Source: Sporosarcina sp. HYO08 (GTDB lineage Bacteria > Bacillota > Bacilli > Bacillales_A > Planococcaceae). From it: a DNA stretch of 64,000 nt. Under the pieces are notes generated by a model. The model did no database searches. It worked only from the letters and a program-made list of their open reading frames with translations, and was not told the origin of the DNA. A program made the translations under genes and the position numbers. Location of the stretch: NCBI RefSeq assembly GCF_001563475.1, contig NZ_LPUT01000001.1:372001-436000 (forward strand), in the 5' to 3' direction. This document shows positions 1 through 64,000 of the stretch, piece after piece (the stretch's first letter is position 1; each line of letters starts with the position of its first letter).

Positions 1-2
1 AT

Positions 3-1211
3 GCTTTATTTTTAATTTTCCCGATCATGATCTACTTAATTTTCATAGAAGATCATAAAAATCAATTTAATCATATCGTTGTCTTTTTTTCAGTTATCTC
101 AATGGTACTGTGCATGCTTTTTCCAGTCAAATTAGAGGTTGGTTATATCGTAGATTTGCGCTATATTCCGTTTGCGGTTCTTGCTTTATACGGCGGTTAT
201 AAAAAGGTGTTTCCACTTTATATTGTGCTAAATGTGGTTCGTTTTTTTATTGGTGGAGATGGTGTCATCGAGTCTTTTCTTTACTCGACAGTTTTTTTTC
301 TGATCGTTCCGCTGCTCAGTAAAAAATTCAATCGTATGGGGCCAAAACAGCGTGTTGTCGCCGCTACGTCAATTGCGGTGTTAAATGTTTGTATTTACTT
401 GTCGCAAGTTTTCTATCTGTATAAAGGGAAATTACATATTTTTCGCTGGCTTGCGATCGACTCCATTTTAACGACGGCTACAGGGATGCTCTTTGTCGTT
501 CTTCTTTGTGAGAAAATCCGGTCGAATATAGAAAGCCGAAAGATGTACGTACATTCAGAAAAACTTGAAGTACTTAGTGAGTTGTCCGCAAGTATCGCCC
601 ACGAAATACGAAATCCGCTGACCGTTACGAATGGCTTCTTACAGCTGTTAAAAGGTTCCAAGTCTCTTTCCCCTGAGGAAAAGGCCTATATTGATTATTC
701 ATTGGACGAGCTACAGCGTGCGGAATCGATCGTAAGTGACTTTCTTGCGTATTCAAAGCCGCAATCCATCCATATGGTTACAGGCGATTTTAAAGAGGAT
801 ATCGAATACGTGGGAAATATTATGAAGCCTTACGCGAATACACATCGGGTTAAGATTCAGACACGATTTTCAAACACTTTGCAAAAGGATTACGATCAAA
901 ACCAACTTCGTCAATGTTTACTAAACCTATACAAAAATGGGATTGAAGCGATGAAAGAGACAGGCGGTATTTTATCGATCGATGTATTCGAACGGAAAAA
1001 ACAAATTATTATTCAAATAGGGGATACAGGCATCGGCATGACAGAGGAAGAAATTGAACAATTAGGGGATCCGTACTATTCGACGAAAAAAGAAGGTACG
1101 GGTCTTGGCATGCTAATGGTGTATAGTATCGTGCATAGTTTAAAAGGAAAAATTGATGTGAAAAGTAAAAAAGGTAAAGGAACAACTTTTCGATTGATCA
1201 TACCGGTTTAA
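3..1211 (+). CDS. KinB-like membrane sensor histidine kinase, 5' end cut by window
   Basis: The frame is open to the left edge of the window, so the N-terminus is missing; the first internal ATG is at 27. Numbering from that Met, about six hydrophobic segments fill residues 1-165. They are followed by a HisKA dimerisation domain with the phospho-acceptor His near residue 192 (context AHEIRNPL), then a HATPase_c domain with the N-box around 300-304, a G1 box DTGIGM near 333 and a G2 box GTGLGM near 358. This layout fits the sporulation kinase KinB or a related integral-membrane kinase that feeds phosphate to a response regulator or Spo0F. The role in the phosphorelay is inferred from family and from the sporulating background. 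No response regulator gene is adjacent. It ends just before a large hairpin terminator. Confidence 0.8.
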   Translation, partial: ALFLIFPIMIYLIFIEDHKNQFNHIVVFFSVISMVLCMLFPVKLEVGYIVDLRYIPFAVLALYGGYKKVFPLYIVLNVVRFFIGGDGVIESFLYSTVFFLIVPLLSKKFNRMGPKQRVVAATSIAVLNVCIYLSQVFYLYKGKLHIFRWLAIDSILTTATGMLFVVLLCEKIRSNIESRKMYVHSEKLEVLSELSASIAHEIRNPLTVTNGFLQLLKGSKSLSPEEKAYIDYSLDELQRAESIVSDFLAYSKPQSIHMVTGDFKEDIEYVGNIMKPYANTHRVKIQTRFSNTLQKDYDQNQLRQCLLNLYKNGIEAMKETGGILSIDVFERKKQIIIQIGDTGIGMTEEEIEQLGDPYYSTKKEGTGLGMLMVYSIVHSLKGKIDVKSKKGKGTTFRLIIPV

Positions 1212-1213
1212 GT

Positions 1214-1337
1214 GGGGGTTGTCCCAAAATGAAGATCCAGGCACCATCGAGCGCTAAAGATAGTATCGTGATTGAACAGTGATACTATGTTTTGACAGTG
1301 TTTAGCGGTGCCAGGCACTTCTGGGACAATCCTTTTT
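1214..1337. repeat. Large imperfect inverted repeat acting as terminator (GTGCCAGGCAC family)
   Basis: The outer arms are GGTTGTCCCA (1217-1226) and TGGGACAATCC (1322-1332), followed by a T run. Inside are pairing arms GCACC/GGTGC, GCGCTAAA/TTTAGCG and GATAGTATC/GATACTAT. The whole 120-base block folds into one long interrupted hairpin between the kinase and ruvA. The motif GTGCCAGGCACTT in its right arm recurs in the terminator at 13867. It looks like a mobile or amplified palindromic terminator unit. Confidence 0.7.
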
Positions 1338-1411
1338 AATTTGATTAGACAAATAGATAGAAAGTGCGTTCGTATGCTATAATCACTTAAGGCATAGGAG
1401 GAGAAGTAGCT

Positions 1412-2017
1412 GTGTACGATTACATAAAAGGTTTAGTTACGCGTGTGACGCCTGAATATATTACGTTGGAGCAGGGGGGCGTCGGCTGGCAAATTTTGAC
1501 GCCTAATCCATATGCGTTTCATAAAACAGAAGAAGTTCAACAAGTGTTTACTTATTTACATGTTCGAGATGATGCACAAATGCTTCTCGGATTTAAAACG
1601 TTAGAGCAGCGAGAGTTATTTAAAAAACTTATTACCGTTTCGGGCATTGGACCAAAAGGAGCGCTGGCGATTTTAGCAAATGGCATACCGGCGCAAGTCG
1701 TCAGTGCCATCGAACGTGAAGATGAAGGTTTTCTTGTACAATTTCCAGGCGTTGGAAAAAAGACAGCGCGTCAAATGATTTTAGATTTAAAAGGGAAGCT
1801 GCATGATTTATTTAGCGAAATTGAAATGCCGGATGAAGAAGTGACGTTATTAACACTCGTTGAAAACGATGCGCTCGACGAAGCGATCTTGGCACTCCAA
1901 GCACTCGGCTATTCACAGCGGGAACTAAACAAAGTGAAGCCAAAGTTGGAAAAAGAAGAGCACGACACAGAAGGCTATATGAAATTGGCTTTACGATTAT
2001 TATTAAAGCAAAAATAA
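1412..2017 (+). CDS. ruvA: Holliday junction branch migration protein RuvA
   Basis: The product is 201 residues, the usual RuvA length. It has an N-terminal OB fold (starting MYDYIKGLVTRV), a central helix-hairpin-helix pair (VSGIGPKGALAIL and FPGVGKKTARQMILDLKGKL, about residues 70-125) and the C-terminal three-helix domain that contacts RuvB (155-201). RuvA tetramers bind the four-way junction and load RuvB rings. The start is a GTG preceded by AGGAGGAG at good spacing. ruvB follows 90 bases downstream, so the pair is probably co-transcribed. A TATAAT hexamer at 1378-1383 could serve as its -10 element. Confidence 0.95.
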   Translation: MYDYIKGLVTRVTPEYITLEQGGVGWQILTPNPYAFHKTEEVQQVFTYLHVRDDAQMLLGFKTLEQRELFKKLITVSGIGPKGALAILANGIPAQVVSAIEREDEGFLVQFPGVGKKTARQMILDLKGKLHDLFSEIEMPDEEVTLLTLVENDALDEAILALQALGYSQRELNKVKPKLEKEEHDTEGYMKLALRLLLKQK

Positions 2018-2109
2018 GTTTGTAAACAAATGAATGGCGAATAGGCAGGCTGACAGTTTATGATAAAAGCTAGTTTGAACTGCTAGTGTGAGAAAGGATG
2101 GCGGACGGT

Positions 2110-3108
2110 GTGGAACGAGTCCTATCAGGAGAAGTGTCACAATTTGATGAACGATTCGAGCAGTCATTAAGACCGCAGTTTCTCCATCAGTATATTGGGC
2201 AAGAAAAGGTAAAGGACAATTTGAGTATTTTTATTGAGGCAGCGAAAGGGCGAAGTGAAAGCTTAGATCATGTTTTGCTGTATGGACCGCCTGGCCTTGG
2301 GAAAACAACGCTTGCCACCGTCATTGCCAATGAGATGGATGTTAATGTACGAATGACAAGCGGGCCTGCGATTGAACGGGCTGGAGACCTTGCGGCAGTC
2401 GTATCTTCACTTGAACCAGGCGATGTTTTGTTCATCGATGAAATTCACCGTTTAAACCGCGCGATTGAGGAAGTGCTGTATCCAGCCATGGAAGATTTTT
2501 GTCTCGATATTATTGTCGGTACGGGACCATCTGCACGCTCCATTCGTCTCGACTTACCGCCATTTACACTGATTGGCGCGACGACGCGCGCAGGATCATT
2601 GTCCGCACCGCTCCGAGACCGCTTTGGGGTTCCGCTTCGTCTAGAATATTACGATGTCAATCCTTTAACTGAAATTGTCATTCGAAGTGCAGGATTGTTT
2701 GATGTGGAAATCGATGAGCAAGCGGCCGGGGAAATTGCGCGCCGTTCACGAGGAACACCGCGAATTGCCAATCGGCTTTTACGGCGAGTGCGCGATTTTG
2801 CGCAAGTGAAAGGGAATGGCCAGATTACGGCGGGTATTGCTGCGGAAGCACTTGAACTGTTGCAAGTGGACTCTCATGGGCTCGACTACATTGACCATAA
2901 GCTATTAACGGGCATGATCGAACGTTTTCGCGGGGGGCCGGTTGGTATCGACACAATTGCAGCAAGTATTGGGGAAGAGTCGGTAACGATTGAAGATGTC
3001 TATGAGCCATACTTACTGCAAATCGGTTTTCTTCAGCGGACACCGCGGGGGCGTATTGCCACAAGGATGGCCTACGAACATTTCGGTTATAATTATCCGG
3101 AAGAGTGA
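2110..3108 (+). CDS. ruvB: Holliday junction branch migration ATPase RuvB
   Basis: RuvB is the AAA+ motor that pulls DNA through the RuvA-bound junction. Visible are Walker [10 protein letters not shown] (about residue 60), Walker B FIDEIHRL, sensor 1 GATTRAG, the arginine finger in LRDRFGVP, and the winged-helix C-terminal domain ([21 protein letters not shown]). I chose the GTG at 2110 because AAAGGA at 2091-2096 lies at workable distance from it. The ATG at 2098 sits directly on that ribosome binding site. The 2110 start gives 332 residues, close to the B. subtilis protein. Confidence 0.95.
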
Positions 3109-3144
3109 TTTATTTAATTTAATAAAGGGAGTTTATTTTAAAAT

Positions 3145-5336
<2,192 letters not shown>

Positions 5337-5379
5337 ATCTTGTATAATAAAAAACGTGATTGAAAGGGGGATTAATTGA

Positions 5380-5643
5380 ATGGAAAGCATAATGAGTTTA
5401 CTGCCTTTCATTGCGATGTTCGCAGTGATGTGGTTTCTACTAATTCGACCAGCGCAAAAGAGACAAAAAGCGACGAAACAAATGCAAAGCGAATTGAAGC
5501 GCGGAGATAAAGTCATTACGATCGGCGGCATCCATGGAACAATCGATGCAGTTGACGAAACATCTGTATTTTTAAAGGTGTCTGACAGTACGATCATGCA
5601 ATTCGATCGTCAAGCAGTTGGACGTGTCGTTGAAGTATCATAA
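5380..5643 (+). CDS. yajC: Preprotein translocase subunit YajC
   Basis: This 87-residue protein has a single N-terminal transmembrane helix (about residues 4-22, ending WFLLIRPAQKRQK) and a soluble domain with the family signature LKRGDKVITIGGIHGTIDAVDE. YajC associates with the SecDF accessory complex of the Sec translocon. It lies 43 bases after tgt behind a GAAAGGGGG ribosome binding site and is followed by a terminator. secDF itself is about 3 kb downstream here. Confidence 0.93.
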   Translation: MESIMSLLPFIAMFAVMWFLLIRPAQKRQKATKQMQSELKRGDKVITIGGIHGTIDAVDETSVFLKVSDSTIMQFDRQAVGRVVEVS

Positions 5644-5665
5644 GATTGAAGATGTATGAAAAGAT

Positions 5666-5709
5666 GATCGGCGAAGGGATAACATTCCAAATGCCGGTCG
5701 TCTTTTTTG
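5666..5709 (+). terminator. Rho-independent terminator after yajC
   Basis: GATCGGC (5666-5672) pairs with GCCGGTC (5693-5699), and a T6 run follows. It closes the queA-tgt-yajC unit. Confidence 0.8.
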
Positions 5710-5758
5710 TATAGTTCAGTAATGGTTTCGGGCATGCTTTCCTAAAAGGGGGGTGTCT

Positions 5759-6400
5759 ATGCCAGATTTAGTCATCATCGGTTTTCGGACCGTGCTCCTC
5801 TATGTGGTCATTTTGGTCATTTTACGGATCATGGGGAAGCGAGAAGTCGGTGAACTTAGCATTATTGACGTTGTTATTTTTGTTATTATGGCAGAAGTTG
5901 CTGCCATTTCACTTGATTCACCGGATAAAAAGCTATCGCATGCGATTGTACCGATGATTATTTTATTGTTTATCCAAATATTAACGTCGTTCATATCATT
6001 AAAAAGTAAGAAGTTTAGGGATATTGTGGATGGTGATCCAACACTCATTATTAGAGACGGTGTCATTTTGGAGTCTGAAATGCGGAAGCAGCGCTATAAT
6101 TTAGATGACTTATTTCAACAGCTTCGCGAACAGCAAATTGGTTCCGTATACGAAGTTTCATATGCCTTTTTGGAGCCTTCCGGCAATTTGTCGGTCTTTA
6201 AGTATGAAAATGTACAACCTGTTCTTGCTCTCATTTCCGATGGTGTCGTTCAAGAGAGACATTTAAAACTTGTCGGGAAAACAAAAGACTGGCTTGACAA
6301 AGAGTTGTCAAGCCATGGCATCTATGATGTGCGGCATGTTTTTTACTGTTCAATTGAAAATGGGGAGTTGAAATTCCAACTAAAAGAGAAGTTTCAATGA
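5759..6400 (+). CDS. DUF421 family membrane protein (YetF/YrbG-like)
   Basis: The product is about 213 residues. Three transmembrane helices occupy the first 80 residues (DLVIIGFRTVLLYVVILVIL, VVIFVIMAEVAAISL, IVPMIILLFIQILTSFISL), followed by a mixed alpha/beta cytosolic domain containing GDPTLIIRDGVI and MRKQRYNLDDLFQQLREQ, the hallmarks of DUF421. Members of this family are found in spore formers and some affect germination or the spore membrane. The biochemical role is unknown. The ATG at 5759 is favoured over the GTG at 5753, which is inside the AAAGGGGGG ribosome binding site. Its 3' end overlaps convergent spoVB by seven bases. Confidence 0.85.
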   Translation: MPDLVIIGFRTVLLYVVILVILRIMGKREVGELSIIDVVIFVIMAEVAAISLDSPDKKLSHAIVPMIILLFIQILTSFISLKSKKFRDIVDGDPTLIIRDGVILESEMRKQRYNLDDLFQQLREQQIGSVYEVSYAFLEPSGNLSVFKYENVQPVLALISDGVVQERHLKLVGKTKDWLDKELSSHGIYDVRHVFYCSIENGELKFQLKEKFQ

Positions 6401-7914
6401 CGACTTTTCGACAGTTTTTTGAATAGGAAAAAATCGCTTTTCTTTACTTGGCCTGTTAGCATCATAAGAATTAAAAGAAACAATACGGTGATCGAACATT
6501 CCATGAATAATCCTTCATCTCCGACTGGCAGAAAAATCGGGCGCATAATGCAAACTAAGATAAATGATAAATAAGGCAGTGCAAACATCCGAAATCCTGT
6601 AGCAGTTTCTTTGTTTTTTCGGAGCGTTGCAATATGAAGAAATGATGTGACCAGTACGCCGAAGCCAATGGCCAAAACAGCCCCCGCTTCTTGCAAGCCG
6701 GGCTGTGATGCAAGGATAAACATGACGCCCAGCTTCGCAACACCGCCGTAAACGGAGTTCATCATGCCGGCTTTTGCATCTCCAGTTGCTTGTAAAATCG
6801 AATAGAGCGGGCTTTGAATATAGTAAAAGAAAAAGACAGGCGCAAGAATTGACATATAAGAGGCACCATCTGTCACATGGAACAGTTTTTCAGCAAGCGC
6901 CTGTCCGTGTATGTAGAAAACTGCCGCCGCAAAAGTTCCTGTAATGGCGGATAACCGAAGCGACAAATGAATTCTTTCTTGAAGCTTGCGGACATTTTTC
7001 GAAGCAGCTGCAGCACTGACGGCCGGAACGAGTACAACAGACAATGCGTATGGGATGAACGACGGGAATAGCAAGAGTGGAATGAGAACGCCAGAAATGA
7101 CCCCGTATAGGGAAGTAGCCGCGACTGCCGCAATACCCGACATGCCCAGTGCCCGGATAAAGATGATAGGCTCTAAAAACCATGTGAAAGTTCCGAATAA
7201 CCGGCTTCCGGATGAAGGAAGGGCAATTTCGAGCAGCGGTTCCATTGGATATCGTTGTTGTTTTTCTTTTTTTTGTGCGACTTGCTTTTTACGCTGACGA
7301 TACTTGAAAAGTAAATACAATACAGACAAACCTTCAGCAATAAGTGTAATGCCCATTGCATAGGCGGCGTTTATTGCAGTTTGGTCGGACTGAAGTAAAT
7401 AGGGCAGCATCCAAGTGATGAGTGCGATGCGGCAAGCTTGTTCGATAATTTGTGACCATGCCGTTTCCTCAATACGAGCAATTCCTTGGAAATACCCGCG
7501 GATTAACCCGCCGATGGCTGCAATTGGAACAATGGCAATTCCGACATACAAAGTGGTGGAAGAGGCGGCATTGCCAAGCAGCGTTTCCGCTAGATAAGGA
7601 ACAAAAAGAATAGATGCGGGAATGAAAACAAGGGAAGTTAAAAGCGTGATAAATGTCGCTGTTTTCATCACTGCACCAAGCTTTGCGGATTGCCCTTTTG
7701 CATCGAGTTCGGCGATCACTTTCGCAAGTGCAATTGGAACCCCGAGCTGGACGAGCGATAGAAAAAAGATGAACGCTGGATAAGCCGTCATGTAAATACC
7801 GACTGCTTCTTCACCCGCAATTCGCATAAATTGAATCCGATAAACAAAACCGAGCAGCTTTGAAAGAAAGACAGCAGCCATTAAGACAACTGTACCTCGC
7901 ACAAATGACGACAA
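6394..7914 (-). CDS. spoVB: Stage V sporulation protein B, MATE/MOP flippase family
   Basis: This multi-pass membrane protein of about 506 residues has roughly 14 hydrophobic segments and the polysaccharide-flippase start GTVVLMAAVFLSKLLGFVYR. SpoVB-type proteins act in spore cortex synthesis, probably by moving lipid-linked peptidoglycan precursors. Upstream in-frame ATGs (7944, 7968) have no ribosome binding site, whereas a TTG at 7914 has AAGGAG eight bases ahead and yields the family-length N-terminus. A CATATG-N13-TATACGAA arrangement near 7949-7976 on this strand loosely resembles a mother-cell sigma-E/K promoter. It converges on the DUF421 gene with overlapping stop codons. Confidence 0.85.
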   Translation of the reverse strand: MSSFVRGTVVLMAAVFLSKLLGFVYRIQFMRIAGEEAVGIYMTAYPAFIFFLSLVQLGVPIALAKVIAELDAKGQSAKLGAVMKTATFITLLTSLVFIPASILFVPYLAETLLGNAASSTTLYVGIAIVPIAAIGGLIRGYFQGIARIEETAWSQIIEQACRIALITWMLPYLLQSDQTAINAAYAMGITLIAEGLSVLYLLFKYRQRKKQVAQKKEKQQRYPMEPLLEIALPSSGSRLFGTFTWFLEPIIFIRALGMSGIAAVAATSLYGVISGVLIPLLLFPSFIPYALSVVLVPAVSAAAASKNVRKLQERIHLSLRLSAITGTFAAAVFYIHGQALAEKLFHVTDGASYMSILAPVFFFYYIQSPLYSILQATGDAKAGMMNSVYGGVAKLGVMFILASQPGLQEAGAVLAIGFGVLVTSFLHIATLRKNKETATGFRMFALPYLSFILVCIMRPIFLPVGDEGLFMECSITVLFLLILMMLTGQVKKSDFFLFKKLSKSRH

Positions 7915-8002
7915 ATCAAACAACTCCTTCTCAATTCCGGACATTTCGTATACACTAAACCTATGCATATGGGCGCGGACTTACGACTCAAGTAGGAAAG
8001 GA

Positions 8003-8332
8003 ATGGAGAAGATGGCCATTGAATCTGAAAAAATCTTTACCCATACACTGCCGGCAATTGAAAGTAAAATGAAGGAATTCCATCTTTACGGTTATGAAGC
8101 GGTCACGGAAGAGGACATTTGGACGTACTGTATTCGTAAAAAATGGCGGAATAAAAATGTTGAATCGATGCGGATGCATGAAATCGTGAATGGTATTCTT
8201 AGCATTTCACCTGCTGAATATATGACATTCAAGCAGATTGAAGAACAGCGGGAGTCCGATTGGTTTTCGGATCTGAATCGCGCAGAATTGGAAACACTGC
8301 TTGCTCCGCCAAAATCGGAAAAGAAAAATTAA
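8003..8332 (+). CDS. comN: Post-transcriptional regulator, ComN family
   Basis: This small soluble protein (109 residues, or 106 from the ATG at 8012, which has better spacing to AAAGGA) has the ComN-type core YEAVTEEDIWTYCIRKKWR and VNGILSISPAEYMTFKQIEE. In B. subtilis ComN (YrzD) promotes accumulation of the comE operon message. The comE operon lies 45 kb downstream in this window, so a functional link is plausible but not shown here. It is divergent from spoVB, with only about 90 bases between the start codons. Confidence 0.75.
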   Translation: MEKMAIESEKIFTHTLPAIESKMKEFHLYGYEAVTEEDIWTYCIRKKWRNKNVESMRMHEIVNGILSISPAEYMTFKQIEEQRESDWFSDLNRAELETLLAPPKSEKKN

Positions 8333-8422
8333 TAGACTCCTATACGCAACTGTTTGACACATAGGAATCCGTGTTTCATAATGAGTAGTGTATTTTTAAA
8401 TGAATAACGACCACTAGATTTA

Positions 8423-8463
8423 GCAAATGTTTTTGTACTGAAAGCGAAGCGTCAGCTACAGAA
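8423..8463. repeat. Partial copy of structured intergenic repeat (5' module)
   Basis: A 41-base stretch beginning GCAAATGTTTTTGTACTGAA is identical to 33549-33589 inside the full repeat between alaS and ireB. Only this module is present here; the multi-hairpin 3' part is not recognisable. It lies in the 229-base gap ahead of secDF. Confidence 0.8.
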
Positions 8464-8561
8464 GTCCCTTTCTAGAAGTAGCGGGATGAATGCGAGAATG
8501 CATTTAGTTACATATTCGTTTGCGGTACCTTGCATTCAAATTAGAGGGGGAAAAAGGGATT

Positions 8562-10838
8562 ATGAAAAGTAGAGGACGGATTATAGCGTTCCTATTATTG
8601 CTCGTCGTTTTTGCAACGACGATTGGAACGACATCCAATCCGATTGTGAAAGATGTAAAGCTTGGACTTGATTTACAAGGCGGTTTTGAAGTTTTATATC
8701 AAGTTGAGCCGTTGAAGAAAGACGGAGAATCGAAAGTAACAGAGAGTATGGTGACGGATACGGCCAGTGCTCTCGGACGACGGGTCGATGTGCTCGGTGT
8801 AAGTGAACCGATCATTTCAGTCGAGTCAGGGAATCGTATTCGTGTACAGCTTGCCGGTGTAGAAGATCAGGAATCCGCACGTGAATTGCTTTCCACGCAA
8901 GCGAACTTAACGTTTAGGGATGCCAATGACAATTTGCTTCTCGATGGCACGGATTTGAAAGAAGGAAAAGCCAAAGCCAATTTTGGCGAAAATGGGAATC
9001 CAGTCGTTACGCTGGAAATGAAAGATCCTAATAAGTTTGGCGAAGTGACAACTAAAGTTTCAAGCATGCCGGCACCGGATAATGTACTTGTCATTTGGCT
9101 CGACTTTGAAGAAGGCGTCGATTCTTATAAAGAAGAGATGATGAAGCCGAATCCAGCATTTGTATCGGATCCGCGCGTACAATATCCGATCAACTCTTCA
9201 AATGTTGAGATCTCAGGTTCTTTTTCCGTTGAAGAAACGAAAAATCTCGCGGGTATTTTAAATGCTGGGGCATTACCTGTTCACTTAGAAGAAATTTATT
9301 CAACATCCATCGGTGCTCAGTTCGGTGAACAAGCGTTAAATAAAACAGTATTTGCTGGGACTATCGGTATTGCATTGATTTTCCTCTTCATGCTTGTGTA
9401 TTACCGCTTACCTGGATTTGTTGCCGTTGTTACACTATCGATCTATATTTATTTAATCTTGCTTGTCTTTACGCTGATTAATGGCGTACTGACATTGCCG
9501 GGGATCGCGGCGCTTATGCTCGGAGTCGGTATGGCAGTCGATGCGAATATCCTAACCTATGAGCGAATTCGAGAAGAACTTCGCGTTGGGAAATCGGTGA
9601 AGACATCATTCCAAGCAGGGGCGAAACAAGCATTCACGGCTATCTTGGATGCGAATATTACAACGATTCTAGCAGCGGTCGTTCTCTTCATCTTCGGGAC
9701 AAGCTCTGTTAAAGGGTTTGCATTGATCTTGATTATTAGTATTCTTGTCAGCTTTGTGACAGCTGTATGGGGATCCCGACTGTTGCTTGGCCTCTTGGTA
9801 AATAGCGGCAGCCTTGACGGAAAAACAGAACTTTTTGGTATTTCGAAAAAGAAAGTTCATGCTCCTGAAGAAGGATTAGAAACACTTGATCTTACAACGA
9901 AATTCGATCGCTTCGATTTTGTCGGTACGCGGAAGAGATTTTATGTGCTGTCGATGATTCTTCTTCTTGCAGGTGCGATTATGCTCGGTGTATTCAAACT
10001 GAATCTTGGTATCGATTTCTCGAGTGGTACACGTGTTGAAGTTCTGTCGAACGAACCATTGGTGGAAGCTGATCTTCAACAACAACTAGAAAAAATTGGC
10101 CATCCATCCAGTGATATCGTTATTTCTGGCGAGACTAAAAATATTGGTGTTGTCCGGTACAAAGAAGATTTCAATCAGGAAGAAGTCAACAAATTTAAAG
10201 CGGATCTTGCTGCGGTTTATGGTGCCGATCCGAATGTATCAACCGTTTCACCTACGGTCGGTAAAGAGCTTGCGAAAAACGCATTTTATGCACTGCTCTA
10301 TGCAGCCCTTGGCATTCTAGTCTACGTGGCTTTCCGTTTTGAATGGCGCATGGGGGCGGCGACAATTATTGGGCTTATCCATGACGCATTCTTTATGTTG
10401 GCTATATTCAGCATCTCGCGTCTTGAAGTAGACATTACATTCATCGCGGCCGTCTTGACGATTGTTGGGTATTCCATCAACGATACGATTGTTACGTTCG
10501 ACCGAATTAGGGAAAACCTTAATCGCCGCGGCACCATTAAGGATGCAGCGGAACTTGCGGATATTGTCAATAAATCCCTGCGTCAGACATTGGGACGCTC
10601 TGTCAATACAGTTCTGACTGTGGTCTTTGTCGTAGTGGCACTTATGCTAATGGGTGCTGAATCCATTCGACCTTTCTCGATTGCACTTCTGATCGGACTA
10701 ATCGCAGGAACCTATTCTTCGATTTTCATTTCCGCCCAAATTTGGTATGACTTGAAAAAACGAGAAATGAAAAATAAAGGGTCGATTAAAGTCGAGAAAG
10801 AGAAAAAGCAATGGGGATCAGACGAACCCGTTGTCTAA
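8562..10838 (+). CDS. secDF: Fused protein translocase subunits SecD-SecF
   Basis: This 758-residue single polypeptide joins SecD and SecF, as in Bacillus. It uses the proton gradient to aid late steps of Sec export. SecD features are the DLQGGFEVLYQV start, the large external loop and TM4 with GIAALMLGVGMAVDANILTYERI. SecF begins around residue 455 (DRFDFVGTRKRFYVLS, GIDFSSGTRVEV) and ends with AAVLTIVGYSINDTIVTFDRIRE. The two RND halves give 12 predicted membrane helices. The ATG at 8562 follows GAGGGGGAAAAAGGGATT. An earlier in-frame start has no support. Confidence 0.95.
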   Translation: MKSRGRIIAFLLLLVVFATTIGTTSNPIVKDVKLGLDLQGGFEVLYQVEPLKKDGESKVTESMVTDTASALGRRVDVLGVSEPIISVESGNRIRVQLAGVEDQESARELLSTQANLTFRDANDNLLLDGTDLKEGKAKANFGENGNPVVTLEMKDPNKFGEVTTKVSSMPAPDNVLVIWLDFEEGVDSYKEEMMKPNPAFVSDPRVQYPINSSNVEISGSFSVEETKNLAGILNAGALPVHLEEIYSTSIGAQFGEQALNKTVFAGTIGIALIFLFMLVYYRLPGFVAVVTLSIYIYLILLVFTLINGVLTLPGIAALMLGVGMAVDANILTYERIREELRVGKSVKTSFQAGAKQAFTAILDANITTILAAVVLFIFGTSSVKGFALILIISILVSFVTAVWGSRLLLGLLVNSGSLDGKTELFGISKKKVHAPEEGLETLDLTTKFDRFDFVGTRKRFYVLSMILLLAGAIMLGVFKLNLGIDFSSGTRVEVLSNEPLVEADLQQQLEKIGHPSSDIVISGETKNIGVVRYKEDFNQEEVNKFKADLAAVYGADPNVSTVSPTVGKELAKNAFYALLYAALGILVYVAFRFEWRMGAATIIGLIHDAFFMLAIFSISRLEVDITFIAAVLTIVGYSINDTIVTFDRIRENLNRRGTIKDAAELADIVNKSLRQTLGRSVNTVLTVVFVVVALMLMGAESIRPFSIALLIGLIAGTYSSIFISAQIWYDLKKREMKNKGSIKVEKEKKQWGSDEPVV

Positions 10839-10877
10839 TGTAGAGTTTTACTTTGAAAATTGAAAAGCAAATCGATG

Positions 10878-10919
10878 AAAGCACTGTCTGATCTCTCTCA
10901 TGAAAAGACAGTGCTTTTT
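10878..10919 (+). terminator. Rho-independent terminator after secDF
   Basis: AAAGCACTGTCT (10878-10889) pairs with AGACAGTGCTTT (10906-10917) and runs into a T stretch. Confidence 0.85.
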
Positions 10920-10994
10920 CATCGTGTGCTTTGACCATACTTTTCTTTCGATCGTGTGTGCCATCCGTTATAATGGAACGTAAGGATGTGAAAG

Positions 10995-13349
10995 ATGTTG
11001 ATAGAATCAATGAAAAGATGGACAATTGATCGACCTGATGAAAACAGCGTCCAACAGTTAATGAAAGAATTGAATATACCGTCCATGCACGCGAAAATAC
11101 TTGCGTCGAGAGGAATAACGGACCCAGTAGCGGCAAAAGCTTTTCTATATATGGACGAAACGAGCATGCATGATCCTTATTTACTGCATGACATGGATAT
11201 CGCCGTATCGATGATTCAGAAAAAAATTGAAACGAATGAAAAAATTGCTATTTTTGGGGATTATGATGCCGATGGTGTAACGAGTATTTCGGTTTTAAAG
11301 ACGGCGCTTGAGCGTTTGGGAGCCGATGTGTTTTTTGCGATTCCAGATCGTTTTTTACATGGCTATGGACCGAATAAAGAGTTGTTTTTAGAACTATATG
11401 AACAAGGAGCATCCCTCATCATTACGGTGGATAATGGGATTTCGGGCATTGATGAAGTCGCTTACGCAAAATCGCTTGGCATGGACGTTATTGTTACGGA
11501 TCACCATGAAATGGGTGAAGTGCTGCCAGCTGCCGATGCAATTATTCACCCGAGACACCCGGAAGGTTCTTACCCATTCGAGGAGCTGGCTGGTGTGGGG
11601 GTCGCATTTAAACTTGCATGTGCACTGCTGGAAGATGTTCCGCTGGACTTGCTGGAGTTTGTTGCCATTGGAACGGTCGCCGATTTGGTTCCATTACGGG
11701 ATGAAAATCGTTATTTTGTTAAAGAAGGTTTACGGCGTTTACGGTTGTCACATCGACCTGGCATTCGAGCACTCATTGGAGTGAGCAGCACTGTACAGTC
11801 CGAACTGACTGAAGACACAATTGGGTTTACGATGGGACCAAGGCTGAATGCTGCGGGGCGGCTTGGGGATGCATCACCTGCTGTTGATTTATTAACGACA
11901 GATGACGCAGCAACTGCTTCCATGCTTGCAGAAGAGCTTGACGGGCTGAATAAAGAACGTCAAGCGATTGTAAAGATGATTACTGAAGAAGCGGATCAAA
12001 TGATTACAACATTATACGGTGAAAATATTCCGCATGTGCTTGTCATAGCGGGGGAGGGGTGGAATGCCGGTGTGGTCGGCATTGTTGCTTCTCGCCTCAC
12101 CGATAAATACTATCGCCCTTCCATTGTTTTATCGATTGATCCGGAAACGGGGATGGCGAAAGGGTCTGCACGAAGTATTGCAGGCTTTGACTTATTTGGT
12201 GAACTGTCCAAAAATGCACAGTTGCTGCCTCATTTTGGCGGACATCAAATGGCGGCAGGTCTGTCGCTTGCGATCAATGACATCGATCAGTTGCGGGACA
12301 ATTTAATCCGACAAGCGGAGGAAGTATTGACGGATGACATGCTCATACCTGAATTGCTCATCGATGTGCCGCTTGCAATCGATGAAATCGATGTATCGGT
12401 TTTGGAATCATTAGAGCTATTGCGGCCTTTTGGAATGGCGTTTGATAAGCCGACTTTCATGATCGAAGAGGTGAAGGCTGAGTCTATCCGAAAAATTGGC
12501 GCATCGAAAAATCATTTAAAACTAACGTTAGCAGACTTGTCGAATTCGCTTGATACGATTGGGTTTGGCATCGGACATTTGGCAGACCAACTAACGCCGG
12601 ATGTGAAGTTTTCTGTTATTGGAGATTTACAAGTGAATGAGTGGAATGGTCATAAAAAACCGCAACTGCTGCTGAAAGATATTCGGACGGACGAATGGCA
12701 GCTCTTCGATTTGCGCGGTATGCGGGAGCCGATGAGGTGGCTGCCAATTATACCAGAGAAAAAGACAGCGTTTATCGCCTTTCGAGAAGCGTCGGTTCAT
12801 CACTTCCAAACAATGCTAAAAGGGATTGCCATACATTTGGCTGAACCGGGATTAATACCAAATGCAGATCATATTGTTTTATTAGATATGCCGCATTCGA
12901 AAGGGCAATTGGAGCAGCTTGTCGGTCAAATGAATCCGAAACGGGTGTATGCCCATTTTTATGTTCCGGATTCCATGTATTTTGACGGACTGCCTGATCG
13001 GTCACAGTTTGGATGGTTTTACAGTTTCTTGAAAAACCGCGGTTCTTTTGATGCGGGTACGCACTCTGCGCAACTTGCAAAGCATAAAGGTTGGAAAGTT
13101 GAAACCGTTCAGTTCATGTCACAGGTGTTTTCTGAGCTTGGATTTGTTAAGATGGAAAATGGCCTTGTTTCTATGATTGAGACTGCTGCAAAAAGAGATC
13201 TGTCTGAAGCGCCGACGTATCAACGCCGCGTTCAACAGATGGAGCTTGAGCAACAACTATTATATGCACCTTATATTGAATTGAAACGATTGCTTTCGTC
13301 TGCAAGAAGCGAAGCTGTCGACAGGGAGGAAACCGGAGTATGGATTTAA
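10995..13349 (+). CDS. recJ: Single-stranded-DNA-specific 5'-3' exonuclease RecJ
   Basis: This 784-residue DHH/DHHA1 nuclease acts in recombination and mismatch or base-excision repair. Metal-binding motifs are DYDADGVTS (about residue 93), DNG, the DHHEMG signature near 170, and the DHHA1 motif [12 protein letters not shown] near 417. An OB-fold region follows, then a C-terminal extension typical of Firmicute RecJ. A perfect TATAAT at 10969-10974 lies just upstream, and AAGGATG is the ribosome binding site. The last codons overlap the start of apt. Confidence 0.93.
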
Positions 13350-13852
13350 AACAATTTGTCACCATCGTTCCAGACTATCCGAAAAAAGGCATTACCTTTA
13401 AGGATATTACGACTATTATGGACAACGGTGAAGCGTATAAGTATGCAACTGATGAAATCGTAAAATATGCCAAGGAGCTGGAGGTAGATATGATCGTTGG
13501 TCCGGAAGCACGCGGCTTTATCATCGGTTGTCCCGTCGCTTATGCACTTGAAATTGGTTTTGCACCTGTTCGTAAACCCGGAAAGTTGCCGAGGGAAACG
13601 GTACAGGTGGAATATGATCTTGAATATGGCACCGATACATTAACAATTCATAAAGATGCGATTAAACCGGGACAACGCATCCTAATCATTGATGATTTAC
13701 TTGCGACAGGCGGAACAATCGGCGCAACAATTGAACTCGTTGAGCAGCTTGGCGGTGTTGTGGCTGGCTGTGCGTTTATTATTGAATTGTCGTATTTAAA
13801 TGGCCGCGAAAAAATTAAAGGCTATGAAATGCGCTCGTTAATTACTTATTAA
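13340..13852 (+). CDS. apt: Adenine phosphoribosyltransferase
   Basis: Apt salvages adenine to AMP using PRPP. The 170-residue protein has the PRTase fold with the PRPP loop [16 protein letters not shown] (about residues 115-130), the [10 protein letters not shown] motif and the KPGKLPRET hood region. The start ATG lies ten bases inside the end of recJ with GGAGG upstream, indicating translational coupling. The order recJ-apt-relA is that of B. subtilis. Apt and RelA both connect to purine nucleotide balance. Confidence 0.95.
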
Positions 13853-13866
13853 GAGAAAATGATGAG

Positions 13867-13908
13867 GCTATCCTAAAAGTGCCAGGCACTTTTAGGATAG
13901 CTTCTTTT
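13867..13908 (+). terminator. Perfect 16-bp hairpin terminator carrying the GTGCCAGGCAC motif
   Basis: GCTATCCTAAAAGTGC (from 13867) pairs exactly with GCACTTTTAGGATAGC (to 13901), followed by TTCTTTT. The centre shares AAGTGCCAGGCACTT with the repeat at 1214-1337. Confidence 0.85.
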
Positions 13909-14083
13909 CTATACGGTTTTTTAATAGGAATTGTGACAATTCTTTGTCTACGATGTCGAATTTTGTCAAAAAATCATGAGGTGTTGTTAAAAGTAGTAAT
14001 ATTCGCTTTACATTCGAACGCATTTTTACATACAATAGAATTATTATCATTTTTTTGGAAATATGTCGAAAAGGGGAAGAAAC

Positions 14084-16279
14084 ATGGCGAAGAATCGTGA
14101 CATGATGGCGGAAGACATTTTCAAAATTGTTGCCACCTATATGAATGATCAACACGTAGCATTCGTCAGAAAGGCCTATGAGGCCGCGAAGTCCGCACAC
14201 GAAGGGCAGTTTAGAAGCTCCGGAGAGGCGTATATTCTGCACCCGGTGCAAGTTGCGGGTATTCTAGCTAATTTACAGATGGACCCTTCGACAGTCGCCG
14301 CAGGATTTCTTCATGATGTCGTTGAAGATACGCACGTCTCTAGAGAAGACGTTGTCCGTGAGTTTGGCGAGGAAGTGGCCATGCTGGTGGATGGCGTGAC
14401 GAAGTTGGAAAAATTAAAATTTCGTTCGAAAGAAGAAAAACAAGCAGAAAACCATCGGAAGATGTTTATCGCAATGGCACAAGATATTCGTGTCATTCTC
14501 ATAAAATTAGCGGACCGCTTGCACAATATGCGCACGCTCAAACATGTTAGGGAGGAGAAACAGCGCCGTGTGGCAGCGGAAACGTTAGAAATTTTCGCAC
14601 CGCTTGCGCACCGTCTAGGAATTTCTGCGATCAAGTGGGAGTTAGAAGACATAGCGCTTCGCTACTTAAATCCGCAGCAATATTATCGAATCGTTAATAT
14701 GATGAAGCGTAAACGTGTCGAACGTGAAGACTATTTAGACGATGTGATGGATCAAATCCGTTCCGAAATTAAGGCAATGGATATTGAGGCAGATCTTTCG
14801 GGCCGTCCAAAACATTTGTATTCCATCTATCGTAAAATGATCGTTCAGAAGAAAGAGTTTAACGAAATTTATGATTTGCTTGCCGTCCGAATCATTGTTA
14901 AAAGTATTAAAGACTGCTATGCAGTATTAGGGATCATTCATACATTGTGGAAGCCGATGCCCGGTCGATTTAAAGACTATATTGCGATGCCGAAGCAAAA
15001 TTTATACCAGTCGATTCATACAACAGTTGTTGGTCCCGCAGGAGATCCGCTCGAGGTGCAAATTCGAACGGAAGAAATGCATAAAATTTCCGAATTCGGG
15101 GTGGCTGCGCATTGGGCTTACAAAGAGGGGAAATCAATTTCAAACCCAAGCGATATTGATTCAAAACTTACGTGGTTTAGAGAGATTTTAGAAATTCAAA
15201 ATGAATCTTCAAACGCGGAAGAATTTATGGAGTCGTTGAAGTTCGACTTGTTTTCCGACATGGTTTATGTGTTTACACCGGATGGGGACGTCATCGAATT
15301 GCCGAAAGGGTCAGTGCCGATCGATTTCGCATATCGGGTACACTCTGAAGTAGGTAACCGAACAATCGGTGCAAAAGTCAACGGCAAAATCGTGCCGCTC
15401 GATACGGAACTATTCACGGGAAATATTATCGAAGTGTTAACGTCTAAGCAATCATTCGGGCCAAGCCGCGATTGGCTAAAAATTGCCATTACTTCACAAG
15501 CGAGAAATAAAATCCGGCAATTCTTCAAAAAGCAATTGCGGGAAGAGAATATTGACAAAGGCCGTGAAATTGTCGAAAGAGAGATTCGCACGCAGGAATA
15601 TGACGCGAAGGACGTTCTTACGCCTGACAATATTAAACGGGCAATTGAAAAGTTTAGCTTCACTTCAGAAGAAGATATGTATGCAGCCATTGGTTCGGGC
15701 GGCATTTCCGCACAACAAGTTGTCAATCGCCTAGCGGAACGAATGCGCAAAGAGCGTGAACAGCAAGAAACCATCGATAAAATTGTTTCTGATATGAAGA
15801 CGATTCAGCAAGAACAAACAACGGAATCAGGCGTTATCGTTAAAGGAATCGATAATTTGCTCATTCGGTTGTCAAAATGTTGTAATCCCATTCCGGGTGA
15901 TGAAATTGTCGGATTTATCACAAAAGGGCGCGGGGTTTCGGTTCACCGCACGGACTGTCCAAATATTCAACCTAGCGATCAGGAAACCGATCGTATTATT
16001 GAAGTTGAATGGGCACCAGGGAATGTTGAGCTGAAAAAGGAATTCCAAGTCGACCTTGAAATTACTGGATTTGATCGACAAGGTTTGTTAAATGAAGTGA
16101 TGATGGTCATCGCGGAATCCAAAACGCCGATCATTGCTGTTGGCGCAAAAATGGATCGTGACAAAATTGCGCATATTAATATGACGCTGAAAATTACAAA
16201 CGTCGATCATCTGCATCGAATTGTTGATCGGATTAAACGTGTTGGGGATATTTATTCTGTACAGCGCGGTATCAATTAA
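14084..16279 (+). CDS. relA: Bifunctional (p)ppGpp synthetase/hydrolase Rel
   Basis: This 731-residue stringent response enzyme has an HD hydrolase domain with [10 protein letters not shown] (about 75) and [10 protein letters not shown], a synthetase domain with [20 protein letters not shown] (about 300), a TGS domain ([17 protein letters not shown]), a zinc-finger/helical linker ([17 protein letters not shown]) and a C-terminal ACT domain. Both catalytic halves look intact, so it should make and degrade alarmone. The ATG at 14084 follows AAAAGGGGAAG; the ATG at 14063 has no such site. dtd follows after 14 bases. Confidence 0.95.
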
Positions 16280-16293
16280 TTGGACGGTGGAAC

Positions 16294-16734
16294 ATGAAAG
16301 TTGTATTGCAACGATCAGGTGCTGCATCTGTCAAAGTGGACGGGGAAGTGACTGGATCTATTGAAAAAGGCTATGTGTTACTTGTCGGGATCACACATGA
16401 TGATACAGAAGCGGATGCTGATTATATTGCGAAGAAAATCGCAGGACTTCGGTTATGGGAAGATGAAGAAGGAAAGATGAACCGTTCGATTTTTGAAGCG
16501 GGCGGGGATATTTTGTCAATATCACAATTTACACTTTACGGGGATACAAGAAAAGGAAGACGTCCGAGCTTTATCGAGGCTGCAAGACCTGAGCAGGCCG
16601 AGCCGCTTTGGCATTATTTCAATTGCCAGTTGAAGGCAGAAGGGTTAACAGTTGAAACAGGGGTATTCGGTGCGATGATGGATGTCCAACTGTTGAACGA
16701 TGGACCAGTTACGATCATCGTAGAATCGAAGTGA
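16294..16734 (+). CDS. dtd: D-aminoacyl-tRNA deacylase
   Basis: Dtd removes D-amino acids and glycine mischarged onto tRNA. The 146-residue protein carries the signature [17 protein letters not shown] (about residues 77-93) with the catalytic-site SQFTL, and the C-terminal [16 protein letters not shown] containing the cross-subunit Gly-cisPro-type element. It sits immediately behind relA, as in B. subtilis (yrvI). Confidence 0.93.
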
Positions 16735-16766
16735 ATTGCTAAAAAGGACAGCCTTTGAAAGCGAAG

Positions 16767-16801
16767 CAGGCGGAGGGATTTTCCCTCCGCCTGTTTTTTT
16801 T
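16767..16801 (+). terminator. Strong terminator between dtd and the convergent amidase gene
   Basis: CAGGCGGAGGGA (16767-16778) pairs with TCCCTCCGCCTG (16781-16792), then T8. Confidence 0.9.
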
Positions 16802-16815
16802 ACGGCATCACGCCA

Positions 16816-18339
16816 TTAATTCGCATCGAAATAATGAATAAGTCCTTTATAAATCCCTTGGGCTGCTTTTTCACGGAATAAGTTATTCGTCATCGCGCGT
16901 TCTTCAGCTGGATTCGATAAGAAACCGAGTTCAATTAAAATAGATTTCTGGCGATTTTCCCGCAATACAAGATAATCGGCAGGCTGTGAGCCACGATTAC
17001 GCAAGTGAATGGAGGAAGCAAGTCCGTCATTAATTGCCTCAGCTAATTTTTTCTGCGCAAAGTAATACGTCGTGAAACCATTAATGGAAGAATTAAGGCT
17101 GGCGTCGTAATGAATACTAATAAAAGCATCTGCTTCGTGTTGGTGACTGATCGTCACACGTTTACGAAGTGTCACATATGTATCCGATTCACGTGTTAAT
17201 ACGACATTTGCGCCTGCAGCTGTTAGTTTGTTAGCGAGTAGTTCAGAGGTGAGCAGCGTTAGTTCTTTTTCATCTGTACCGAATGTACCAGTTGTCCCTC
17301 GATCATTGCCGCCGTGCCCTGGGTCAATAACAATTGTCAATCCTTGCAAAGTGCCGGGGACACGCTTCTCTTTATTCTTTTTCTTAGGCGCCGATTGCGC
17401 GGCAACGTCAGTCGTAACAACCCATTTGGCAACGTGTGCAGTTTCACCTGATGGCAGGGCGATTTTAAACCAATTGTCTACTTCTTCTAGAATCGCGAAT
17501 TGATCGCCGGCATTCGCACGTACAACGACGTCGGAAGCAGTTGTTGCTTGCATTCTAATGTTTGTCCCATTTTCAAGGATTGTTACAATTCCAATTGTTG
17601 GTGCAACGGATTGTGCGGAAACACTCTTCTTTTGTGAAGACAATGTACCGTAAAATGCATAGACCCATCCTTCTTCCTGATCTTGCAGCGAAAGGCGTAC
17701 CCAATTGCCGTTAATCTCTTTCACTGTATATGTTTCACCTTTGTGGATTACGCGAACTTTCCGAGAGGATAAATCTGCTTTTTTTCGAACATTTAACGCA
17801 TCGACGGAAACGGTAAAACGGTCAAAGGACGTTTTTTCTTGGACGTGTTCCTTTTGCGATGCACTTTTCACTTCTGTTATGTAGTCTGTATGTACCCAAC
17901 CATTGATCCCATTTACTGCGATCGATGCCCAAACACCACTTTTTCCGATCATCAGCGCCTCATCTCCCGCATGAAGCCTTGTTAAAACTGCCGCATTAAC
18001 GGACGGTTCCGTGCGAACATTCAATGCATCGACGCGTGAGACGATTTTTATGTTTTGGGGCTTGGTTTCCTGATCGGATGAAGTTAGCCATGAAGCGATC
18101 CATCCTGTCCCATTTCCGAGACGAATTTCATACCAATCACCTGACGTGTTGACGACTTCTACACGTTCACCTTTTTTGAGGGAACCTGTTATTTGATAAG
18201 TAAGTCCAGGACCCGAGCGAACATTTAATGGCGCTGCGTCGATCACAACTGTTGTAGAAGCAGCATTTGTGACGGGCAAGTCTTGGAAAAGTGTCACAAG
18301 TAAAAGGAATGCGATGGCTACTCTACTAATCTTCAACAA
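16816..18339 (-). CDS. Secreted N-acetylmuramoyl-L-alanine amidase with four SH3b domains
   Basis: This 507-residue exported peptidoglycan hydrolase is similar in layout to B. subtilis YrvJ. The signal peptide spans residues 1-26 (hydrophobic VAIAFLLLVTLF, cleavage near NAAS). Four bacterial SH3 repeats follow, each with an LNVR/NIRM-type start (about 37, 105, 180, 260). After a Lys-rich linker the Amidase_3 domain begins LTIVIDPGHGGNDRGTTG (about 335), with the zinc ligands in DPGHGG, the SIHYDA region and ILIELGFLSNPAEE. It starts at TTG, eight bases after AAAGGAGGGG. It probably trims cell wall during growth or separation. Transcribed toward dtd. Confidence 0.9.
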   Translation of the reverse strand: MLKISRVAIAFLLLVTLFQDLPVTNAASTTVVIDAAPLNVRSGPGLTYQITGSLKKGERVEVVNTSGDWYEIRLGNGTGWIASWLTSSDQETKPQNIKIVSRVDALNVRTEPSVNAAVLTRLHAGDEALMIGKSGVWASIAVNGINGWVHTDYITEVKSASQKEHVQEKTSFDRFTVSVDALNVRKKADLSSRKVRVIHKGETYTVKEINGNWVRLSLQDQEEGWVYAFYGTLSSQKKSVSAQSVAPTIGIVTILENGTNIRMQATTASDVVVRANAGDQFAILEEVDNWFKIALPSGETAHVAKWVVTTDVAAQSAPKKKNKEKRVPGTLQGLTIVIDPGHGGNDRGTTGTFGTDEKELTLLTSELLANKLTAAGANVVLTRESDTYVTLRKRVTISHQHEADAFISIHYDASLNSSINGFTTYYFAQKKLAEAINDGLASSIHLRNRGSQPADYLVLRENRQKSILIELGFLSNPAEERAMTNNLFREKAAQGIYKGLIHYFDAN

Positions 18340-18473
18340 TATAAATTCCCCTCCTTTTCTTTCTATTGTAGAAGTTCCTGATGGTAAAAACTAGATGGGA
18401 ATGCAAAAAAGATTCATTAGTCCAATCAAAAAAATCATTATACGCATTCATTCAACAGAAATAGTTAAAAAGG

Positions 18474-18502
18474 TTGACACTTTGTGCGGGACTCTTTATG
18501 AT
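18474..18502 (+). promoter_or_regulatory. Sigma-A promoter of the hisS-aspS T-box unit
   Basis: TTGACA (18474-18479), exactly 17 bases, then TATGAT (18497-18502), ahead of the T-box leader. Confidence 0.85.
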
Positions 18503-18508
18503 TAAGTT

Positions 18509-18790
18509 TAATTCAACAAAATGTGCTAATGACGTGGAAAGTAGTTATACAAATGGCTGATTAGAGAGGGACGGACATGGCTGAAATCCATCCTGCAGAC
18601 AGGTATGATGAAAAACACCATCGAAGCTCCATGCCGAACGAAGAACTTTTCAGTAGGTATGGACGGAACCGGCCGTTATCCGGATTTGAGTGGGCGCAGG
18701 ATTTGTCGGCGCCAATCAGGGTGGAACCGCGGAAGCTATTAAGGCTCTCGTCCCTTGCAGTCGCAAGGGAGGGGAGTCTTTTTTGTTTGG
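18509..18790 (+). promoter_or_regulatory. T-box leader controlling hisS-aspS
   Basis: The conserved T-box AATCAGGGTGGAACCGCGG is at 18714-18732. The terminator (TCCCTTGC 18751-18758 with GCAAGGGA 18763-18770, then GGGGAGTCTTTTTT) competes with the antiterminator formed by that box. By analogy with the alaS leader, the likely specifier is CAC (His) at 18616-18618 in the loop of GATG...CATC; this assignment is inferred. Uncharged tRNA-His binding would allow read-through into hisS. Confidence 0.9.
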
Positions 18791-18809
18791 ACAAAGGAGG
18801 ATTTGGGAT

Positions 18810-20084
18810 ATGAATTTTAAGGTGCCTAGAGGGACACAAGATATTTTACCTTCTGAATCGTGGAAATGGCAAAAAGTTGAACGAATCATTAATGAAACTT
18901 GCGACTTGTATCGATACAAAGAAATTCGCACACCGATGTTTGAAGCAACGGAATTATTTCAACGGACGGTAGGGGAAACAACAGACGTTGTACAGAAGGA
19001 AATGTATACGTTCACTGACCGCGGTAATCGTTCCATGACGTTACGACCTGAAGGAACCGCATCTGTCGTTCGTTCATTCGTTGAAAACAAAATGTTTGGG
19101 TATCCGGATCAGCCGATCAAGCTCTATTACACAGGTCCAATGTTCCGCTACGAACGTCAGCAGGCTGGGCGCTATCGTCAATTCGTTCAATTTGGCGTAG
19201 AGGCGATCGGCAGCGCGGATCCAGCGATTGACGCGGAAGTCATTGCGCTAGCGATGGACGTGTACAAACGTGTTGGCTTAACGGATTTGAAACTTGTCCT
19301 CAATTCGCTTGGTGACAATGAATCGAGAAAAGCGCATCGCGATGCGTTGATTGCACATTTTAAATCGCATATCGAAGGCTTTTGTTCAGATTGTAAGTCA
19401 AGGCTAGAACGAAATCCATTGCGCATTTTAGATTGTAAAGTAGATCGCGACAACCCATTGATCGCGTCCGCTCCGTCACTTGCGGATTATTTAAATGAAG
19501 AATCAGCAAGTTATTTCACGGAAGTGAAAAGCTATTTAGATGATGCAGGTATTCCATACGTCGTCGATGCGAACTTAGTGCGCGGGCTCGATTATTATAA
19601 CCATACTGCATTCGAAATCATGAGTACGTCGGATGGTTTTGGAGCGATCACGACTTTATGCGGCGGTGGACGTTACAATGGACTTGCGGAAGAAATCGGC
19701 GGCCCATCCGCGCCGGGCATCGGCTTCGCGATGAGTATTGAACGATTATTGCTTGCGATGGAAGCGGAAGGGAAAGCATTTTCGGACGAATCCATGCTTG
19801 ATGTGTACATTGTCACACTTGGTGACGAGGCACGAAAACCGGGCTTCAAATTGCTGCAGGAGTTACGTGTGGCCGGCATCCGTGCCGATATGGACTACAC
19901 AGGCCGGAAAATGAAGGCACAGATGAAGTCAGCTGATCGGCTGAAAGCGCAAAATGTTATATTAATCGGTGAAGATGAAATCACAGAGGGCGTTGTTCAG
20001 CTGAAAAATATGGCTGAAGGTTCACAAGAAAAAGTATCGGCAGCAGAACTCGTAAAAAAACTACAAGAATCATTGATCGGATAA
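18810..20084 (+). CDS. hisS: Histidyl-tRNA synthetase
   Basis: This 424-residue class II synthetase has motif 1 near residue 40 (EIRTPMFEATELF), TLRPEGTASVVR, motif 2 YRYERQQAGRYRQF-type (MFRYERQQAGRYRQF), the HisRS-specific LVRGLDYYNHTAFEI, motif 3 PGIGFAMSIERLL, and a C-terminal anticodon-binding domain starting near 330. The ATG at 18810 follows AAAGGAGG. The longer open frame upstream runs through the T-box leader and is not coding. aspS follows after 18 bases. Confidence 0.95.
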   Translation: MNFKVPRGTQDILPSESWKWQKVERIINETCDLYRYKEIRTPMFEATELFQRTVGETTDVVQKEMYTFTDRGNRSMTLRPEGTASVVRSFVENKMFGYPDQPIKLYYTGPMFRYERQQAGRYRQFVQFGVEAIGSADPAIDAEVIALAMDVYKRVGLTDLKLVLNSLGDNESRKAHRDALIAHFKSHIEGFCSDCKSRLERNPLRILDCKVDRDNPLIASAPSLADYLNEESASYFTEVKSYLDDAGIPYVVDANLVRGLDYYNHTAFEIMSTSDGFGAITTLCGGGRYNGLAEEIGGPSAPGIGFAMSIERLLLAMEAEGKAFSDESMLDVYIVTLGDEARKPGFKLLQELRVAGIRADMDYTGRKMKAQMKSADRLKAQNVILIGEDEITEGVVQLKNMAEGSQEKVSAAELVKKLQESLIG

Positions 20085-20102
20085 AGAAAGGCGGAACTAA
20101 AC

Positions 20103-21857
20103 ATGCAACGTACGCATTATTGTGGAGAGTTAACAGAGAAAGTAATTGGTGAAACGGTCACGTTAAAAGGCTGGGTTCAAAAAAGAAGAGACTTAGGCGA
20201 AATTATTTTTGTCGATGTTCGAGATCGTACAGGTATCGTGCAAACCGTTTTCAACCAAGACTTTTCAAAAGAAGCGCTTAAAATTGCGGATCAGCTTCGC
20301 AGTGAATATGTCGTTGAATTGACAGGTAAAGTCATTGAGCGTGATGAACAAACGAAAAATCCAAATATCAAAACAGGCGCTATTGAAGTGCAAGTAGAAA
20401 CGATTCACATTATCAATGCATCGAAAACACCGCCATTCATGATTGAAGATGAAACAGATGTAGGGGAAGAAGTTCGTTTGAAATACCGCTATTTGGACTT
20501 GCGCCGTTCGAAATTGGCGAATGTCTTCAAAATGCGTTCGGATATTACAAAGACAGTTCGCAATTTCTTGGACGATGAAGGTTTCTTAGAAGTTGAAACA
20601 CCGATTTTAACAAAATCGACACCGGAAGGCGCACGCGACTATCTTGTACCGAGCCGTGTACATGAAGGGGCATTTTATGCACTTCCGCAATCGCCACAGC
20701 TCTTTAAACAAATGCTTATGGTATCTGGTTTCGATCGTTATTACCAAATTGCACGCTGTTTCCGCGATGAGGACTTACGTGCAGATCGCCAGCCAGAGTT
20801 CACACAAATCGATATGGAAATGAGTTTCATGTCGATGGAAGAAATTATTGAGCTGAACGAGCGCCTCATGCAAAAAGTGATGAAGGACGTCAAAGGCATT
20901 GACATCGAAGTTCCATTTAAGCGCATGCCGTACAAGGAAGCGATGGAACGTTTCGGCTCTGACAAACCTGATACACGTTTCGGTATGGAACTAATCGACG
21001 TGTCAGAAGTCGCGGGAAAGACGGATCTTAAAGTGTTTACAGGTGCAATCGAAGCAGGCGGTCAAGTGAAACTAATCAATGCAAAAGGCTCCGCAGATCG
21101 TTATACTCGAAAAGAAATTGACGGTCTAGCTGAATTTGCAGCGGTATACGGAGCAAAAGGACTCGCTTGGCTAAAAGTCGATGAGGAAGGCGTAAAAGGA
21201 CCGATCGCGAAATTCTTCCAAGGCGAAGATGGTGAGGCGCTCCGCATGGTTGCGGGTGCGGAACCGGGGGATTTACTTCTTTTCGTTGCGGATCAGAAGA
21301 ACGTTGTGGCAGATGCACTTGGCGCACTTCGTTTGAAATTAGGTCAAGAGCACGGATTAATTGATGATTCTCTATTCAACTTCCTATGGGTGACAGAATG
21401 GCCATTATTTGAATATGACGAAGAAGACGGCCGTTATTATGCTGCTCACCACCCATTCACAATGCCGGCAGATGTTGATCAATTAGAATCAGAGCCGGAA
21501 AACGTGAAGGCGCAGGCGTATGACCTTGTGTTAAATGGTTATGAGCTTGGCGGAGGATCTTTGCGTATTTATCAACGTGAAGTACAAGAAAAAATGTTCA
21601 AAGCGCTTGGATTCAGTGAAGAACAGGCGAGAGAACAGTTCGGGTTCTTACTTGATGCATTTGAATACGGAACACCTCCACATGGTGGAATCGCGTTTGG
21701 CCTAGACCGCATCGTGATGTTACTGGCAGGCTCTACAAACTTGCGTGATACAATTGCGTTCCCGAAAACAGCAAGTGCGAGCGATTTACTGACAGCTGCA
21801 CCTGATCATGTTGACCCAATGCAGTTAAGAGAATTAGGCATAAGCATTAAGTCTTAA
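20103..21857 (+). CDS. aspS: Aspartyl-tRNA synthetase
   Basis: This 584-residue bacterial-type AspRS contains an N-terminal OB anticodon-binding domain ([24 protein letters not shown]), the class II motif RYLDLRR, motif 2 [21 protein letters not shown], the bacterial GAD insertion (about 285-415) and motif 3 [15 protein letters not shown] near the end. It is cotranscribed with hisS under the T-box, matching B. subtilis. The downstream neighbour is 6S RNA. Confidence 0.95.
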
Positions 21858-21933
21858 GTCTCGTTGTGTAATGCTAATAAGTTGGTGAAATGAGATAATA
21901 CGAACTATTCTTGAAATTCCGGTGTGAAATTTC

Positions 21934-21962
21934 TTGAACTGGAAAAAAAAATGTGTTACCAT
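21934..21962 (+). promoter_or_regulatory. Sigma-A-like promoter of 6S RNA
   Basis: TTGAAC (21934-21939), 17 bases including an A-rich stretch, then TACCAT (21957-21962). Confidence 0.65.
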
Positions 21963-21967
21963 ACTGG

Positions 21968-22167
21968 TAATACGAATCCTGAAGTGTTCGTCGGTGCAAT
22001 TCAGTTTTGACCGAACATTCTATCGTAGGGAGTCTGGATTTTGGCTTGGATGACATGCCCTTATTAGGGACGCCAGAACGGCCGGATAGGACACCCACCT
22101 GCTGAAAACCCGCAGGATCAAAACGATATCGACATGGACGGCACATTTGGGATTTGTTCTTATTTGA
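21968..22167 (+). ncRNA. ssrS: 6S RNA (SsrS/BsrA)
   Basis: The sequence between aspS and tcdA contains the 6S landmarks CCTGAAGTGTTCGTCGGTGC near 21978 and GACCGAACATTC and GTAGGGAGTCTGG around 22009-22038. The ends can close: AATACGAATCC near 21969 pairs approximately with GGGATTTGTTCTTATT near 22150. B. subtilis has its 6S-1 RNA gene at the same position between aspS and yrvM. 6S RNA mimics an open promoter and sequesters the housekeeping RNA polymerase in stationary phase. The exact ends are estimated. Confidence 0.87.
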
Positions 22168-22174
22168 CTTTCAT

Positions 22175-22203
22175 ACCCCCTCAATCATTGAGGGGGTTTT
22201 TAT
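22175..22203 (+). terminator. Terminator following 6S RNA
   Basis: CCCCCTCAAT (22176-22185) pairs with ATTGAGGGGG (22187-22196), followed by a T run. Confidence 0.85.
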
Positions 22204-22393
22204 CTGCATTCAGCGGTCGGCCAACCGCCCGCTGAATGCAGATAAAGCCTCCGGCGGATGTCACAGATTTTGAAAGGAGTAAGTGGAAGGCAGTCTAAGT
22301 GCGCGACATCCTGTCGCGACGCCTGCATGACCTACCTCCTGTAGGCCTCAAGCTCGATTCAAAATCTGGACGCAATTACGTCGAGGCGTAATT
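22201..22393. repeat. Structured intergenic repeat, copy A
   Basis: A 16-bp perfect inverted repeat (22201-22216 with 22229-22244) is followed by a conserved CCTCCGGCGGATGTCACAG block. Next come a long-range pair CAGATTTTGAA (22264-22274) with TTCAAAATCTG (22358-22368) enclosing two hairpins (22301-22318 and 22331-22345, loops ATCCT and CTCCT), and a final hairpin AATTACG/CGTAATT (22374-22393). Its backbone matches copy B at 33536-33782, but the arm sequences differ. The intergenic position between 6S RNA and tcdA and the absence of a reading frame suggest a noncoding mobile repeat. Confidence 0.85.
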
Positions 22394-22443
22394 TATACGG
22401 ACTATTTTGGGCTTATTAGCCATTGACGGAAGGCGGAATTAGT

Positions 22444-23211
22444 TTGCTGCATCAATTTTCAAGAAATGAATTGGCCATCGGTAAGGCTGGCGTTAAACGG
22501 ATGGCGGACATGACGGTAGCGATCCTTGGCGTTGGGGGCGTCGGCTCTTTTGCTGCCGAAGCGTGTGCAAGAAGTGGAATCGGACGCATTATTTTGATAG
22601 ATAAAGACGATGTTGATATTACAAATATTAATCGTCAGCTCGTTGCGTATTTGTCGACAATTGGCCGTTCGAAAACAGAAGTGATGAAAGAGCGCATCCA
22701 AGATATTAATAAAGATTGTGAAGTGATCTCACTTCATATGTTTTATACGGAAGAGACATACGAAGAGTTTTTTAGCTACAAACCGGATTACGTCATTGAC
22801 GCATCGGATACGATTAGTTATAAAATTCACCTGATCAAAGAATGTGTCGCGCGCGGCGTGAAAGTGATATCGTCTATGGGTGCTGCAAATAAAATGGATC
22901 CAACGCGATTCAAAATTGCAGATATCTCTAAAACGCATACAGATCCAATCGCAAAAGTTATTCGCCTGCAGTTGCGAAAAGCAGGCATTAAGAAAGGCGT
23001 TCCCGTCGTGTTTTCAGATGAGAGCCCGATCGTTGTCAGAGAAGACGTTGTCGACACAGTCGGAAAACCAGATGCGGTGATCCGTAAAGCGAAGATGCCA
23101 CCCGCATCGAACGCCTTCGTTCCGTCTGTAGCTGGATTAGTCTGTGCAAGCTGGGTCATTAATGATATCGTAAAAGATATTAAAGTGGAACGTGTGAAAG
23201 ATAAAGTATAA
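22444..23211 (+). CDS. tcdA: tRNA threonylcarbamoyladenosine dehydratase
   Basis: TcdA (YrvM/CsdL) is an E1-like ATP-dependent enzyme that cyclises t6A37 to ct6A in ANN-decoding tRNAs. The 255-residue protein has the nucleotide-binding GVGGVGSFAAEA (about 28-39), the DKDDVDITNINRQ adenylation motif and a ThiF-type fold (YVIDASDT, SSMGAANKMDP). The TTG at 22444 is preferred. It follows AGGCGG and gives MLHQFSRNELAIG, the family N-terminus, whereas the TTG at 22423 lacks a ribosome binding site. rarA converges from the other side. Confidence 0.92.
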   Translation: MLHQFSRNELAIGKAGVKRMADMTVAILGVGGVGSFAAEACARSGIGRIILIDKDDVDITNINRQLVAYLSTIGRSKTEVMKERIQDINKDCEVISLHMFYTEETYEEFFSYKPDYVIDASDTISYKIHLIKECVARGVKVISSMGAANKMDPTRFKIADISKTHTDPIAKVIRLQLRKAGIKKGVPVVFSDESPIVVREDVVDTVGKPDAVIRKAKMPPASNAFVPSVAGLVCASWVINDIVKDIKVERVKDKV

Positions 23212-23213
23212 CT

Positions 23214-23251
23214 AAAAACGCCGCATGGGGGTATATCCATGCGGCGTTTTT
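23214..23251. terminator. Bidirectional terminator between tcdA and rarA
   Basis: AAAAACGCCGCATGG (23214-23228) and CCATGCGGCGTTTTT (23237-23251) form a 15-bp stem with U runs on both strands. Confidence 0.93.
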
Positions 23252-23275
23252 AGTGACTTGAAAAATGTAAACGGA

Positions 23276-24559
23276 TCACTTCTTCCGAAACTCTTTCAAT
23301 CTCTCATAGATGGCGGCGAGCCTCTTCTCTTCGCCGGCAAGAACGGGTTGATAAAATTCCGTTCCTTCCAGTTTGTCCGGTAAATATTGTTGATTGACCC
23401 AGCCACCGAATGAGCCGATGGGTGTGTCGTGCGGATATTCATAGCCGACGTGGCCGAGCGCCTCGGCGCCCGCATAATGGGCATCCCGTACATGAAGGGG
23501 GATGTCGCCAGTTTTACCTTCGTTAATTGCTCGAATGGCCGCATCTACTGCCTTGTAAGCTGAATTGGATTTAGAAGCAAGACACATTTCAACGACAGCG
23601 TTGGCCAGCGGAATCCTCGCTTCCGGCATGCCAAGTCGAACGGCTGCATCAGTTGCAGCTAATACATGCGGACCGACTTCAGGTGCGGCAAGGCCAATAT
23701 CTTCGTATGCCATAACGAGAAGCCGGCGCGATACTGCGACAAGGTCACCGACTTCAAGCAAATGGGCTAAATAATAGACGGCCGCATTAACGTCGCTGCC
23801 GCGTACGGATTTTTGTAGCGCCGATAGTAAATTATAAAAGTGCGTACCTTTTTTATCGCCAAAGACGCCAATACGTCCGATTAAATTCTCGACGAGCCAA
23901 TCTTCAACGACCGTAACGCCGTTTTGTTCGTCGCTTGCGGAAATGACTGATTCTAATAAGGTCAATGCTTTTCTTGCATCGCCGTTCGTCCCTTCCGCAA
24001 TTTTTCGCAACTGTCCGTCTGCGATGGAGATCGAAAGTTTACCGAGACCACGCTCTTCATCTGTTAAAGCCCTTTGTAGTACTCCCATTAAATCGTCCGC
24101 TTCTAAACGCGATAATTGCCGGATTTCGCCGCACCTGGAGCGGATCGCGGGATTGACATCGTGAAATGGGTTTTCCGTTGTAGCGCCAATTAATACGATT
24201 GCACCGCTTTCCACGTGGGGAAGCAGTGTATCTTGTTGTAATTTATTGAAACGATGAATCTCATCGAGAAATAATAAAACTTTTCCTGTCAATCTTGCTT
24301 CTGCAACGACCTCTTCAATATCTTTTTTGCCTGAAACGGTTGCATTTTTAGCGATGAATGGCAAACTGCTCGTACCGGCAATGGCATAGGCGAGCGACGT
24401 TTTGCCGATGCCTGGTTCACCGTACAACAGCATCGATGGCACATGCCCATTTTTAATCATGCGATAAAGTGCTGTATCCGGACCAATAATGTCTCGTTGG
24501 CCGGCAATTTCATCAATTGTTCTCGGTCTCATTCGAAAAGCTAGTGGTTCATTGTGCAA
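23276..24559 (-). CDS. rarA: Replication-associated recombination protein A (RarA/MgsA), AAA ATPase
   Basis: This 427-residue AAA+ protein of the clamp-loader-like RarA/WRNIP1 family maintains stalled forks. It has Walker A LLYGEPGIGKTSLAYAIA (about 45), Walker B LLFLDEIHRFNKLQQD, sensor 1 LIGATTENPF, and the C-terminal tetramerisation/MgsA domain (GSDVNAAVYYLAHLLE...GDLVAVSRRLLVMAYEDIGLA). The start is TTG, five bases after AGGGGTG. It is transcribed away from cymR; in B. subtilis the same neighbours (yrvM, yrvN, cymR) occur. Confidence 0.93.
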   Translation of the reverse strand: MHNEPLAFRMRPRTIDEIAGQRDIIGPDTALYRMIKNGHVPSMLLYGEPGIGKTSLAYAIAGTSSLPFIAKNATVSGKKDIEEVVAEARLTGKVLLFLDEIHRFNKLQQDTLLPHVESGAIVLIGATTENPFHDVNPAIRSRCGEIRQLSRLEADDLMGVLQRALTDEERGLGKLSISIADGQLRKIAEGTNGDARKALTLLESVISASDEQNGVTVVEDWLVENLIGRIGVFGDKKGTHFYNLLSALQKSVRGSDVNAAVYYLAHLLEVGDLVAVSRRLLVMAYEDIGLAAPEVGPHVLAATDAAVRLGMPEARIPLANAVVEMCLASKSNSAYKAVDAAIRAINEGKTGDIPLHVRDAHYAGAEALGHVGYEYPHDTPIGSFGGWVNQQYLPDKLEGTEFYQPVLAGEEKRLAAIYERLKEFRKK

Positions 24560-24684
24560 AAAATCACCCCTCGTACATCTGTTCCTTCATTATACAGTAC
24601 GAAAAGCATGAAGTCATTTGAAGGAAGTGAATGGGTCAGTTATGCTATAATATTTTGAGGTAATTGAGGAAAAGGACGGGGTTA

Positions 24685-25107
24685 ATGTTGAAGATATCTA
24701 CAAAAGGACGATATGGGTTGACGGTCGTCGTCGCATTAGGAAGTAAATTCGGTGAGGGGCCAATCCCGCTTCGAAAAATCGCAGAAGACCATGACTTGTC
24801 TGAAGCCTATTTGGAGCAGCTCATTCCGCCTCTTCGAAATAGCGGCATCGTCAAAAGTGTCCGCGGTGCTTACGGCGGCTATATGTTAACGAAAACACCT
24901 GCGGAGATCACTGCTGGGGATGTTATTCGCGTGCTAGAAGGACCGATCCAATTGGTAGAAGGACTCGAGGAATCGGATGTTCCGCAACGTGAACTTTGGA
25001 AGAGAATGGGCGATGCGGTGCGCGCCGTGTTAGATACAACGACGATCGATGATTTAATTGAATCTGGCAAGTCTAACGTCACCGATAATTACATGTTTTA
25101 TATTTAA
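24685..25107 (+). CDS. cymR: Rrf2-family cysteine metabolism repressor CymR
   Basis: This 140-residue winged-helix regulator starts MLKISTKGRYGLTVVVAL, with the recognition region DHDLSEAYLEQLIPPLRNSGIVKSVRGAYGGYML, and lacks the three Cys residues of IscR-type iron-sulfur regulators. CymR with CysK represses sulfur uptake and cysteine synthesis genes. The ATG at 24685 follows AAAGGA by eight bases, so the longer reading frame from 24664 is not used. It lies 16 bases ahead of the cysteine desulfurase gene. Confidence 0.92.
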   Translation: MLKISTKGRYGLTVVVALGSKFGEGPIPLRKIAEDHDLSEAYLEQLIPPLRNSGIVKSVRGAYGGYMLTKTPAEITAGDVIRVLEGPIQLVEGLEESDVPQRELWKRMGDAVRAVLDTTTIDDLIESGKSNVTDNYMFYI

Positions 25108-25123
25108 AGGAGTTTTCACACAT

Positions 25124-26272
25124 ATGATGAAACGGGTTTATCTTGATCATGCGGCGACAACGCCGGTACATCCGGCTGTCATAGAAGTATATAAGGAACA
25201 GCTTGAACACTGTTTGGGAAATCCATCGAGCATTCATAGTTTCGGGCGTGAAGCTCGAAAAGTGCTGGACCATGCGCGCAAACGTTTAGCTGCTTCGATC
25301 CACGCGGAACCAAGCGAAATTATTTTCACTTCGGGCGGAACGGAAGCGGATAATATTGCAATTTTCGGCTCAGCCCTTGCGATGAAAGGTCAAGGCAATC
25401 ATATACTGACAACAAATATTGAGCATCATGCCGTTTTAAATCCATGTAAACAGCTGGAAGCGCAAGGGTTTAACGTGACGTATTTAGAAGTCAATGACAA
25501 CGGACAAATAGATGTAGAACAAGTGAAACAAGCTTTAACAGATCAAACGATTCTTGTGTCGATCATGTTTGGCAATAACGAAGTCGGTACGATCCAGCCG
25601 ATTCGTGAAATTGGGGAACTGCTAAAGGAACATCAATCAATCTTCCATACAGACGCGGTGCAAGCTTATGGATTAGTGCCGATCGATGTAGAAAAAATCG
25701 GTGTCGATTTACTTTCCGTTTCTTCTCATAAATTAAACGGCCCCAAAGGTGTCGGCTTTCTTTATCAGCGAAAAGGCATTTTAACAACGCCGGTCATTTA
25801 TGGCGGTGAACAAGAGCGGAAACGTCGTGCTGGTACGGAGAATGTTCCGGGTATTATCGCCTTTTCGGAAGCCGTCCAAATCGCCCTAAAAAATATGGAG
25901 GCGAATACGGCTGCCTATAAAAGGTATGGGGAAATATTCACGGAGACATTCGAAAAGGCGGGCGTACAATATATTCATAATGTTGAACCATCCATAGAAC
26001 GGCTGCCGCATATCGTCAATTTTAGTTTTCCAGGCACGGACATTGAATCTTTGCTTGTGAATCTGGATCTTGCAGGAGTGGCAGTTTCCAGCGGATCGGC
26101 TTGTACAGCGGGTTCATTGGATCCATCGCACGTATTAACTGCCCTGTTCGGAGAAGGTTCCGAAAGATTGCGGAATTCCGTACGCTTTAGCTTCGGTCTT
26201 GGACTTGATGAGGCAAAGATTCAACAGGCAGCAGAAAGAACAGCAGACATCATTCTGCGAATGACGAAATAA
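25124..26272 (+). CDS. iscS: Cysteine desulfurase, IscS/NifS type (tRNA thiolation partner)
   Basis: This PLP enzyme of 382 residues removes sulfur from cysteine. Seen are KRVYLDHAATTPVHP, TSGGTEADN, EHHAVLNPC, the PLP lysine in SSHKLNGPKGVGF, and the active Cys loop SSGSACTAGSLDPSHV. Its place between cymR and mnmA matches B. subtilis yrvO, the dedicated sulfur donor for MnmA in 2-thiouridine synthesis. This partner assignment is from context. The ATG at 25124 follows AAAGGAG; the neighbouring ATG at 25127 is also possible. Confidence 0.92.
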   Translation: MMKRVYLDHAATTPVHPAVIEVYKEQLEHCLGNPSSIHSFGREARKVLDHARKRLAASIHAEPSEIIFTSGGTEADNIAIFGSALAMKGQGNHILTTNIEHHAVLNPCKQLEAQGFNVTYLEVNDNGQIDVEQVKQALTDQTILVSIMFGNNEVGTIQPIREIGELLKEHQSIFHTDAVQAYGLVPIDVEKIGVDLLSVSSHKLNGPKGVGFLYQRKGILTTPVIYGGEQERKRRAGTENVPGIIAFSEAVQIALKNMEANTAAYKRYGEIFTETFEKAGVQYIHNVEPSIERLPHIVNFSFPGTDIESLLVNLDLAGVAVSSGSACTAGSLDPSHVLTALFGEGSERLRNSVRFSFGLGLDEAKIQQAAERTADIILRMTK

Positions 26273-26279
26273 TGAATAG

Positions 26280-27419
<1,140 letters not shown>

Positions 27420-27431
27420 GAGTTTGTGAAA

Positions 27432-28094
27432 ATGAATTATACCGAAAAAGGGATCACTGCCTTGCAAGAAGGCAACTACGAGAAAGCTGTCGAAGCTTTT
27501 GTCAAAGCGGTTGAGGAAGATCCGGAAAATGCGGTTGGCTATATTAACTTAGGAAATATTTTTGCGTCGCTCGGGGATTCCGAAAAAGCCGAGCCGTTTT
27601 TTCAAAAAGCGATTACGCTAGATGAACAATCAGGAACGGCATTTTATGGACTTGCGAATCTTTATTACAATCAAGAACGCTACGGTGAAGCGGCCAAACT
27701 GTATGAAAGAGCAATTCGCCAAGGCGTTAATGAGGCAGATGCCTATTTCATGCTCGGCAAAAGCCTGGAGCGCGCGGACAATGATAAGCTTGCGTTGCCT
27801 TATTTGCAACGGGCATCCGAACTTTCACCGAATGATTTGGAAATTCGATTGTCATATGGTATTTTACTAGCTAAAATGGAGATTTTTAGTGAAGCAGAAA
27901 AAGAGTTTAGATTCATTATTGCGGAAGATGAAAATAATGCAGATGCTCATTATAACTTAGGGATGCTGCTTGCAGTTTCAACCGATCAAAAAGAAACGGC
28001 GCTTGAGCATTTAGAAAAAGCATATACGATTGAACCAGATCATGTGCAGGCACGTTATATTTACGACATGATTCAAATGGGCGACAATAATTAG
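27432..28094 (+). CDS. Tetratricopeptide repeat protein
   Basis: The protein is about 220 residues, made almost entirely of TPR units (for example GNYEKAVEAFVKAVEEDPENAVGYINLGNI, GDSEKAEPFFQKAITLDEQSGTAFYGLANL and four more, about 34 residues each). It has no signal peptide or membrane segment, so it is probably a cytosolic protein-protein scaffold. It lies between mnmA and recD2, equivalent to B. subtilis yrrB. The partner is unknown. The ATG at 27432 has AGGAG nine bases upstream and is favoured over the GTG at 27426. Confidence 0.88.
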   Translation: MNYTEKGITALQEGNYEKAVEAFVKAVEEDPENAVGYINLGNIFASLGDSEKAEPFFQKAITLDEQSGTAFYGLANLYYNQERYGEAAKLYERAIRQGVNEADAYFMLGKSLERADNDKLALPYLQRASELSPNDLEIRLSYGILLAKMEIFSEAEKEFRFIIAEDENNADAHYNLGMLLAVSTDQKETALEHLEKAYTIEPDHVQARYIYDMIQMGDNN

Positions 28095-28109
28095 GAAAGG
28101 GTGGCTGCA

Positions 28110-30548
28110 ATGGAAGAGCATATCGAAGCGGAAACGACTGAGCAATTTGTTATCGGTCGGCCGATCGTAACAATTTTCCATAATGCGACCAACTTGTTTA
28201 CCATTGCTAAACTAAAAATCCACAAAACAAATAGTAGCTATGAGCATAAAGAAATCGTTGTAAAAGGCAATTTTCCAGAACTCTCAAGTGATGAAGATTA
28301 TAAATTTACAGGAAAACTTGTGAGTCATCCGACTTATGGCGCACAATTCGATGTACAGACATTTGCCAAAGAAATGCCAGCGACGGAAACGGGACTCGTT
28401 CATTATTTGTCAGGAGACTTATTTCCAGGAATTGGACTTCGAACGGCAAATTCGATTGTCAAAAAACTTGGTAAAGACGCGATTAAAAAGATACTGGAAG
28501 ATCCTTCTGTGCTCGATACCGTCCCTAGATTGACAGATGAAAGAAAAGATACGATCGTTTCCGTCCTTCAGCAAAACATGGGCCTGGAACGGACGGTTAT
28601 CCAATTGAATGAATGGGGATTTGGCCCTCAAGTTTCGATGCGTATTTATCAAACGTATCAAGGAGAGACAATCGATTTATTAACTGAAAATCCGTACCGT
28701 CTCATTGAAGAAGTTGAAGGGGTTGGCTTTCAACGTGCCGATGAATTAGGGAAGCATCTTGGTATTACAGGCAATCACCCAGCACGGATCAAAGCTGCAA
28801 TTTTGCATACGATGAACCAATCCGTGCTGTCCTCGGGGCATGTCTATTTGGAAGCGGAGACCGCATTACCAGAAGTGAAACGTCTATTAGAGATGAGTCA
28901 AAGGATAGAGATTCAATATTCGGATATTTCCCAGGCAATTATAGAACTTGTCGAGGAAAGCAAGCTTTCGGGAGAAGGGCAAAGACTTTATATACCTTCT
29001 TTGTACTTTTCAGAAATAGGCATAGCTTCAAAGATTGAGAAAATCCTTCAGAACGAGCTGGCGGATCAATTTCCAGTCTCTGAAATTCGAAAAGCGATTG
29101 GGGAAGTTGAGGAATCCCTTGGTGTTTACTATGCAGAAACGCAAGTATCTGCAATCGAAACAGCGCTGCATTCCCCGACGATGATTTTAACAGGGGGGCC
29201 TGGAACGGGTAAGACGACGGTGATTCGCGGACTCGTAGAAGTATATGCGAAACTGCATGGCTTATCGTTGGATCCGAAAGAATATGCCAAAAAGCAAGAG
29301 CCGTTTCCGATTATTTTAGCAGCACCAACTGGACGGGCGGCAAAAAGAATGGCCGAATCGACAGGGTTGCCCGCCATGACGATTCATCGGCTGCTTGGCT
29401 TTACTGGACAAGAAAAAGAAGAAGAAACAGAGCGTGAAATAAAAGGACGGCTCATTATTATTGATGAGATGTCGATGGTTGACACATGGCTTGCCCATCA
29501 ACTGCTAAAAGCGGTCGCGGATGATGTGCAGCTTCTTTTTGTCGGAGACCAAGATCAATTGCCGCCGGTAGGTCCAGGCCAAGTATTGCGAGATCTTCTT
29601 GAGTCGGAAAAAGTGCCGATTGTTGAATTGACCGATATTTATCGTCAAAGTGCCGGGTCTACGATTGTTGAAATGGCGCATATGATTAAGCGTGCCGAAT
29701 GGGCTGACGACGTAACAGCGAAGACATCCGATCGCTCTTTCATTCAATCGGGCACCGATCAAATTTTGAAAGTCGTTGAGCAAGTTGTGAAAAATGCGCT
29801 AGCGAAAGGACATCCAATCAAAGATATTCAAGTGCTAGCCCCGATGTATAAAGGTCCCGCCGGTATTGACGGCATTAACAAGATGATCCAAGAAATGGTC
29901 AATCCGCCCGGACCTGATCGAAAAGAAGTTGTTTTTGGAGATGCGATATACCGTATTGGCGACAAAGTGCTGCAACTCGTCAACCAGCCAGAAAGCAATG
30001 TGTTTAATGGAGATATGGGTGAAGTTATTGCGATTATTAAAGCGAAAGAAACTGTAGATAAAAAAGAGTTGCTCGTTGTGTCATATGACGGGATAGAAGT
30101 GACGTATGAACGCAGTGATTTAAACCAAATTACGCTCGCCTATTGCTGTTCGATACATAAATCCCAAGGCAGTGAATTTCCGATCGTCATTATGCCGATC
30201 GTGCGCAGCCATCGGAAAATGCTGCAACGTAATTTAATTTACACAGGCATTACACGTGCGAAAAACTTTTTAATACTCTGCGGTGAGCAGGATGAATTTA
30301 AAGCAGGCATCAAACGAATAGATGAACAGAAAAGACAGACAACACTTAAGGAAAGATTGACCGGAGATGTTATGTCAGCAGAAGCGAACGCGCAAGAAGC
30401 AACACTGGACGAAAAACAAAAAAATGCCCAGACAGAAGACGTGAAACCTAAAATATACGCACTCACAACGGAAACATTCGTCCATGTAGATCCAATGATC
30501 GGCATGAAAGGTGTATCGCCGTATGACTTTTCGGATGCAACTAATTGA
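28110..30548 (+). CDS. recD2: ATP-dependent DNA helicase RecD2 (RecD-like, superfamily 1)
   Basis: The product is 812 residues, with the long N-terminal extension of RecD2 proteins outside RecBCD (tandem HhH region DLFPGIGLRTANSIVKKLG and NPYRLIEEVEGVGFQRADE). The helicase core follows, with Walker A ILTGGPGTGKTTVIRGL (about 350), LAAPTGRAAKRM, DEAD-like IIDEMSMVDT, GDQDQLPPVGPGQVLRDLL and the C-terminal SH3/UvrD-like YCCSIHKSQGSEFP. It is a 5'-3' helicase implicated in fork stability and mismatch repair. ATG at 28110 chosen from AGGAAAGG spacing. Its stop codon overlaps the alaS promoter -35 box. Confidence 0.92.
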   Translation: MEEHIEAETTEQFVIGRPIVTIFHNATNLFTIAKLKIHKTNSSYEHKEIVVKGNFPELSSDEDYKFTGKLVSHPTYGAQFDVQTFAKEMPATETGLVHYLSGDLFPGIGLRTANSIVKKLGKDAIKKILEDPSVLDTVPRLTDERKDTIVSVLQQNMGLERTVIQLNEWGFGPQVSMRIYQTYQGETIDLLTENPYRLIEEVEGVGFQRADELGKHLGITGNHPARIKAAILHTMNQSVLSSGHVYLEAETALPEVKRLLEMSQRIEIQYSDISQAIIELVEESKLSGEGQRLYIPSLYFSEIGIASKIEKILQNELADQFPVSEIRKAIGEVEESLGVYYAETQVSAIETALHSPTMILTGGPGTGKTTVIRGLVEVYAKLHGLSLDPKEYAKKQEPFPIILAAPTGRAAKRMAESTGLPAMTIHRLLGFTGQEKEEETEREIKGRLIIIDEMSMVDTWLAHQLLKAVADDVQLLFVGDQDQLPPVGPGQVLRDLLESEKVPIVELTDIYRQSAGSTIVEMAHMIKRAEWADDVTAKTSDRSFIQSGTDQILKVVEQVVKNALAKGHPIKDIQVLAPMYKGPAGIDGINKMIQEMVNPPGPDRKEVVFGDAIYRIGDKVLQLVNQPESNVFNGDMGEVIAIIKAKETVDKKELLVVSYDGIEVTYERSDLNQITLAYCCSIHKSQGSEFPIVIMPIVRSHRKMLQRNLIYTGITRAKNFLILCGEQDEFKAGIKRIDEQKRQTTLKERLTGDVMSAEANAQEATLDEKQKNAQTEDVKPKIYALTTETFVHVDPMIGMKGVSPYDFSDATN

Positions 30549-30573
30549 CAGCGGGAAAAAAGTTCCTTATAAT
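30545..30573 (+). promoter_or_regulatory. Consensus sigma-A promoter of alaS
   Basis: TTGACA (30545-30550), 17 bases, then a perfect TATAAT (30568-30573). The -35 box overlaps the recD2 stop codon. Confidence 0.92.
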
Positions 30574-30579
30574 CTCAAT

Positions 30580-30841
30580 TAGAAAATGAAGTATTAGCGT
30601 AAATATTTAATACGTTGACGGAGAAAGTACGCATGTCAACTCGTGCAGAAAGAAACCCCCTCGGCTGAAAGGGTTTTCGAGTGTCCTGTCGGAAAGCTAC
30701 TCCTAAGTGCAGTTAATCCCTGCCGTCCGCCGCGTTAAGGCAACCAGAGATATCGGAAGTTTGTTTGTCCGGTAATTAGGGTGGTACCGCGAGTATATAG
30801 ACAAACCTCGCCCCTTGTTTTAGGGGGCGAGGTTTTTTTAT
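30580..30841 (+). promoter_or_regulatory. T-box leader controlling alaS
   Basis: The T-box AATTAGGGTGGTACCGCG is at 30774-30791. The terminator stem CCTCGCCCC (30806-30814) with GGGGGCGAGG (30823-30832) is followed by T7. The putative alanine specifier GCT is at 30696-30698, followed by the expected A, within GGAAAGCTACTCC. Uncharged tRNA-Ala should switch the leader to antitermination. Confidence 0.93.
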
Positions 30842-30869
30842 GTTCGCAAATAAAAAGGAGGAAAAATGA

Positions 30870-33500
30870 ATGAAAAAGCGATCTGCATCTGAAATTCGAA
30901 AATTGTTTTTAGACTATTTCAAGGAACATAGTCACAGTATTGAGCCTTCTGCGCCGCTCGTTCCAATTGATGATCCGTCATTACTTTGGATCAACAGCGG
31001 AGTCGCAACACTAAAAAAATATTTTGATGGACGGGTCGTTCCGGCTAATCCGCGAATCGTGAATGCACAAAAATCGATTCGAACAAATGATATTGAAAAT
31101 GTCGGAAAAACGGCGCGTCACCATACATTTTTTGAAATGCTTGGCAATTTTTCGATTGGTGATTATTTCAAAGAGGAAGCGATACTTCGTGCGTGGGAAT
31201 TTTTAACAGACGAAAAATGGATTGGCATGGATCCAGATTTGTTATCCGTAACGGTGCATCCGGAAGATGAAGAGGCTTATGCCATTTGGCGCGATCAAAT
31301 CCAAATTCCAGAAGAGCGCATTATTCGTCTGGAAGGAAATTTCTGGGATATCGGAGAAGGACCAAGTGGACCGAACTCTGAAATCTTCTTTGACCGTGGT
31401 CCTGCCTATGGAGATGACTTTTCTGATCCGGAACTTTATCCGGGCGGAGAAAATGAACGTTATTTAGAAATTTGGAACTTAGTATTTTCTGAGTTTAACC
31501 ATAATCCAGACCATACGTATACGCCGCTTCCGAAAAAGAATATTGATACAGGAATGGGGCTTGAGCGGTTAGCATCCGTTCTTCAAGATGCTCCGACAAA
31601 CTTCGATACGGATCTTTTCATGCCGATTATTCATTCGATTGAAAAGGTATCAGGTGAAAACTATCGTCAAGAGGACAGTAAAGACGTTGCGTTTAAAGTA
31701 ATTGCCGACCACATTCGTACGGTTGCTTTCGCGATTGGCGATGGGGCGCTTCCGTCCAATGAAGGGCGCGGCTATGTATTGCGCCGATTGCTTCGCCGTG
31801 CGGTGCGTTTTGCGAAACAGCTGGGCATTGACAAACCATTTATGTTTGAACTTGTTCCAGTCGTAGGGGAAATTATGCATGATTTCTATCCGGAAGTCGG
31901 GGACAAGCAAGATTTCATCATGAAAGTGATTAAAAATGAAGAAATTCGTTTCCACGAAACGCTAAACGAAGGTCTGTCGATTTTAACAACTGTCATTGAA
32001 AAAGCAAAAGCAGATGGCACAAATATGGTGAAAGGCGAAGATGCATTTCGTCTCTATGACACATACGGTTTTCCATTTGAACTGACGGAAGAATTTGCCG
32101 AGGAAGCAGAGGTAACAGTTGATCGTGCTGGGTTCGATGCAGAAATGAACAATCAACGCGAACGTGCACGAGCTGCAAGACAAGATGTCGATTCAATGTC
32201 CGTTCAATCCGGCGTGCTAGGTGAAATTCATGATGTCAGTCAATTTACCGGTTATGACCACTTAAAGGATGAGGGGAAACTCGTCGTTCTATTGAAAGAT
32301 GGACAACTTGTTGACGTGGCATCCGAAGGCGATGAAATTCAATTCATTTTAGATCGCACACCGTTTTATGCGGAAAGCGGCGGACAAATTGCGGATAAAG
32401 GGTCAATTCAAAATGAGGCATTCATTGCAGATGTAAAAGACGTTCAAAAAGCACCAAATGGCCAACATTTGCACACGGCGGTTGTCCGTTCGGGAGAAAT
32501 TCAAAAAGATGCAGCAGTCACAGCAACAGTAGAGGCCGATGCAAGAAAATTGATCATTCGCAATCACACGGCAACACATTTACTGCATAAAGCATTGAAA
32601 GAAGTACTCGGTGAGCATGTCAATCAGGCAGGTTCTTATGTAGGGCCGGATCGACTTCGATTCGACTTCTCCCATTTCGGTCAAGTGACACACGAAGAGC
32701 TCCAGCAAATCGAACAAATCGTCAATGATAAGATTTGGCAGGATCTAACAGTCGGCATTGCGCTTAAACCAATTGAAGAAGCGAAACAAATGGGGGCGAT
32801 GGCACTCTTCGGCGAAAAGTATGGTGACGTTGTCCGCGTTGTTTCCGTCGGTGATTATTCGCTGGAACTTTGCGGAGGGTGCCACGTACCTTCCACATCG
32901 GTCATTGGATTGTTTAAAATTGTATCAGAAGGTGGAATCGGCGCGGGGACACGCCGCATCGAGGCGGTTACTGGGAAGCTTGCTTATCGGTCATTTAAAG
33001 AAGAGGAAGCTGTTTTAACAACTGCAGCGGGCCTTCTAAAAGCAAATCCAAAAGACGTTGTCACAAAAGTGGAAGCAGTGTTATCTGATTTAAAGGCATT
33101 GCAACGAGAAAATGATTCTCTTTCTGCGAAATTGGGGAATAGTCAATTAGATGACATTTTGAAAAATGCACAAAAAATTGAAGATGTCACGATTGTCTCG
33201 GCTCGTGTGGAGGCAAAAGACAACAACGGTTTACGACAAATGATGGATGAAATGAAGCAAAAAATGTCGAATGCCGTCATCGTTCTAGGTGCCGTTAGTG
33301 ATGGAAAAGTTATGCTCGTTGCAGGGGTCACAGATGAGTTGAAAGCGAAGTTCCATGCAGGGAAGATTGTCAATCATGTTGCGACACAATGTGATGGAAA
33401 AGGCGGCGGTCGTCCGGATATGGCAATGGCCGGCGCGAAAAATGCGTCCAAACTTGATGAAGCGCTGCATTCCGTGTATGATTATGTCAAATCTGTTTAA
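30870..33500 (+). CDS. alaS: Alanyl-tRNA synthetase
   Basis: This 876-residue class II synthetase has the catalytic core with [22 protein letters not shown] (about 72), the tRNA-recognition domain, and the editing domain with [11 protein letters not shown] (about 570) and [13 protein letters not shown] (about 668), which supply the zinc ligands that clear Ser- and Gly-tRNA-Ala. The C-terminal coiled coil and DHHA1 domain end with [14 protein letters not shown]. Control is by the T-box immediately upstream. It is followed by the structured repeat copy B, then ireB. Confidence 0.96.
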
Positions 33501-33535
33501 CTGTAAAAGCATTTCGGGTATACTAATAAACGGAT

Positions 33536-33782
33536 TTAACTTGACTTGGCAAATGTTTTTGTACTGAAAGCGAAGCGTCAGCTACAGAACTTCACTGCCA
33601 AGTCAAGTTAAGCCTCCGGCGGATGTCACAGATTTTGAAGGGAGTTAAAGGAAGGCAGTCTAGGAGCGCGACGTCCTGTCGCCACGACCGCATGACCGGC
33701 ATCGTGCCGGCCCCAACGACTGCATACCCGCATCCTGCGGGCACAATTCAAAATCTGGATGCAATTACGCCGAGGCGTAATT
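33536..33782. repeat. Structured intergenic repeat, copy B (full length)
   Basis: A 16-bp perfect inverted repeat TTAACTTGACTTGGCA (33536-33551) with TGCCAAGTCAAGTTAA (33596-33611) brackets the 41-base module shared with 8423-8463. The conserved CCTCCGGCGGATGTCACAG block follows. CAGATTTTGAA (33629-33639) pairs with TTCAAAATCTG (33747-33757) around three hairpins (33669-33681, 33696-33710, 33727-33741), and a terminal hairpin lies at 33763-33782. Compared with copy A, it has one more hairpin. It sits in the alaS-ireB gap. Confidence 0.87.
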
Positions 33783-33831
33783 GATTTCTGTTCAATTAGT
33801 ATATCGGATTTCTGAAAGCGGGGTGTCGATC

Positions 33832-34104
33832 ATGGGTTCATACGACAAAACGATGAAGTTTAACTTCCCTGAAGAATCAATGGAGCAGGAAGTGAAGGAA
33901 GTCATGCTCCATGTGCATAAAGCACTAGACGACAAGGGGTATAATCCGATTAACCAAATTGTTGGGTATCTTCTATCAGGGGATCCAGCATATATACCTC
34001 GGCATGAAGATGCCCGTAATATGATTCGGAAATTAGAACGCGACGAGATTCTTGAGGAACTCGTGAAATTCTATATCCGTGAAAACGGAGGGAATCCGGA
34101 TTGA
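33832..34104 (+). CDS. ireB: IreB family regulatory phosphoprotein (DUF965)
   Basis: This 90-residue protein contains the family block [12 protein letters not shown]...[48 protein letters not shown]. In Enterococcus, IreB is a substrate of the Ser/Thr kinase IreK and lowers cephalosporin tolerance; the B. subtilis relative is YrzL. The ATG at 33832 follows GCGGGGTG; upstream in-frame codons fall in the repeat. Its stop overlaps the ruvX start codon, so the two are coupled. Confidence 0.9.
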
Positions 34105-34520
34105 GAATAATGGGATTGGATGTCGGAACCAAAACGGTTGGCGTTGCGATTAGCGATGCGCTTGGGTGGACAGCTCAAGGCATAGAAACAGTGAAAATCG
34201 ACGAAGACGCCGGCCAGTTCGGCATAAATCGAATCCGTGAGCTAATAGCAGAGTACGATGTGAGTGAATTTGTTGTGGGCTACCCGAAAAATATGAACAA
34301 TACGATTGGACCTAGAGGCGAAGCGTCAGAACAATATGCCGCTCTTTTAAAAGAAACATTTGGCCTGCCTGTTGTATTATGGGATGAACGCTTAACGACA
34401 ATGGCAGCTGAACGTCTGCTCATTGATGCGGATGTAAGTAGAAAGAAGCGGAAAAATGTCATCGATAAGATGGCGGCGGTCATGATCCTGCAAGGATATC
34501 TTGACTCAAAAAACAGATGA
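34101..34520 (+). CDS. ruvX: YqgF-type RNase H-like nuclease (RuvX)
   Basis: This 139-residue protein with the RNase H fold has the first Asp in [14 protein letters not shown], Glu/Asp in [18 protein letters not shown] and LWDERLTT, and the C-terminal [13 protein letters not shown]. YqgF acts in 16S rRNA 5' end maturation and has been proposed as a Holliday junction resolvase. The start is TTG, which has GGAGGG eight bases upstream and overlaps the TGA of ireB. The ATG at 34110 is the alternative. Confidence 0.92.
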
Positions 34521-34530
34521 GGTGATCAGT

Positions 34531-34821
34531 ATGGAACACGGACAAGAAACAATGACAATTGTCGACGAACAAGGTAATGAACATGTATGTGAAGTCATTT
34601 TCACATTTGACTCTGAAGAATTTGGGAAATCATATGTACTGTACCATATTTTAGGACAAGAAGATGTAGCAGATGATGAGGAAATTGAAATCCATGCTTC
34701 CTCATTCATTCCATCAGAAGACGAAGAAGATGGCGAACTTATGCCGATCGAAGATGATGCTGAGTGGGAAATGATCGAGGAAATGTTAAATACATTTTTA
34801 GCAGAAGACGAGGAAGAGTAA
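34531..34821 (+). CDS. DUF1292 family protein (YrzB-like)
   Basis: This 96-residue strongly acidic protein has the typical DUF1292 start [32 protein letters not shown] and an Asp/Glu-rich tail ([22 protein letters not shown]). The function of the family is unknown. It follows ruvX in the conserved ireB-ruvX-DUF1292 trio. GAGGTGATC precedes the ATG, and a terminator follows. Confidence 0.9.
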
Positions 34822-34838
34822 ACAAATAAATTTGCGCG

Positions 34839-34872
34839 GACGGGACGGTGCGGACCGTTCCGTCATTTTTTT
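34839..34872 (+). terminator. Rho-independent terminator after the DUF1292 gene
   Basis: GACGGGACGGT (34839-34849) pairs with ACCGTTCCGTC (34854-34864), then T7. Confidence 0.9.
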
Positions 34873-34895
34873 GTTTTATAAAGAGGTGAATTCGG

Positions 34896-36014
34896 GTGGA
34901 GAAAGGCTTGAAGAAGGAAATTATGCTAGAGCGCATGCAAAATGAAAAAAAGGAATTGAAGACGGTGCGCAAAATTGTTTTCATCATAACGCTTATCGTG
35001 TTGCTAATAGGCGTGATTGGCGGAAGTACTTTATATAAATACATAAAAAGTGCACTACAACCCCTAGATCCAAACTCCGAACAAGTCGTCGAAGTAGAGA
35101 TACCAATTGGATCGGGACTTGATACAATTTCAGCTATTCTTGAAGAAAAAGGACTTATTAAAGATGCACGCGTATTTAAATACTATGCAAAGTTTAATAA
35201 TGAGTCGGCATTTCAAGCGGGGAATTATGGCTTAACGAAAGCGATGACACCTGACGAGTTAATCAAAAGCTTGAAAACCGGAAAAGTATATAGAGAACCT
35301 CTCTTTACGATGACGGTGCCAGAAGGACTAACATTGCCAGAAATCGCGAAAATTGTCGAACAAAGAACAACTGTTACATCAGAGCAGTTTCTCGATTATG
35401 TTAATAGTCCTGAAACCATTGATAGTTTAATGGCCCAATATCCACGAATTTTGACGGAAGAAATTAAGGCTGAAAATATTCGCTATCCGCTGGAAGGATA
35501 TTTATACCCTGCAACTTATCCATTTTTTGAGGAGCATCCAACAGTTGAATTCATTGTTGACTCGATGCTGCAAGCGACTGCTTCAAACGTGACACCTTAT
35601 TTAGAGTACTTGGAAAGCGAAGAGAAGTCTGTTCACTGGTTATTAACATTTGCCTCTCTACTTGAGCGTGAAGCGACTGCGAAGGCGGATCGTGAAGTCA
35701 TCGCAAGCGTTTTTGATAATCGATTAAAGGCCGGTATGCCATTACAAACCGATCCAACGGTTCTTTATGCGCTTGGCAAGCATAAAGATCGTGTGCTCTA
35801 CAAAGACTTGGAAGTGGACAATCCTTACAATACGTATAAGTATAAAGGTTTGCCGCCAGGGCCGATTGCCGGTGCTGGAAAATCTTCGATTGACGCAGTC
35901 ATTGATCCAGCTCAAACGGAATATTTTTATTTCTTAGCGGACAAAGAAGGAAAGAATTACTTCGCTAAGACTTATGAGGAGCATTTGAAAAATCGCGCGG
36001 AACATATTGATTAA
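34896..36014 (+). CDS. mltG: Endolytic transglycosylase MltG (YceG-like)
   Basis: This 372-residue membrane-anchored enzyme has a cytosolic basic stretch, one transmembrane helix (about residues 28-48, VFIITLIVLLIGVIGGSTLY), a LysM-like part and the YceG domain with the catalytic Glu in LLTFASLLEREATAKADR (about 245), plus NRLKAGMPLQTDPTVLYALG and YNTYKYKGLPPGPI. MltG cuts nascent glycan strands and sets their length at the elongation machinery. It starts with GTG after AGAGGTGA and corresponds to yrrL. Confidence 0.93.
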   Translation: MEKGLKKEIMLERMQNEKKELKTVRKIVFIITLIVLLIGVIGGSTLYKYIKSALQPLDPNSEQVVEVEIPIGSGLDTISAILEEKGLIKDARVFKYYAKFNNESAFQAGNYGLTKAMTPDELIKSLKTGKVYREPLFTMTVPEGLTLPEIAKIVEQRTTVTSEQFLDYVNSPETIDSLMAQYPRILTEEIKAENIRYPLEGYLYPATYPFFEEHPTVEFIVDSMLQATASNVTPYLEYLESEEKSVHWLLTFASLLEREATAKADREVIASVFDNRLKAGMPLQTDPTVLYALGKHKDRVLYKDLEVDNPYNTYKYKGLPPGPIAGAGKSSIDAVIDPAQTEYFYFLADKEGKNYFAKTYEEHLKNRAEHID

Positions 36015-36046
36015 CGAAGTGCATGCTTGAAAAGAGGCATTGAAAA

Positions 36047-36685
36047 ATGATGAATACAATTGAACAATATATCGCAAGCTTAAGGATTAAAACAGATCCT
36101 TTGATTGACGAGATGGAACAATTTGCAAAAGAACATCATGTGCCCATTATGGATGCGAGCGGGATAGAGACGTTTATCGGTTTGCTGCGCATTCAACGGC
36201 CGAAATTCTTACTTGAAATTGGCAGTGCCATTGGCTATTCGGCGATTCGTATGGCGAAGGCATGTCCAACATTGCAAATTGTAACAGTAGAACGAGATGA
36301 AGAACGTTATAATCGGGCCGTTCACTATATCAAGGAAAGCAACGTGTCTGATCGGATTCAAATTATTTACGGGGATGCGCTTCTGCTGGAAGACGAAGCG
36401 ATTTTTCAAAAAACATATGATGCCTTATTTATTGATGCGGCAAAAGGCCAATACAAACGTTTTTTTGAAAAATATGCCGAAGTCGTTGCACCAGGCGGCG
36501 TTATTTACTGTGATAACTTGTTTATGCATGGCGCAGTTTTACAAGCCGACGAAGACATTCCGAGGCGAAATCGCACGATGATCCGAAACCTTAAAGAGTT
36601 TACGAAATGGATGATGGTGCATCCGGATTATGAGGTGTCGATACTACCAATCGGCGACGGAATTTTGATAGCTGTGAAAAAATAA
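36047..36685 (+). CDS. trmR: tRNA 5-hydroxyuridine O-methyltransferase TrmR (YrrM)
   Basis: This 212-residue class I SAM-dependent O-methyltransferase shows motif I LLEIGSAIGYSAIRMA (about 60), VERDEERYNRA, DALFIDAAKGQYKRFFE (about 127) and YCDNLFMHG, as in the YrrM family. TrmR methylates ho5U34 to mo5U34 in tRNA. In B. subtilis the two U32-peptidase genes for ho5U formation (yrrN, yrrO) sit between this gene and udk; here udk follows directly. Hydroxylation must come from elsewhere in the genome, for example a TrhO-type enzyme (inference). Confidence 0.88.
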   Translation: MMNTIEQYIASLRIKTDPLIDEMEQFAKEHHVPIMDASGIETFIGLLRIQRPKFLLEIGSAIGYSAIRMAKACPTLQIVTVERDEERYNRAVHYIKESNVSDRIQIIYGDALLLEDEAIFQKTYDALFIDAAKGQYKRFFEKYAEVVAPGGVIYCDNLFMHGAVLQADEDIPRRNRTMIRNLKEFTKWMMVHPDYEVSILPIGDGILIAVKK

Positions 36686-36747
36686 GATACAATAGTGAAG
36701 GCGTTCCATAGATTGGAGCGCTTTCATAAAGTTAGGGGAGTAGTAAG

Positions 36748-37386
36748 ATGGAACCAAAAAAGCCACTTGTTATTGGTATTGCGGGAGGTTCTGGATCAGG
36801 TAAGACAAGTGTTACCCATGCGATCTATGATGTATTTAAGGAACATTCTGTCGTCGTCATAGAACAGGATTATTATTATAAGGACCAGTCGCATTTGGCG
36901 TTTGAAGAGCGCCTGGCAACGAACTATGATCATCCATTAGCATTTGATACGGATTTGTTGATCGATCATATTGGAGCGTTGTTAAATCGAAAACCGATTG
37001 AAAAGCCCGTATATGATTATTCGCTTCATACACGATCTGACGAGACAATTTTAATCGAACCGCAAGATGTGCTGATTTTGGAAGGAATTTTAGTCCTGGA
37101 GGATGAAAGACTGCGTAATTTAATGGACATTAAATTATTTGTAGACACAGACGCTGATTTGCGCATTATTCGTCGAATGTTGCGTGATATTCAAGAACGT
37201 GGTCGAACGATTGAATCCGTTATTGAACAATATTTAACAGTTGTTCGTCCAATGCACAATCAATTTATCGAACCGACGAAGCGCTATGCAGATATTATTA
37301 TTCCAGAAGGTGGACAAAATGAGGTTGCCATTGACCTAATGGTTACGAAAATCAAAACAATTCTTGAATCTGGAACAAAACTATAA
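36748..37386 (+). CDS. udk: Uridine kinase
   Basis: This 212-residue P-loop kinase phosphorylates uridine and cytidine. Walker [18 protein letters not shown] is near residue 10, the substrate region [10 protein letters not shown] near 40, [12 protein letters not shown] near 60, and the LID region [16 protein letters not shown] near 150. It is the pyrimidine salvage step feeding UMP. AGGGGAG precedes the ATG, and a hairpin terminator separates it from greA. Confidence 0.95.
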
Positions 37387-37419
37387 TATGATGATGACAT
37401 AAAATCTAATCAGATCAGC

Positions 37420-37459
37420 ACTATGTCGCATACGAATAAGAAAAGCGGCATAGTATTTT
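37420..37459 (+). terminator. Terminator between udk and greA
   Basis: ACTATGTCGC (37420-37429) pairs with GCGGCATAGT (37445-37454) with one mismatch, then T5. Confidence 0.7.
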
Positions 37460-37489
37460 TATGAACAGGAATATGAGGAGTGTTGTGTA

Positions 37490-37966
37490 ATGATTACTGA
37501 TAAAAAATATCCAATGACAGCGTCAGGCAAGAAAAAACTTGAAGAAGAATTAGAGTTTTTAAAGACGGTCAAGCGTAAAGAAGTCGTTGAGCGTATTAAG
37601 ATTGCACGAAGCTACGGGGACCTATCGGAAAACTCGGAATATGATTCAGCGAAAGAAGACCAAGCATTTGTAGAAGGGAAAATTTCTACGCTAGAATCAA
37701 TGATCCGCAATGCGGTTATTATTACAGAAGATGAGCTGAATACAGATGAAGTACAGCTTGGGAAAACGGTTACATTTAAAGAGTTGCCAGATGGCGATGA
37801 AGAGACATACACAATTGTCGGCTCTGCAGAAGCAAATCCAATCGAAGGCCTCATTTCAAATGATTCACCAATTGCAAAAGGCCTTATTGGAAAAGCAAAA
37901 GGCGATGAAGTAAAAATCATGACGCCGGGTGGAGAAATGTCAGTCATCATCTTAGAAATTAAATGA
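37490..37966 (+). CDS. greA: Transcription elongation factor GreA
   Basis: This 158-residue protein has the N-terminal coiled-coil finger, with tip acidic residues in [22 protein letters not shown] (about 38-59), and a C-terminal FKBP-like domain ([20 protein letters not shown]). GreA rescues backtracked RNA polymerase by stimulating transcript cleavage. It has its own strong terminator directly downstream. Confidence 0.96.
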
Positions 37967-37978
37967 TGCGAAACGTAC

Positions 37979-38005
37979 ACCGCCTTCAAAAAGAGGGCGG
38001 TTTTT
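37979..38005 (+). terminator. Terminator after greA
   Basis: ACCGCC (37979-37984) with GGCGGT (37996-38001) in a stem-loop followed by T5. Confidence 0.85.
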
Positions 38006-38096
38006 CCTTTGATCGTTAAAAAGGTGAAACTACTTTCCGATCTTCACGTCTAATACATATCGGAAAATCCGATGAAGTGAAATGGAGTGATAACGG

Positions 38097-38795
38097 ATGA
38101 AAGAAAAAGAACCTAATTTTTCAAGAGTTAGTCGAAAAAAAAGCCGGAATAATCGTCTGTTAAACATAGCCATCGGTATTGTTGCATTGCTCATCATCGT
38201 TGTGGCCTCGACTATTATTTTTGGAGACGATCAAGCAAGTGATCGAGATACTGTAAAAGAAGGTCAGACTGAAATTGTTAACAAAGCAGATGAGAAAAAT
38301 ACGAATGAAAAAACAACGGACGAACAGTCAACCGTAAAAGACGATCCGGAGCAAGCATCTAATTCCGCTAAGCAAGAAGATGCGCAAAATGATACAGAGG
38401 AAACGCAAAGCCCTACGCTTGATGGGGAAGAAGAGGAATCAGGTGAAATAGTTGAACATTTTGCATCCGATGATGAATTTGTATCCGAATCGATTACGAA
38501 TAAATCATGGGAACCGGTTGGAACTTCCCAAACTGGTGAACATGTTTCGTTATATGATGGAAGTTCAATAGATTGGCATGAAAAAAAGCAAGCCATTGCT
38601 TATGCGACGGGATATTCAGAAGAAGAAATGATTTTCTGGAAAATTAAAAATGGTGGATCTCCTCAGAAGTCGATTGGAATCGTCTCAACACGTGATCAAG
38701 CTGAAAAATATCGGGTATATCTTGAATGGGTAGATGGACAAGGTTGGAAACCAGTTCAAATGGATGTCTTAACAACATTGGATTTTAATTATTAA
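38097..38795 (+). CDS. yrrS: YrrS-like DUF1510 membrane-anchored protein
   Basis: The product is 232 residues. It has a short basic cytosolic N-terminus, one transmembrane helix (about 22-42, LLNIAIGIVALLIIVVASTIIF), a long low-complexity acidic linker rich in E, D, T and Q (45-125), and a conserved C-terminal DUF1510 domain (WEPVGTSQTGEHVSLYDG, EEEMIFWKIKNGG). YrrS in B. subtilis is a cell-division-associated protein of unclear mechanism. The extracellular linker suggests a spacer across the wall. Confidence 0.82.
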   Translation: MKEKEPNFSRVSRKKSRNNRLLNIAIGIVALLIIVVASTIIFGDDQASDRDTVKEGQTEIVNKADEKNTNEKTTDEQSTVKDDPEQASNSAKQEDAQNDTEETQSPTLDGEEEESGEIVEHFASDDEFVSESITNKSWEPVGTSQTGEHVSLYDGSSIDWHEKKQAIAYATGYSEEEMIFWKIKNGGSPQKSIGIVSTRDQAEKYRVYLEWVDGQGWKPVQMDVLTTLDFNY

Positions 38796-38835
38796 ATTTT
38801 TGGGTGCCAGACGCCCGCGTAACGGAGGAAATAAG

Positions 38836-39528
38836 ATGATCATTGGTGTAATCGGCGCAATGGAAGAAGAAGTTGAGCTGCTTCGTGAAAAAATTAACAC
38901 GTCAAAAACGACCTCTATTGGCGGTTGTGAGTTCTATGAAGGCAGTGCATTCGGACATACTGTCGTGCTTGTGAAAAGTGGTATCGGGAAAGTCAATGCC
39001 GCTGTTGCAACAACAATATTATTAGAGCATTTTAAACCGGCTGTTGTGTTAAATACAGGTTCGGCAGGTGGATTTGAACCATCACTCACTGTTGGGACAG
39101 TCGTTGTGTCAAGCGAAGTCCGACATCATGACGTAGATGTGACTGCATTTGGCTATGCATATGGCCAAGTCCCTGGCTTGCCGGCTGCGTTTGAAGCAGA
39201 TTCGAAGCTAGTAGAAACTGCTGGACAGGCAATCGATGAAGTAGGAGAACATCCACATGCAATTGGACTGATTGCTTCTAGCGATACGTTTATGAGCGAT
39301 GCTGAGCATGTTCGCCGCGTGCAAGAACAGTTTCCAACGATGATTGCTGCTGAAATGGAGGCAGCTGCGGTTGCGCAAGTATGTCACCAATTCGGTACAC
39401 CATTTGTCGTCATTCGGGCGTTGTCAGATATTGCGGGAAAAGAATCGAATATTAGCTTTGAGGAGTTTCTCCCGGTGGCGGCACGCCATTCTACTGAAAT
39501 TGTTCTTCGGACCATCTCGAAACTTTAA
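38836..39528 (+). CDS. mtnN: 5'-methylthioadenosine/S-adenosylhomocysteine nucleosidase
   Basis: This 230-residue enzyme cleaves MTA and SAH to adenine and the thioribosyl sugar in methionine salvage and the activated methyl cycle. The PNP/UDP phosphorylase fold shows GAMEEEVELL at the start (catalytic Glu), SGIGKVNAA, NTGSAGGF, AAEMEAAAVAQV (ribose-binding Glu) and the catalytic Asp in LSDIAGKESNISFEEF. The ATG at 38836 follows ACGGAGGAAATAAG; the frame upstream is not supported. Confidence 0.95.
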   Translation: MIIGVIGAMEEEVELLREKINTSKTTSIGGCEFYEGSAFGHTVVLVKSGIGKVNAAVATTILLEHFKPAVVLNTGSAGGFEPSLTVGTVVVSSEVRHHDVDVTAFGYAYGQVPGLPAAFEADSKLVETAGQAIDEVGEHPHAIGLIASSDTFMSDAEHVRRVQEQFPTMIAAEMEAAAVAQVCHQFGTPFVVIRALSDIAGKESNISFEEFLPVAARHSTEIVLRTISKL

Positions 39529-39597
39529 GCATTTCATGGTACGATACTGGTAGGAAGAGTTCCTTTTACATATCAGTGTGAGAAGGGAGTGGGGGAA

Positions 39598-39678
39598 TTG
39601 TTATTTTTAATGATGGGATCTTTCGTTTTAACGGGAATTATTACGGTTTTAATTATGAGTGAGGTTAGAGCTGATTAA
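39598..39678 (+). CDS. Putative 26-residue single-pass membrane peptide
   Basis: TTG start seven bases after AAGGGAGT; the reading frame encodes MLFLMMGSFVLTGIITVLIM followed by SEVRAD and TAA. The composition is one hydrophobic helix with a short charged C-terminal tail, like many small membrane peptides of sporulating bacilli. It lies between mtnN and a strong terminator, just downstream of the mtnN stop. I do not recognise the family. The ribosome binding site and helix support translation, but the length leaves real doubt. Confidence 0.45.
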   Translation: MLFLMMGSFVLTGIITVLIMSEVRAD

Positions 39679-39742
39679 CTTGATTCAGCGGAAGTCTCCA
39701 TATCCATAATTGGAGGACGAATGTTTAATGCATTTGATTGAG

Positions 39743-39789
39743 AGGCGTTTCCGATGCCGGGGATCCACCCGCATGGAAGCGCCTTTTTT
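39743..39789 (+). terminator. Strong terminator closing the mtnN unit, beside sigK
   Basis: GGCGTTTCC (39743-39751) pairs with GGAAGCGCC (39775-39783), with an inner pair ATGC-GGG/CCC-GCAT, then T6. Confidence 0.88.
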
Positions 39790-39842
39790 GGTCGGTATCG
39801 GGAGTTCCTCCTTATTTGGAAGCGTAGTGAAACAATATCGAA

Positions 39843-40206
39843 TTATTCGCTGTATTCATGTTTAAATAGTTGGTAGAGTTTTACGATTGCCCGTTTTTCA
39901 ATACGGGAGACATAACTTCTTGAAATGTTCAGTTGTTCGGCAATTTCTTTTTGGGTCATTGGCCGATCATCGAGCAGACCATAGCGTCGTTGGATAATTT
40001 CCAACTCCCGGTTGTCAAGCTTCCCAAGATGTCGATATAACCGTTCTTTCCGCTCTTTACCTTCCACCGCTTCGATTGGCGATTCTTCGTCAATTTGGAG
40101 CAGATCTGCAATTTGCAAAGATTGCCCATCCTTATCCATACCAATTGGGTCAAACAAGGAAACGTCTTTTTGTACTTTCTTTTGCGTGCGAAGATACATT
40201 AAAATT
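39843..40206 (-). CDS. sigK: sigK 3' segment: C-terminal half of sporulation sigma-K, separated by the skin-like element
   Basis: This segment encodes the last 120 residues of sigma-K: the end of region 2 (ILMYLRTQKKVQKDVSLFDPIG), region 3 (IADLLQIDEESPIEAVEG) and region 4 with the helix-turn-helix MTQKEIAEQLNISRSYVSRIEKRA. It has no start codon or ribosome binding site of its own. The open frame upstream of 40207 belongs to the element. Joined at the shared CGA (40207-40209 with 47013-47015), it continues the N-terminal half in frame: codon 113 is Glu either way (GAG on the N side, GAA on the C side). The arrangement corresponds to B. subtilis spoIIIC. It is functional only after excision in the mother cell. 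Confidence 0.93.
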
Positions 40207-40216
40207 TCGATTCTAA
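40200..40216. other. Attachment site at the left end of the element (sigK C-terminal side)
   Basis: Core CGA on the minus strand (40207-40209), context ATTAGAATCGAAATTTTA. Aligned with the other end by reading frame, 12 of 18 positions agree (40199-40216 against 47005-47022). Confidence 0.85.
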
Positions 40217-40238
40217 TGTCAATAGTGTTGCATGTCAA
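40210..40238 (-). promoter_or_regulatory. Outward-facing sigma-A-like promoter abutting the attachment core
   Basis: On the minus strand TTGACA (40233-40238), exactly 17 bases, then TAGAAT (40210-40215), whose last base touches the crossover core at 40207-40209. In the chromosome it points into the sigK 3' half. In the excised circle it would point across the joined site toward the small ORF and recombinase gene. The TTGACAT of the -35 is repeated 16 bases downstream. Confidence 0.6.
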
Positions 40239-40282
40239 GTCTGAAAAAATAAATAAAGACGGAAGCATTTCGCCCCGTCCCG

Positions 40283-40861
40283 TTATACGTTCATCTTGAT
40301 TTGAGATTCTTTGAACAATTCCACGCTTGTCTTTGTCGCCGACTTGACTTCTTCTTCCGTCCGCTTGTTCCGTTCACACCAATAAATGAAATCAAGATAA
40401 TCGTCAACCGACAATCCATTGACTTCCGCCAAATAGCAAAGAAGATCGTTCAATTTGTCTTCGTCGATCAATGCTTCGATTTCGGGTTCAAAAACCCAAT
40501 CAATAAAATTCTTCGAACTCTTTCTCATGTTCAACGTCCGATCAAGCGGAATAACATTTTCAATCGTCGTCCCCAAGTGCATATTTTCTAACGGAATCAC
40601 ATGTTCAAGCGAAATGTCGGTCGAATCTGTAAGGGCACACCGTCCGCCAAATCGTTCTTGAATGTCTGTCCATACTTGCGGCGGAAGATCGTTCGGCAAC
40701 GCCAACAAGCGGGCACGACGGCGTTGGTTCTTCGCTTTTAGATAATCGGGGTTCGCACGGTTGAATGCACGTTGTTTCGCCCGTTGACATTCCTTGCAAC
40801 GAGTTTTCCAATACGGATAGAATTCGGCTTCTTGTTCGCAATCCCTACAATACATTTTCAT
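40283..40861 (-). CDS. HNH endonuclease with N-terminal zinc ribbon
   Basis: This 192-residue protein has two CxxC pairs at the N-terminus (C5/C8 and C22/C25), probably a zinc ribbon, followed by a basic stretch. The HNH core has C75 in GRCALTDS, H87 in ISLEHVIPLEN, and Asn residues in NVIPLDRTLNMRKSSKNF. Similar HNH proteins occur in phages and in mobile elements beside packaging genes. A helical C-terminal third is of unknown role. AAAGGGGG precedes the ATG by ten bases. TTGACG with an AT-rich -10 candidate lies about 60 bases upstream on the minus strand. It is the only element gene at the sigK 3' side. Confidence 0.82.
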   Translation of the reverse strand: MKMYCRDCEQEAEFYPYWKTRCKECQRAKQRAFNRANPDYLKAKNQRRRARLLALPNDLPPQVWTDIQERFGGRCALTDSTDISLEHVIPLENMHLGTTIENVIPLDRTLNMRKSSKNFIDWVFEPEIEALIDEDKLNDLLCYLAEVNGLSVDDYLDFIYWCERNKRTEEEVKSATKTSVELFKESQIKMNV

Positions 40862-41130
40862 GATGATTGTTCCCCCTTTGTCGAATGAATCGGCTACATT
40901 GGTTTTATCATGGCGGCTTCATTGCGTCAAACATATAAAAAGATTTTGCGATTTAGGTTGTTAAATAACCATTCGGTAGAACTATGATATGTAACGAAGA
41001 AAATTCATTCGCAGGTTGCCGACAATTCGGGACTTGACGTTGCTTTGCCGCCGCTATCGGGAAGCGACTTTTTGTGAATCGGGATAGTGCAAAATTGAAT
41101 ACATGCTTGTGAAAGATCAAGTAATAGGTA

Positions 41131-41218
41131 TGTGAAGCCTATTTCACAACCCCATAGTGAGGCCTATTTCACATGAACTAGAACTTATTACTTGAACTAG
41201 AAAGTTCTTTAACTAGAA
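41131..41218. repeat. Tandem operator-like repeats in the element
   Basis: Two copies of GTGARGCCTATTTCAC, each with inverted GTGA/TCAC ends, start at 41132 and 41157 (25-base period). Three copies of AACTAGAA follow at 41176-41183, 41195-41202 and 41211-41218. Such clusters are typical of repressor operators or iterons. Confidence 0.7.
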
Positions 41219-41601
41219 CTAAAAGAACAAGAAAAAGACAAGAACGAAGTTCAAAAGCAAGACCATTGATTCTTCAATACTAAAATCCAAGTATTGTCGA
41301 ACCAAGCATTCTAAAGAATGCAAATAACGGATTGAAGTTCAATTTCAGTTTCGAATAAATTCCAACAAAGATAATAATAAGATACATAAAATTAGATTCT
41401 TGCCACTTCCCAATGGTGGCTCGACATAAAGGTTACCCCAAACCATACGGCGGTCATGGACATTTTGTTCACGGCTTCCGTATTTTTATTTTGTCTAAAA
41501 GGTTGTTAAATACTTACATAGCCGAATTACATTTTGAAGCGGAATTCCCGTCACTCATTCGGGAACACGGCTTCCCCAAGTTTGATCGACCAATTCGATT
41601 G

Positions 41602-41629
41602 CCCGTCTAACCAACGGGTTTTTCTTTTT
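41602..41629 (+). terminator. Terminator just ahead of the XRE gene
   Basis: CCCGT (41602-41606) pairs with ACGGG (41614-41618), then TTTTTCTTTTT. It would end a plus-strand transcript initiated in the control region. Confidence 0.65.
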
Positions 41630-41674
41630 GGTCTGATAAGTGTATTTTACTTTAATTTTAAAGGGGGCGTTATT

Positions 41675-41899
41675 ATGGACGGATTTGACGTAAAGACATT
41701 ACGACATAGTCTTGGTTTGAATCAAATGGACTTCGCACATGAAGTCGGGGTCAAGCAACAATCCATTTCAAAGGTTGAAGCGGGTGTCATGCCATTGTCC
41801 GAACGATTAGAGCAACGAATCATTTATCGGTTCGGAGTTACCGAAGTAGAGATCGACGCAATCAAGGCGTTAAGGAAAATGCGACATGGGGGTGTATAA
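41675..41899 (+). CDS. XRE-family helix-turn-helix regulator
   Basis: The product is 74 residues. The HTH_3 fold spans residues 5-60: LRHSLGLNQMDFAHEVGVKQQSISKVEAGVMPLSERLEQRI. Small Cro/CI-type proteins like this control lysogeny or maintenance genes of mobile elements. AAAGGGGGCG precedes the ATG at 41675; the upstream open frame crosses a terminator and is not used. The next gene begins two bases after its stop. The likely targets are the repeats at 41131-41218 (inference). Confidence 0.85.
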   Translation: MDGFDVKTLRHSLGLNQMDFAHEVGVKQQSISKVEAGVMPLSERLEQRIIYRFGVTEVEIDAIKALRKMRHGGV

Positions 41900-41900
41900 C

Positions 41901-42344
41901 ATGCGATACGCAACGGAAGAAGCGTTCGGATTGTCGCCACGTGACATTGAGATTGCCGAAGACATTATCGGCATGAAGGCGACGAAGACGACATTCAAAG
42001 AGATTGCGGAAAAGCATTCGATTAGTGACCGCCAATTGCGGAACATTCGACGTCAAAAGGTTTTCCGTGAATATATTCGAGAACGGACGCTTGAACGTTT
42101 TGAAGATGAACAAGGCGACATTCTTGCCGTACTTGTCGCAAAGGCGAAGCAAGGAAACATGAAGGCTATCCAAATTTATACGGATATTGTCGGCTTGAAA
42201 CGTCCAAATCAAATCGAAGTCAAAACGGAACTTCGCCGATCTACACGGGATTTGAGCAACGAAGAATTGGAAGCGGAATTTGCTTCGATTCAAGCCGAAC
42301 TTGCCGAACTACTTGGCAAAGACGAAGAACAAATATTGAACTAA
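41901..42344 (+). CDS. Phage HTH protein resembling small terminase subunits (phBC6A51-like)
   Basis: This 147-residue protein has an N-terminal helix-turn-helix (about 20-60, MKATKTTFKEIAEKHSISDRQLRNIRRQKVF), a helical middle (AKQGNMKAIQIYTDIVGLKRP) and an acidic Glu-rich tail. The layout resembles phBC6A51-family proteins and phage small terminase subunits, which recognise packaging sites. Family placement is from memory of the pattern and is tentative. The ATG at 41901 has GGGGGTG six bases upstream; the earlier ATG at 41886 overlaps the XRE gene and is less likely. Confidence 0.65.
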   Translation: MRYATEEAFGLSPRDIEIAEDIIGMKATKTTFKEIAEKHSISDRQLRNIRRQKVFREYIRERTLERFEDEQGDILAVLVAKAKQGNMKAIQIYTDIVGLKRPNQIEVKTELRRSTRDLSNEELEAEFASIQAELAELLGKDEEQILN

Positions 42345-42361
42345 AAAAGGGGGAAACCATT

Positions 42362-42967
42362 ATGAAGCTAATCAAGAACGAAAAATTAGAAAAGATCAAT
42401 GCAAGGTTGAAAGAAGTTGAAGCCAAGCGGGACGCAATTCAATCGGAAGTTGACGAAATCGAAGCGGCACTTTCCCAATCGGTTGCACTTTACGCAATGG
42501 GCGAAGTTGACGAAAAGGATATTCAAGCGGCAAAACAATTGTTGCACGAAAAGAAGATCGAGTTTGCGGAAGTGGAAGAAATGATTTCGAGAATTCGAGC
42601 GGTTCGCAAGACGGTCGCAATCGAATCAATTCCGTTTGTCAAAGAATCCCGTAAAAAGAAGGTTGCGGCGATTCAAAAGAAGTATGTCGATCAAATCGAA
42701 CACGTTCACAAAGCACGTGCGAAATTCCTTGAAGAACTTGCGGCACTTGGGAAGATCAAGAACGAAGTCGGGTCGATCAACTTCGAATATAACGATCTAA
42801 TGCAAGAACTTGGCGGAAAAGGCGACGTTTACGGAGCGGCGATCAATGAAAGAACGGTCATTTCTGGCGGCTTCACTTCGCCAACGTATTGTCTTGGTGT
42901 AGACGAAAGAACGCAAAAACAATCATATGCTTCGGGAAGTGTCCCGCACGGATTAGGGGGGAACTAA
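42362..42967 (+). CDS. Coiled-coil protein of unknown function in the element
   Basis: The product is 201 residues. Residues 3-40 and 60-95 form strong coiled coils (LEKINARLKEVEAKRDAIQSEV, ARAKFLEELAALGKIKNEV further on). The last 50 residues are Gly-rich and probably disordered (GGKGDVYGAAINERTVISGG). There is no signal peptide, membrane segment or recognised motif. Phage capsid-scaffold or host-interaction roles are possible, but nothing in the sequence decides. AAAGGGGG is its ribosome binding site. It is part of the plus-strand operon, two bases ahead of the next gene. Confidence 0.75.
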   Translation: MKLIKNEKLEKINARLKEVEAKRDAIQSEVDEIEAALSQSVALYAMGEVDEKDIQAAKQLLHEKKIEFAEVEEMISRIRAVRKTVAIESIPFVKESRKKKVAAIQKKYVDQIEHVHKARAKFLEELAALGKIKNEVGSINFEYNDLMQELGGKGDVYGAAINERTVISGGFTSPTYCLGVDERTQKQSYASGSVPHGLGGN

Positions 42968-42969
42968 TT

Positions 42970-43257
42970 ATGAAAAAGATTCAATATGACAATTTGAACT
43001 ATACACCGCCAAAACGATCGGCGATCGACGAATTCGCCCAATGGTATGAAGAAAATGGAACGAGCAAGCCGAATGACACGCCTTCAAGCGATTCGGTCGA
43101 AAGTCTTCGTAAGGCATACGAGCAAGACCCGTCTTCATTGAACGGCTTGCAACTAATGTCTTTAGGCTTTGCCGATCTTAACGCCGAACAAGAAATGAAT
43201 TCGAAAGCACATCGAAAGGCGGCGAATGATTATCACCACAAGGACGGCGACGAATAA
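42970..43257 (+). CDS. Small hypothetical protein in the element operon
   Basis: The product is 95 residues and hydrophilic, with a charged mixed composition (MKKIQYDNLNYTPPKRSA at the start; DDYHHKDGDE-like acidic and His-containing end). AGGGGGG lies seven bases ahead of the ATG at 42970, and the gene starts two bases after its neighbour's stop, indicating an operon. I do not recognise the family. Confidence 0.7.
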   Translation: MKKIQYDNLNYTPPKRSAIDEFAQWYEENGTSKPNDTPSSDSVESLRKAYEQDPSSLNGLQLMSLGFADLNAEQEMNSKAHRKAANDYHHKDGDE

Positions 43258-43337
43258 GGCTTTGATATATGTTGGAACGATTCGGGGACGCTTGCGAGCG
43301 TTCCTTTTTTAATTCCAACGAAAAGGGGGGTCGGGGA

Positions 43338-43661
43338 ATGCGGGACATTACAGATCAAGTCATGAATGAATCGGAATTCGATTTTGTCGGTGATAAATAC
43401 TTCGAAAGATTCAAGGGGAGATCGTTTCCCGAAGGTCTTGGAAAATCGAAAAAAGCGGTTTGGGTGGATTTGTACGAACTAATGAATGAACGTCGGAATC
43501 ACGCATTGCAGATGTTTGAAAATGAACCGAACAAGACGGTGTTCGACGTTGCAACAATCACCTTGCTTCCTGTTCGTGTTGTAAAGCGATTGAAGCAGGA
43601 GTTCGAACAAAGAATCGATTGGCTACGCCGCAACTATTTAGGCGAATCATTCGACGATTAA
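43338..43661 (+). CDS. Hypothetical 107-residue protein in the element operon
   Basis: The ATG at 43338 follows GGGGGGTCGGGGA. The protein is acidic and helical. A segment KTVFDVATITLLPVRVVKRLKQEFEQRI near the C-terminus could form a helix-turn-helix, hinting at DNA binding, but this is weak. No family recognised. An in-frame extension from 43269 is rejected for lack of a ribosome binding site. Confidence 0.7.
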   Translation: MRDITDQVMNESEFDFVGDKYFERFKGRSFPEGLGKSKKAVWVDLYELMNERRNHALQMFENEPNKTVFDVATITLLPVRVVKRLKQEFEQRIDWLRRNYLGESFDD

Positions 43662-43690
43662 ATAAAAATGGGGAAGGGGGGTTATCAATT

Positions 43691-44326
43691 ATGTTTGTAA
43701 GAAATATTGGGGTTGTAACATTCGAAGCACAAAACGAGAATCACGGGAAACTGATGAAATATTTCTATCGAAAGAACGGTTGGCATGGACTTCGTAAGTT
43801 CAATTCGTTCAAGGATAACGGCGACGGGACAGTCACTTTGTTTTTGATTAGAGGTTATGAAACAATCATTTCAGCCGAATGCTTGCCATTGGTCTTGGAA
43901 ACGTCAAAAGTAAGTATCTCAATCAAAATGAGCGGCATTTATGCGACAACCCGAATCAAAGAGAAGACGACGGATTTGCACCGATTGTTCATGCGTGAGG
44001 AACTTGCGAAATATGAAGGTTTCGAAAAGGAAACGGGAATGTCGATTCAAGTCAATCACAGAAATGAGAATCCGCTTGACAACCGATTGTCGAACTTGGA
44101 AGTCGTCACCGACCGAGAGAATTATTTAAAGTACCAATTGAACCACGCAAAAGGTTATTACAAAACACCAAGCGGCAAGTTTGAAGTAAAGTTCAGAAAT
44201 AAGAACGTCGGAACATTCGAAACCGAAGCGGAAGCAAGAAAAGCATACGTTCATGCCGTGAAAAAAGAGATCAAGCGGCTTGAAGAAATACGAATGAATT
44301 GGTTAAAGTCGAATGGTCACTTATAA
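43691..44326 (+). CDS. HNH endonuclease with C-terminal AP2-like DNA-binding domain
   Basis: This 211-residue protein has an HNH_3-type core around residues 97-140 (LHRLFMREEL, VNHRNENPLDNRLSNLEVVT, the conserved N-H-N residues present) and an AP2/ERF-like segment at 156-190 (GYYKTPSGKFEVKFRNKNVGTFETEAEARKAY). The combination is that of free-standing phage HNH homing endonucleases. It may be a passenger gene. AAGGGGGG precedes the ATG at 43691. The last gene of the plus-strand operon; about 890 bases without a supported gene follow. Confidence 0.85.
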   Translation: MFVRNIGVVTFEAQNENHGKLMKYFYRKNGWHGLRKFNSFKDNGDGTVTLFLIRGYETIISAECLPLVLETSKVSISIKMSGIYATTRIKEKTTDLHRLFMREELAKYEGFEKETGMSIQVNHRNENPLDNRLSNLEVVTDRENYLKYQLNHAKGYYKTPSGKFEVKFRNKNVGTFETEAEARKAYVHAVKKEIKRLEEIRMNWLKSNGHL

Positions 44327-45157
44327 TCGAACTTGGGGACGTTGGAATGACGTTTCCCCTATTACATATTTAAGCGTTGAAGAAACGCAATAGATCGAAT
44401 TAGAAACGAATTGTTGAAGCGTTGGGCACTTCGTTTGTAAATACGAATCATAAATTCCCCGCAAGACGTGCCGTTTGTGTTCCGATATGTCCGAAACTTC
44501 CGCAACAAGGAAACGACGCAACGCCTAGAGCCGCAAGGGATAGAGCCGTTTTACATGTCGATCTAATTGGACAAAGCGGAAGTCGGGTTGAATCGTTGAA
44601 CGTCGTTCACTTTCAAATCGTTGAATAATATAATCGAATATCAATTGCGACGAATCACTTTATAACATGACCGCAATCACGACGAAAAGGTATTACAAAC
44701 GTTGGTAGATCAAGGCGGACGAAATGTCTTCCGTCGTATAAATCTAATTATACGCCGAATAAATGTAATGCGAATGTCAACGTGAACTGTATCGAAGCAA
44801 GCACGAACCGCATTGCGTTTGACATTAGATTACTGATTGATATGACGTGTTGTCTTCCGTATGAATATTCACCGCATGTTATAACGCCACACGAAGCCAT
44901 ACAAGCCGCCATATATCGTTGCTATCCAATCCACGACCCAAGCATTCGGAATCGTTTTCAAGCGACGTCAAGCAAGCACACGAAGCGTCAAGCATGAAGC
45001 AACACGGCGGAATATTTTTAGGGGGGTACACGGGGGGGACGGGGGGTCTATTCTGCCGCAGAAGGTGAATCGAAAATATACATACCAAATTTTGAAATGT
45101 CGGGTCATGCGTTTGCAATCGAATGACATATCGTAACAAAAGTATGCCACGTGGCAC
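44327..45157. other. Long untranslated stretch inside the element
   Basis: No reading frame here has both a ribosome binding site and protein-like content. Two open frames (44422-44628 and 44782-44997, plus strand) use element-like codons but lack start signals. It contains the G-rich cluster at 45014-45050 and a perfect palindrome TGCCACGTGGCA (45145-45156). It may hold a degraded gene, a noncoding RNA or a packaging/origin sequence; the sequence alone does not tell. Confidence 0.5.
45019..45048 (+). other. G-tract cluster, candidate quadruplex or packaging site
   Basis: Three runs of six, seven and six G within 30 bases (GGGGGGTACACGGGGGGGAC, then GGGGGG). The seven-G run could split to give four GGG tracts. 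Similar G-rich sequences occur near phage packaging genes, but that link is only suggestive. Confidence 0.4.
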
Positions 45158-45158
45158 A

Positions 45159-45192
45159 AAAGAAAAAGACGCCGCCCACATGGGTGACGCCT
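45159..45192 (-). terminator. Terminator after the recombinase gene
   Basis: On the minus strand GGCGUCACCC pairs with GGGCGGCGUC (two G-U pairs, one mismatch), followed by UUUUUCUUUU. Confidence 0.65.
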
Positions 45193-45213
45193 GCGTTTGG
45201 TTTGAACCGAATC

Positions 45214-46734
45214 TTACATACGAATAAATTCGACCTTGCCGCTTGCATATATCCGAACTTCACGGAAGACTTTTCGGAGGAAATCTTGCTTGCGTTCAAT
45301 CGAAAGATCGGACGTATCTTCCCGCAAGTATTGTTCGATCGTTTCATTCAATATTTCTTCGGTAAATTCGTTGTCTTGAATGTCAACGAGAAGTGCGGCG
45401 GTTTCTTCCCGTACTTTCAACAAATGTTCTTCTTTGTCTTTCAGTTCCTTCAATTGATTGCGAATATCATCTTCGTCCACAAGATCGGCATTATTCGTCA
45501 TGAAGTCGAGAAGACGCTTCCGCCCCGTTTTGATTCGTTCAAGTTCATTGTCAATTCGTTGAAGTTCGGATTCTTCGAATGAAAGGGAAGCTTCGTTGTC
45601 AACGCTTGCGGCGGTTTCGGATAACGCTTGCCCCTTCGTTGACATTAGATTGACGAATTGTTCCCAAACGAAGGCGTCGAGGTCTTCGCATTTGATTTTG
45701 TTGCCGCAACCTTGAAACTTCGTCCCCGCTTGACTTTTGAAATCGGTATATTCAAAGACATAACGACCCCAATTCTTCGCACGGCGTCCCGTCATGGTGT
45801 TGCCACAATCGCCACAACGAACCATTCCGCTTAATAGATACGTGTTTTTCGGTTGACCTGCCCAACGGCGACGGGATTCTTGCATTAGTTGTTGAGCATA
45901 TTCGAACGTTTTCGTGTCGATAATTGCGGGAACTTCGACCCCAATCCATTCTTCACGGGGGCGTAAGGTCATTCGAACTTTGTCTTCATCATCTTCTTTA
46001 TATTTATTGGCAAGCATTCCTTCGGTGTTCCATTTGTTGTGATAGAACGTTCCTGTATACGTTTCATTCATTAGGATTTGACGAACGACTTGCCTATGCC
46101 ATTTTCCGACCCGTCTTTTCGTTGGTATTCCTTTATCGGTCAAGTAATTTGCGATTCCATTTATGCCACGTACCCGACCCATTGGATTCGTGAACAATTC
46201 GAAGATCAATTCCACGACTTTCGATTCGGATTCACATATTTCCATTTCGCCCGCTTCTTTGTTGAACTGATATCCGTAAACCTTGACGTCCTTCACGACT
46301 TTTCCTTGCTTCGCTTTTTCACGGCGACCCCGTGTCATTCGTTCATTGATCTTCGCTTTTTCGAATTCGGCGACCGCCCCCCGCATTTGATAGAAAAGCA
46401 TTCCTTCGGGGGACTTCGCATAATCGCCATTGACGAAAACCAATTCCGCACGTTTTTCGATTTCTTCGGATACGATCAATTGATTCATTAGTTTACGGGA
46501 TAGGCGGTCGGGGTCGTAGACGATCACCTTGCGAATCAATCCATCCCGAATGTCATTCCGCAATTTCGACAATGCGGGACGTTCAAGGAATTCCCCCGAG
46601 TACCCGTCATCTACATATTCCATTGTTTCCGCATTGCTTCCCGCCTTTTGCATACATTGGCGAATTTGATCTTTAAGAGAGTAACCGCTTTTCGCTTGTT
46701 CTTCTGTACTGACACGTGCGTATAGTGCTATCAT
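45214..46734 (-). CDS. spoIVCA: Large serine recombinase, SpoIVCA-type site-specific recombinase
   Basis: This 506-residue recombinase has an N-terminal resolvase domain with the catalytic Ser9 in LYARVSTEEQAKSGYSL and the conserved Arg in YDPDRLSRKLMNQL. The recombinase domain (about 160-270, GINGIANYLTDKGIPTKRRVGKWHRQVVRQILMNETYTG), a zinc ribbon (CGDCGNTMTGRR ... GCGNKIKC, about 305-350) and a coiled coil (about 385-455) follow. It is the only recombinase in the element, and the element splits sigK, so it should excise the element in the mother cell. Transcribed in the same direction as sigK. AAGGGGA lies upstream of the ATG, inside an overlapping ORF. Confidence 0.93.
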   Translation of the reverse strand: MIALYARVSTEEQAKSGYSLKDQIRQCMQKAGSNAETMEYVDDGYSGEFLERPALSKLRNDIRDGLIRKVIVYDPDRLSRKLMNQLIVSEEIEKRAELVFVNGDYAKSPEGMLFYQMRGAVAEFEKAKINERMTRGRREKAKQGKVVKDVKVYGYQFNKEAGEMEICESESKVVELIFELFTNPMGRVRGINGIANYLTDKGIPTKRRVGKWHRQVVRQILMNETYTGTFYHNKWNTEGMLANKYKEDDEDKVRMTLRPREEWIGVEVPAIIDTKTFEYAQQLMQESRRRWAGQPKNTYLLSGMVRCGDCGNTMTGRRAKNWGRYVFEYTDFKSQAGTKFQGCGNKIKCEDLDAFVWEQFVNLMSTKGQALSETAASVDNEASLSFEESELQRIDNELERIKTGRKRLLDFMTNNADLVDEDDIRNQLKELKDKEEHLLKVREETAALLVDIQDNEFTEEILNETIEQYLREDTSDLSIERKQDFLRKVFREVRIYASGKVEFIRM

Positions 46735-46867
46735 TGTTCAGTCGCTTCCCCTTTCGTATTGAATCTTTTATTGCGGTGTAAACGTCAACTATTGATTGGT
46801 CGGTTGCGTCGTCTTCGATTATGATGGGAAATAATTTGCTTGCGGAGATATAACCTTTCTTGCTCAT
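46673..46867 (-). CDS. Small ORF overlapping the recombinase start; candidate directionality or regulatory protein
   Basis: The product is 64 residues (ATG 46867, GGGGGTGA eight bases upstream). The N-terminal 45 residues look structured (MSKKGYISASKLFPIIIEDD, DQSIVDVYTAIKDSIRKG), and the basic C-terminus overlaps the first 62 bases of the recombinase gene in another frame. Coupled translation is likely. Small proteins encoded beside large serine integrases often set recombination direction, but no similarity to a known factor is visible, so this is a proposal. Confidence 0.6.
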   Translation of the reverse strand: MSKKGYISASKLFPIIIEDDATDQSIVDVYTAIKDSIRKGKRLNNDSTIRTCQYRRTSEKRLLS

Positions 46868-46990
46868 GGAGAACGTCACCCCCGTAATTTTTTCGTGTTG
46901 CTCAATTTCACTTGTGGGTCATGAATCGGTTATTGTGACGTTTGTTATGAAGTTTGAAGTAGATTGATTGTTGCGTGGTATTTTATAACG

Positions 46991-47350
46991 CTACCCATTT
47001 GACTTTACATTCTCGTTTTCAATACAGCGTGCAGCGTAAGTCGCCAACTTTGTTTTGCGGTCGGGTGTAAAACTATTGACCGCTTTCATTAAACCGATCG
47101 TTCCAATTGAAATATAATCGTCTAAAAGCTCGTGCTTTGGATGGAATTTTTTTACGATATGTGCGACAAGCCGCATATTGCGCTCAATGAGTTCGTCTTT
47201 TGCATCCTCGTCACCTTCTGCTAGGCGTCTCAAACAGTCCGCTTCTTCTTCTCGAGACAGGGGACGTTGAAATGCCTGCCCCCGGATATAACCGATCATT
47301 GCAGGAATCTCAAGCCACATTTGAACAAAAGCCATTACTAACCCGCTCAT
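46991..47350 (-). CDS. sigK: sigK 5' segment: N-terminal half of pro-sigma-K
   Basis: The first 113 residues of sigma-K end at 47013; the last six codons before the stop at 46991 are element sequence. The start has AGGAGG seven bases upstream. A hydrophobic pro-sequence (MSGLVMAFVQMWLEIPAMIG) precedes LSREEEADCL, as expected for pro-sigma-K that is cleaved by the SpoIVFB protease. Regions 1.2-2 include ERNMRLVAHIVKKF, DDYISIGTIGLMKAV and KLATYAARCIENE. A CATACAAC hexamer-like match to sigma-E -10 elements lies near 47370 but is too close to the start to be certain. Corresponds to B. subtilis spoIVCB. Confidence 0.93.
   Translation of the reverse strand: MSGLVMAFVQMWLEIPAMIGYIRGQAFQRPLSREEEADCLRRLAEGDEDAKDELIERNMRLVAHIVKKFHPKHELLDDYISIGTIGLMKAVNSFTPDRKTKLATYAARCIENENVKSNG
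47005..47022. other. Attachment site at the right end of the element (sigK N-terminal side)
   Basis: Minus-strand context GAAAACGAGAATGTAAAG, core CGA at 47013-47015. Joining to the left core restores Ile-Glu-Asn-Glu-Ile-Leu-Met in frame. Confidence 0.88.
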
Positions 47351-47652
47351 AAGTCCACCTCCTGTGTCGTTGTATGACAGCATATGCGGTCAGCTCTTGC
47401 TGTATCACCGTTTTTTTCGTCGGACAAGCGAAGAAGGGCTGTCTACATCTGACTTTTTTCACAAGGTAGAATGGCGATGCTTAGATGGGGACAGTTTCGT
47501 ATTGATTGGGGGAAATTCATTGCATTCAAATCCTAACTGTTTGAATAAAAACAATTTTTCTGGATTCATTTGATGCTTGTCTAAATATGGTATGTACGAT
47601 AAGCGGTTGTGTTATAATCGTTTCAGAATTAGTCTTACATCGGAGTGATTGC
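47351..47652. other. Divergent intergenic region between sigK and the yqeG homolog
   Basis: It contains the sigK ribosome binding site and, on the plus strand, a TATAAT at 47613-47618 that can serve yqeG. Sporulation promoters for sigK are expected here, but I could not place a well-spaced -35/-10 pair. No other gene seen. Confidence 0.5.
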
Positions 47653-48168
47653 GTGTACAAAAAATTTTTACCGGATGAATATGTGAAAGATATTTTTCAA
47701 ATAAAACCGGAAAAGCTAAAAGCAATGGGAATTAAGGGAATTATCACCGATCTTGATAACACGCTAGTGGAGTGGGATCGTCCGTTGGCAACGCCGAAGC
47801 TCATTGACTGGTTTGAGTCAATGAAACAAGCAGGTATTCATATTACAGTCGTTTCAAATAACAATGAACAGCGTGTCAAAGCTTTTTGTGATCCGCTAGG
47901 AATTCCATTTATTCATGACGCTAGAAAGCCGTTGCAAAAGGCGTTTAAAAAAGCGATCGCAGATACAGAGATGAAAAAAGAAGAAATGGTCATGATTGGC
48001 GATCAGCTTCTCACAGATGTGTTCGGCGGCAATCGCCATGGCCTTCATACCATTCTTGTTGTACCCGTCGCAAAATCAGATGGTTTTTTCACGCGCTTCA
48101 ACAGAATGATTGAAAGACGAATTATGGCCAAGCTAAAGCGTGAAGGGTTGATCAAGTGGGAGGAATAA
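47653..48168 (+). CDS. yqeG: YqeG family HAD IIIA-type phosphatase
   Basis: This 171-residue HAD-superfamily protein has motif I in ITDLDNTLVEWD (about 33), motif II TVVSNN (about 68), a Lys in RKPLQKAF and motif III MIGDQLLTDVFGGNRHG (about 118). YqeG-type enzymes are related to mitochondrial phosphatidylglycerophosphate phosphatase PTPMT/Gep4, so a phospholipid phosphatase role is possible. The GTG start at 47653 follows GGAGTGA. It leads the conserved yqeG-yqeH-aroE cluster. Confidence 0.9.
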   Translation: MYKKFLPDEYVKDIFQIKPEKLKAMGIKGIITDLDNTLVEWDRPLATPKLIDWFESMKQAGIHITVVSNNNEQRVKAFCDPLGIPFIHDARKPLQKAFKKAIADTEMKKEEMVMIGDQLLTDVFGGNRHGLHTILVVPVAKSDGFFTRFNRMIERRIMAKLKREGLIKWEE

Positions 48169-48170
48169 AT

Positions 48171-49271
48171 ATGGAAGAACTAACATGCATCGGCTGTGGA
48201 ATTGCGATCCAAACGGAGAATCCGAAAGCCGAAGGATATGCACCGCCAGCTTCTCTCGAAAAGGAAGATGTCATTTGCCAAAGATGTTTTAGACTGCGGA
48301 ATTACAATGAACTGCAGCCTGTTTCATTATCTGGCGATGACTTTTTAGCCATTCTCAATGGAATCGGAGAAAAAGAGGGGATCGTTGTTAAAATCGTAGA
48401 TATATTTGATTTTAACGGCAGCTGGATTAACGGTCTTCAACGCTTCGTTGGTAATAAAGAGATCTTATTGATCGGCAATAAAGTCGATGTTTTGCCAAAA
48501 GCAGTGAACCGCAATCGATTAATCCATTGGATGAAAACGGAAGCGGCCAAACTCGGATTAAAGCCGGTCGATGTCCTGCTCGTCTCTGCCCATAAAGGCG
48601 AGGGAATGGATGAAGCGCTGCAAGCAATTGATCAAATTCGCCGAGGAAAAGATGTCTTTGTAGTGGGCTGTACAAATGTTGGAAAGTCCACATTTATTAA
48701 TCGGATTATTAAAAGTGCAACGGGCATCGGAGAAGTCATTACAACCTCTCATTTTCCAGGAACGACACTTGATTTAGTGGAGATTCCATTGGATGATGGA
48801 CAGGCGATTTTCGATACACCAGGCATTATTAATGATCATCAAATCGCACATCATTTAGAACCGCAAGATTTAAAGGCAATCACGCCGAAAAAAGAATTAA
48901 AACCAAAAGTATTTCAATTGAATGCTGAACAAACGCTTTTCATTGGCGGATTGGCAAGATTTGATTTTTTAAGCGGTGATCGGTCTTCCTTTTCGATTCA
49001 TGTATCAAATGCATTGCCGATCCATCGGACGAAATTAGAAAACGCGGATGCGCTGTATGAGAAGCATATTGGTGAAATGTTAGCTCCGCCATCGCCGCAG
49101 TCGCTTGAAAAACTTCCGCCTTTTGTACGTCATGAATTTTCCATACGAAAAGCAAAAACGGATATTGTCATTTCAGGGCTTGGCTGGATCACGATACAAC
49201 ATCCAAATGTGGTCGTCGCTGTACACGCGCCGCGCGGAGTGGATATTGTTTTACGGCCATCATTGATCTAA
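48171..49271 (+). CDS. yqeH: Circularly permuted ribosome biogenesis GTPase YqeH
   Basis: This 366-residue cpGTPase has an N-terminal zinc finger (CIGCGI ... CQRCFRLRNY), then permuted G motifs: G4 GNKVDVLPK (about 104), G5 VSAHKG, G1 GCTNVGKSTFINRI (about 163), and G3 IFDTPGI near 220. The C-terminal domain is probably RNA-binding. YqeH is needed for 30S subunit assembly. It overlaps the end of yqeG in leader only, with GGGAGG ahead of the ATG at 48171. Confidence 0.94.
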   Translation: MEELTCIGCGIAIQTENPKAEGYAPPASLEKEDVICQRCFRLRNYNELQPVSLSGDDFLAILNGIGEKEGIVVKIVDIFDFNGSWINGLQRFVGNKEILLIGNKVDVLPKAVNRNRLIHWMKTEAAKLGLKPVDVLLVSAHKGEGMDEALQAIDQIRRGKDVFVVGCTNVGKSTFINRIIKSATGIGEVITTSHFPGTTLDLVEIPLDDGQAIFDTPGIINDHQIAHHLEPQDLKAITPKKELKPKVFQLNAEQTLFIGGLARFDFLSGDRSSFSIHVSNALPIHRTKLENADALYEKHIGEMLAPPSPQSLEKLPPFVRHEFSIRKAKTDIVISGLGWITIQHPNVVVAVHAPRGVDIVLRPSLI

Positions 49272-49300
49272 AGGGGAAGTTTTCAAAGGGGGAATTGTTG

Positions 49301-50143
49301 ATGAAAAAATGGTATGCGGTCATAGGTGATCCGATCGAACAGTCGATGTCTCCGTTATTGCATACGACTTGGTTTGAAGAGACCCAAATAGATGCGGCTT
49401 ATATTCCGGTACTTGTCAAACCTGAAAAATTAAAGGATGCAGTAGAAAGTTTTCGAACGCTTGGCTGCAGTGGGTGGAATATTACGGCGCCTCATAAACA
49501 AACGATTATGTCCTATCTTGACCAAATAGACGAATCCGCTACAGTTATGGGGGCAGTCAACACTGTTCATAGGTTGGAAGACGGCACGTTAACTGGCTCC
49601 AATACAGATAGTTTAGGTTTTGTTCGTTCGTTAGAAGAAGTATTTGGGGATACAGGAAAAGGAACGAAAACATTGATCGTAGGGGCAGGAGGGGCAGCAA
49701 GAGGAATTGCCTATGCACTCCATGCAGAAGGGTACGGTCCGCTTGTCTTTACGAATCGAACGATGGAAAAAGCCGAAAAGCTGGCGGCGGATATCTCAGG
49801 TTCGACAGCACTTTCGATTAAAGATGCAGAAAACCGTTTGGCGGAGTTTGGGTTAATCGTTCAAACAACGTCTGTTGGGATGAATTTTGCGCAGCAAGGG
49901 ATGCCGATTCAACTAAAAAACCTAGCGGCTGGAACGATTGTCTCAGATATTATTTACAATCCGCTTGAAACAGAATTTTTAAAAGAAGCCCGTCAAAGGG
50001 GAGCGCAAGTTTTAAACGGCGTCGGCATGTTTGTCCATCAAGGTGCACTTTCTTTTGAAACGTGGACAAATACGACCCCAAACACAGAAAAAATGACAGA
50101 GAAATTAACAGAAATTTTGGAGGAACAGCATGTTAACAACTAA
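49301..50143 (+). CDS. aroE: Shikimate dehydrogenase (NADP+)
   Basis: This 280-residue enzyme reduces 3-dehydroshikimate in aromatic amino acid synthesis. Seen are the substrate site IGDPIEQSMSPLLH (about 8-21), catalytic Lys in NITAPHKQTIM, NTVHR, the NADP motif VGAGGAARGIAYAL (about 128) and NRTMEKAE. ATG at 49301 selected because AAAGGGGG lies eight bases ahead; TTG codons at 49295 and 49298 are alternatives. Its end overlaps the next gene by 14 bases. Confidence 0.94.
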   Translation: MKKWYAVIGDPIEQSMSPLLHTTWFEETQIDAAYIPVLVKPEKLKDAVESFRTLGCSGWNITAPHKQTIMSYLDQIDESATVMGAVNTVHRLEDGTLTGSNTDSLGFVRSLEEVFGDTGKGTKTLIVGAGGAARGIAYALHAEGYGPLVFTNRTMEKAEKLAADISGSTALSIKDAENRLAEFGLIVQTTSVGMNFAQQGMPIQLKNLAAGTIVSDIIYNPLETEFLKEARQRGAQVLNGVGMFVHQGALSFETWTNTTPNTEKMTEKLTEILEEQHVNN

Positions 50144-50420
50144 ACAACGCAAATTTTTACGCAGTGAGGCACATCATTTACAGCCTTTATTCCAAATTGG
50201 AAAAAATGGCTTAATCGATTCGGTTATTCGTCAAATTGAAGAAGCACTCGAAGCAAAAGAACTGATTAAAGTAAATATTCTTCAAAATTGTGATGAAGAT
50301 AAAAATGAGATTGCTGCAAAACTTGATGAGCGAGAAGGATTAGAAGTCGTCCAAGTGATCGGCAATATTATTGTTTTGTATAAAGAGTCTAAAGAGAAAA
50401 AACGAATCGAATTACCGTGA
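50130..50420 (+). CDS. yhbY: YhbY family ribosome assembly RNA-binding protein
   Basis: This 96-residue CRM-domain protein shows KQRKFLRSEAHHLQPLFQIGKNGLIDSVIRQIEEALEAKELIKVNIL, including the GKNG loop. It binds pre-50S particles. Equivalent to B. subtilis yqeI. The ATG overlaps aroE with GGAGG upstream, so it is translationally coupled. Confidence 0.93.
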   Translation: MLTTKQRKFLRSEAHHLQPLFQIGKNGLIDSVIRQIEEALEAKELIKVNILQNCDEDKNEIAAKLDEREGLEVVQVIGNIIVLYKESKEKKRIELP

Positions 50421-50431
50421 GGAGAAATGCG

Positions 50432-51022
50432 ATGAGAAAGATTGGTATTTTAGGCGGCACATTCAACCCGCCGCATATCGGTCATTTGATCATTGCAAAT
50501 GAGGTGCGGCATGCGCTAAATTTGGCAGAAGTCCGATTAATGCCGACTGCCACCCCGCCGCATAAAAAAGCAGCGAGCGATGCAACGGAAGCGCAGCGAT
50601 TGGATATGGTAGGACTTGCAGTTCGCGACATTGATGGTCTGACGAAATGTGCACTTGAAATTGAGCGGGGCGGTGTGTCCTACACATACGACACGATGAA
50701 ACGGTTGACAGAGCTTGAACCTGATGTAGATTTTCACTTTATCATCGGGGCTGATATGATTGATATGTTAAAGGATTGGCATCGCATTGACGAGCTAATA
50801 GAACTTGTTACATTTGTCGGGGTAGGTCGTCCGGGTGCGATCGGTAAAACGGAGTTTCCGATTACGATTGTCGATATTCCCGAAATCGATCTATCTTCTA
50901 CGTTCATTCGCCGCCGAATTGCGAATGGTGAAACCGTTCAATTACTTATACCAGGAACAGTGGAATCGTATATTCGTAAGGAGGGGCTGTATGGAAGTCG
51001 ATCGCATAAAGCAGGAAATTGA
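50432..51022 (+). CDS. nadD: Nicotinate-nucleotide adenylyltransferase
   Basis: This 196-residue nucleotidyltransferase converts nicotinate mononucleotide to deamido-NAD. The ATP-binding GGTFNPPHIGHLIIANE is at residues 8-24, PTATPPHKK near 40, and ISSTFIRRRI-type motif DLSSTFIRRRIANG near 153. ATG at 50432 with GAGGAG upstream. It overlaps yqeK by 32 bases. Confidence 0.95.
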   Translation: MRKIGILGGTFNPPHIGHLIIANEVRHALNLAEVRLMPTATPPHKKAASDATEAQRLDMVGLAVRDIDGLTKCALEIERGGVSYTYDTMKRLTELEPDVDFHFIIGADMIDMLKDWHRIDELIELVTFVGVGRPGAIGKTEFPITIVDIPEIDLSSTFIRRRIANGETVQLLIPGTVESYIRKEGLYGSRSHKAGN

Positions 51023-51557
51023 AAAACGCTTAACGAATGACCGCTATTTGCATGTTCTTCGAGTTGTCGAAACGGCAAAGGCGTTTGCATTACGGCATGA
51101 CATTTCGGTAGAAAAAGCCGAGCTTGCTGCCCTCTTGCATGATGTTGCCAAATGTATGAGTAAGCAGGAGTTGGCATCGTACCTAGAGAAGGATCCTGAA
51201 GCCGCGTTTTACCGCTCATTTCATCCTGAACTATGGCATGCGCCCGTTGGAGCGATCATTGCGAGGGATAAGTTTGGTGTTCGGGACGCGGACATATTAC
51301 AAGCGATTCGATTCCATACGACTGGACGGGCCCATATGTCGCCGCTTGAAAAATTAATCTATGTTGCGGATCTTATTGAACCGGGACGTCAATTTCCGGG
51401 TCTTGATGATTTACGAAAAGAGGCTGGGAAATCAGTAGATGCGGGAATGAGGGCAGCGATCTGTCATTCCATACAGTATCTATTATCCAAACAGGTACAA
51501 ATCTTCCCATCCTCCATCCATTGCTACAATGAACATGTCATAAGAAAGGAACAGTGA
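50991..51557 (+). CDS. yqeK: YqeK family HD-domain diadenosine tetraphosphate hydrolase
   Basis: This 188-residue HD protein has RYLHVLRVVETAKAFA, HD in ALLHDVAKCM, HPELWHAPVGA, IRFHTTGRAHMS and YVADLIEPGR, all family landmarks. YqeK enzymes cleave Ap4A symmetrically to two ADP with an iron centre. The start lies inside nadD, with TAAGGAGGGG upstream, indicating coupling. Confidence 0.93.
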   Translation: MEVDRIKQEIEKRLTNDRYLHVLRVVETAKAFALRHDISVEKAELAALLHDVAKCMSKQELASYLEKDPEAAFYRSFHPELWHAPVGAIIARDKFGVRDADILQAIRFHTTGRAHMSPLEKLIYVADLIEPGRQFPGLDDLRKEAGKSVDAGMRAAICHSIQYLLSKQVQIFPSSIHCYNEHVIRKEQ

Positions 51558-51564
51558 ATAACAT

Positions 51565-51909
51565 ATGCCAACATTACTAGAATTAGCTTACAACGCAGTT
51601 GATGATAAAAAAGGTGAAGATATTGTCGTTTTAAATATGGAAGGTGTTTCACTCATAGCCGATCATTTTATGATTTGCCATGCAAATTCTGAGCGTCAAG
51701 TGCAAGCGATTGCCAAAGAAGTTGCAGATCAAGCCGCTGAAGCAGGTTATCACGTCAAACGAATGGAAGGTTATGATTTAGCACGTTGGGTGCTTGTCGA
51801 TCTTGGAGATGTCGTTGTGCATGTTTTCCACAAAGATGAGCGGGGTTACTATAATCTTGAGAAGCTCTGGGGAGATGCACCGATGCTGAATATGGCCGAT
51901 GAAAAATGA
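51565..51909 (+). CDS. rsfS: Ribosomal silencing factor RsfS
   Basis: This 114-residue protein contains VLNMEGVSLIADHFMICHANSERQVQAIAKEV and ARWVLVDLGDVVVHVFHKDERGYYNLEKLWGDA. RsfS binds L14 on the large subunit and blocks subunit joining under nutrient limitation. Its last four bases overlap the next start (ATGA). Confidence 0.95.
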   Translation: MPTLLELAYNAVDDKKGEDIVVLNMEGVSLIADHFMICHANSERQVQAIAKEVADQAAEAGYHVKRMEGYDLARWVLVDLGDVVVHVFHKDERGYYNLEKLWGDAPMLNMADEK

Positions 51910-52646
51910 GTGAAGCCTATACAAACTTCGCGGCTGTCTATGATGAGCTAATGACCGATATTCCGTATGATGTTTACGTCGATTTGATCGATATCACTCT
52001 ATCTGGTATTGAGAAAAAACGCATTTTAGATGTTGGATGCGGAACAGGTCAATTGTCAATAAAGCTTGCTAAAAAAGGGGCAGATGTGACGGGCATCGAT
52101 CTTTCTGCAAATATGCTGAAGGTGGCGAAGGAACGAGCGTTGGAACAATCGTTAACTGTACAATTTAAACAGCAGCCGATGCAACAGCTCGATGGGCTTT
52201 TCGAATTTGATGCAGCTGTTATTGCGATTGATTCTTTAAATTATTTACAGCGAAAAGAAGATGTCATTCAAACGTTTGAGCGCATTCATTCTGCTTTGAA
52301 AGCAGGCGGAAAGTTACTATTCGATGTCCATTCCATTTATAAAACAGATGAAGTTTTTATGGAAGGCCCATTTGTTTATGATAGCGGTCCTATTGCGTAT
52401 ATTTGGCAAACGGCTGAGGGAGAAAACCCGCATTCCGTTTACTCGGAACTTGCTTTTTTTGTTCGAAATGCGGATGGCTCGTATGGCCGGTTTGATGAAA
52501 TACATGAACAACGTACTTTTCCAGTCTATGAATATGTAGAAATGCTTCAACAAGCTGGATTTTCAATCGAACGAATTTTCGCGGATTGGGAAGATGAGGC
52601 GCCTGACGAAGAAAGTGAAAGAATATTTTTTCAAGTAGGAAAATAA
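51906..52646 (+). CDS. yqeM: Class I SAM-dependent methyltransferase (YqeM-like)
   Basis: This 246-residue protein has motif I ILDVGCGTGQLSIKLAK (about 37), GIDLSANMLKVAK, AAVIAIDSLNYL and a mixed C-terminal sheet, a standard Rossmann methyltransferase. The substrate is unknown; the position after rsfS is conserved in Bacillales. The ATG overlaps the rsfS stop. Confidence 0.88.
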   Translation: MSEAYTNFAAVYDELMTDIPYDVYVDLIDITLSGIEKKRILDVGCGTGQLSIKLAKKGADVTGIDLSANMLKVAKERALEQSLTVQFKQQPMQQLDGLFEFDAAVIAIDSLNYLQRKEDVIQTFERIHSALKAGGKLLFDVHSIYKTDEVFMEGPFVYDSGPIAYIWQTAEGENPHSVYSELAFFVRNADGSYGRFDEIHEQRTFPVYEYVEMLQQAGFSIERIFADWEDEAPDEESERIFFQVGK

Positions 52647-52692
52647 TGCTTTTCATTTATAAATCTTTCAGCTATAGTGAAAGAGACTCCAT

Positions 52693-53361
52693 GTGGATGC
52701 CACCGAAGAAAGGGTGAACACACTGTTTTTCTCGTTTGCATCCAGATGGCGTAAAATCATCACTCCTATCGCAGCAATCGCTGTTGTTTCCGCTTTTTTG
52801 TTCTTTCCCCGAGAACAAGCCACAAACGAAGCAGTCGTTATTGGCGGACAGCCCCCTTTCCCGGAATTGATAGAAGAAACGAAAGCTGTAGATACTGAAG
52901 AGCAAAAAGAGACATTGCCGGTTTCGATTGTCGTAGATGTCAAAGGCGCGGTACATCATCCCGGTGTCTATTCCATGATGGAGGGAGATCGGCTCATCGA
53001 CGCCATTAACGCGGCTGGCGGTTATTTGCCGAACGCTGATTCGCGCATGATTAATCACGCGATGAAATTGGTGGATGAATTTGTCATTTATGTCCCTGTC
53101 GAAGGGGAAGAGGCAACTAATTTTGAACTGCCAGCTATAGGAAACGGACAACAACAGCAAAACGATGATCAAGTGAACATTAATACGGCTGATGAACGAC
53201 AGCTCATGACGTTGCCGGGCATTGGACCTTCAAAGGCTGCAGCCATTATTCAGCATCGAACGGATCATGGTGCATTTCAAACGACTCAGGCGCTTATGGA
53301 AGTGTCCGGAATCGGCGCAAAAACGTTCGAAAGGCTGGAACAATATATTCAAGTGAAGTAA
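52693..53361 (+). CDS. comEA: Competence protein ComEA, membrane-anchored DNA receptor
   Basis: The product is about 222 residues from the GTG at 52693. One N-terminal transmembrane helix (IITPIAAIAVVSAFLFF), a linker, a SLBB domain (VVDVKGAVHHPGVYSMMEGDRLIDAINAAGG) and tandem HhH motifs (VNINTADERQLMTLPGIGPSKAAAIIQHR ... VSGIGAKTFERLEQYI) bind double-stranded DNA during transformation. The start is uncertain. The GTG lacks a ribosome binding site, whereas GAAAGGGTGA lies six bases ahead of a CTG at 52723, which would give a slightly shorter protein. It heads the comE operon. Confidence 0.9.
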   Translation: MDATEERVNTLFFSFASRWRKIITPIAAIAVVSAFLFFPREQATNEAVVIGGQPPFPELIEETKAVDTEEQKETLPVSIVVDVKGAVHHPGVYSMMEGDRLIDAINAAGGYLPNADSRMINHAMKLVDEFVIYVPVEGEEATNFELPAIGNGQQQQNDDQVNINTADERQLMTLPGIGPSKAAAIIQHRTDHGAFQTTQALMEVSGIGAKTFERLEQYIQVK

Positions 53362-53386
53362 ATAGTATTTAGTTGGAGGCATACAT

Positions 53387-53950
53387 ATGGAGCGAATTAC
53401 ATGGGATCAGTTTTTCATGGCGCAATGCCATCTTTTGGCGGTTCGCAGTACTTGCACTAGACTCGCAGTAGGTGCCACCATCGTCCGAGATCATCGCATC
53501 ATTGCTGGTGGTTATAACGGGTCAATCTCGGGCGGGGATCACTGTATTGATCATGGCTGCTACGTCGTCGACAATCATTGTGTTCGAACGATTCATGCGG
53601 AAATGAATGCCCTTTTACAATGTTCGAAATATGGAATTCCTGTAGCAGGATCGACATTGTACGTTACGCATTTTCCTTGCTTGCAATGTTCGAAAGCGAT
53701 CATTCAAGCAGGTATTCGCCGCGTTCTGTACGCAACTGATTATAAAAATGACGTCTACGCAATGAAGTTATTTGCACAAGCTGGTGTTTCCGTTCAACAA
53801 ATTCCATTTAACGAAGGGAAAATCGATTTTTCCAGTGAGGAAAAGTATTCTTTGTTCGAGGAGATGTTGTCCACGATGCAGAAGCTTGGCGCTAAAGATG
53901 AAGAACTGGCTCCTTTCCAAGAAAGGGCGGATCAATTATTCGTGAAATAA
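53387..53950 (+). CDS. comEB: ComEB, dCMP deaminase-like protein
   Basis: This 187-residue zinc deaminase has HAE in TIHAEMNALLQ (about 72) and PCLQCSKAII (about 102), with an extra Cys/His cluster GGDHCIDHGCYVVDNHC typical of dCMP deaminases. In B. subtilis ComEB is in the comE operon but not strictly needed for DNA uptake; it helps position ComGA. GGAGG precedes the ATG. Its end likely overlaps the true comEC start. Confidence 0.92.
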   Translation: MERITWDQFFMAQCHLLAVRSTCTRLAVGATIVRDHRIIAGGYNGSISGGDHCIDHGCYVVDNHCVRTIHAEMNALLQCSKYGIPVAGSTLYVTHFPCLQCSKAIIQAGIRRVLYATDYKNDVYAMKLFAQAGVSVQQIPFNEGKIDFSSEEKYSLFEEMLSTMQKLGAKDEELAPFQERADQLFVK

Positions 53951-56235
53951 TTACGCGAATTCGATTCATATACATCGCAATACCGATTGCCGTATCGGCA
54001 TTTGCTGCATACGGCTCGGTCTATTTACTTATTGGCAATCTTTTGCTTGTGCCAATCTTTCTTCAAAGAAAGGATCTCCTCACACCTATCCTCGCAATAC
54101 TTGCTGCATTTTTCTCGTATGTAACCTTTTCGGCAACGATCCCCCTTATGCTAGAAGAAGGGGCAGACACACTTACCTTTACCTGGAACGATAATGTGAA
54201 ACTTGATGGCAGCAAAATGAAAGGGCTGGCCGCCACCTCGACAGGTGAAACGATTTACGCGATCTATACTTTTCAAAATGAAAAGGAAAAAAATCAATTT
54301 CAACAAATGATCGTTTCTGCTTATACTTTTACAATGAGCGGAACTTATCAAAAACCAGAAATACCTTCCCACCCCTATGCTTTTGACATGGCAAAATATA
54401 TGAAAATGTACGGTGCGTCTGCTATTTTTGAAGCCGATTCGCTCGTGCATATCCAAGCGAACAAGAGCATAAAAAGCCGCATTACGACACATCGTTGGCG
54501 AGTAAAACAGCAAATTCAGCAGACATTTCCTCCGTCTTTACAAACGGAAGCGGAAGCGTTACTAATCGGTGACAGAAGCGGCATGGATGAGAAACTGGCG
54601 GAAAGTTATCGGACGCTCGGTATTACACACTTATTTGCCATTTCCGGCTTGCATGTTGGGTTACTTACTTTTTTTGTTCGACAACTATTGCTTCGTTTGA
54701 GGATTCGAAAAGAAACGGTTGATTGGCTGTTAATTATTCTGCTGCCATTTTATGCTGTACTCGTTGGCGGGGCACCTTCTGTATGGCGTGCCGTTTCTGT
54801 ATCGATGCTTATCCTTCTCATGAACTTTAGACAATATGCATTGCGGTTAGACGACGCGCTTGCATTCAGTGCTGTACTTTTAATCGTGTACGAGCCTTAT
54901 GTCGTCTTCCAGCCTGGATTTCAACTCTCTTATTTAGCTGCTTTTGCACTTGTTTTTTCTTCCCGCATACTTGCAATAGCGAAAACTTCGCTTGGTGTCT
55001 CATTTCTTGTAACGGCCATTAGTCAACTAACGCTTTACCCTGTGCTATTGCATCATTTTTATGAACTGTCCTTGTCATCGTTTGTCGTGAACCTTTTTTA
55101 TGTCCCGCTTTATTCGATCGTTATTTTGCCGATCAATATTTTGTTGCTCATCCTATCATTCGTCGTACCGAGAGCTGCGGAGTGGCTGTTTTTTCTATAT
55201 ACGCCTTTTCGCACGATTATTGGAACATTGACTGACTTGCTTGCTGCATTGCCTTATCAAGTTTGGACGCCTGGCAGACCCCCTGGAATATGGACGTTCA
55301 TCGCTTCCATTAGTGTATTGTACTTTTATGTATTAATTGAAAAACGTGTCAAGTTGTATCGATCATTGCCGCTAATCCTCGTTCCTGCACTTATTTTGCA
55401 ATTGATGCCGTTGTTGGATCGATCGCTTTACGTCACATTTTTGGACGTTGGACAAGGAGATAGCATCGTAATCGAGTTGCCACGGAGGAAAAGTGTTTAT
55501 GTCCTTGATACAGGCGGAACGGTTTCTTTCGGTGAGCCGAGCTGGAAAACGCCCGACAAACCGTTTGAAGTTGGCAAACAAGTTGTCGTTCCTTACTTAA
55601 AAGGACGCGGGATTTCTGTGATCGACAAACTAATCATTAGTCACGCGGACAGTGATCATATGGAGGGGGCAGATGAAGTGTTGGCGGCGGTAAAGGTGAA
55701 AGCGCTTCATGTATCGCCAGGAAGCGAAGCGGAAAAAACAATGGAAGAGGTCATGGCGCTTGCACAGGTACAAAGAATTTCGGTGCATCGTGTAAGTGAA
55801 GGGGATTCATGGCAAGAAAAATCGATCTCATTTTCTTATTTATCACCCAAAGAGGGAGAATATCAGGGAAATAATAGTTCGCTCGTGTTACTAATGGTAG
55901 CCAATGGGTATTTATTTTTGTTTGCTGGGGATTTGGAAGCGGAGGGTGAACAGCGGATTCTTCAGAAATATGATTTTTCGAATAGTGGACCCGTCATTTT
56001 AAAAGCAGGGCATCATGGGAGTCGAACATCTAGTTCTGAGCCTTTCATCAAAGCGCTAAAACCTGCGTTAACCATTTTTTCGGCGGGCAGGAATAATCGA
56101 TACGGTCATCCGCATCCAGATGTTGTAGAAACATTCGAGCGACATCGGTTAAGAACAATGTCTACTGCGGAATCAGGCTCGATCACCGTAAAAGTGAAGG
56201 ACAATATCGTTACACTTTCCGTCATGGCGCCTTAA
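53935..56235 (+). CDS. comEC: ComEC/Rec2 DNA uptake channel
   Basis: This membrane channel carries single-stranded DNA into the cell. It has a ComEC N-terminal DUF4131 region, the Competence domain with several helices (HLFAISGLHVGLLTF near the middle), then a C-terminal beta-lactamase-like domain (FLDVGQGDSIVIELP, DTGG, ISHADSDHMEGAD, AGHHGSRTSS, RYGHPHPDVVE). The frame is open upstream of the first canonical start (TTG 54043), which would remove a predicted membrane helix (FIYIAIPIAVSAFAAYGSVYLLIG) and has no ribosome binding site. AAAGGG at about 53923 points to a rare ATT start at 53935 or 53938, giving about 766 residues, near the usual length. Confidence 0.88.
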   Translation: MIREIITRIRFIYIAIPIAVSAFAAYGSVYLLIGNLLLVPIFLQRKDLLTPILAILAAFFSYVTFSATIPLMLEEGADTLTFTWNDNVKLDGSKMKGLAATSTGETIYAIYTFQNEKEKNQFQQMIVSAYTFTMSGTYQKPEIPSHPYAFDMAKYMKMYGASAIFEADSLVHIQANKSIKSRITTHRWRVKQQIQQTFPPSLQTEAEALLIGDRSGMDEKLAESYRTLGITHLFAISGLHVGLLTFFVRQLLLRLRIRKETVDWLLIILLPFYAVLVGGAPSVWRAVSVSMLILLMNFRQYALRLDDALAFSAVLLIVYEPYVVFQPGFQLSYLAAFALVFSSRILAIAKTSLGVSFLVTAISQLTLYPVLLHHFYELSLSSFVVNLFYVPLYSIVILPINILLLILSFVVPRAAEWLFFLYTPFRTIIGTLTDLLAALPYQVWTPGRPPGIWTFIASISVLYFYVLIEKRVKLYRSLPLILVPALILQLMPLLDRSLYVTFLDVGQGDSIVIELPRRKSVYVLDTGGTVSFGEPSWKTPDKPFEVGKQVVVPYLKGRGISVIDKLIISHADSDHMEGADEVLAAVKVKALHVSPGSEAEKTMEEVMALAQVQRISVHRVSEGDSWQEKSISFSYLSPKEGEYQGNNSSLVLLMVANGYLFLFAGDLEAEGEQRILQKYDFSNSGPVILKAGHHGSRTSSSEPFIKALKPALTIFSAGRNNRYGHPHPDVVETFERHRLRTMSTAESGSITVKVKDNIVTLSVMAP

Positions 56236-56241
56236 CGAAAA

Positions 56242-56285
56242 AAACGGACTGCATCTTTCTATAGAAAAATGCATGTCCGTTTTTC
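56242..56285. terminator. Bidirectional terminator between comEC and yqzM
   Basis: AAACGGACTGCAT (56242-56254) pairs with ATGCATGTCCGTTT (from 56270), with A and T runs on both sides. Confidence 0.85.
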
Positions 56286-56293
56286 ATGAGTTG

Positions 56294-56428
56294 TCATCGA
56301 CCAACAATGTCAATGATGGTTGCAACTACAAAAATTGCGGAAAAGGCTACAAAAGAAACAATGAATCCAATGCCTGAGTCAATCAGGTCGTTTCGTTTTG
56401 ACTGTACATCATGTTCAAATTCGTTCAT
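56294..56428 (-). CDS. yqzM: YqzM family small membrane protein
   Basis: This 44-residue protein, too short for a usual ORF cut-off, begins MNEFEHDVQSKRNDLIDSG, followed by a hydrophobic segment GFIVSFVAFSAIFVVATIID and IVGR. B. subtilis yqzM is the same size, sequence type and position (between comEC and holA, opposite strand). Role unknown. GGTGTGAG precedes the ATG. The plus-strand open frame over the same bases is its shadow. Confidence 0.85.
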   Translation of the reverse strand: MNEFEHDVQSKRNDLIDSGIGFIVSFVAFSAIFVVATIIDIVGR

Positions 56429-56669
56429 TGCTCACACCGTTGCCAAAGCCTATAACATGGCAATTTGGCTAGCGGTGTTCACCTCCCTCTATAATTTCAA
56501 ATTTTCTTAATCAATCTACTAATATCATTTCAAGTATAGATGATAATTCACAAAAAATCCATAAGAAACGGATTTTTGTCCGAACCTGTCTGGAACTGAC
56601 ACAAATTGTTCAAACCGTTTTGGCGATGTGCGTTATAATAGGTAGGGAAATGCAGAAGAGGTGATTACA

Positions 56670-57686
56670 ATGACTGCTGCGACATGGAAAAAAATTGCTG
56701 CTGGACAAATCGATCCGGTTTATTTGGTAACAGGGTCAGAACAGCATATTTTTAATGAAACGATTAAGCGTTTAAAAAAAGCATTACCAGATTTTGACGA
56801 TGCATCGGTCATTCGGTATGATCTTGAAGAGACACCCGTCGAACTGGTCATTGAAGAAGCAGATACACTGCCTTTCTTACAGGAAAAGAAGCTCATTATT
56901 GCGGGAAACGCCTCCTTTTTACGCGCGCAGGAGAAAGGGAAAGAAAAAGTTTCGCATAATCTCACATTACTGGAAACGTGGTTGGCAAATCCATCCCCTA
57001 CAGCTGTTGTTGTTTTTCTTGCGCCATATGAAAAATTGGATGCGAGAAAACGAATCACGAAGGCCTTTAAAAAGGTTGCAACAATTATTGAAGGCGTACG
57101 GTTGCAAGGGAAAGACTTAACTTCTTGGATTCAGCAGGAAGCAAGTTCAAATGGAGTACGTATAACCGCAGAAGCTGCCGACTTTCTTACGCGCATGGCA
57201 GGGGATGATCTGCTAATGCTTTCGACAGAGATCAGTAAAATGGCAACTTTTTTGAACGGTGCAGGTGATATAACAGAGTCAATCATTGAAATGCTTGTGC
57301 CCAGAACGCCTGAAGCAGATGTCTTTCGTCTGACGGATGCCTATGTCAATGGAAGAGTGCCGGACACGGTATCGATTTACCATGATTTGCTGCGAAATGG
57401 AGAAGAACCGATTATGCTGACATCATTAATCGCAAGCCAAATTCGGCTCATGTTCCAAGTGCGGGTGTTACGAAAGAAAGGCTATCAGCAGCCGCAAATC
57501 GCGAAAACGCTCAATGTCCATCCTTACCGGGTGAAGCTCATGATGGAAAATCGCGCGTTACCGAACGAAGAGCGGCTATTATTCATATTGGATAGATTGG
57601 CAAAAATTGATTATAAGCTGAAGTCTACGAGCGGAAAACGAGAGCGGTTGTTAGAATTATTTTTTATGGAGCCGCTTCGAAAATAA
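56670..57686 (+). CDS. holA: DNA polymerase III delta subunit
   Basis: This 338-residue clamp-loader wrench subunit shows PVYLVTGSEQHIFNETIKRLKKAL at the start, an AAA-like fold without a functional P-loop, TEISKMATFL, and the C-terminal collar region (LLRNGEEPIMLTSLIASQIRLMFQVRVLRKKG). It opens the beta clamp. ATG at 56670 follows AAGAGGTGA. Confidence 0.92.
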   Translation: MTAATWKKIAAGQIDPVYLVTGSEQHIFNETIKRLKKALPDFDDASVIRYDLEETPVELVIEEADTLPFLQEKKLIIAGNASFLRAQEKGKEKVSHNLTLLETWLANPSPTAVVVFLAPYEKLDARKRITKAFKKVATIIEGVRLQGKDLTSWIQQEASSNGVRITAEAADFLTRMAGDDLLMLSTEISKMATFLNGAGDITESIIEMLVPRTPEADVFRLTDAYVNGRVPDTVSIYHDLLRNGEEPIMLTSLIASQIRLMFQVRVLRKKGYQQPQIAKTLNVHPYRVKLMMENRALPNEERLLFILDRLAKIDYKLKSTSGKRERLLELFFMEPLRK

Positions 57687-57733
57687 AAAAGGTCGTCTGT
57701 TGTTGAATGTCAACAACGAGACGACCTTTTTTT
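57685..57733. terminator. Bidirectional terminator downstream of holA
   Basis: GGTCGTCTGTTGTTG pairs with CAACAACGAGACGACC (one bulged base), flanked by A6 and T7. Confidence 0.9.
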
Positions 57734-57740
57734 AGATTAT

Positions 57741-57873
57741 CCCACCTTAACGGGCAGTAAGATCCCCACATTAATATTCTTAATCAGTATAAGAAGAAGG
57801 GTGGGGATCAACTGCCCGTAAAGGTCCGATTGGTTCAACTAACCACCAATGGGGATAAGGCCCCCATTGATGG
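57741..57873. repeat. Multi-hairpin inverted-repeat element beside rpsT
   Basis: ACGGGCAGTAAGATCCCCAC (57750-57769) pairs with GTGGGGATCAACTGCCCGT (57801-57819) around an AT-rich loop. GGTTCAACTAACC (57832-57844) and CCACCAATGGGG/CCCCATTGATGG (57843-57873) form two more hairpins. It carries no reading frame and no transposase. It resembles a nonautonomous mobile repeat or structured RNA; the class is not established. Confidence 0.8.
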
Positions 57874-57883
57874 AAGTTTCACT

Positions 57884-58135
57884 TTACATTGCTTTTTTAG
57901 TAAGACGTGCTTTTTGACGTGATGCAGTATTTTTATGGATAAGACCTTTACGTGCAGCAGTGTCCATTTTTTTAATCGCATCTTTTAAAAGAGCAGATGC
58001 ATTTTCGTCTTTATTTTCGATTGCAACTTCCGCTTTACGGATTGCAGTACGCATAGCAGCTTTTGTTGAAGAGTTCAATTCGTTTGCAGCAGCGCTTTGT
58101 TTAACGCGTTTAATCGCACCTTTAATGTTTGGCAT
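57884..58135 (-). CDS. rpsT: Ribosomal protein S20
   Basis: This 83-residue basic helical protein has the full S20 pattern: PNIKGAIKRVKQ, STKAAMRTAIRKAEVAIENKD, KKMDTAARKGLIHKNTASRQKARLTKK. It binds the 5' domain of 16S rRNA. ATG at 58135 follows GGAGGTGAATGAA, so the longer frame from 58150 is rejected. Read opposite to its neighbours holA and gpr, as in B. subtilis. Confidence 0.96.
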   Translation of the reverse strand: MPNIKGAIKRVKQSAAANELNSSTKAAMRTAIRKAEVAIENKDENASALLKDAIKKMDTAARKGLIHKNTASRQKARLTKKAM

Positions 58136-58377
58136 TTCATTCACCTCCAAATTCTGGTAGGAAAGAGTGTTTCCACAATGATGGATTCACTTTTAATTTT
58201 ATAACAAGCATTAGTTTAGCAAATTGAAAGACGAAATGCAAGAAATAAAGGGAGAAATTTTGGCCAATGCAATTAGAACTTGTAGATGTTTCGGACGATA
58301 GATCACCGTTAATTTCTGTTGTGACGAAAAGAATATTTCTTGCTTTTAACGTCCAAACTTGTAGATGAGGTGATGAG

Positions 58378-59421
58378 ATGGCAAAGTATGATTTTTATCG
58401 AACAGATTTGCTCGATGAAAGCGAGGAAATGGTTCGACATCGAACGGAAAAAGAAAAAAATAGATTAAAGGAAGAAGAAGGCGTTAAATTTGGAGAATCT
58501 AGATTAGGACGTGTCATTGTCACGTCGGTTCAAGTAGATGCAGAAGGTGAGAAAAAAATCGGCAAGAAAGAAGGAACGTACATTACGTTAACAGTGCCGA
58601 CATTAACACCTTATGATCAAGAAGGGATCCAAGATTTGTCGCGCGTGTTTATCGACAAATTGCAAGAAATGCTGCAAGAAGTGCTAACGGCTAAAAACAG
58701 TAAGATTTTATTTATCGGACTAGGTAATCGGGAAGTGACACCGGACGCGGTAGGCCCTTTAACGATGGATCGATTACGTGATATCGTTCCAGACTATTAT
58801 TCAGAAGATGGCAGCGAAGTGTATGTCTATGCACCCGGGGTTACGGTTCAAACGGGCTTGGAGACAGCTGACTTTGTAAAAGCCGTGGCGAATGAAATCC
58901 AACCGGATGTGCTTATCGTAGTCGATGCACTGGCAGCAAGAAGCAGTTCAAGACTTTGCAAAACGATTCAGTTGACCGATACGGGTATTCACCCGGGATC
59001 GGGCGTTGGCAATAATCGAAAAGAAGTATCCAAAGAGACACTCGGCATGCCAGTGATTGCTGTTGGGATCCCGACAGTCGTTGACGGACCGGTTCTTGCC
59101 GCAGATGCGATTGATAAGATGTTTGGTTATATTGCTTCAAAAATTGCGGAAAAAGACAGTCCGTCTTCAAGACTTGCCGTTACACCATGGCTGCATACCG
59201 AAAATGAAAATGCCGATCGTTCGACATTACAGCCGATTTTTGGAGATTGGACGTCTTGGTCGCATGAAGATCGCATTCAGTTATTTGAAGAAGCGCTCGC
59301 GGGTCAAGATCTCAAAACGTTCATTTCTCCGAAAGAAATTGATGCATGGGTTGCGATATATGCTGATACGTTATCCAATTCGTTAACGGAATGGATCAGC
59401 GAGATGAAATCTAGTCATTGA
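58378..59421 (+). CDS. gpr: Spore germination protease GPR
   Basis: This 347-residue aspartic-type protease degrades small acid-soluble proteins when spores germinate. The family pattern includes YRTDLLDESEEM, LFIGLGNREVTPDAVGPLTMDRL (about 116), APGVTVQTGLETADFVKAV, VVDALAARSSSRL and GSGVGNNRKEVS. A possible sigma-G promoter is GAATA (58331-58335), 18 bases, CAAACTT (58354-58360), though it leaves a very short leader. spoIIP follows after 42 bases. Confidence 0.93.
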   Translation: MAKYDFYRTDLLDESEEMVRHRTEKEKNRLKEEEGVKFGESRLGRVIVTSVQVDAEGEKKIGKKEGTYITLTVPTLTPYDQEGIQDLSRVFIDKLQEMLQEVLTAKNSKILFIGLGNREVTPDAVGPLTMDRLRDIVPDYYSEDGSEVYVYAPGVTVQTGLETADFVKAVANEIQPDVLIVVDALAARSSSRLCKTIQLTDTGIHPGSGVGNNRKEVSKETLGMPVIAVGIPTVVDGPVLAADAIDKMFGYIASKIAEKDSPSSRLAVTPWLHTENENADRSTLQPIFGDWTSWSHEDRIQLFEEALAGQDLKTFISPKEIDAWVAIYADTLSNSLTEWISEMKSSH

Positions 59422-59428
59422 CGCAATA

Positions 59429-59456
59429 CCCTCCGCATATAGTTGAAGACGGAGGG
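59429..59456 (+). promoter_or_regulatory. Hairpin that covers the spoIIP ribosome binding site
   Basis: CCCTCCG (59429-59435) pairs with CGGAGGG (59450-59456), the latter being the ribosome binding site for the ATG at 59464. Confidence 0.55.
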
Positions 59457-59463
59457 ATGCTAC

Positions 59464-60291
59464 ATGACAAAGCCTTTGAAAATATGGAGCGCACTGATCC
59501 TTTTCCTATTCTTATTCCCAGTTTTCATCCAACTCCTACCTGGCGAACAACCGGAAACATCGTCGAAAAAGGTAAAAGAGTCCTCATCTTCTATGGTATA
59601 TGCTGCAAATATTACAGAGGAAAAACGGAATGAAGAACTTGGACTCAATGGGAAACGAGCGCTCCTTTACTTTACACATACGCACGAAGCATTTAAGCCG
59701 GTTACAGAAGCGAAACAAGGAAAAATAGTCGTTTCCCATCAAACGGAGAATATTACAAAGTTTGGTGAGAAACTGCAAGCCCAGTTAAGTATAAATGGTG
59801 TTGAAACTGATATTTTGCCTGTGAACAATGCTGAGGAAATGGCAAAGAAGAGAATTCCTCATTATCGTGCTTATAAGGCAATACGTCCCCATGTTGAACA
59901 GCAATTACAAAAGGTGAATTATGACCTTATTATAGATATGCATCGGGATTCCGCAGGTCCACAAATTACGACGGCAACATACGAAGGTGAAAAATACGCA
60001 AAAGTTGCCTTTGTAGTCGGGACTGAGAATCCAAACTTCGCGAAAAATAAAGCAAAAGCGCAACAAATAAAAGACGAAATGGAAAGACTCGTTCCTGGCA
60101 TCACACGCAATATCATTACAAAAAGTAGACATGACGGGGATGGAAAATACAACCAAGAACTGCATCCATCTGTGGTCTTGATAGAACTTGGCGGCATCGG
60201 TAACACAGAAGAAGAATTAAACCGGACAGTAGCCGTTATCGCGAAAGCCGTAACAAATGCATTATCTACTCCTGGAACGTCTACATTTTAA
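59464..60291 (+). CDS. spoIIP: Stage II sporulation protein P, peptidoglycan amidase/endopeptidase
   Basis: This 275-residue SpoIIP has an N-terminal membrane anchor (IWSALILFLFLFPVFIQLL, about 7-25). The hydrolase domain has YFTHTHEAF (zinc His and Glu, about 70), LIIDMHRDS (about 155), VVGTENPNF and SVVLIELGGIGNTEEE (catalytic Glu). With SpoIID and SpoIIM it thins septal peptidoglycan during engulfment. The protein is shorter than the B. subtilis one, mainly in the linker. GGAGGG precedes ATG 59464 and is paired in a hairpin. It shares the gpr context of B. subtilis. Confidence 0.92.
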   Translation: MTKPLKIWSALILFLFLFPVFIQLLPGEQPETSSKKVKESSSSMVYAANITEEKRNEELGLNGKRALLYFTHTHEAFKPVTEAKQGKIVVSHQTENITKFGEKLQAQLSINGVETDILPVNNAEEMAKKRIPHYRAYKAIRPHVEQQLQKVNYDLIIDMHRDSAGPQITTATYEGEKYAKVAFVVGTENPNFAKNKAKAQQIKDEMERLVPGITRNIITKSRHDGDGKYNQELHPSVVLIELGGIGNTEEELNRTVAVIAKAVTNALSTPGTSTF

Positions 60292-60309
60292 TAGAATTAT
60301 TCATATTAT

Positions 60310-60362
60310 AAGAGCCTTTTCCTGAAAAACTGTAGAATTATAGGGGAAGGGCTCTTATTTTG
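60310..60362 (+). terminator. Terminator after spoIIP
   Basis: AAGAGCCTTTTCC (60310-60322) pairs with GGGGAAGGGCTCTT (60343-60356), then ATTTTG. Confidence 0.8.
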
Positions 60363-60433
60363 TAGCACCGCAGTTTACGTGAGGCGGGTTCACTGCTATA
60401 ATTCAAATAGTGAAAATAGGAGTGAACTAACTA

Positions 60434-62257
60434 ATGAATCATGAACAGAGATTGGCACGTCAAAAAAACATTCGAAACTTTTCCATTATCGCTCATATAG
60501 ACCACGGGAAATCGACGTTGGCCGATCGTATTTTGGAAAAAACACAAACATTAACATCGAGAGAAATGAGTTCCCAAACGCTGGACTCAATGGACCTTGA
60601 AAGAGAGCGCGGCATTACGATCAAATTAACGGCTGTGCAATTAGTTTATACGGCAAAAGACGGACAAGAATATACTTTCCATTTAATTGATACGCCGGGG
60701 CACGTAGACTTTACATATGAAGTGTCACGAAGCCTTGCAGCATGTGAAGGGGCCATCCTTGTTGTCGACGCTGCACAAGGAATTGAAGCCCAGACGCTCG
60801 CAAACGTGTACTTAGCTTTGGACAACGATTTAGAAATTCTGCCTGTTATTAATAAAATTGACTTACCAGCAGCAGACCCAGATCGCGTCAAGCAAGAAGT
60901 AGAAGATGTCATTGGTCTCGATGCATCCGACGCAGTGCTCGCTTCTGCAAAAGCGGGCATTGGGATTGAAGACATTTTGGAGCAAATCGTTGAAAAAGTA
61001 CCGGCGCCAACAGGTGATCCATCAGCACCACTTAAAGCACTCATCTTCGATTCGCATTATGACCCATATAAAGGAGTTATCGTCTACATTCGTATTATTG
61101 ACGGTTCTGTCAAACCGGGCGATAAAATCCGCATGATGGCAACGGGTAAAGAGTTTGAAGTCATTGAAACAGGTGTCTTTACACCGGGCGCTTCGCCGAG
61201 AGATGAGTTGAACGTGGGAGACGTTGGTTTCTTGTCAGCTTCCATTAAAAACGTTGGCGATACACAAGTAGGGGATACAATTACCCTTGTCGACAACCCT
61301 TCGGATGAGCCACTGCCTGGTTACCGCCGCATGAATCCAATGGTATTCTGTGGACTATACCCAATTGATACGTCTAAATATAATGATCTTCGCGAAGCAC
61401 TTGAAAAACTTGAACTCAACGATTCAGCACTCGAATATGAAGCTGAGACTTCCCAGGCGCTAGGCTTTGGTTATCGCTGCGGTTTCCTTGGACTCTTGCA
61501 TATGGAGATTATTCAAGAGCGTATCGAGCGTGAATTCAAGATTGACTTAATTACGACGGCACCGAGCGTTATTTACAATGTCGTGATGACGGATGGCACC
61601 GAGCTGAAAGTGGACAACCCATCTATGATGCCGGATCCTCAAAAGATTGACTATGTAGAAGAGCCATATGTCAAAGCTTCGATTATGGTCCCGAATGATT
61701 TTGTCGGCGCAGTGATGGAGCTTTGTCAGAAAAAACGCGGCGATTTCCTAACAATGGATTATTTGGACGCATCGCGTGTCAACATCATTTACGAGCTGCC
61801 TCTAGCGGAAATCGTTTACGACTTTTTCGATCAATTAAAATCCAGCACGAAAGGCTATGCGTCGTTTGATTATGAGCTCATCGGCTACAAACATTCGAAG
61901 CTTGTCAAAATGGACATTCTCTTAAATCACGAACAAGTCGATGCATTAAGCTTCATCGTTCACCGTGATTTCGCATACGAGCGCGGAAAAGCAATCGTAG
62001 AAAAACTGAGAAAACTCATTCCAAGACAAATGTTCGAAGTACCTGTACAAGCAGCCATCGGACAAAAAATTGTCGCCCGTTCTACGATCAAATCGATCGG
62101 GAAAAACGTACTGGCCAAATGTTACGGGGGAGACATATCTCGTAAACGTAAGCTTCTAGAGAAGCAAAAAGAAGGTAAAAAGCGGATGAAACAAGTTGGA
62201 TCCGTTGAAGTACCGCAAGAAGCGTTTATGGCTGTACTGAAGATGGACGAGGAGTAA
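60434..62257 (+). CDS. lepA: Elongation factor 4 (LepA)
   Basis: This 607-residue ribosomal GTPase has G1 [15 protein letters not shown]2 [13 protein letters not shown]3 DTPGHVDF, G4 [10 protein letters not shown], followed by EF-G-like domains II, III and V and the LepA-specific C-terminal domain ([37 protein letters not shown]). It assists translation and 30S biogenesis. Position downstream of spoIIP is conserved in Bacillus. Confidence 0.96.
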
Positions 62258-62272
62258 AAATAATTACTGGAA

Positions 62273-62311
62273 GGCGACTCATTCTTGTAAAAGGATGGGT
62301 CGCTTTTTTTA
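62273..62311 (+). terminator. Terminator after lepA
   Basis: GGCGACTCATTCTT (62273-62286) pairs with AAGGATGGGTCGC, then T8. Confidence 0.85.
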
Positions 62312-62370
62312 TTCGAACTGCAACGCTAATGTTCACAAATTTGGGTACACTTTTCGTAGAGGTGAAAATG

Positions 62371-63555
62371 ATGTATAAATTATTGTCTCATAATGATTTG
62401 GACGGTGTAGGATGCGGTATTTTGGCGAAACTTGCTTTCGGTAAAGAGGTAAAAGTGCGTTACAACTCTGTTTTAGGTCTTAATCGTGAAGTGGAGTGGT
62501 TTTTAGAAAATGATGATAAGGATATTTTTTTATTCATCACAGACTTATCTGTTAATGAGGAGAATGAAAGTAGGCTAGAGCAGTTTTGCGAAGATGGCGG
62601 AAAAGTGCAGTTACTAGATCATCATAAAACAGCGTTGCATTTAAACAAGTACAATTGGGCCCAAGTGACGGTGGAAGAGGAAGAAGGGAAACTAGCATCA
62701 GCCACTTCGTTATTCTACGAATACCTCACTACTCATCAATTGCTTGAGCCGACAGAGGCGACTGCGGAATTTGTAGAGCTTGTTAGACAGTACGACACTT
62801 GGGAATGGGAGAGAAACGGCAATGATCGAGCTCAACGTCTCAATGCGCTTTTTTTCTTGCTTTCTATCGGTGAATTTGAAGAGAAAATGGTCTCACGTCT
62901 ACAATCGAGTGATCATTTTCATTTTGACGAATTCGAAAAGAAGTTACTTGATATGGAAGAAGATAAGATTGAACGCTATATACGCAGGAAAAGGCGGGAA
63001 CTGGTACAACTTCAGGCGGAAGAATATTTTGCGGGTGTTGTCTACGCCGAGTCTTATCATTCGGAGTTGGGCAATGAGCTTGGCAGGGAATATCCTCACC
63101 TTGACTATATTGCTATTTTAAATATAGGTGGAAGAAGGATGGGGTTTCGAACGATTCACGATCATGTTGATGTCTCACAAGTCGCAGGAACATATGGCGG
63201 GGGCGGGCATGCAAAAGCGGCCGGCTGCTCTTTAACACCAGAGGCTTATCAACTATTTGTTGCGAATACATTCCAGTTAGAGCCATTGCGGGAAGATGCC
63301 CAACGAAATCACTACAATGTGAAACGATCTCCGTTTGGCACATTATATAAAAGTCGAATGAACGATGTTTTTCTTTTGTATCCGATTGACGAGGACGAAT
63401 GGGCGATTGAACAAAACGACACTATGTTAGAGGAGCGGTTTAAAACCTTTGAAGAGGGAGAAAGTTTCTTGAAAAGGAACTATGAGGCATGGCTTGTACG
63501 GGACGAAGCGTTTGTGCAATTTTTGATGGGAAAGGTGAAGAAGAAAGAGGACTAG
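62371..63555 (+). CDS. nrnB: DHH-family oligoribonuclease NrnB-like
   Basis: This 394-residue DHH phosphoesterase has motif SHNDLDGVGCG at residues 5-15, FITDLSVNEEN, DHHKTAL near 86, DTWEWE, and the DHHA1 motif GTYGGGGHAKAAGCSLTPEAY near 285. It matches B. subtilis NrnB (YngD), a nanoRNase degrading short oligoribonucleotides, also able to process pGpG/pAp-type products. ATG at 62371 has AGAGGTG six bases ahead; the ATG at 62368 and the longer frame from 62329 are less well placed. Confidence 0.85.
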   Translation: MYKLLSHNDLDGVGCGILAKLAFGKEVKVRYNSVLGLNREVEWFLENDDKDIFLFITDLSVNEENESRLEQFCEDGGKVQLLDHHKTALHLNKYNWAQVTVEEEEGKLASATSLFYEYLTTHQLLEPTEATAEFVELVRQYDTWEWERNGNDRAQRLNALFFLLSIGEFEEKMVSRLQSSDHFHFDEFEKKLLDMEEDKIERYIRRKRRELVQLQAEEYFAGVVYAESYHSELGNELGREYPHLDYIAILNIGGRRMGFRTIHDHVDVSQVAGTYGGGGHAKAAGCSLTPEAYQLFVANTFQLEPLREDAQRNHYNVKRSPFGTLYKSRMNDVFLLYPIDEDEWAIEQNDTMLEERFKTFEEGESFLKRNYEAWLVRDEAFVQFLMGKVKKKED

Positions 63556-63564
63556 ACAGAAAAA

Positions 63565-63592
63565 TCGGCAGGTGCGACATCGTACCTGCCGA
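63565..63592. terminator. Terminator between nrnB and the convergent GTPase gene
   Basis: TCGGCAGGT (63565-63573) pairs with ACCTGCCGA (63584-63592). The U-run lies on the minus-strand side (TTTTTCTGTC), so it mainly serves the minus-strand gene. Confidence 0.85.
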
Positions 63593-63595
63593 ATG

Positions 63596-64000
63596 TTATT
63601 TCAAACAATGCATTTTTGTCTCCGCTTCATGCCATGGCACAGAATAACCTTTTCCTTTCGCGCAAAAAATCGAGGAGGATGTATATTCCGGGTCCGCGTC
63701 TTTATCATACCCAATTGCTTCAATTACCTCATCCGCGTTGTGACAGTGATCGTAGCCTCCAAATTGAAGGCTTAACACACCTTTCCCTTGCGTGTAAGAA
63801 GCAAACGTAACACCATAGTTCATGAAAGTTGCTACAGGGGCGCTTCCTTGAACAACGATTTGATCGCCAATTGTTTCTGGCGGTTCAAAACTGCCATGAG
63901 CTTGTTGGATATCCGCTAAAACACGACCAATCTGATCTAAATCCGCTTTGATTTTAAAATTGTAATAAGGTTCTAGCAGTATACTTTCGGCCTTCTCCAA
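63596..64000 (-). CDS. C-terminal part of a TetM-like ribosomal protection GTPase family protein
   Basis: The last 134 residues of a gene continuing past the right edge: LLEPYYNFKIKADLDQIGRVLADIQQAHGSF belongs to domain IV/V of EF-G-like GTPases, and the tail GGYDHCHNADEVIEAIGYD ... SSSIFCAKGKGYSVPWHEAE is typical of chromosomal TetM/TetW/Otr-type proteins in Firmicutes. Many such chromosomal relatives do not confer tetracycline resistance, so the phenotype is unknown. The GTPase domain is outside the window. Confidence 0.75.
   Translation of the reverse strand: MEKAESILLEPYYNFKIKADLDQIGRVLADIQQAHGSFEPPETIGDQIVVQGSAPVATFMNYGVTFASYTQGKGVLSLQFGGYDHCHNADEVIEAIGYDKDADPEYTSSSIFCAKGKGYSVPWHEAETKMHCLK

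What the first reader, a model, noticed from the sequence alone, without database searches (positions are those of the whole stretch)
39843..47350. sigK is split by a compact 6.8-kb skin-like element
The two halves of pro-sigma-K are 6.8 kb apart on the minus strand and rejoin in frame at the conserved IENE-ILM boundary used by the B. subtilis skin element. The rejoined gene has 233 codons, with codon 113 encoding Glu from either side. The intervening DNA has one large serine recombinase and few other genes. It is about seven times smaller than the B. subtilis skin, so it looks close to the minimum needed for a developmentally excised element.
Basis: partly seen in the sequence, partly recalled or inferred. 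Interest (0 to 1): 0.95.

Follow-up and report, generated by a model that had tools for sequence, protein, structure and literature searches.

The report
Compact mobile element splitting sigK
A 6.8-kb mobile DNA element cuts the sporulation gene sigK in two in this bacterium and is predicted to be spliced out of the mother cell's chromosome during spore formation, likely by borrowing sigK's own promoter to switch on its cutting enzyme; it is a known kind of element, and smaller ones exist at the same site.

Summary
sigK, the only copy found in this 99.97%-complete genome, is split at codon 113 by a 6,806-bp element; the halves rejoin in frame as 233 codons. 65 of 68 genomes of the genus have sigK in one piece, and 30 of 30 fetched sister genes carry the empty site. 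The ends match the half-sites of a family of sigK-integrating elements. One large serine recombinase is overlapped at its start by an Skr-like 64-codon gene, the arrangement published for the B. subtilis skin.

'Near the minimum' fails: 10 of 18 measured codon-113 elements are smaller, down to 3.0 kb; one of about 2.8 kb was seen later. The recombinase family occurs in 47 of 398 sampled Bacilli.

New is the wiring. 38 of 49 family rows have a SpoIIID-box/sigma-E-like promoter just before skr; the window's clade (0 of 5) lacks it and sits directly downstream of, and codirectional with, the sigK 5' half. I infer read-through from the sigK promoter, which excision would sever. No excision was measured.

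The parts
47012..47350 (-). sigK 5' half, codons 1-113 (ORF runs on to a TAG at 46991-46993)
   Evidence: start codon context conserved in sister genes
39843..40208 (-). sigK 3' half, codons 113/114-233 and stop
47361..47390 (-). sigK promoter region, GCATATGCTGTCATACAACGACACAGG with CATACAAC at 47376-47369; strongly conserved in sister genomes
   Evidence: 11 sister genes shown; sigma-E/K -10 consensus recalled
46985..47040 (-). attL: sigK codons up to 113 plus element left arm GAGAATGTAAAGTCAAATGGGTAGC
40185..40235 (-). attR: element right arm CTATTGACATTAGAATCGA (the same 19 letters as in the Sutcliffiella horikoshii element) plus sigK codon 114 on
46673..46867 (-). skr-like gene, 64 codons from ATG (68 from GTG at 46879); overlaps the recombinase start by 62 nt in another frame; predicted recombination directionality factor
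   Evidence: B. subtilis Skr described in PMC6957869 (passages)
45214..46734 (-). large serine recombinase, 506 aa (Resolvase, Recombinase, Zn-ribbon domains)
46868..46990 (-). gap between the stop of the sigK 5' ORF and skr: no terminator-like site, no family promoter found; 8-bp inverted repeat AACGTCAC/GTGACGTT over the skr ribosome site
43619..44326 (+). HNH endonuclease (PF13392), possible homing type
43269..43661 (+). 130-aa ORF, no family
42889..43257 (+). 122-codon frame whose last 96 codons start at an ATG; related to ORFs in the A. macyae and S. horikoshii elements (40 and 48%)
42362..42967 (+). 201-aa coiled-coil-like protein, 51 and 56% identical to proteins of the same two elements
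41886..42344 (+). phBC6A51-type HTH protein, terminase-small-subunit-like (weak: phrog_2538 E 9e-5; low-confidence model best matches PDB 2ao9)
41675..41899 (+). XRE-type HTH regulator
40283..40861 (-). endonuclease VII/HNH-like protein, reads towards attR
   Evidence: phrog_1035; no Pfam family above its cut-off

Best explanation
This is a 6,806-bp sigK-intervening element of the skin type, integrated at codon 113 of the only sigK found in the genome, that is predicted to be excised in the mother cell by its own large serine recombinase with a small Skr-like protein, both likely transcribed by read-through from the sigK promoter. Shown by sequence: the split, the in-frame join, the att half-sites, the skr-recombinase overlap, their position directly downstream of the sigK 5' half in the same direction, and that scans found neither the family's own promoter motif nor a terminator-like site in the gap. 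Inferred: the sigma-E/SpoIIID-controlled sigK promoter transcribes sigK-5', skr and the recombinase as one unit; Skr turns the recombinase from integration to excision; attL x attR recombination rebuilds sigK and releases a circle; excision separates skr-recombinase from that promoter, so the switch shuts itself off. The forespore keeps the element and passes it on.
For: In-frame join and single sigK. Empty site in 30 of 30 sister genes examined. In 12 of 12 loci found by the pattern scan of titled genomes, the recombinase lies beside a sigK piece (11) or inside a split sigK (L014). Half-sites match the family's palindromic attP, and a 37-kb circular record of Alkalihalophilus pseudofirmus carries a 52% identical recombinase followed by the joined attP. 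An overlapping skr ORF in the same relative frame in the 49 non-redundant rows (rows were kept only where the script found such an ORF; four other loci gave none); B. subtilis Skr overlaps spoIVCA by 101 nt and is needed to rebuild sigK (PMC6957869, passages). The window's five-row clade has 100/100 support, all five have the sigK 5' piece just upstream and codirectional, and 0 of 5 have the promoter found in 38 of 49. No terminator-like site in the gap of the four clade members scanned. Conserved sigK promoter region. Host has a SpoIIID-like gene, E 4e-27, though under the family cut-off. Both sigK halves show few amino-acid changes (pN 0.045-0.083) against near-saturated silent ones (pS 0.64-0.93) in 7 sister comparisons.
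Against: No excision junction, circle or transcript of this element was seen; none of the tools holds reads. Read-through is inferred from layout and from absence of a known motif; an unrecognised internal promoter is possible. The S. horikoshii gap has a sigma-70-like site (9 of 12), and L113 and L115 have one each inside skr. The inverted repeat over the skr ribosome site could hamper Skr translation; the window's fold there is no more stable than shuffles (z +0.70; 146 of 200 fold at least as well). In four kin the sigK 5' ORF stays open into skr, which would couple translation; in the window two stops break that frame, so the window copy may be less efficient. Purifying selection on the halves may predate the insertion. 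L118, L122 and L100 also lack the promoter without being in this clade, and the tree does not place L013, the other row with this layout, next to the clade. Identity of this skr as a directionality factor is by position, frame and weak similarity.
Confidence: 0.66

Rival explanations
1. Same element and same excision, but skr-recombinase has its own, diverged mother-cell promoter inside the 123-nt gap, as in most of the family.
For: 38 of 49 rows of the family have one; L013, which has the same layout, keeps one with a spacing one base longer; TTCATA is conserved in the gap of four of the five clade members.
Against: Best motif scores in the five are at shuffle level (p 0.43-0.73); no ACAA-N9-12-CATA in the five, and an ATA-N13-18-CATA match in one (L113) only; in the three rows where CATA was the best-scoring place (window, L113, L114) it lies 77-79 nt from skr instead of 22-29.
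Confidence: 0.25
2. The element is a decaying remnant that no longer excises efficiently; the strain makes sigma-K poorly or not at all.
For: Two stops break the reading frame that runs from sigK-5' into skr in the four closest kin; the element is 0.5-0.6 times the length of the three kin measured, and its two endonucleases and coiled-coil protein gave no convincing defence-system hit where kin have such cargo.
Against: Recombinase, skr, both half-sites and both sigK halves are intact; sigK protein changes are rare.
Confidence: 0.15
3. It is primarily a phage satellite that parks in sigK: terminase-like gene, HTH, no capsid genes, moved by a helper phage.
For: phBC6A51/TerS-like gene with better-scoring homologues in two kin (phrog_2538 1.7e-11 and 1.5e-11); the same two kin have replication-initiator-like genes; apart from terminase-small-subunit families, no convincing head or tail hit in the window element's nine ORFs (best 0.07, a tail family on the recombinase).
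Against: No replication family found among the window element's ORFs, no helper or packaging evidence; the TerS-like model is of low confidence (pLDDT 66).
Confidence: 0.3

Closest known systems
skin element of Bacillus subtilis 168 (skr-spoIVCA unit); PMC6957869 and PMC4191935, passages read
   Same: Splits sigK; large serine recombinase; small RDF gene whose 3' part overlaps the recombinase start in another frame; rejoined sigK in frame.
   Different: 48 kb (PMC13141910, PMC10745906, passages) against 6.8 kb; spoIVCA is expressed from a sigma-E promoter of its own, here none of the family's type was found; the recombinase here is codirectional with sigK-5', in B. subtilis it faces the other way (PMC10745906, passage).
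skinCd of Clostridioides difficile (CD1231, CD1234); PMC5025042, passages read
   Same: sigK split by an element with a serine recombinase and a small directionality factor (72 aa).
   Different: Different site and orientation from the B. subtilis skin; recombinase next to the sigK 3' part and constitutive, RDF alone under sigma-E/SpoIIID.
Insertions in B. cereus group sigK (22-kb island at position 195; 38-39 kb at position 423); PMC10745906, passages read
   Same: sigK-intervening; excision shown there for the 22-kb and one 38-kb insertion; the 22-kb island carries restriction-modification genes.
   Different: Other sites in sigK, larger.
Alicyclobacillus phage MMB025 (105 kb); PMC13141910, passages read
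   Same: Recombinase 50% identical to the window's, prophage in sigK; a near-identically sized viral contig (L094) has an skr-like ORF, and MMB025 shows the same letters upstream of its recombinase.
   Different: Complete infectious phage; no convincing structural gene was found in the window element.
gin element in gerE of B. cereus ATCC10987; PMC5595907, passages read
   Same: Non-phage intervening element, serine recombinase plus RDF (GirC, GirX).
   Different: Other gene, 28.6 kb, three recombinases.

Membership tests
skin-type sigK-intervening element | sigK split, halves rejoin in frame | tested here: met
skin-type sigK-intervening element | Large serine recombinase of a family that lies in sigK | tested here: met
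   sequence identity to SpoIVCA itself not tested
skin-type sigK-intervening element | Small RDF gene (skr) overlapping the recombinase start | tested here: met
   (as an ORF of matching position and frame; RDF activity untested)
skin-type sigK-intervening element | attL and attR carry the family's half-sites | tested here: met
skin-type sigK-intervening element | Own sigma-E/SpoIIID-type promoter before the excision genes | tested here: not met
   found in 0 of 5 rows of the window's clade, in 38 of 49 rows overall. Common in the family but not part of its definition (C. difficile's recombinase is constitutive, PMC5025042).
skin-type sigK-intervening element | Excision in the sporulating mother cell | not testable with these tools
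   needs sporulating cultures
phage satellite (PICI-like) | Terminase small subunit or other packaging gene, no capsid genes | tested here: inconclusive
phage satellite (PICI-like) | Own replication module | tested here: not met
   no replication family among the window element's ORFs; present in two kin
phage satellite (PICI-like) | Mobilised by a helper phage | not testable with these tools
   -

The most novel reading that the evidence does not exclude
The window's clade has given up its own sporulation promoter and wired its excision operon to the promoter of the very gene it interrupts: the first mother-cell transcription of sigK makes Skr and recombinase, excision completes sigK, and by the same cut the operon loses its promoter, a one-shot, self-disconnecting developmental switch. 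In the four kin the truncated sigK reading frame even stays open into the start of skr, and an inverted repeat lies over the skr ribosome site, as if Skr could be made only by ribosomes arriving from sigK.
Probability: 0.45. Interest if true: 0.65.

Novelty: new variant of a known kind. Interest (0 to 1): 0.5.

Why it matters
It makes a question about developmental DNA excision testable: whether an intervening element can do without its own timing signal by taking the host gene's promoter, which would tie excision to demand and end it automatically. The comparison also shows that this recombinase family is common (47 of 398 sampled Bacilli, 28 of 145 genera), that elements at one codon range from about 2.8 kb to over 50 kb, and that close kin of the window element carry anti-phage genes, so a sporulation gene may serve as a safe harbour for mobile defence cargo. 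Small members give compact recombinase/Skr/att sets for study.

Tried and rejected
Rejected: 'minimum-size element' (10 of 18 measured elements smaller; I fetched 20 regions picked, partly because they looked small, and two, L116 and L131, could not be measured, so the fraction is not a census). 'Second sigK makes this copy irrelevant' (none found). 'Artefact of assembly': both halves and the whole element lie on one contig. 'Known RNA element in the gap': no Rfam family at gathering score in 39.5-47.7 kb. Tried, weak: a hairpin over the skr ribosome site; the single fold is not significant, and a stem test over 48 rows gives a low combined p (1e-8) but a median p of 0.24 and related rows, so I use it only as a hint. 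Translational coupling from sigK-5' into skr: open frame in 4 of 5 clade members, chance 0.10-0.20 each, no coding signature between L113 and L115 (differences 6, 15, 10 by codon position) and two stops in the window; not claimed for the window. In one search I reset the start of skr in L053 by hand, because one search had chosen a start too far upstream.

Searches for print. Their listings showed nothing on sigK elements with the word Sporosarcina (the genus is a guess of mine, 0 papers), on Kiwa with sigK and 'intervening' (0 papers), on read-through from sigK into a recombinase (4 papers, listing only), or on sigK split at several sites (listings only). Subscription papers and preprints are not covered.
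Full report
What is there. The window's minus strand carries the two parts of sigK, 6.8 kb apart, among neighbours that look like udk, greA, mtnN, yqeG and yqeH (names recalled from the ORF sequences, not from a family search). Codons 1-113 occupy 47350-47012 and codons 114-233 with the stop occupy 40205-39843; CGA is shared at the junction, and the joined frame has 233 codons. No second sigK was found in the genome as held.

Sister genomes. Of 68 genomes of the genus, 65 have one continuous sigK match; the window's genome is the only one with the halves apart by an insert; G059 has a frame break without an insert and G045 has no sigK-grade match. The 30 sister genes I examined, of the 65, carry the empty site, GARAAYGARAT. 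The recombinase at E <= 1e-100 occurs in 1 of 261 genomes of the order, this one, which suggests that the element came from outside the order.

The family. A pattern scan of a one-genome-per-species collection found 12 titled genomes with a 50-75% identical recombinase; in 12 of 12 sigK sequence lies in the fetched locus, next to the recombinase in 11. In an even sample of the class, 47 of 398 genomes, in 28 of 145 genera, have the family at E <= 1e-120. Titles include Alkalihalobacillus macyae, Sutcliffiella horikoshii, Paenibacillus turpanensis, P. flagellatus, Halalkalibacter akibai, Siminovitchia fordii and Geomicrobium. Element lengths at codon 113 in the 18 regions where both sides were measured, of 20 fetched, run from 3.04 to 19.0 kb, 10 of them below the window's; positions imply others of about 38-55 kb; L142 later gave about 2.8 kb.

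Attachment sites. Element ends compare to a palindromic attP: right arm ..CTATTGACATTAGAATCGA.., left arm ..GA.ATTCTAATGTCAATAG... The window's right arm has the same 19 letters as that of the S. horikoshii element; its left arm reads GAGAATGTAAAGTCAAATGGG. A circular 37,136-bp 'plasmid' of Alkalihalophilus pseudofirmus (NZ_CP144225.1) with phage genes and a 52% identical recombinase has, right after the recombinase, the joined form TATTGACATTAGTATTGAAATCCTAATGTCATTA: the free circle of a family member in a public record. Whether that circle arose by excision or is a phage-plasmid is not settled.

The excision genes. An ORF of 50-94 codons overlaps the start of the recombinase in the same relative frame in the 49 non-redundant rows, which were kept because the script found such an ORF; four other loci (L062, L101-L103) gave none, L062 apparently through my filter alone, and loci with a short or edge-cut recombinase were not tried. 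The proteins align. In B. subtilis the same-placed gene skr encodes a 64-aa directionality factor that overlaps spoIVCA by 101 nt (PMC6957869, passages). In the window it is 64 codons long and overlaps by 62 nt. The part outside the overlap differs at codon positions 1, 2, 3 by 10, 9, 19 sites over 44 codons against A. macyae, 14, 9, 25 over 43 against S. horikoshii and 18, 12, 23 over 43 against P. turpanensis: the third-position excess of a coding gene, weaker in the last.

The promoter contrast. A motif GGACAAGC-N7-GCATAYCC, matching a recalled consensus for a SpoIIID box and a sigma-E -10, lies 22-29 nt before skr. A simple pattern test found it in 32 of 48 rows against 0.82 expected from shuffles; a leave-one-out profile built on 31 sites scored 38 of 49 rows at p <= 0.02. 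The five rows of the window's clade score p 0.43-0.73. The remaining six that miss the line are L013 (same motif with one more base of spacing), L094 and L132 (near misses), L118, L122 and L100. The clade (window, S. horikoshii, A. macyae, two Paenibacillus) has 100/100 support in a 48-row tree. Layout: among the 49 rows, the sigK 5' piece is just upstream and codirectional in 6 (the five and L013), the 3' piece is just downstream and codirectional in 23, other layouts in 5, and 15 have no sigK piece within 420 nt, in some because contigs or loci end. So, in this clade, lack of the own promoter goes with lying under the sigK promoter. L013 shows that the layout can also keep a promoter; the tree leaves its place open and does not put it beside the clade. 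The gap has no terminator-like site in the four members scanned. The sigK promoter region is strongly conserved between the window and 11 displayed sister genes. From this I infer read-through; it is not shown.

Other contents. The window element has an XRE regulator, a phBC6A51-type HTH protein that is weakly terminase-small-subunit-like, a coiled-coil-like protein, two small ORFs and two HNH-type endonucleases. A structure model of the HTH protein (pLDDT 66) best matches PDB 2ao9, the phBC6A51 protein, at E 2e-3, short of the 1e-3 line. The A. macyae and S. horikoshii elements share the terminase-like, coiled-coil and 97-codon genes and also carry KwaA and KwaB (Kiwa), a type II restriction enzyme and methylase (A. 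macyae) and a D12 methylase (S. horikoshii); the P. turpanensis element has an OLD/GajA-like gene. Of the ORFs of these kin that I gave to the family searches (not all), none hit a capsid, portal or tail family. The window element appears as a reduced member without recognised defence cargo; only three of its ORFs were put to the defence library.

A wider result met on the way. In 16 of 16 genomes re-searched because a sigK piece looked short or missing, sigK is in three or four pieces. The breaks are near codon 66, at codon 113 and near codon 143; in some genomes pieces lie on different contigs. G408 has four pieces over 88 kb. Nine recombinases in these loci are all large serine recombinases; ten compared, the window's among them, form three groups by site, 52-66% identical within and about 22-37% between groups. 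Positions 195 and 423 of B. cereus sigK are published single insertions (PMC10745906, passages). My searches listed no paper on several at once. The window's sigK has only the codon-113 break.

Verdict. A real, probably active, ordinary-sized member of a common kind, with an unusual wiring in its clade.

Noticed in passing
G408:C4:968631-1056873 (L137-L139); also G382, G488, G503, G614 (four pieces) and G270, G300, G329, G348, G358, G363, G393, G527, G528, G590, G606 (three pieces): sigK is split at two or three different sites (near codon 66, at 113, near 143) in 16 of 16 genomes re-searched; the sites go with three groups of large serine recombinases. In one G408 mother cell three excisions would be needed to rebuild one gene.
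   Followed up: partly
L147 (G503:C1), sigK residues 141-236 at 14928-14641 (-), residues 110-145 at 9001-9108 (+): The last sigK piece is on the opposite strand from the others, so recombination there would invert rather than delete, unless the assembly is wrong.
   Followed up: no
L116 (Halalkalibacter akibai, G624:C140), 1285-1626 and 9749-10090: Two copies of the sigK 3' half with the same protein sequence over the stretch read and 296 of 342 matching bases, each preceded by its own attR-like arm.
   Followed up: no
L134 (NZ_CP144225.1): A record filed as a plasmid of Alkalihalophilus pseudofirmus is a phage-like circle with a sigK-family recombinase and joined attP.
   Followed up: partly
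L113, L115, L114: sigK-inserted kin of the window element carry Kiwa genes, restriction-modification genes and an OLD/GajA-like gene.
   Followed up: partly
L113, L114, L115, L011, between sigK codon 113 and skr: The truncated sigK reading frame stays open through the gap and ends 4 or 17 nt inside skr in four kin; two stops break it in the window.
   Followed up: partly
window 46868-46945 (-) and family members: An inverted repeat covers the skr ribosome site in the window (AACGTCAC/GTGACGTT) and in some relatives; in some others it would pair the promoter's CATA region with the ribosome site, so that only longer, read-through RNAs could form it. Statistical support is mixed.
   Followed up: partly
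window 40283-40861 (-): The endonuclease VII-like gene reads towards attR; in the excised circle its transcription would run across attP into skr and the recombinase.
   Followed up: no
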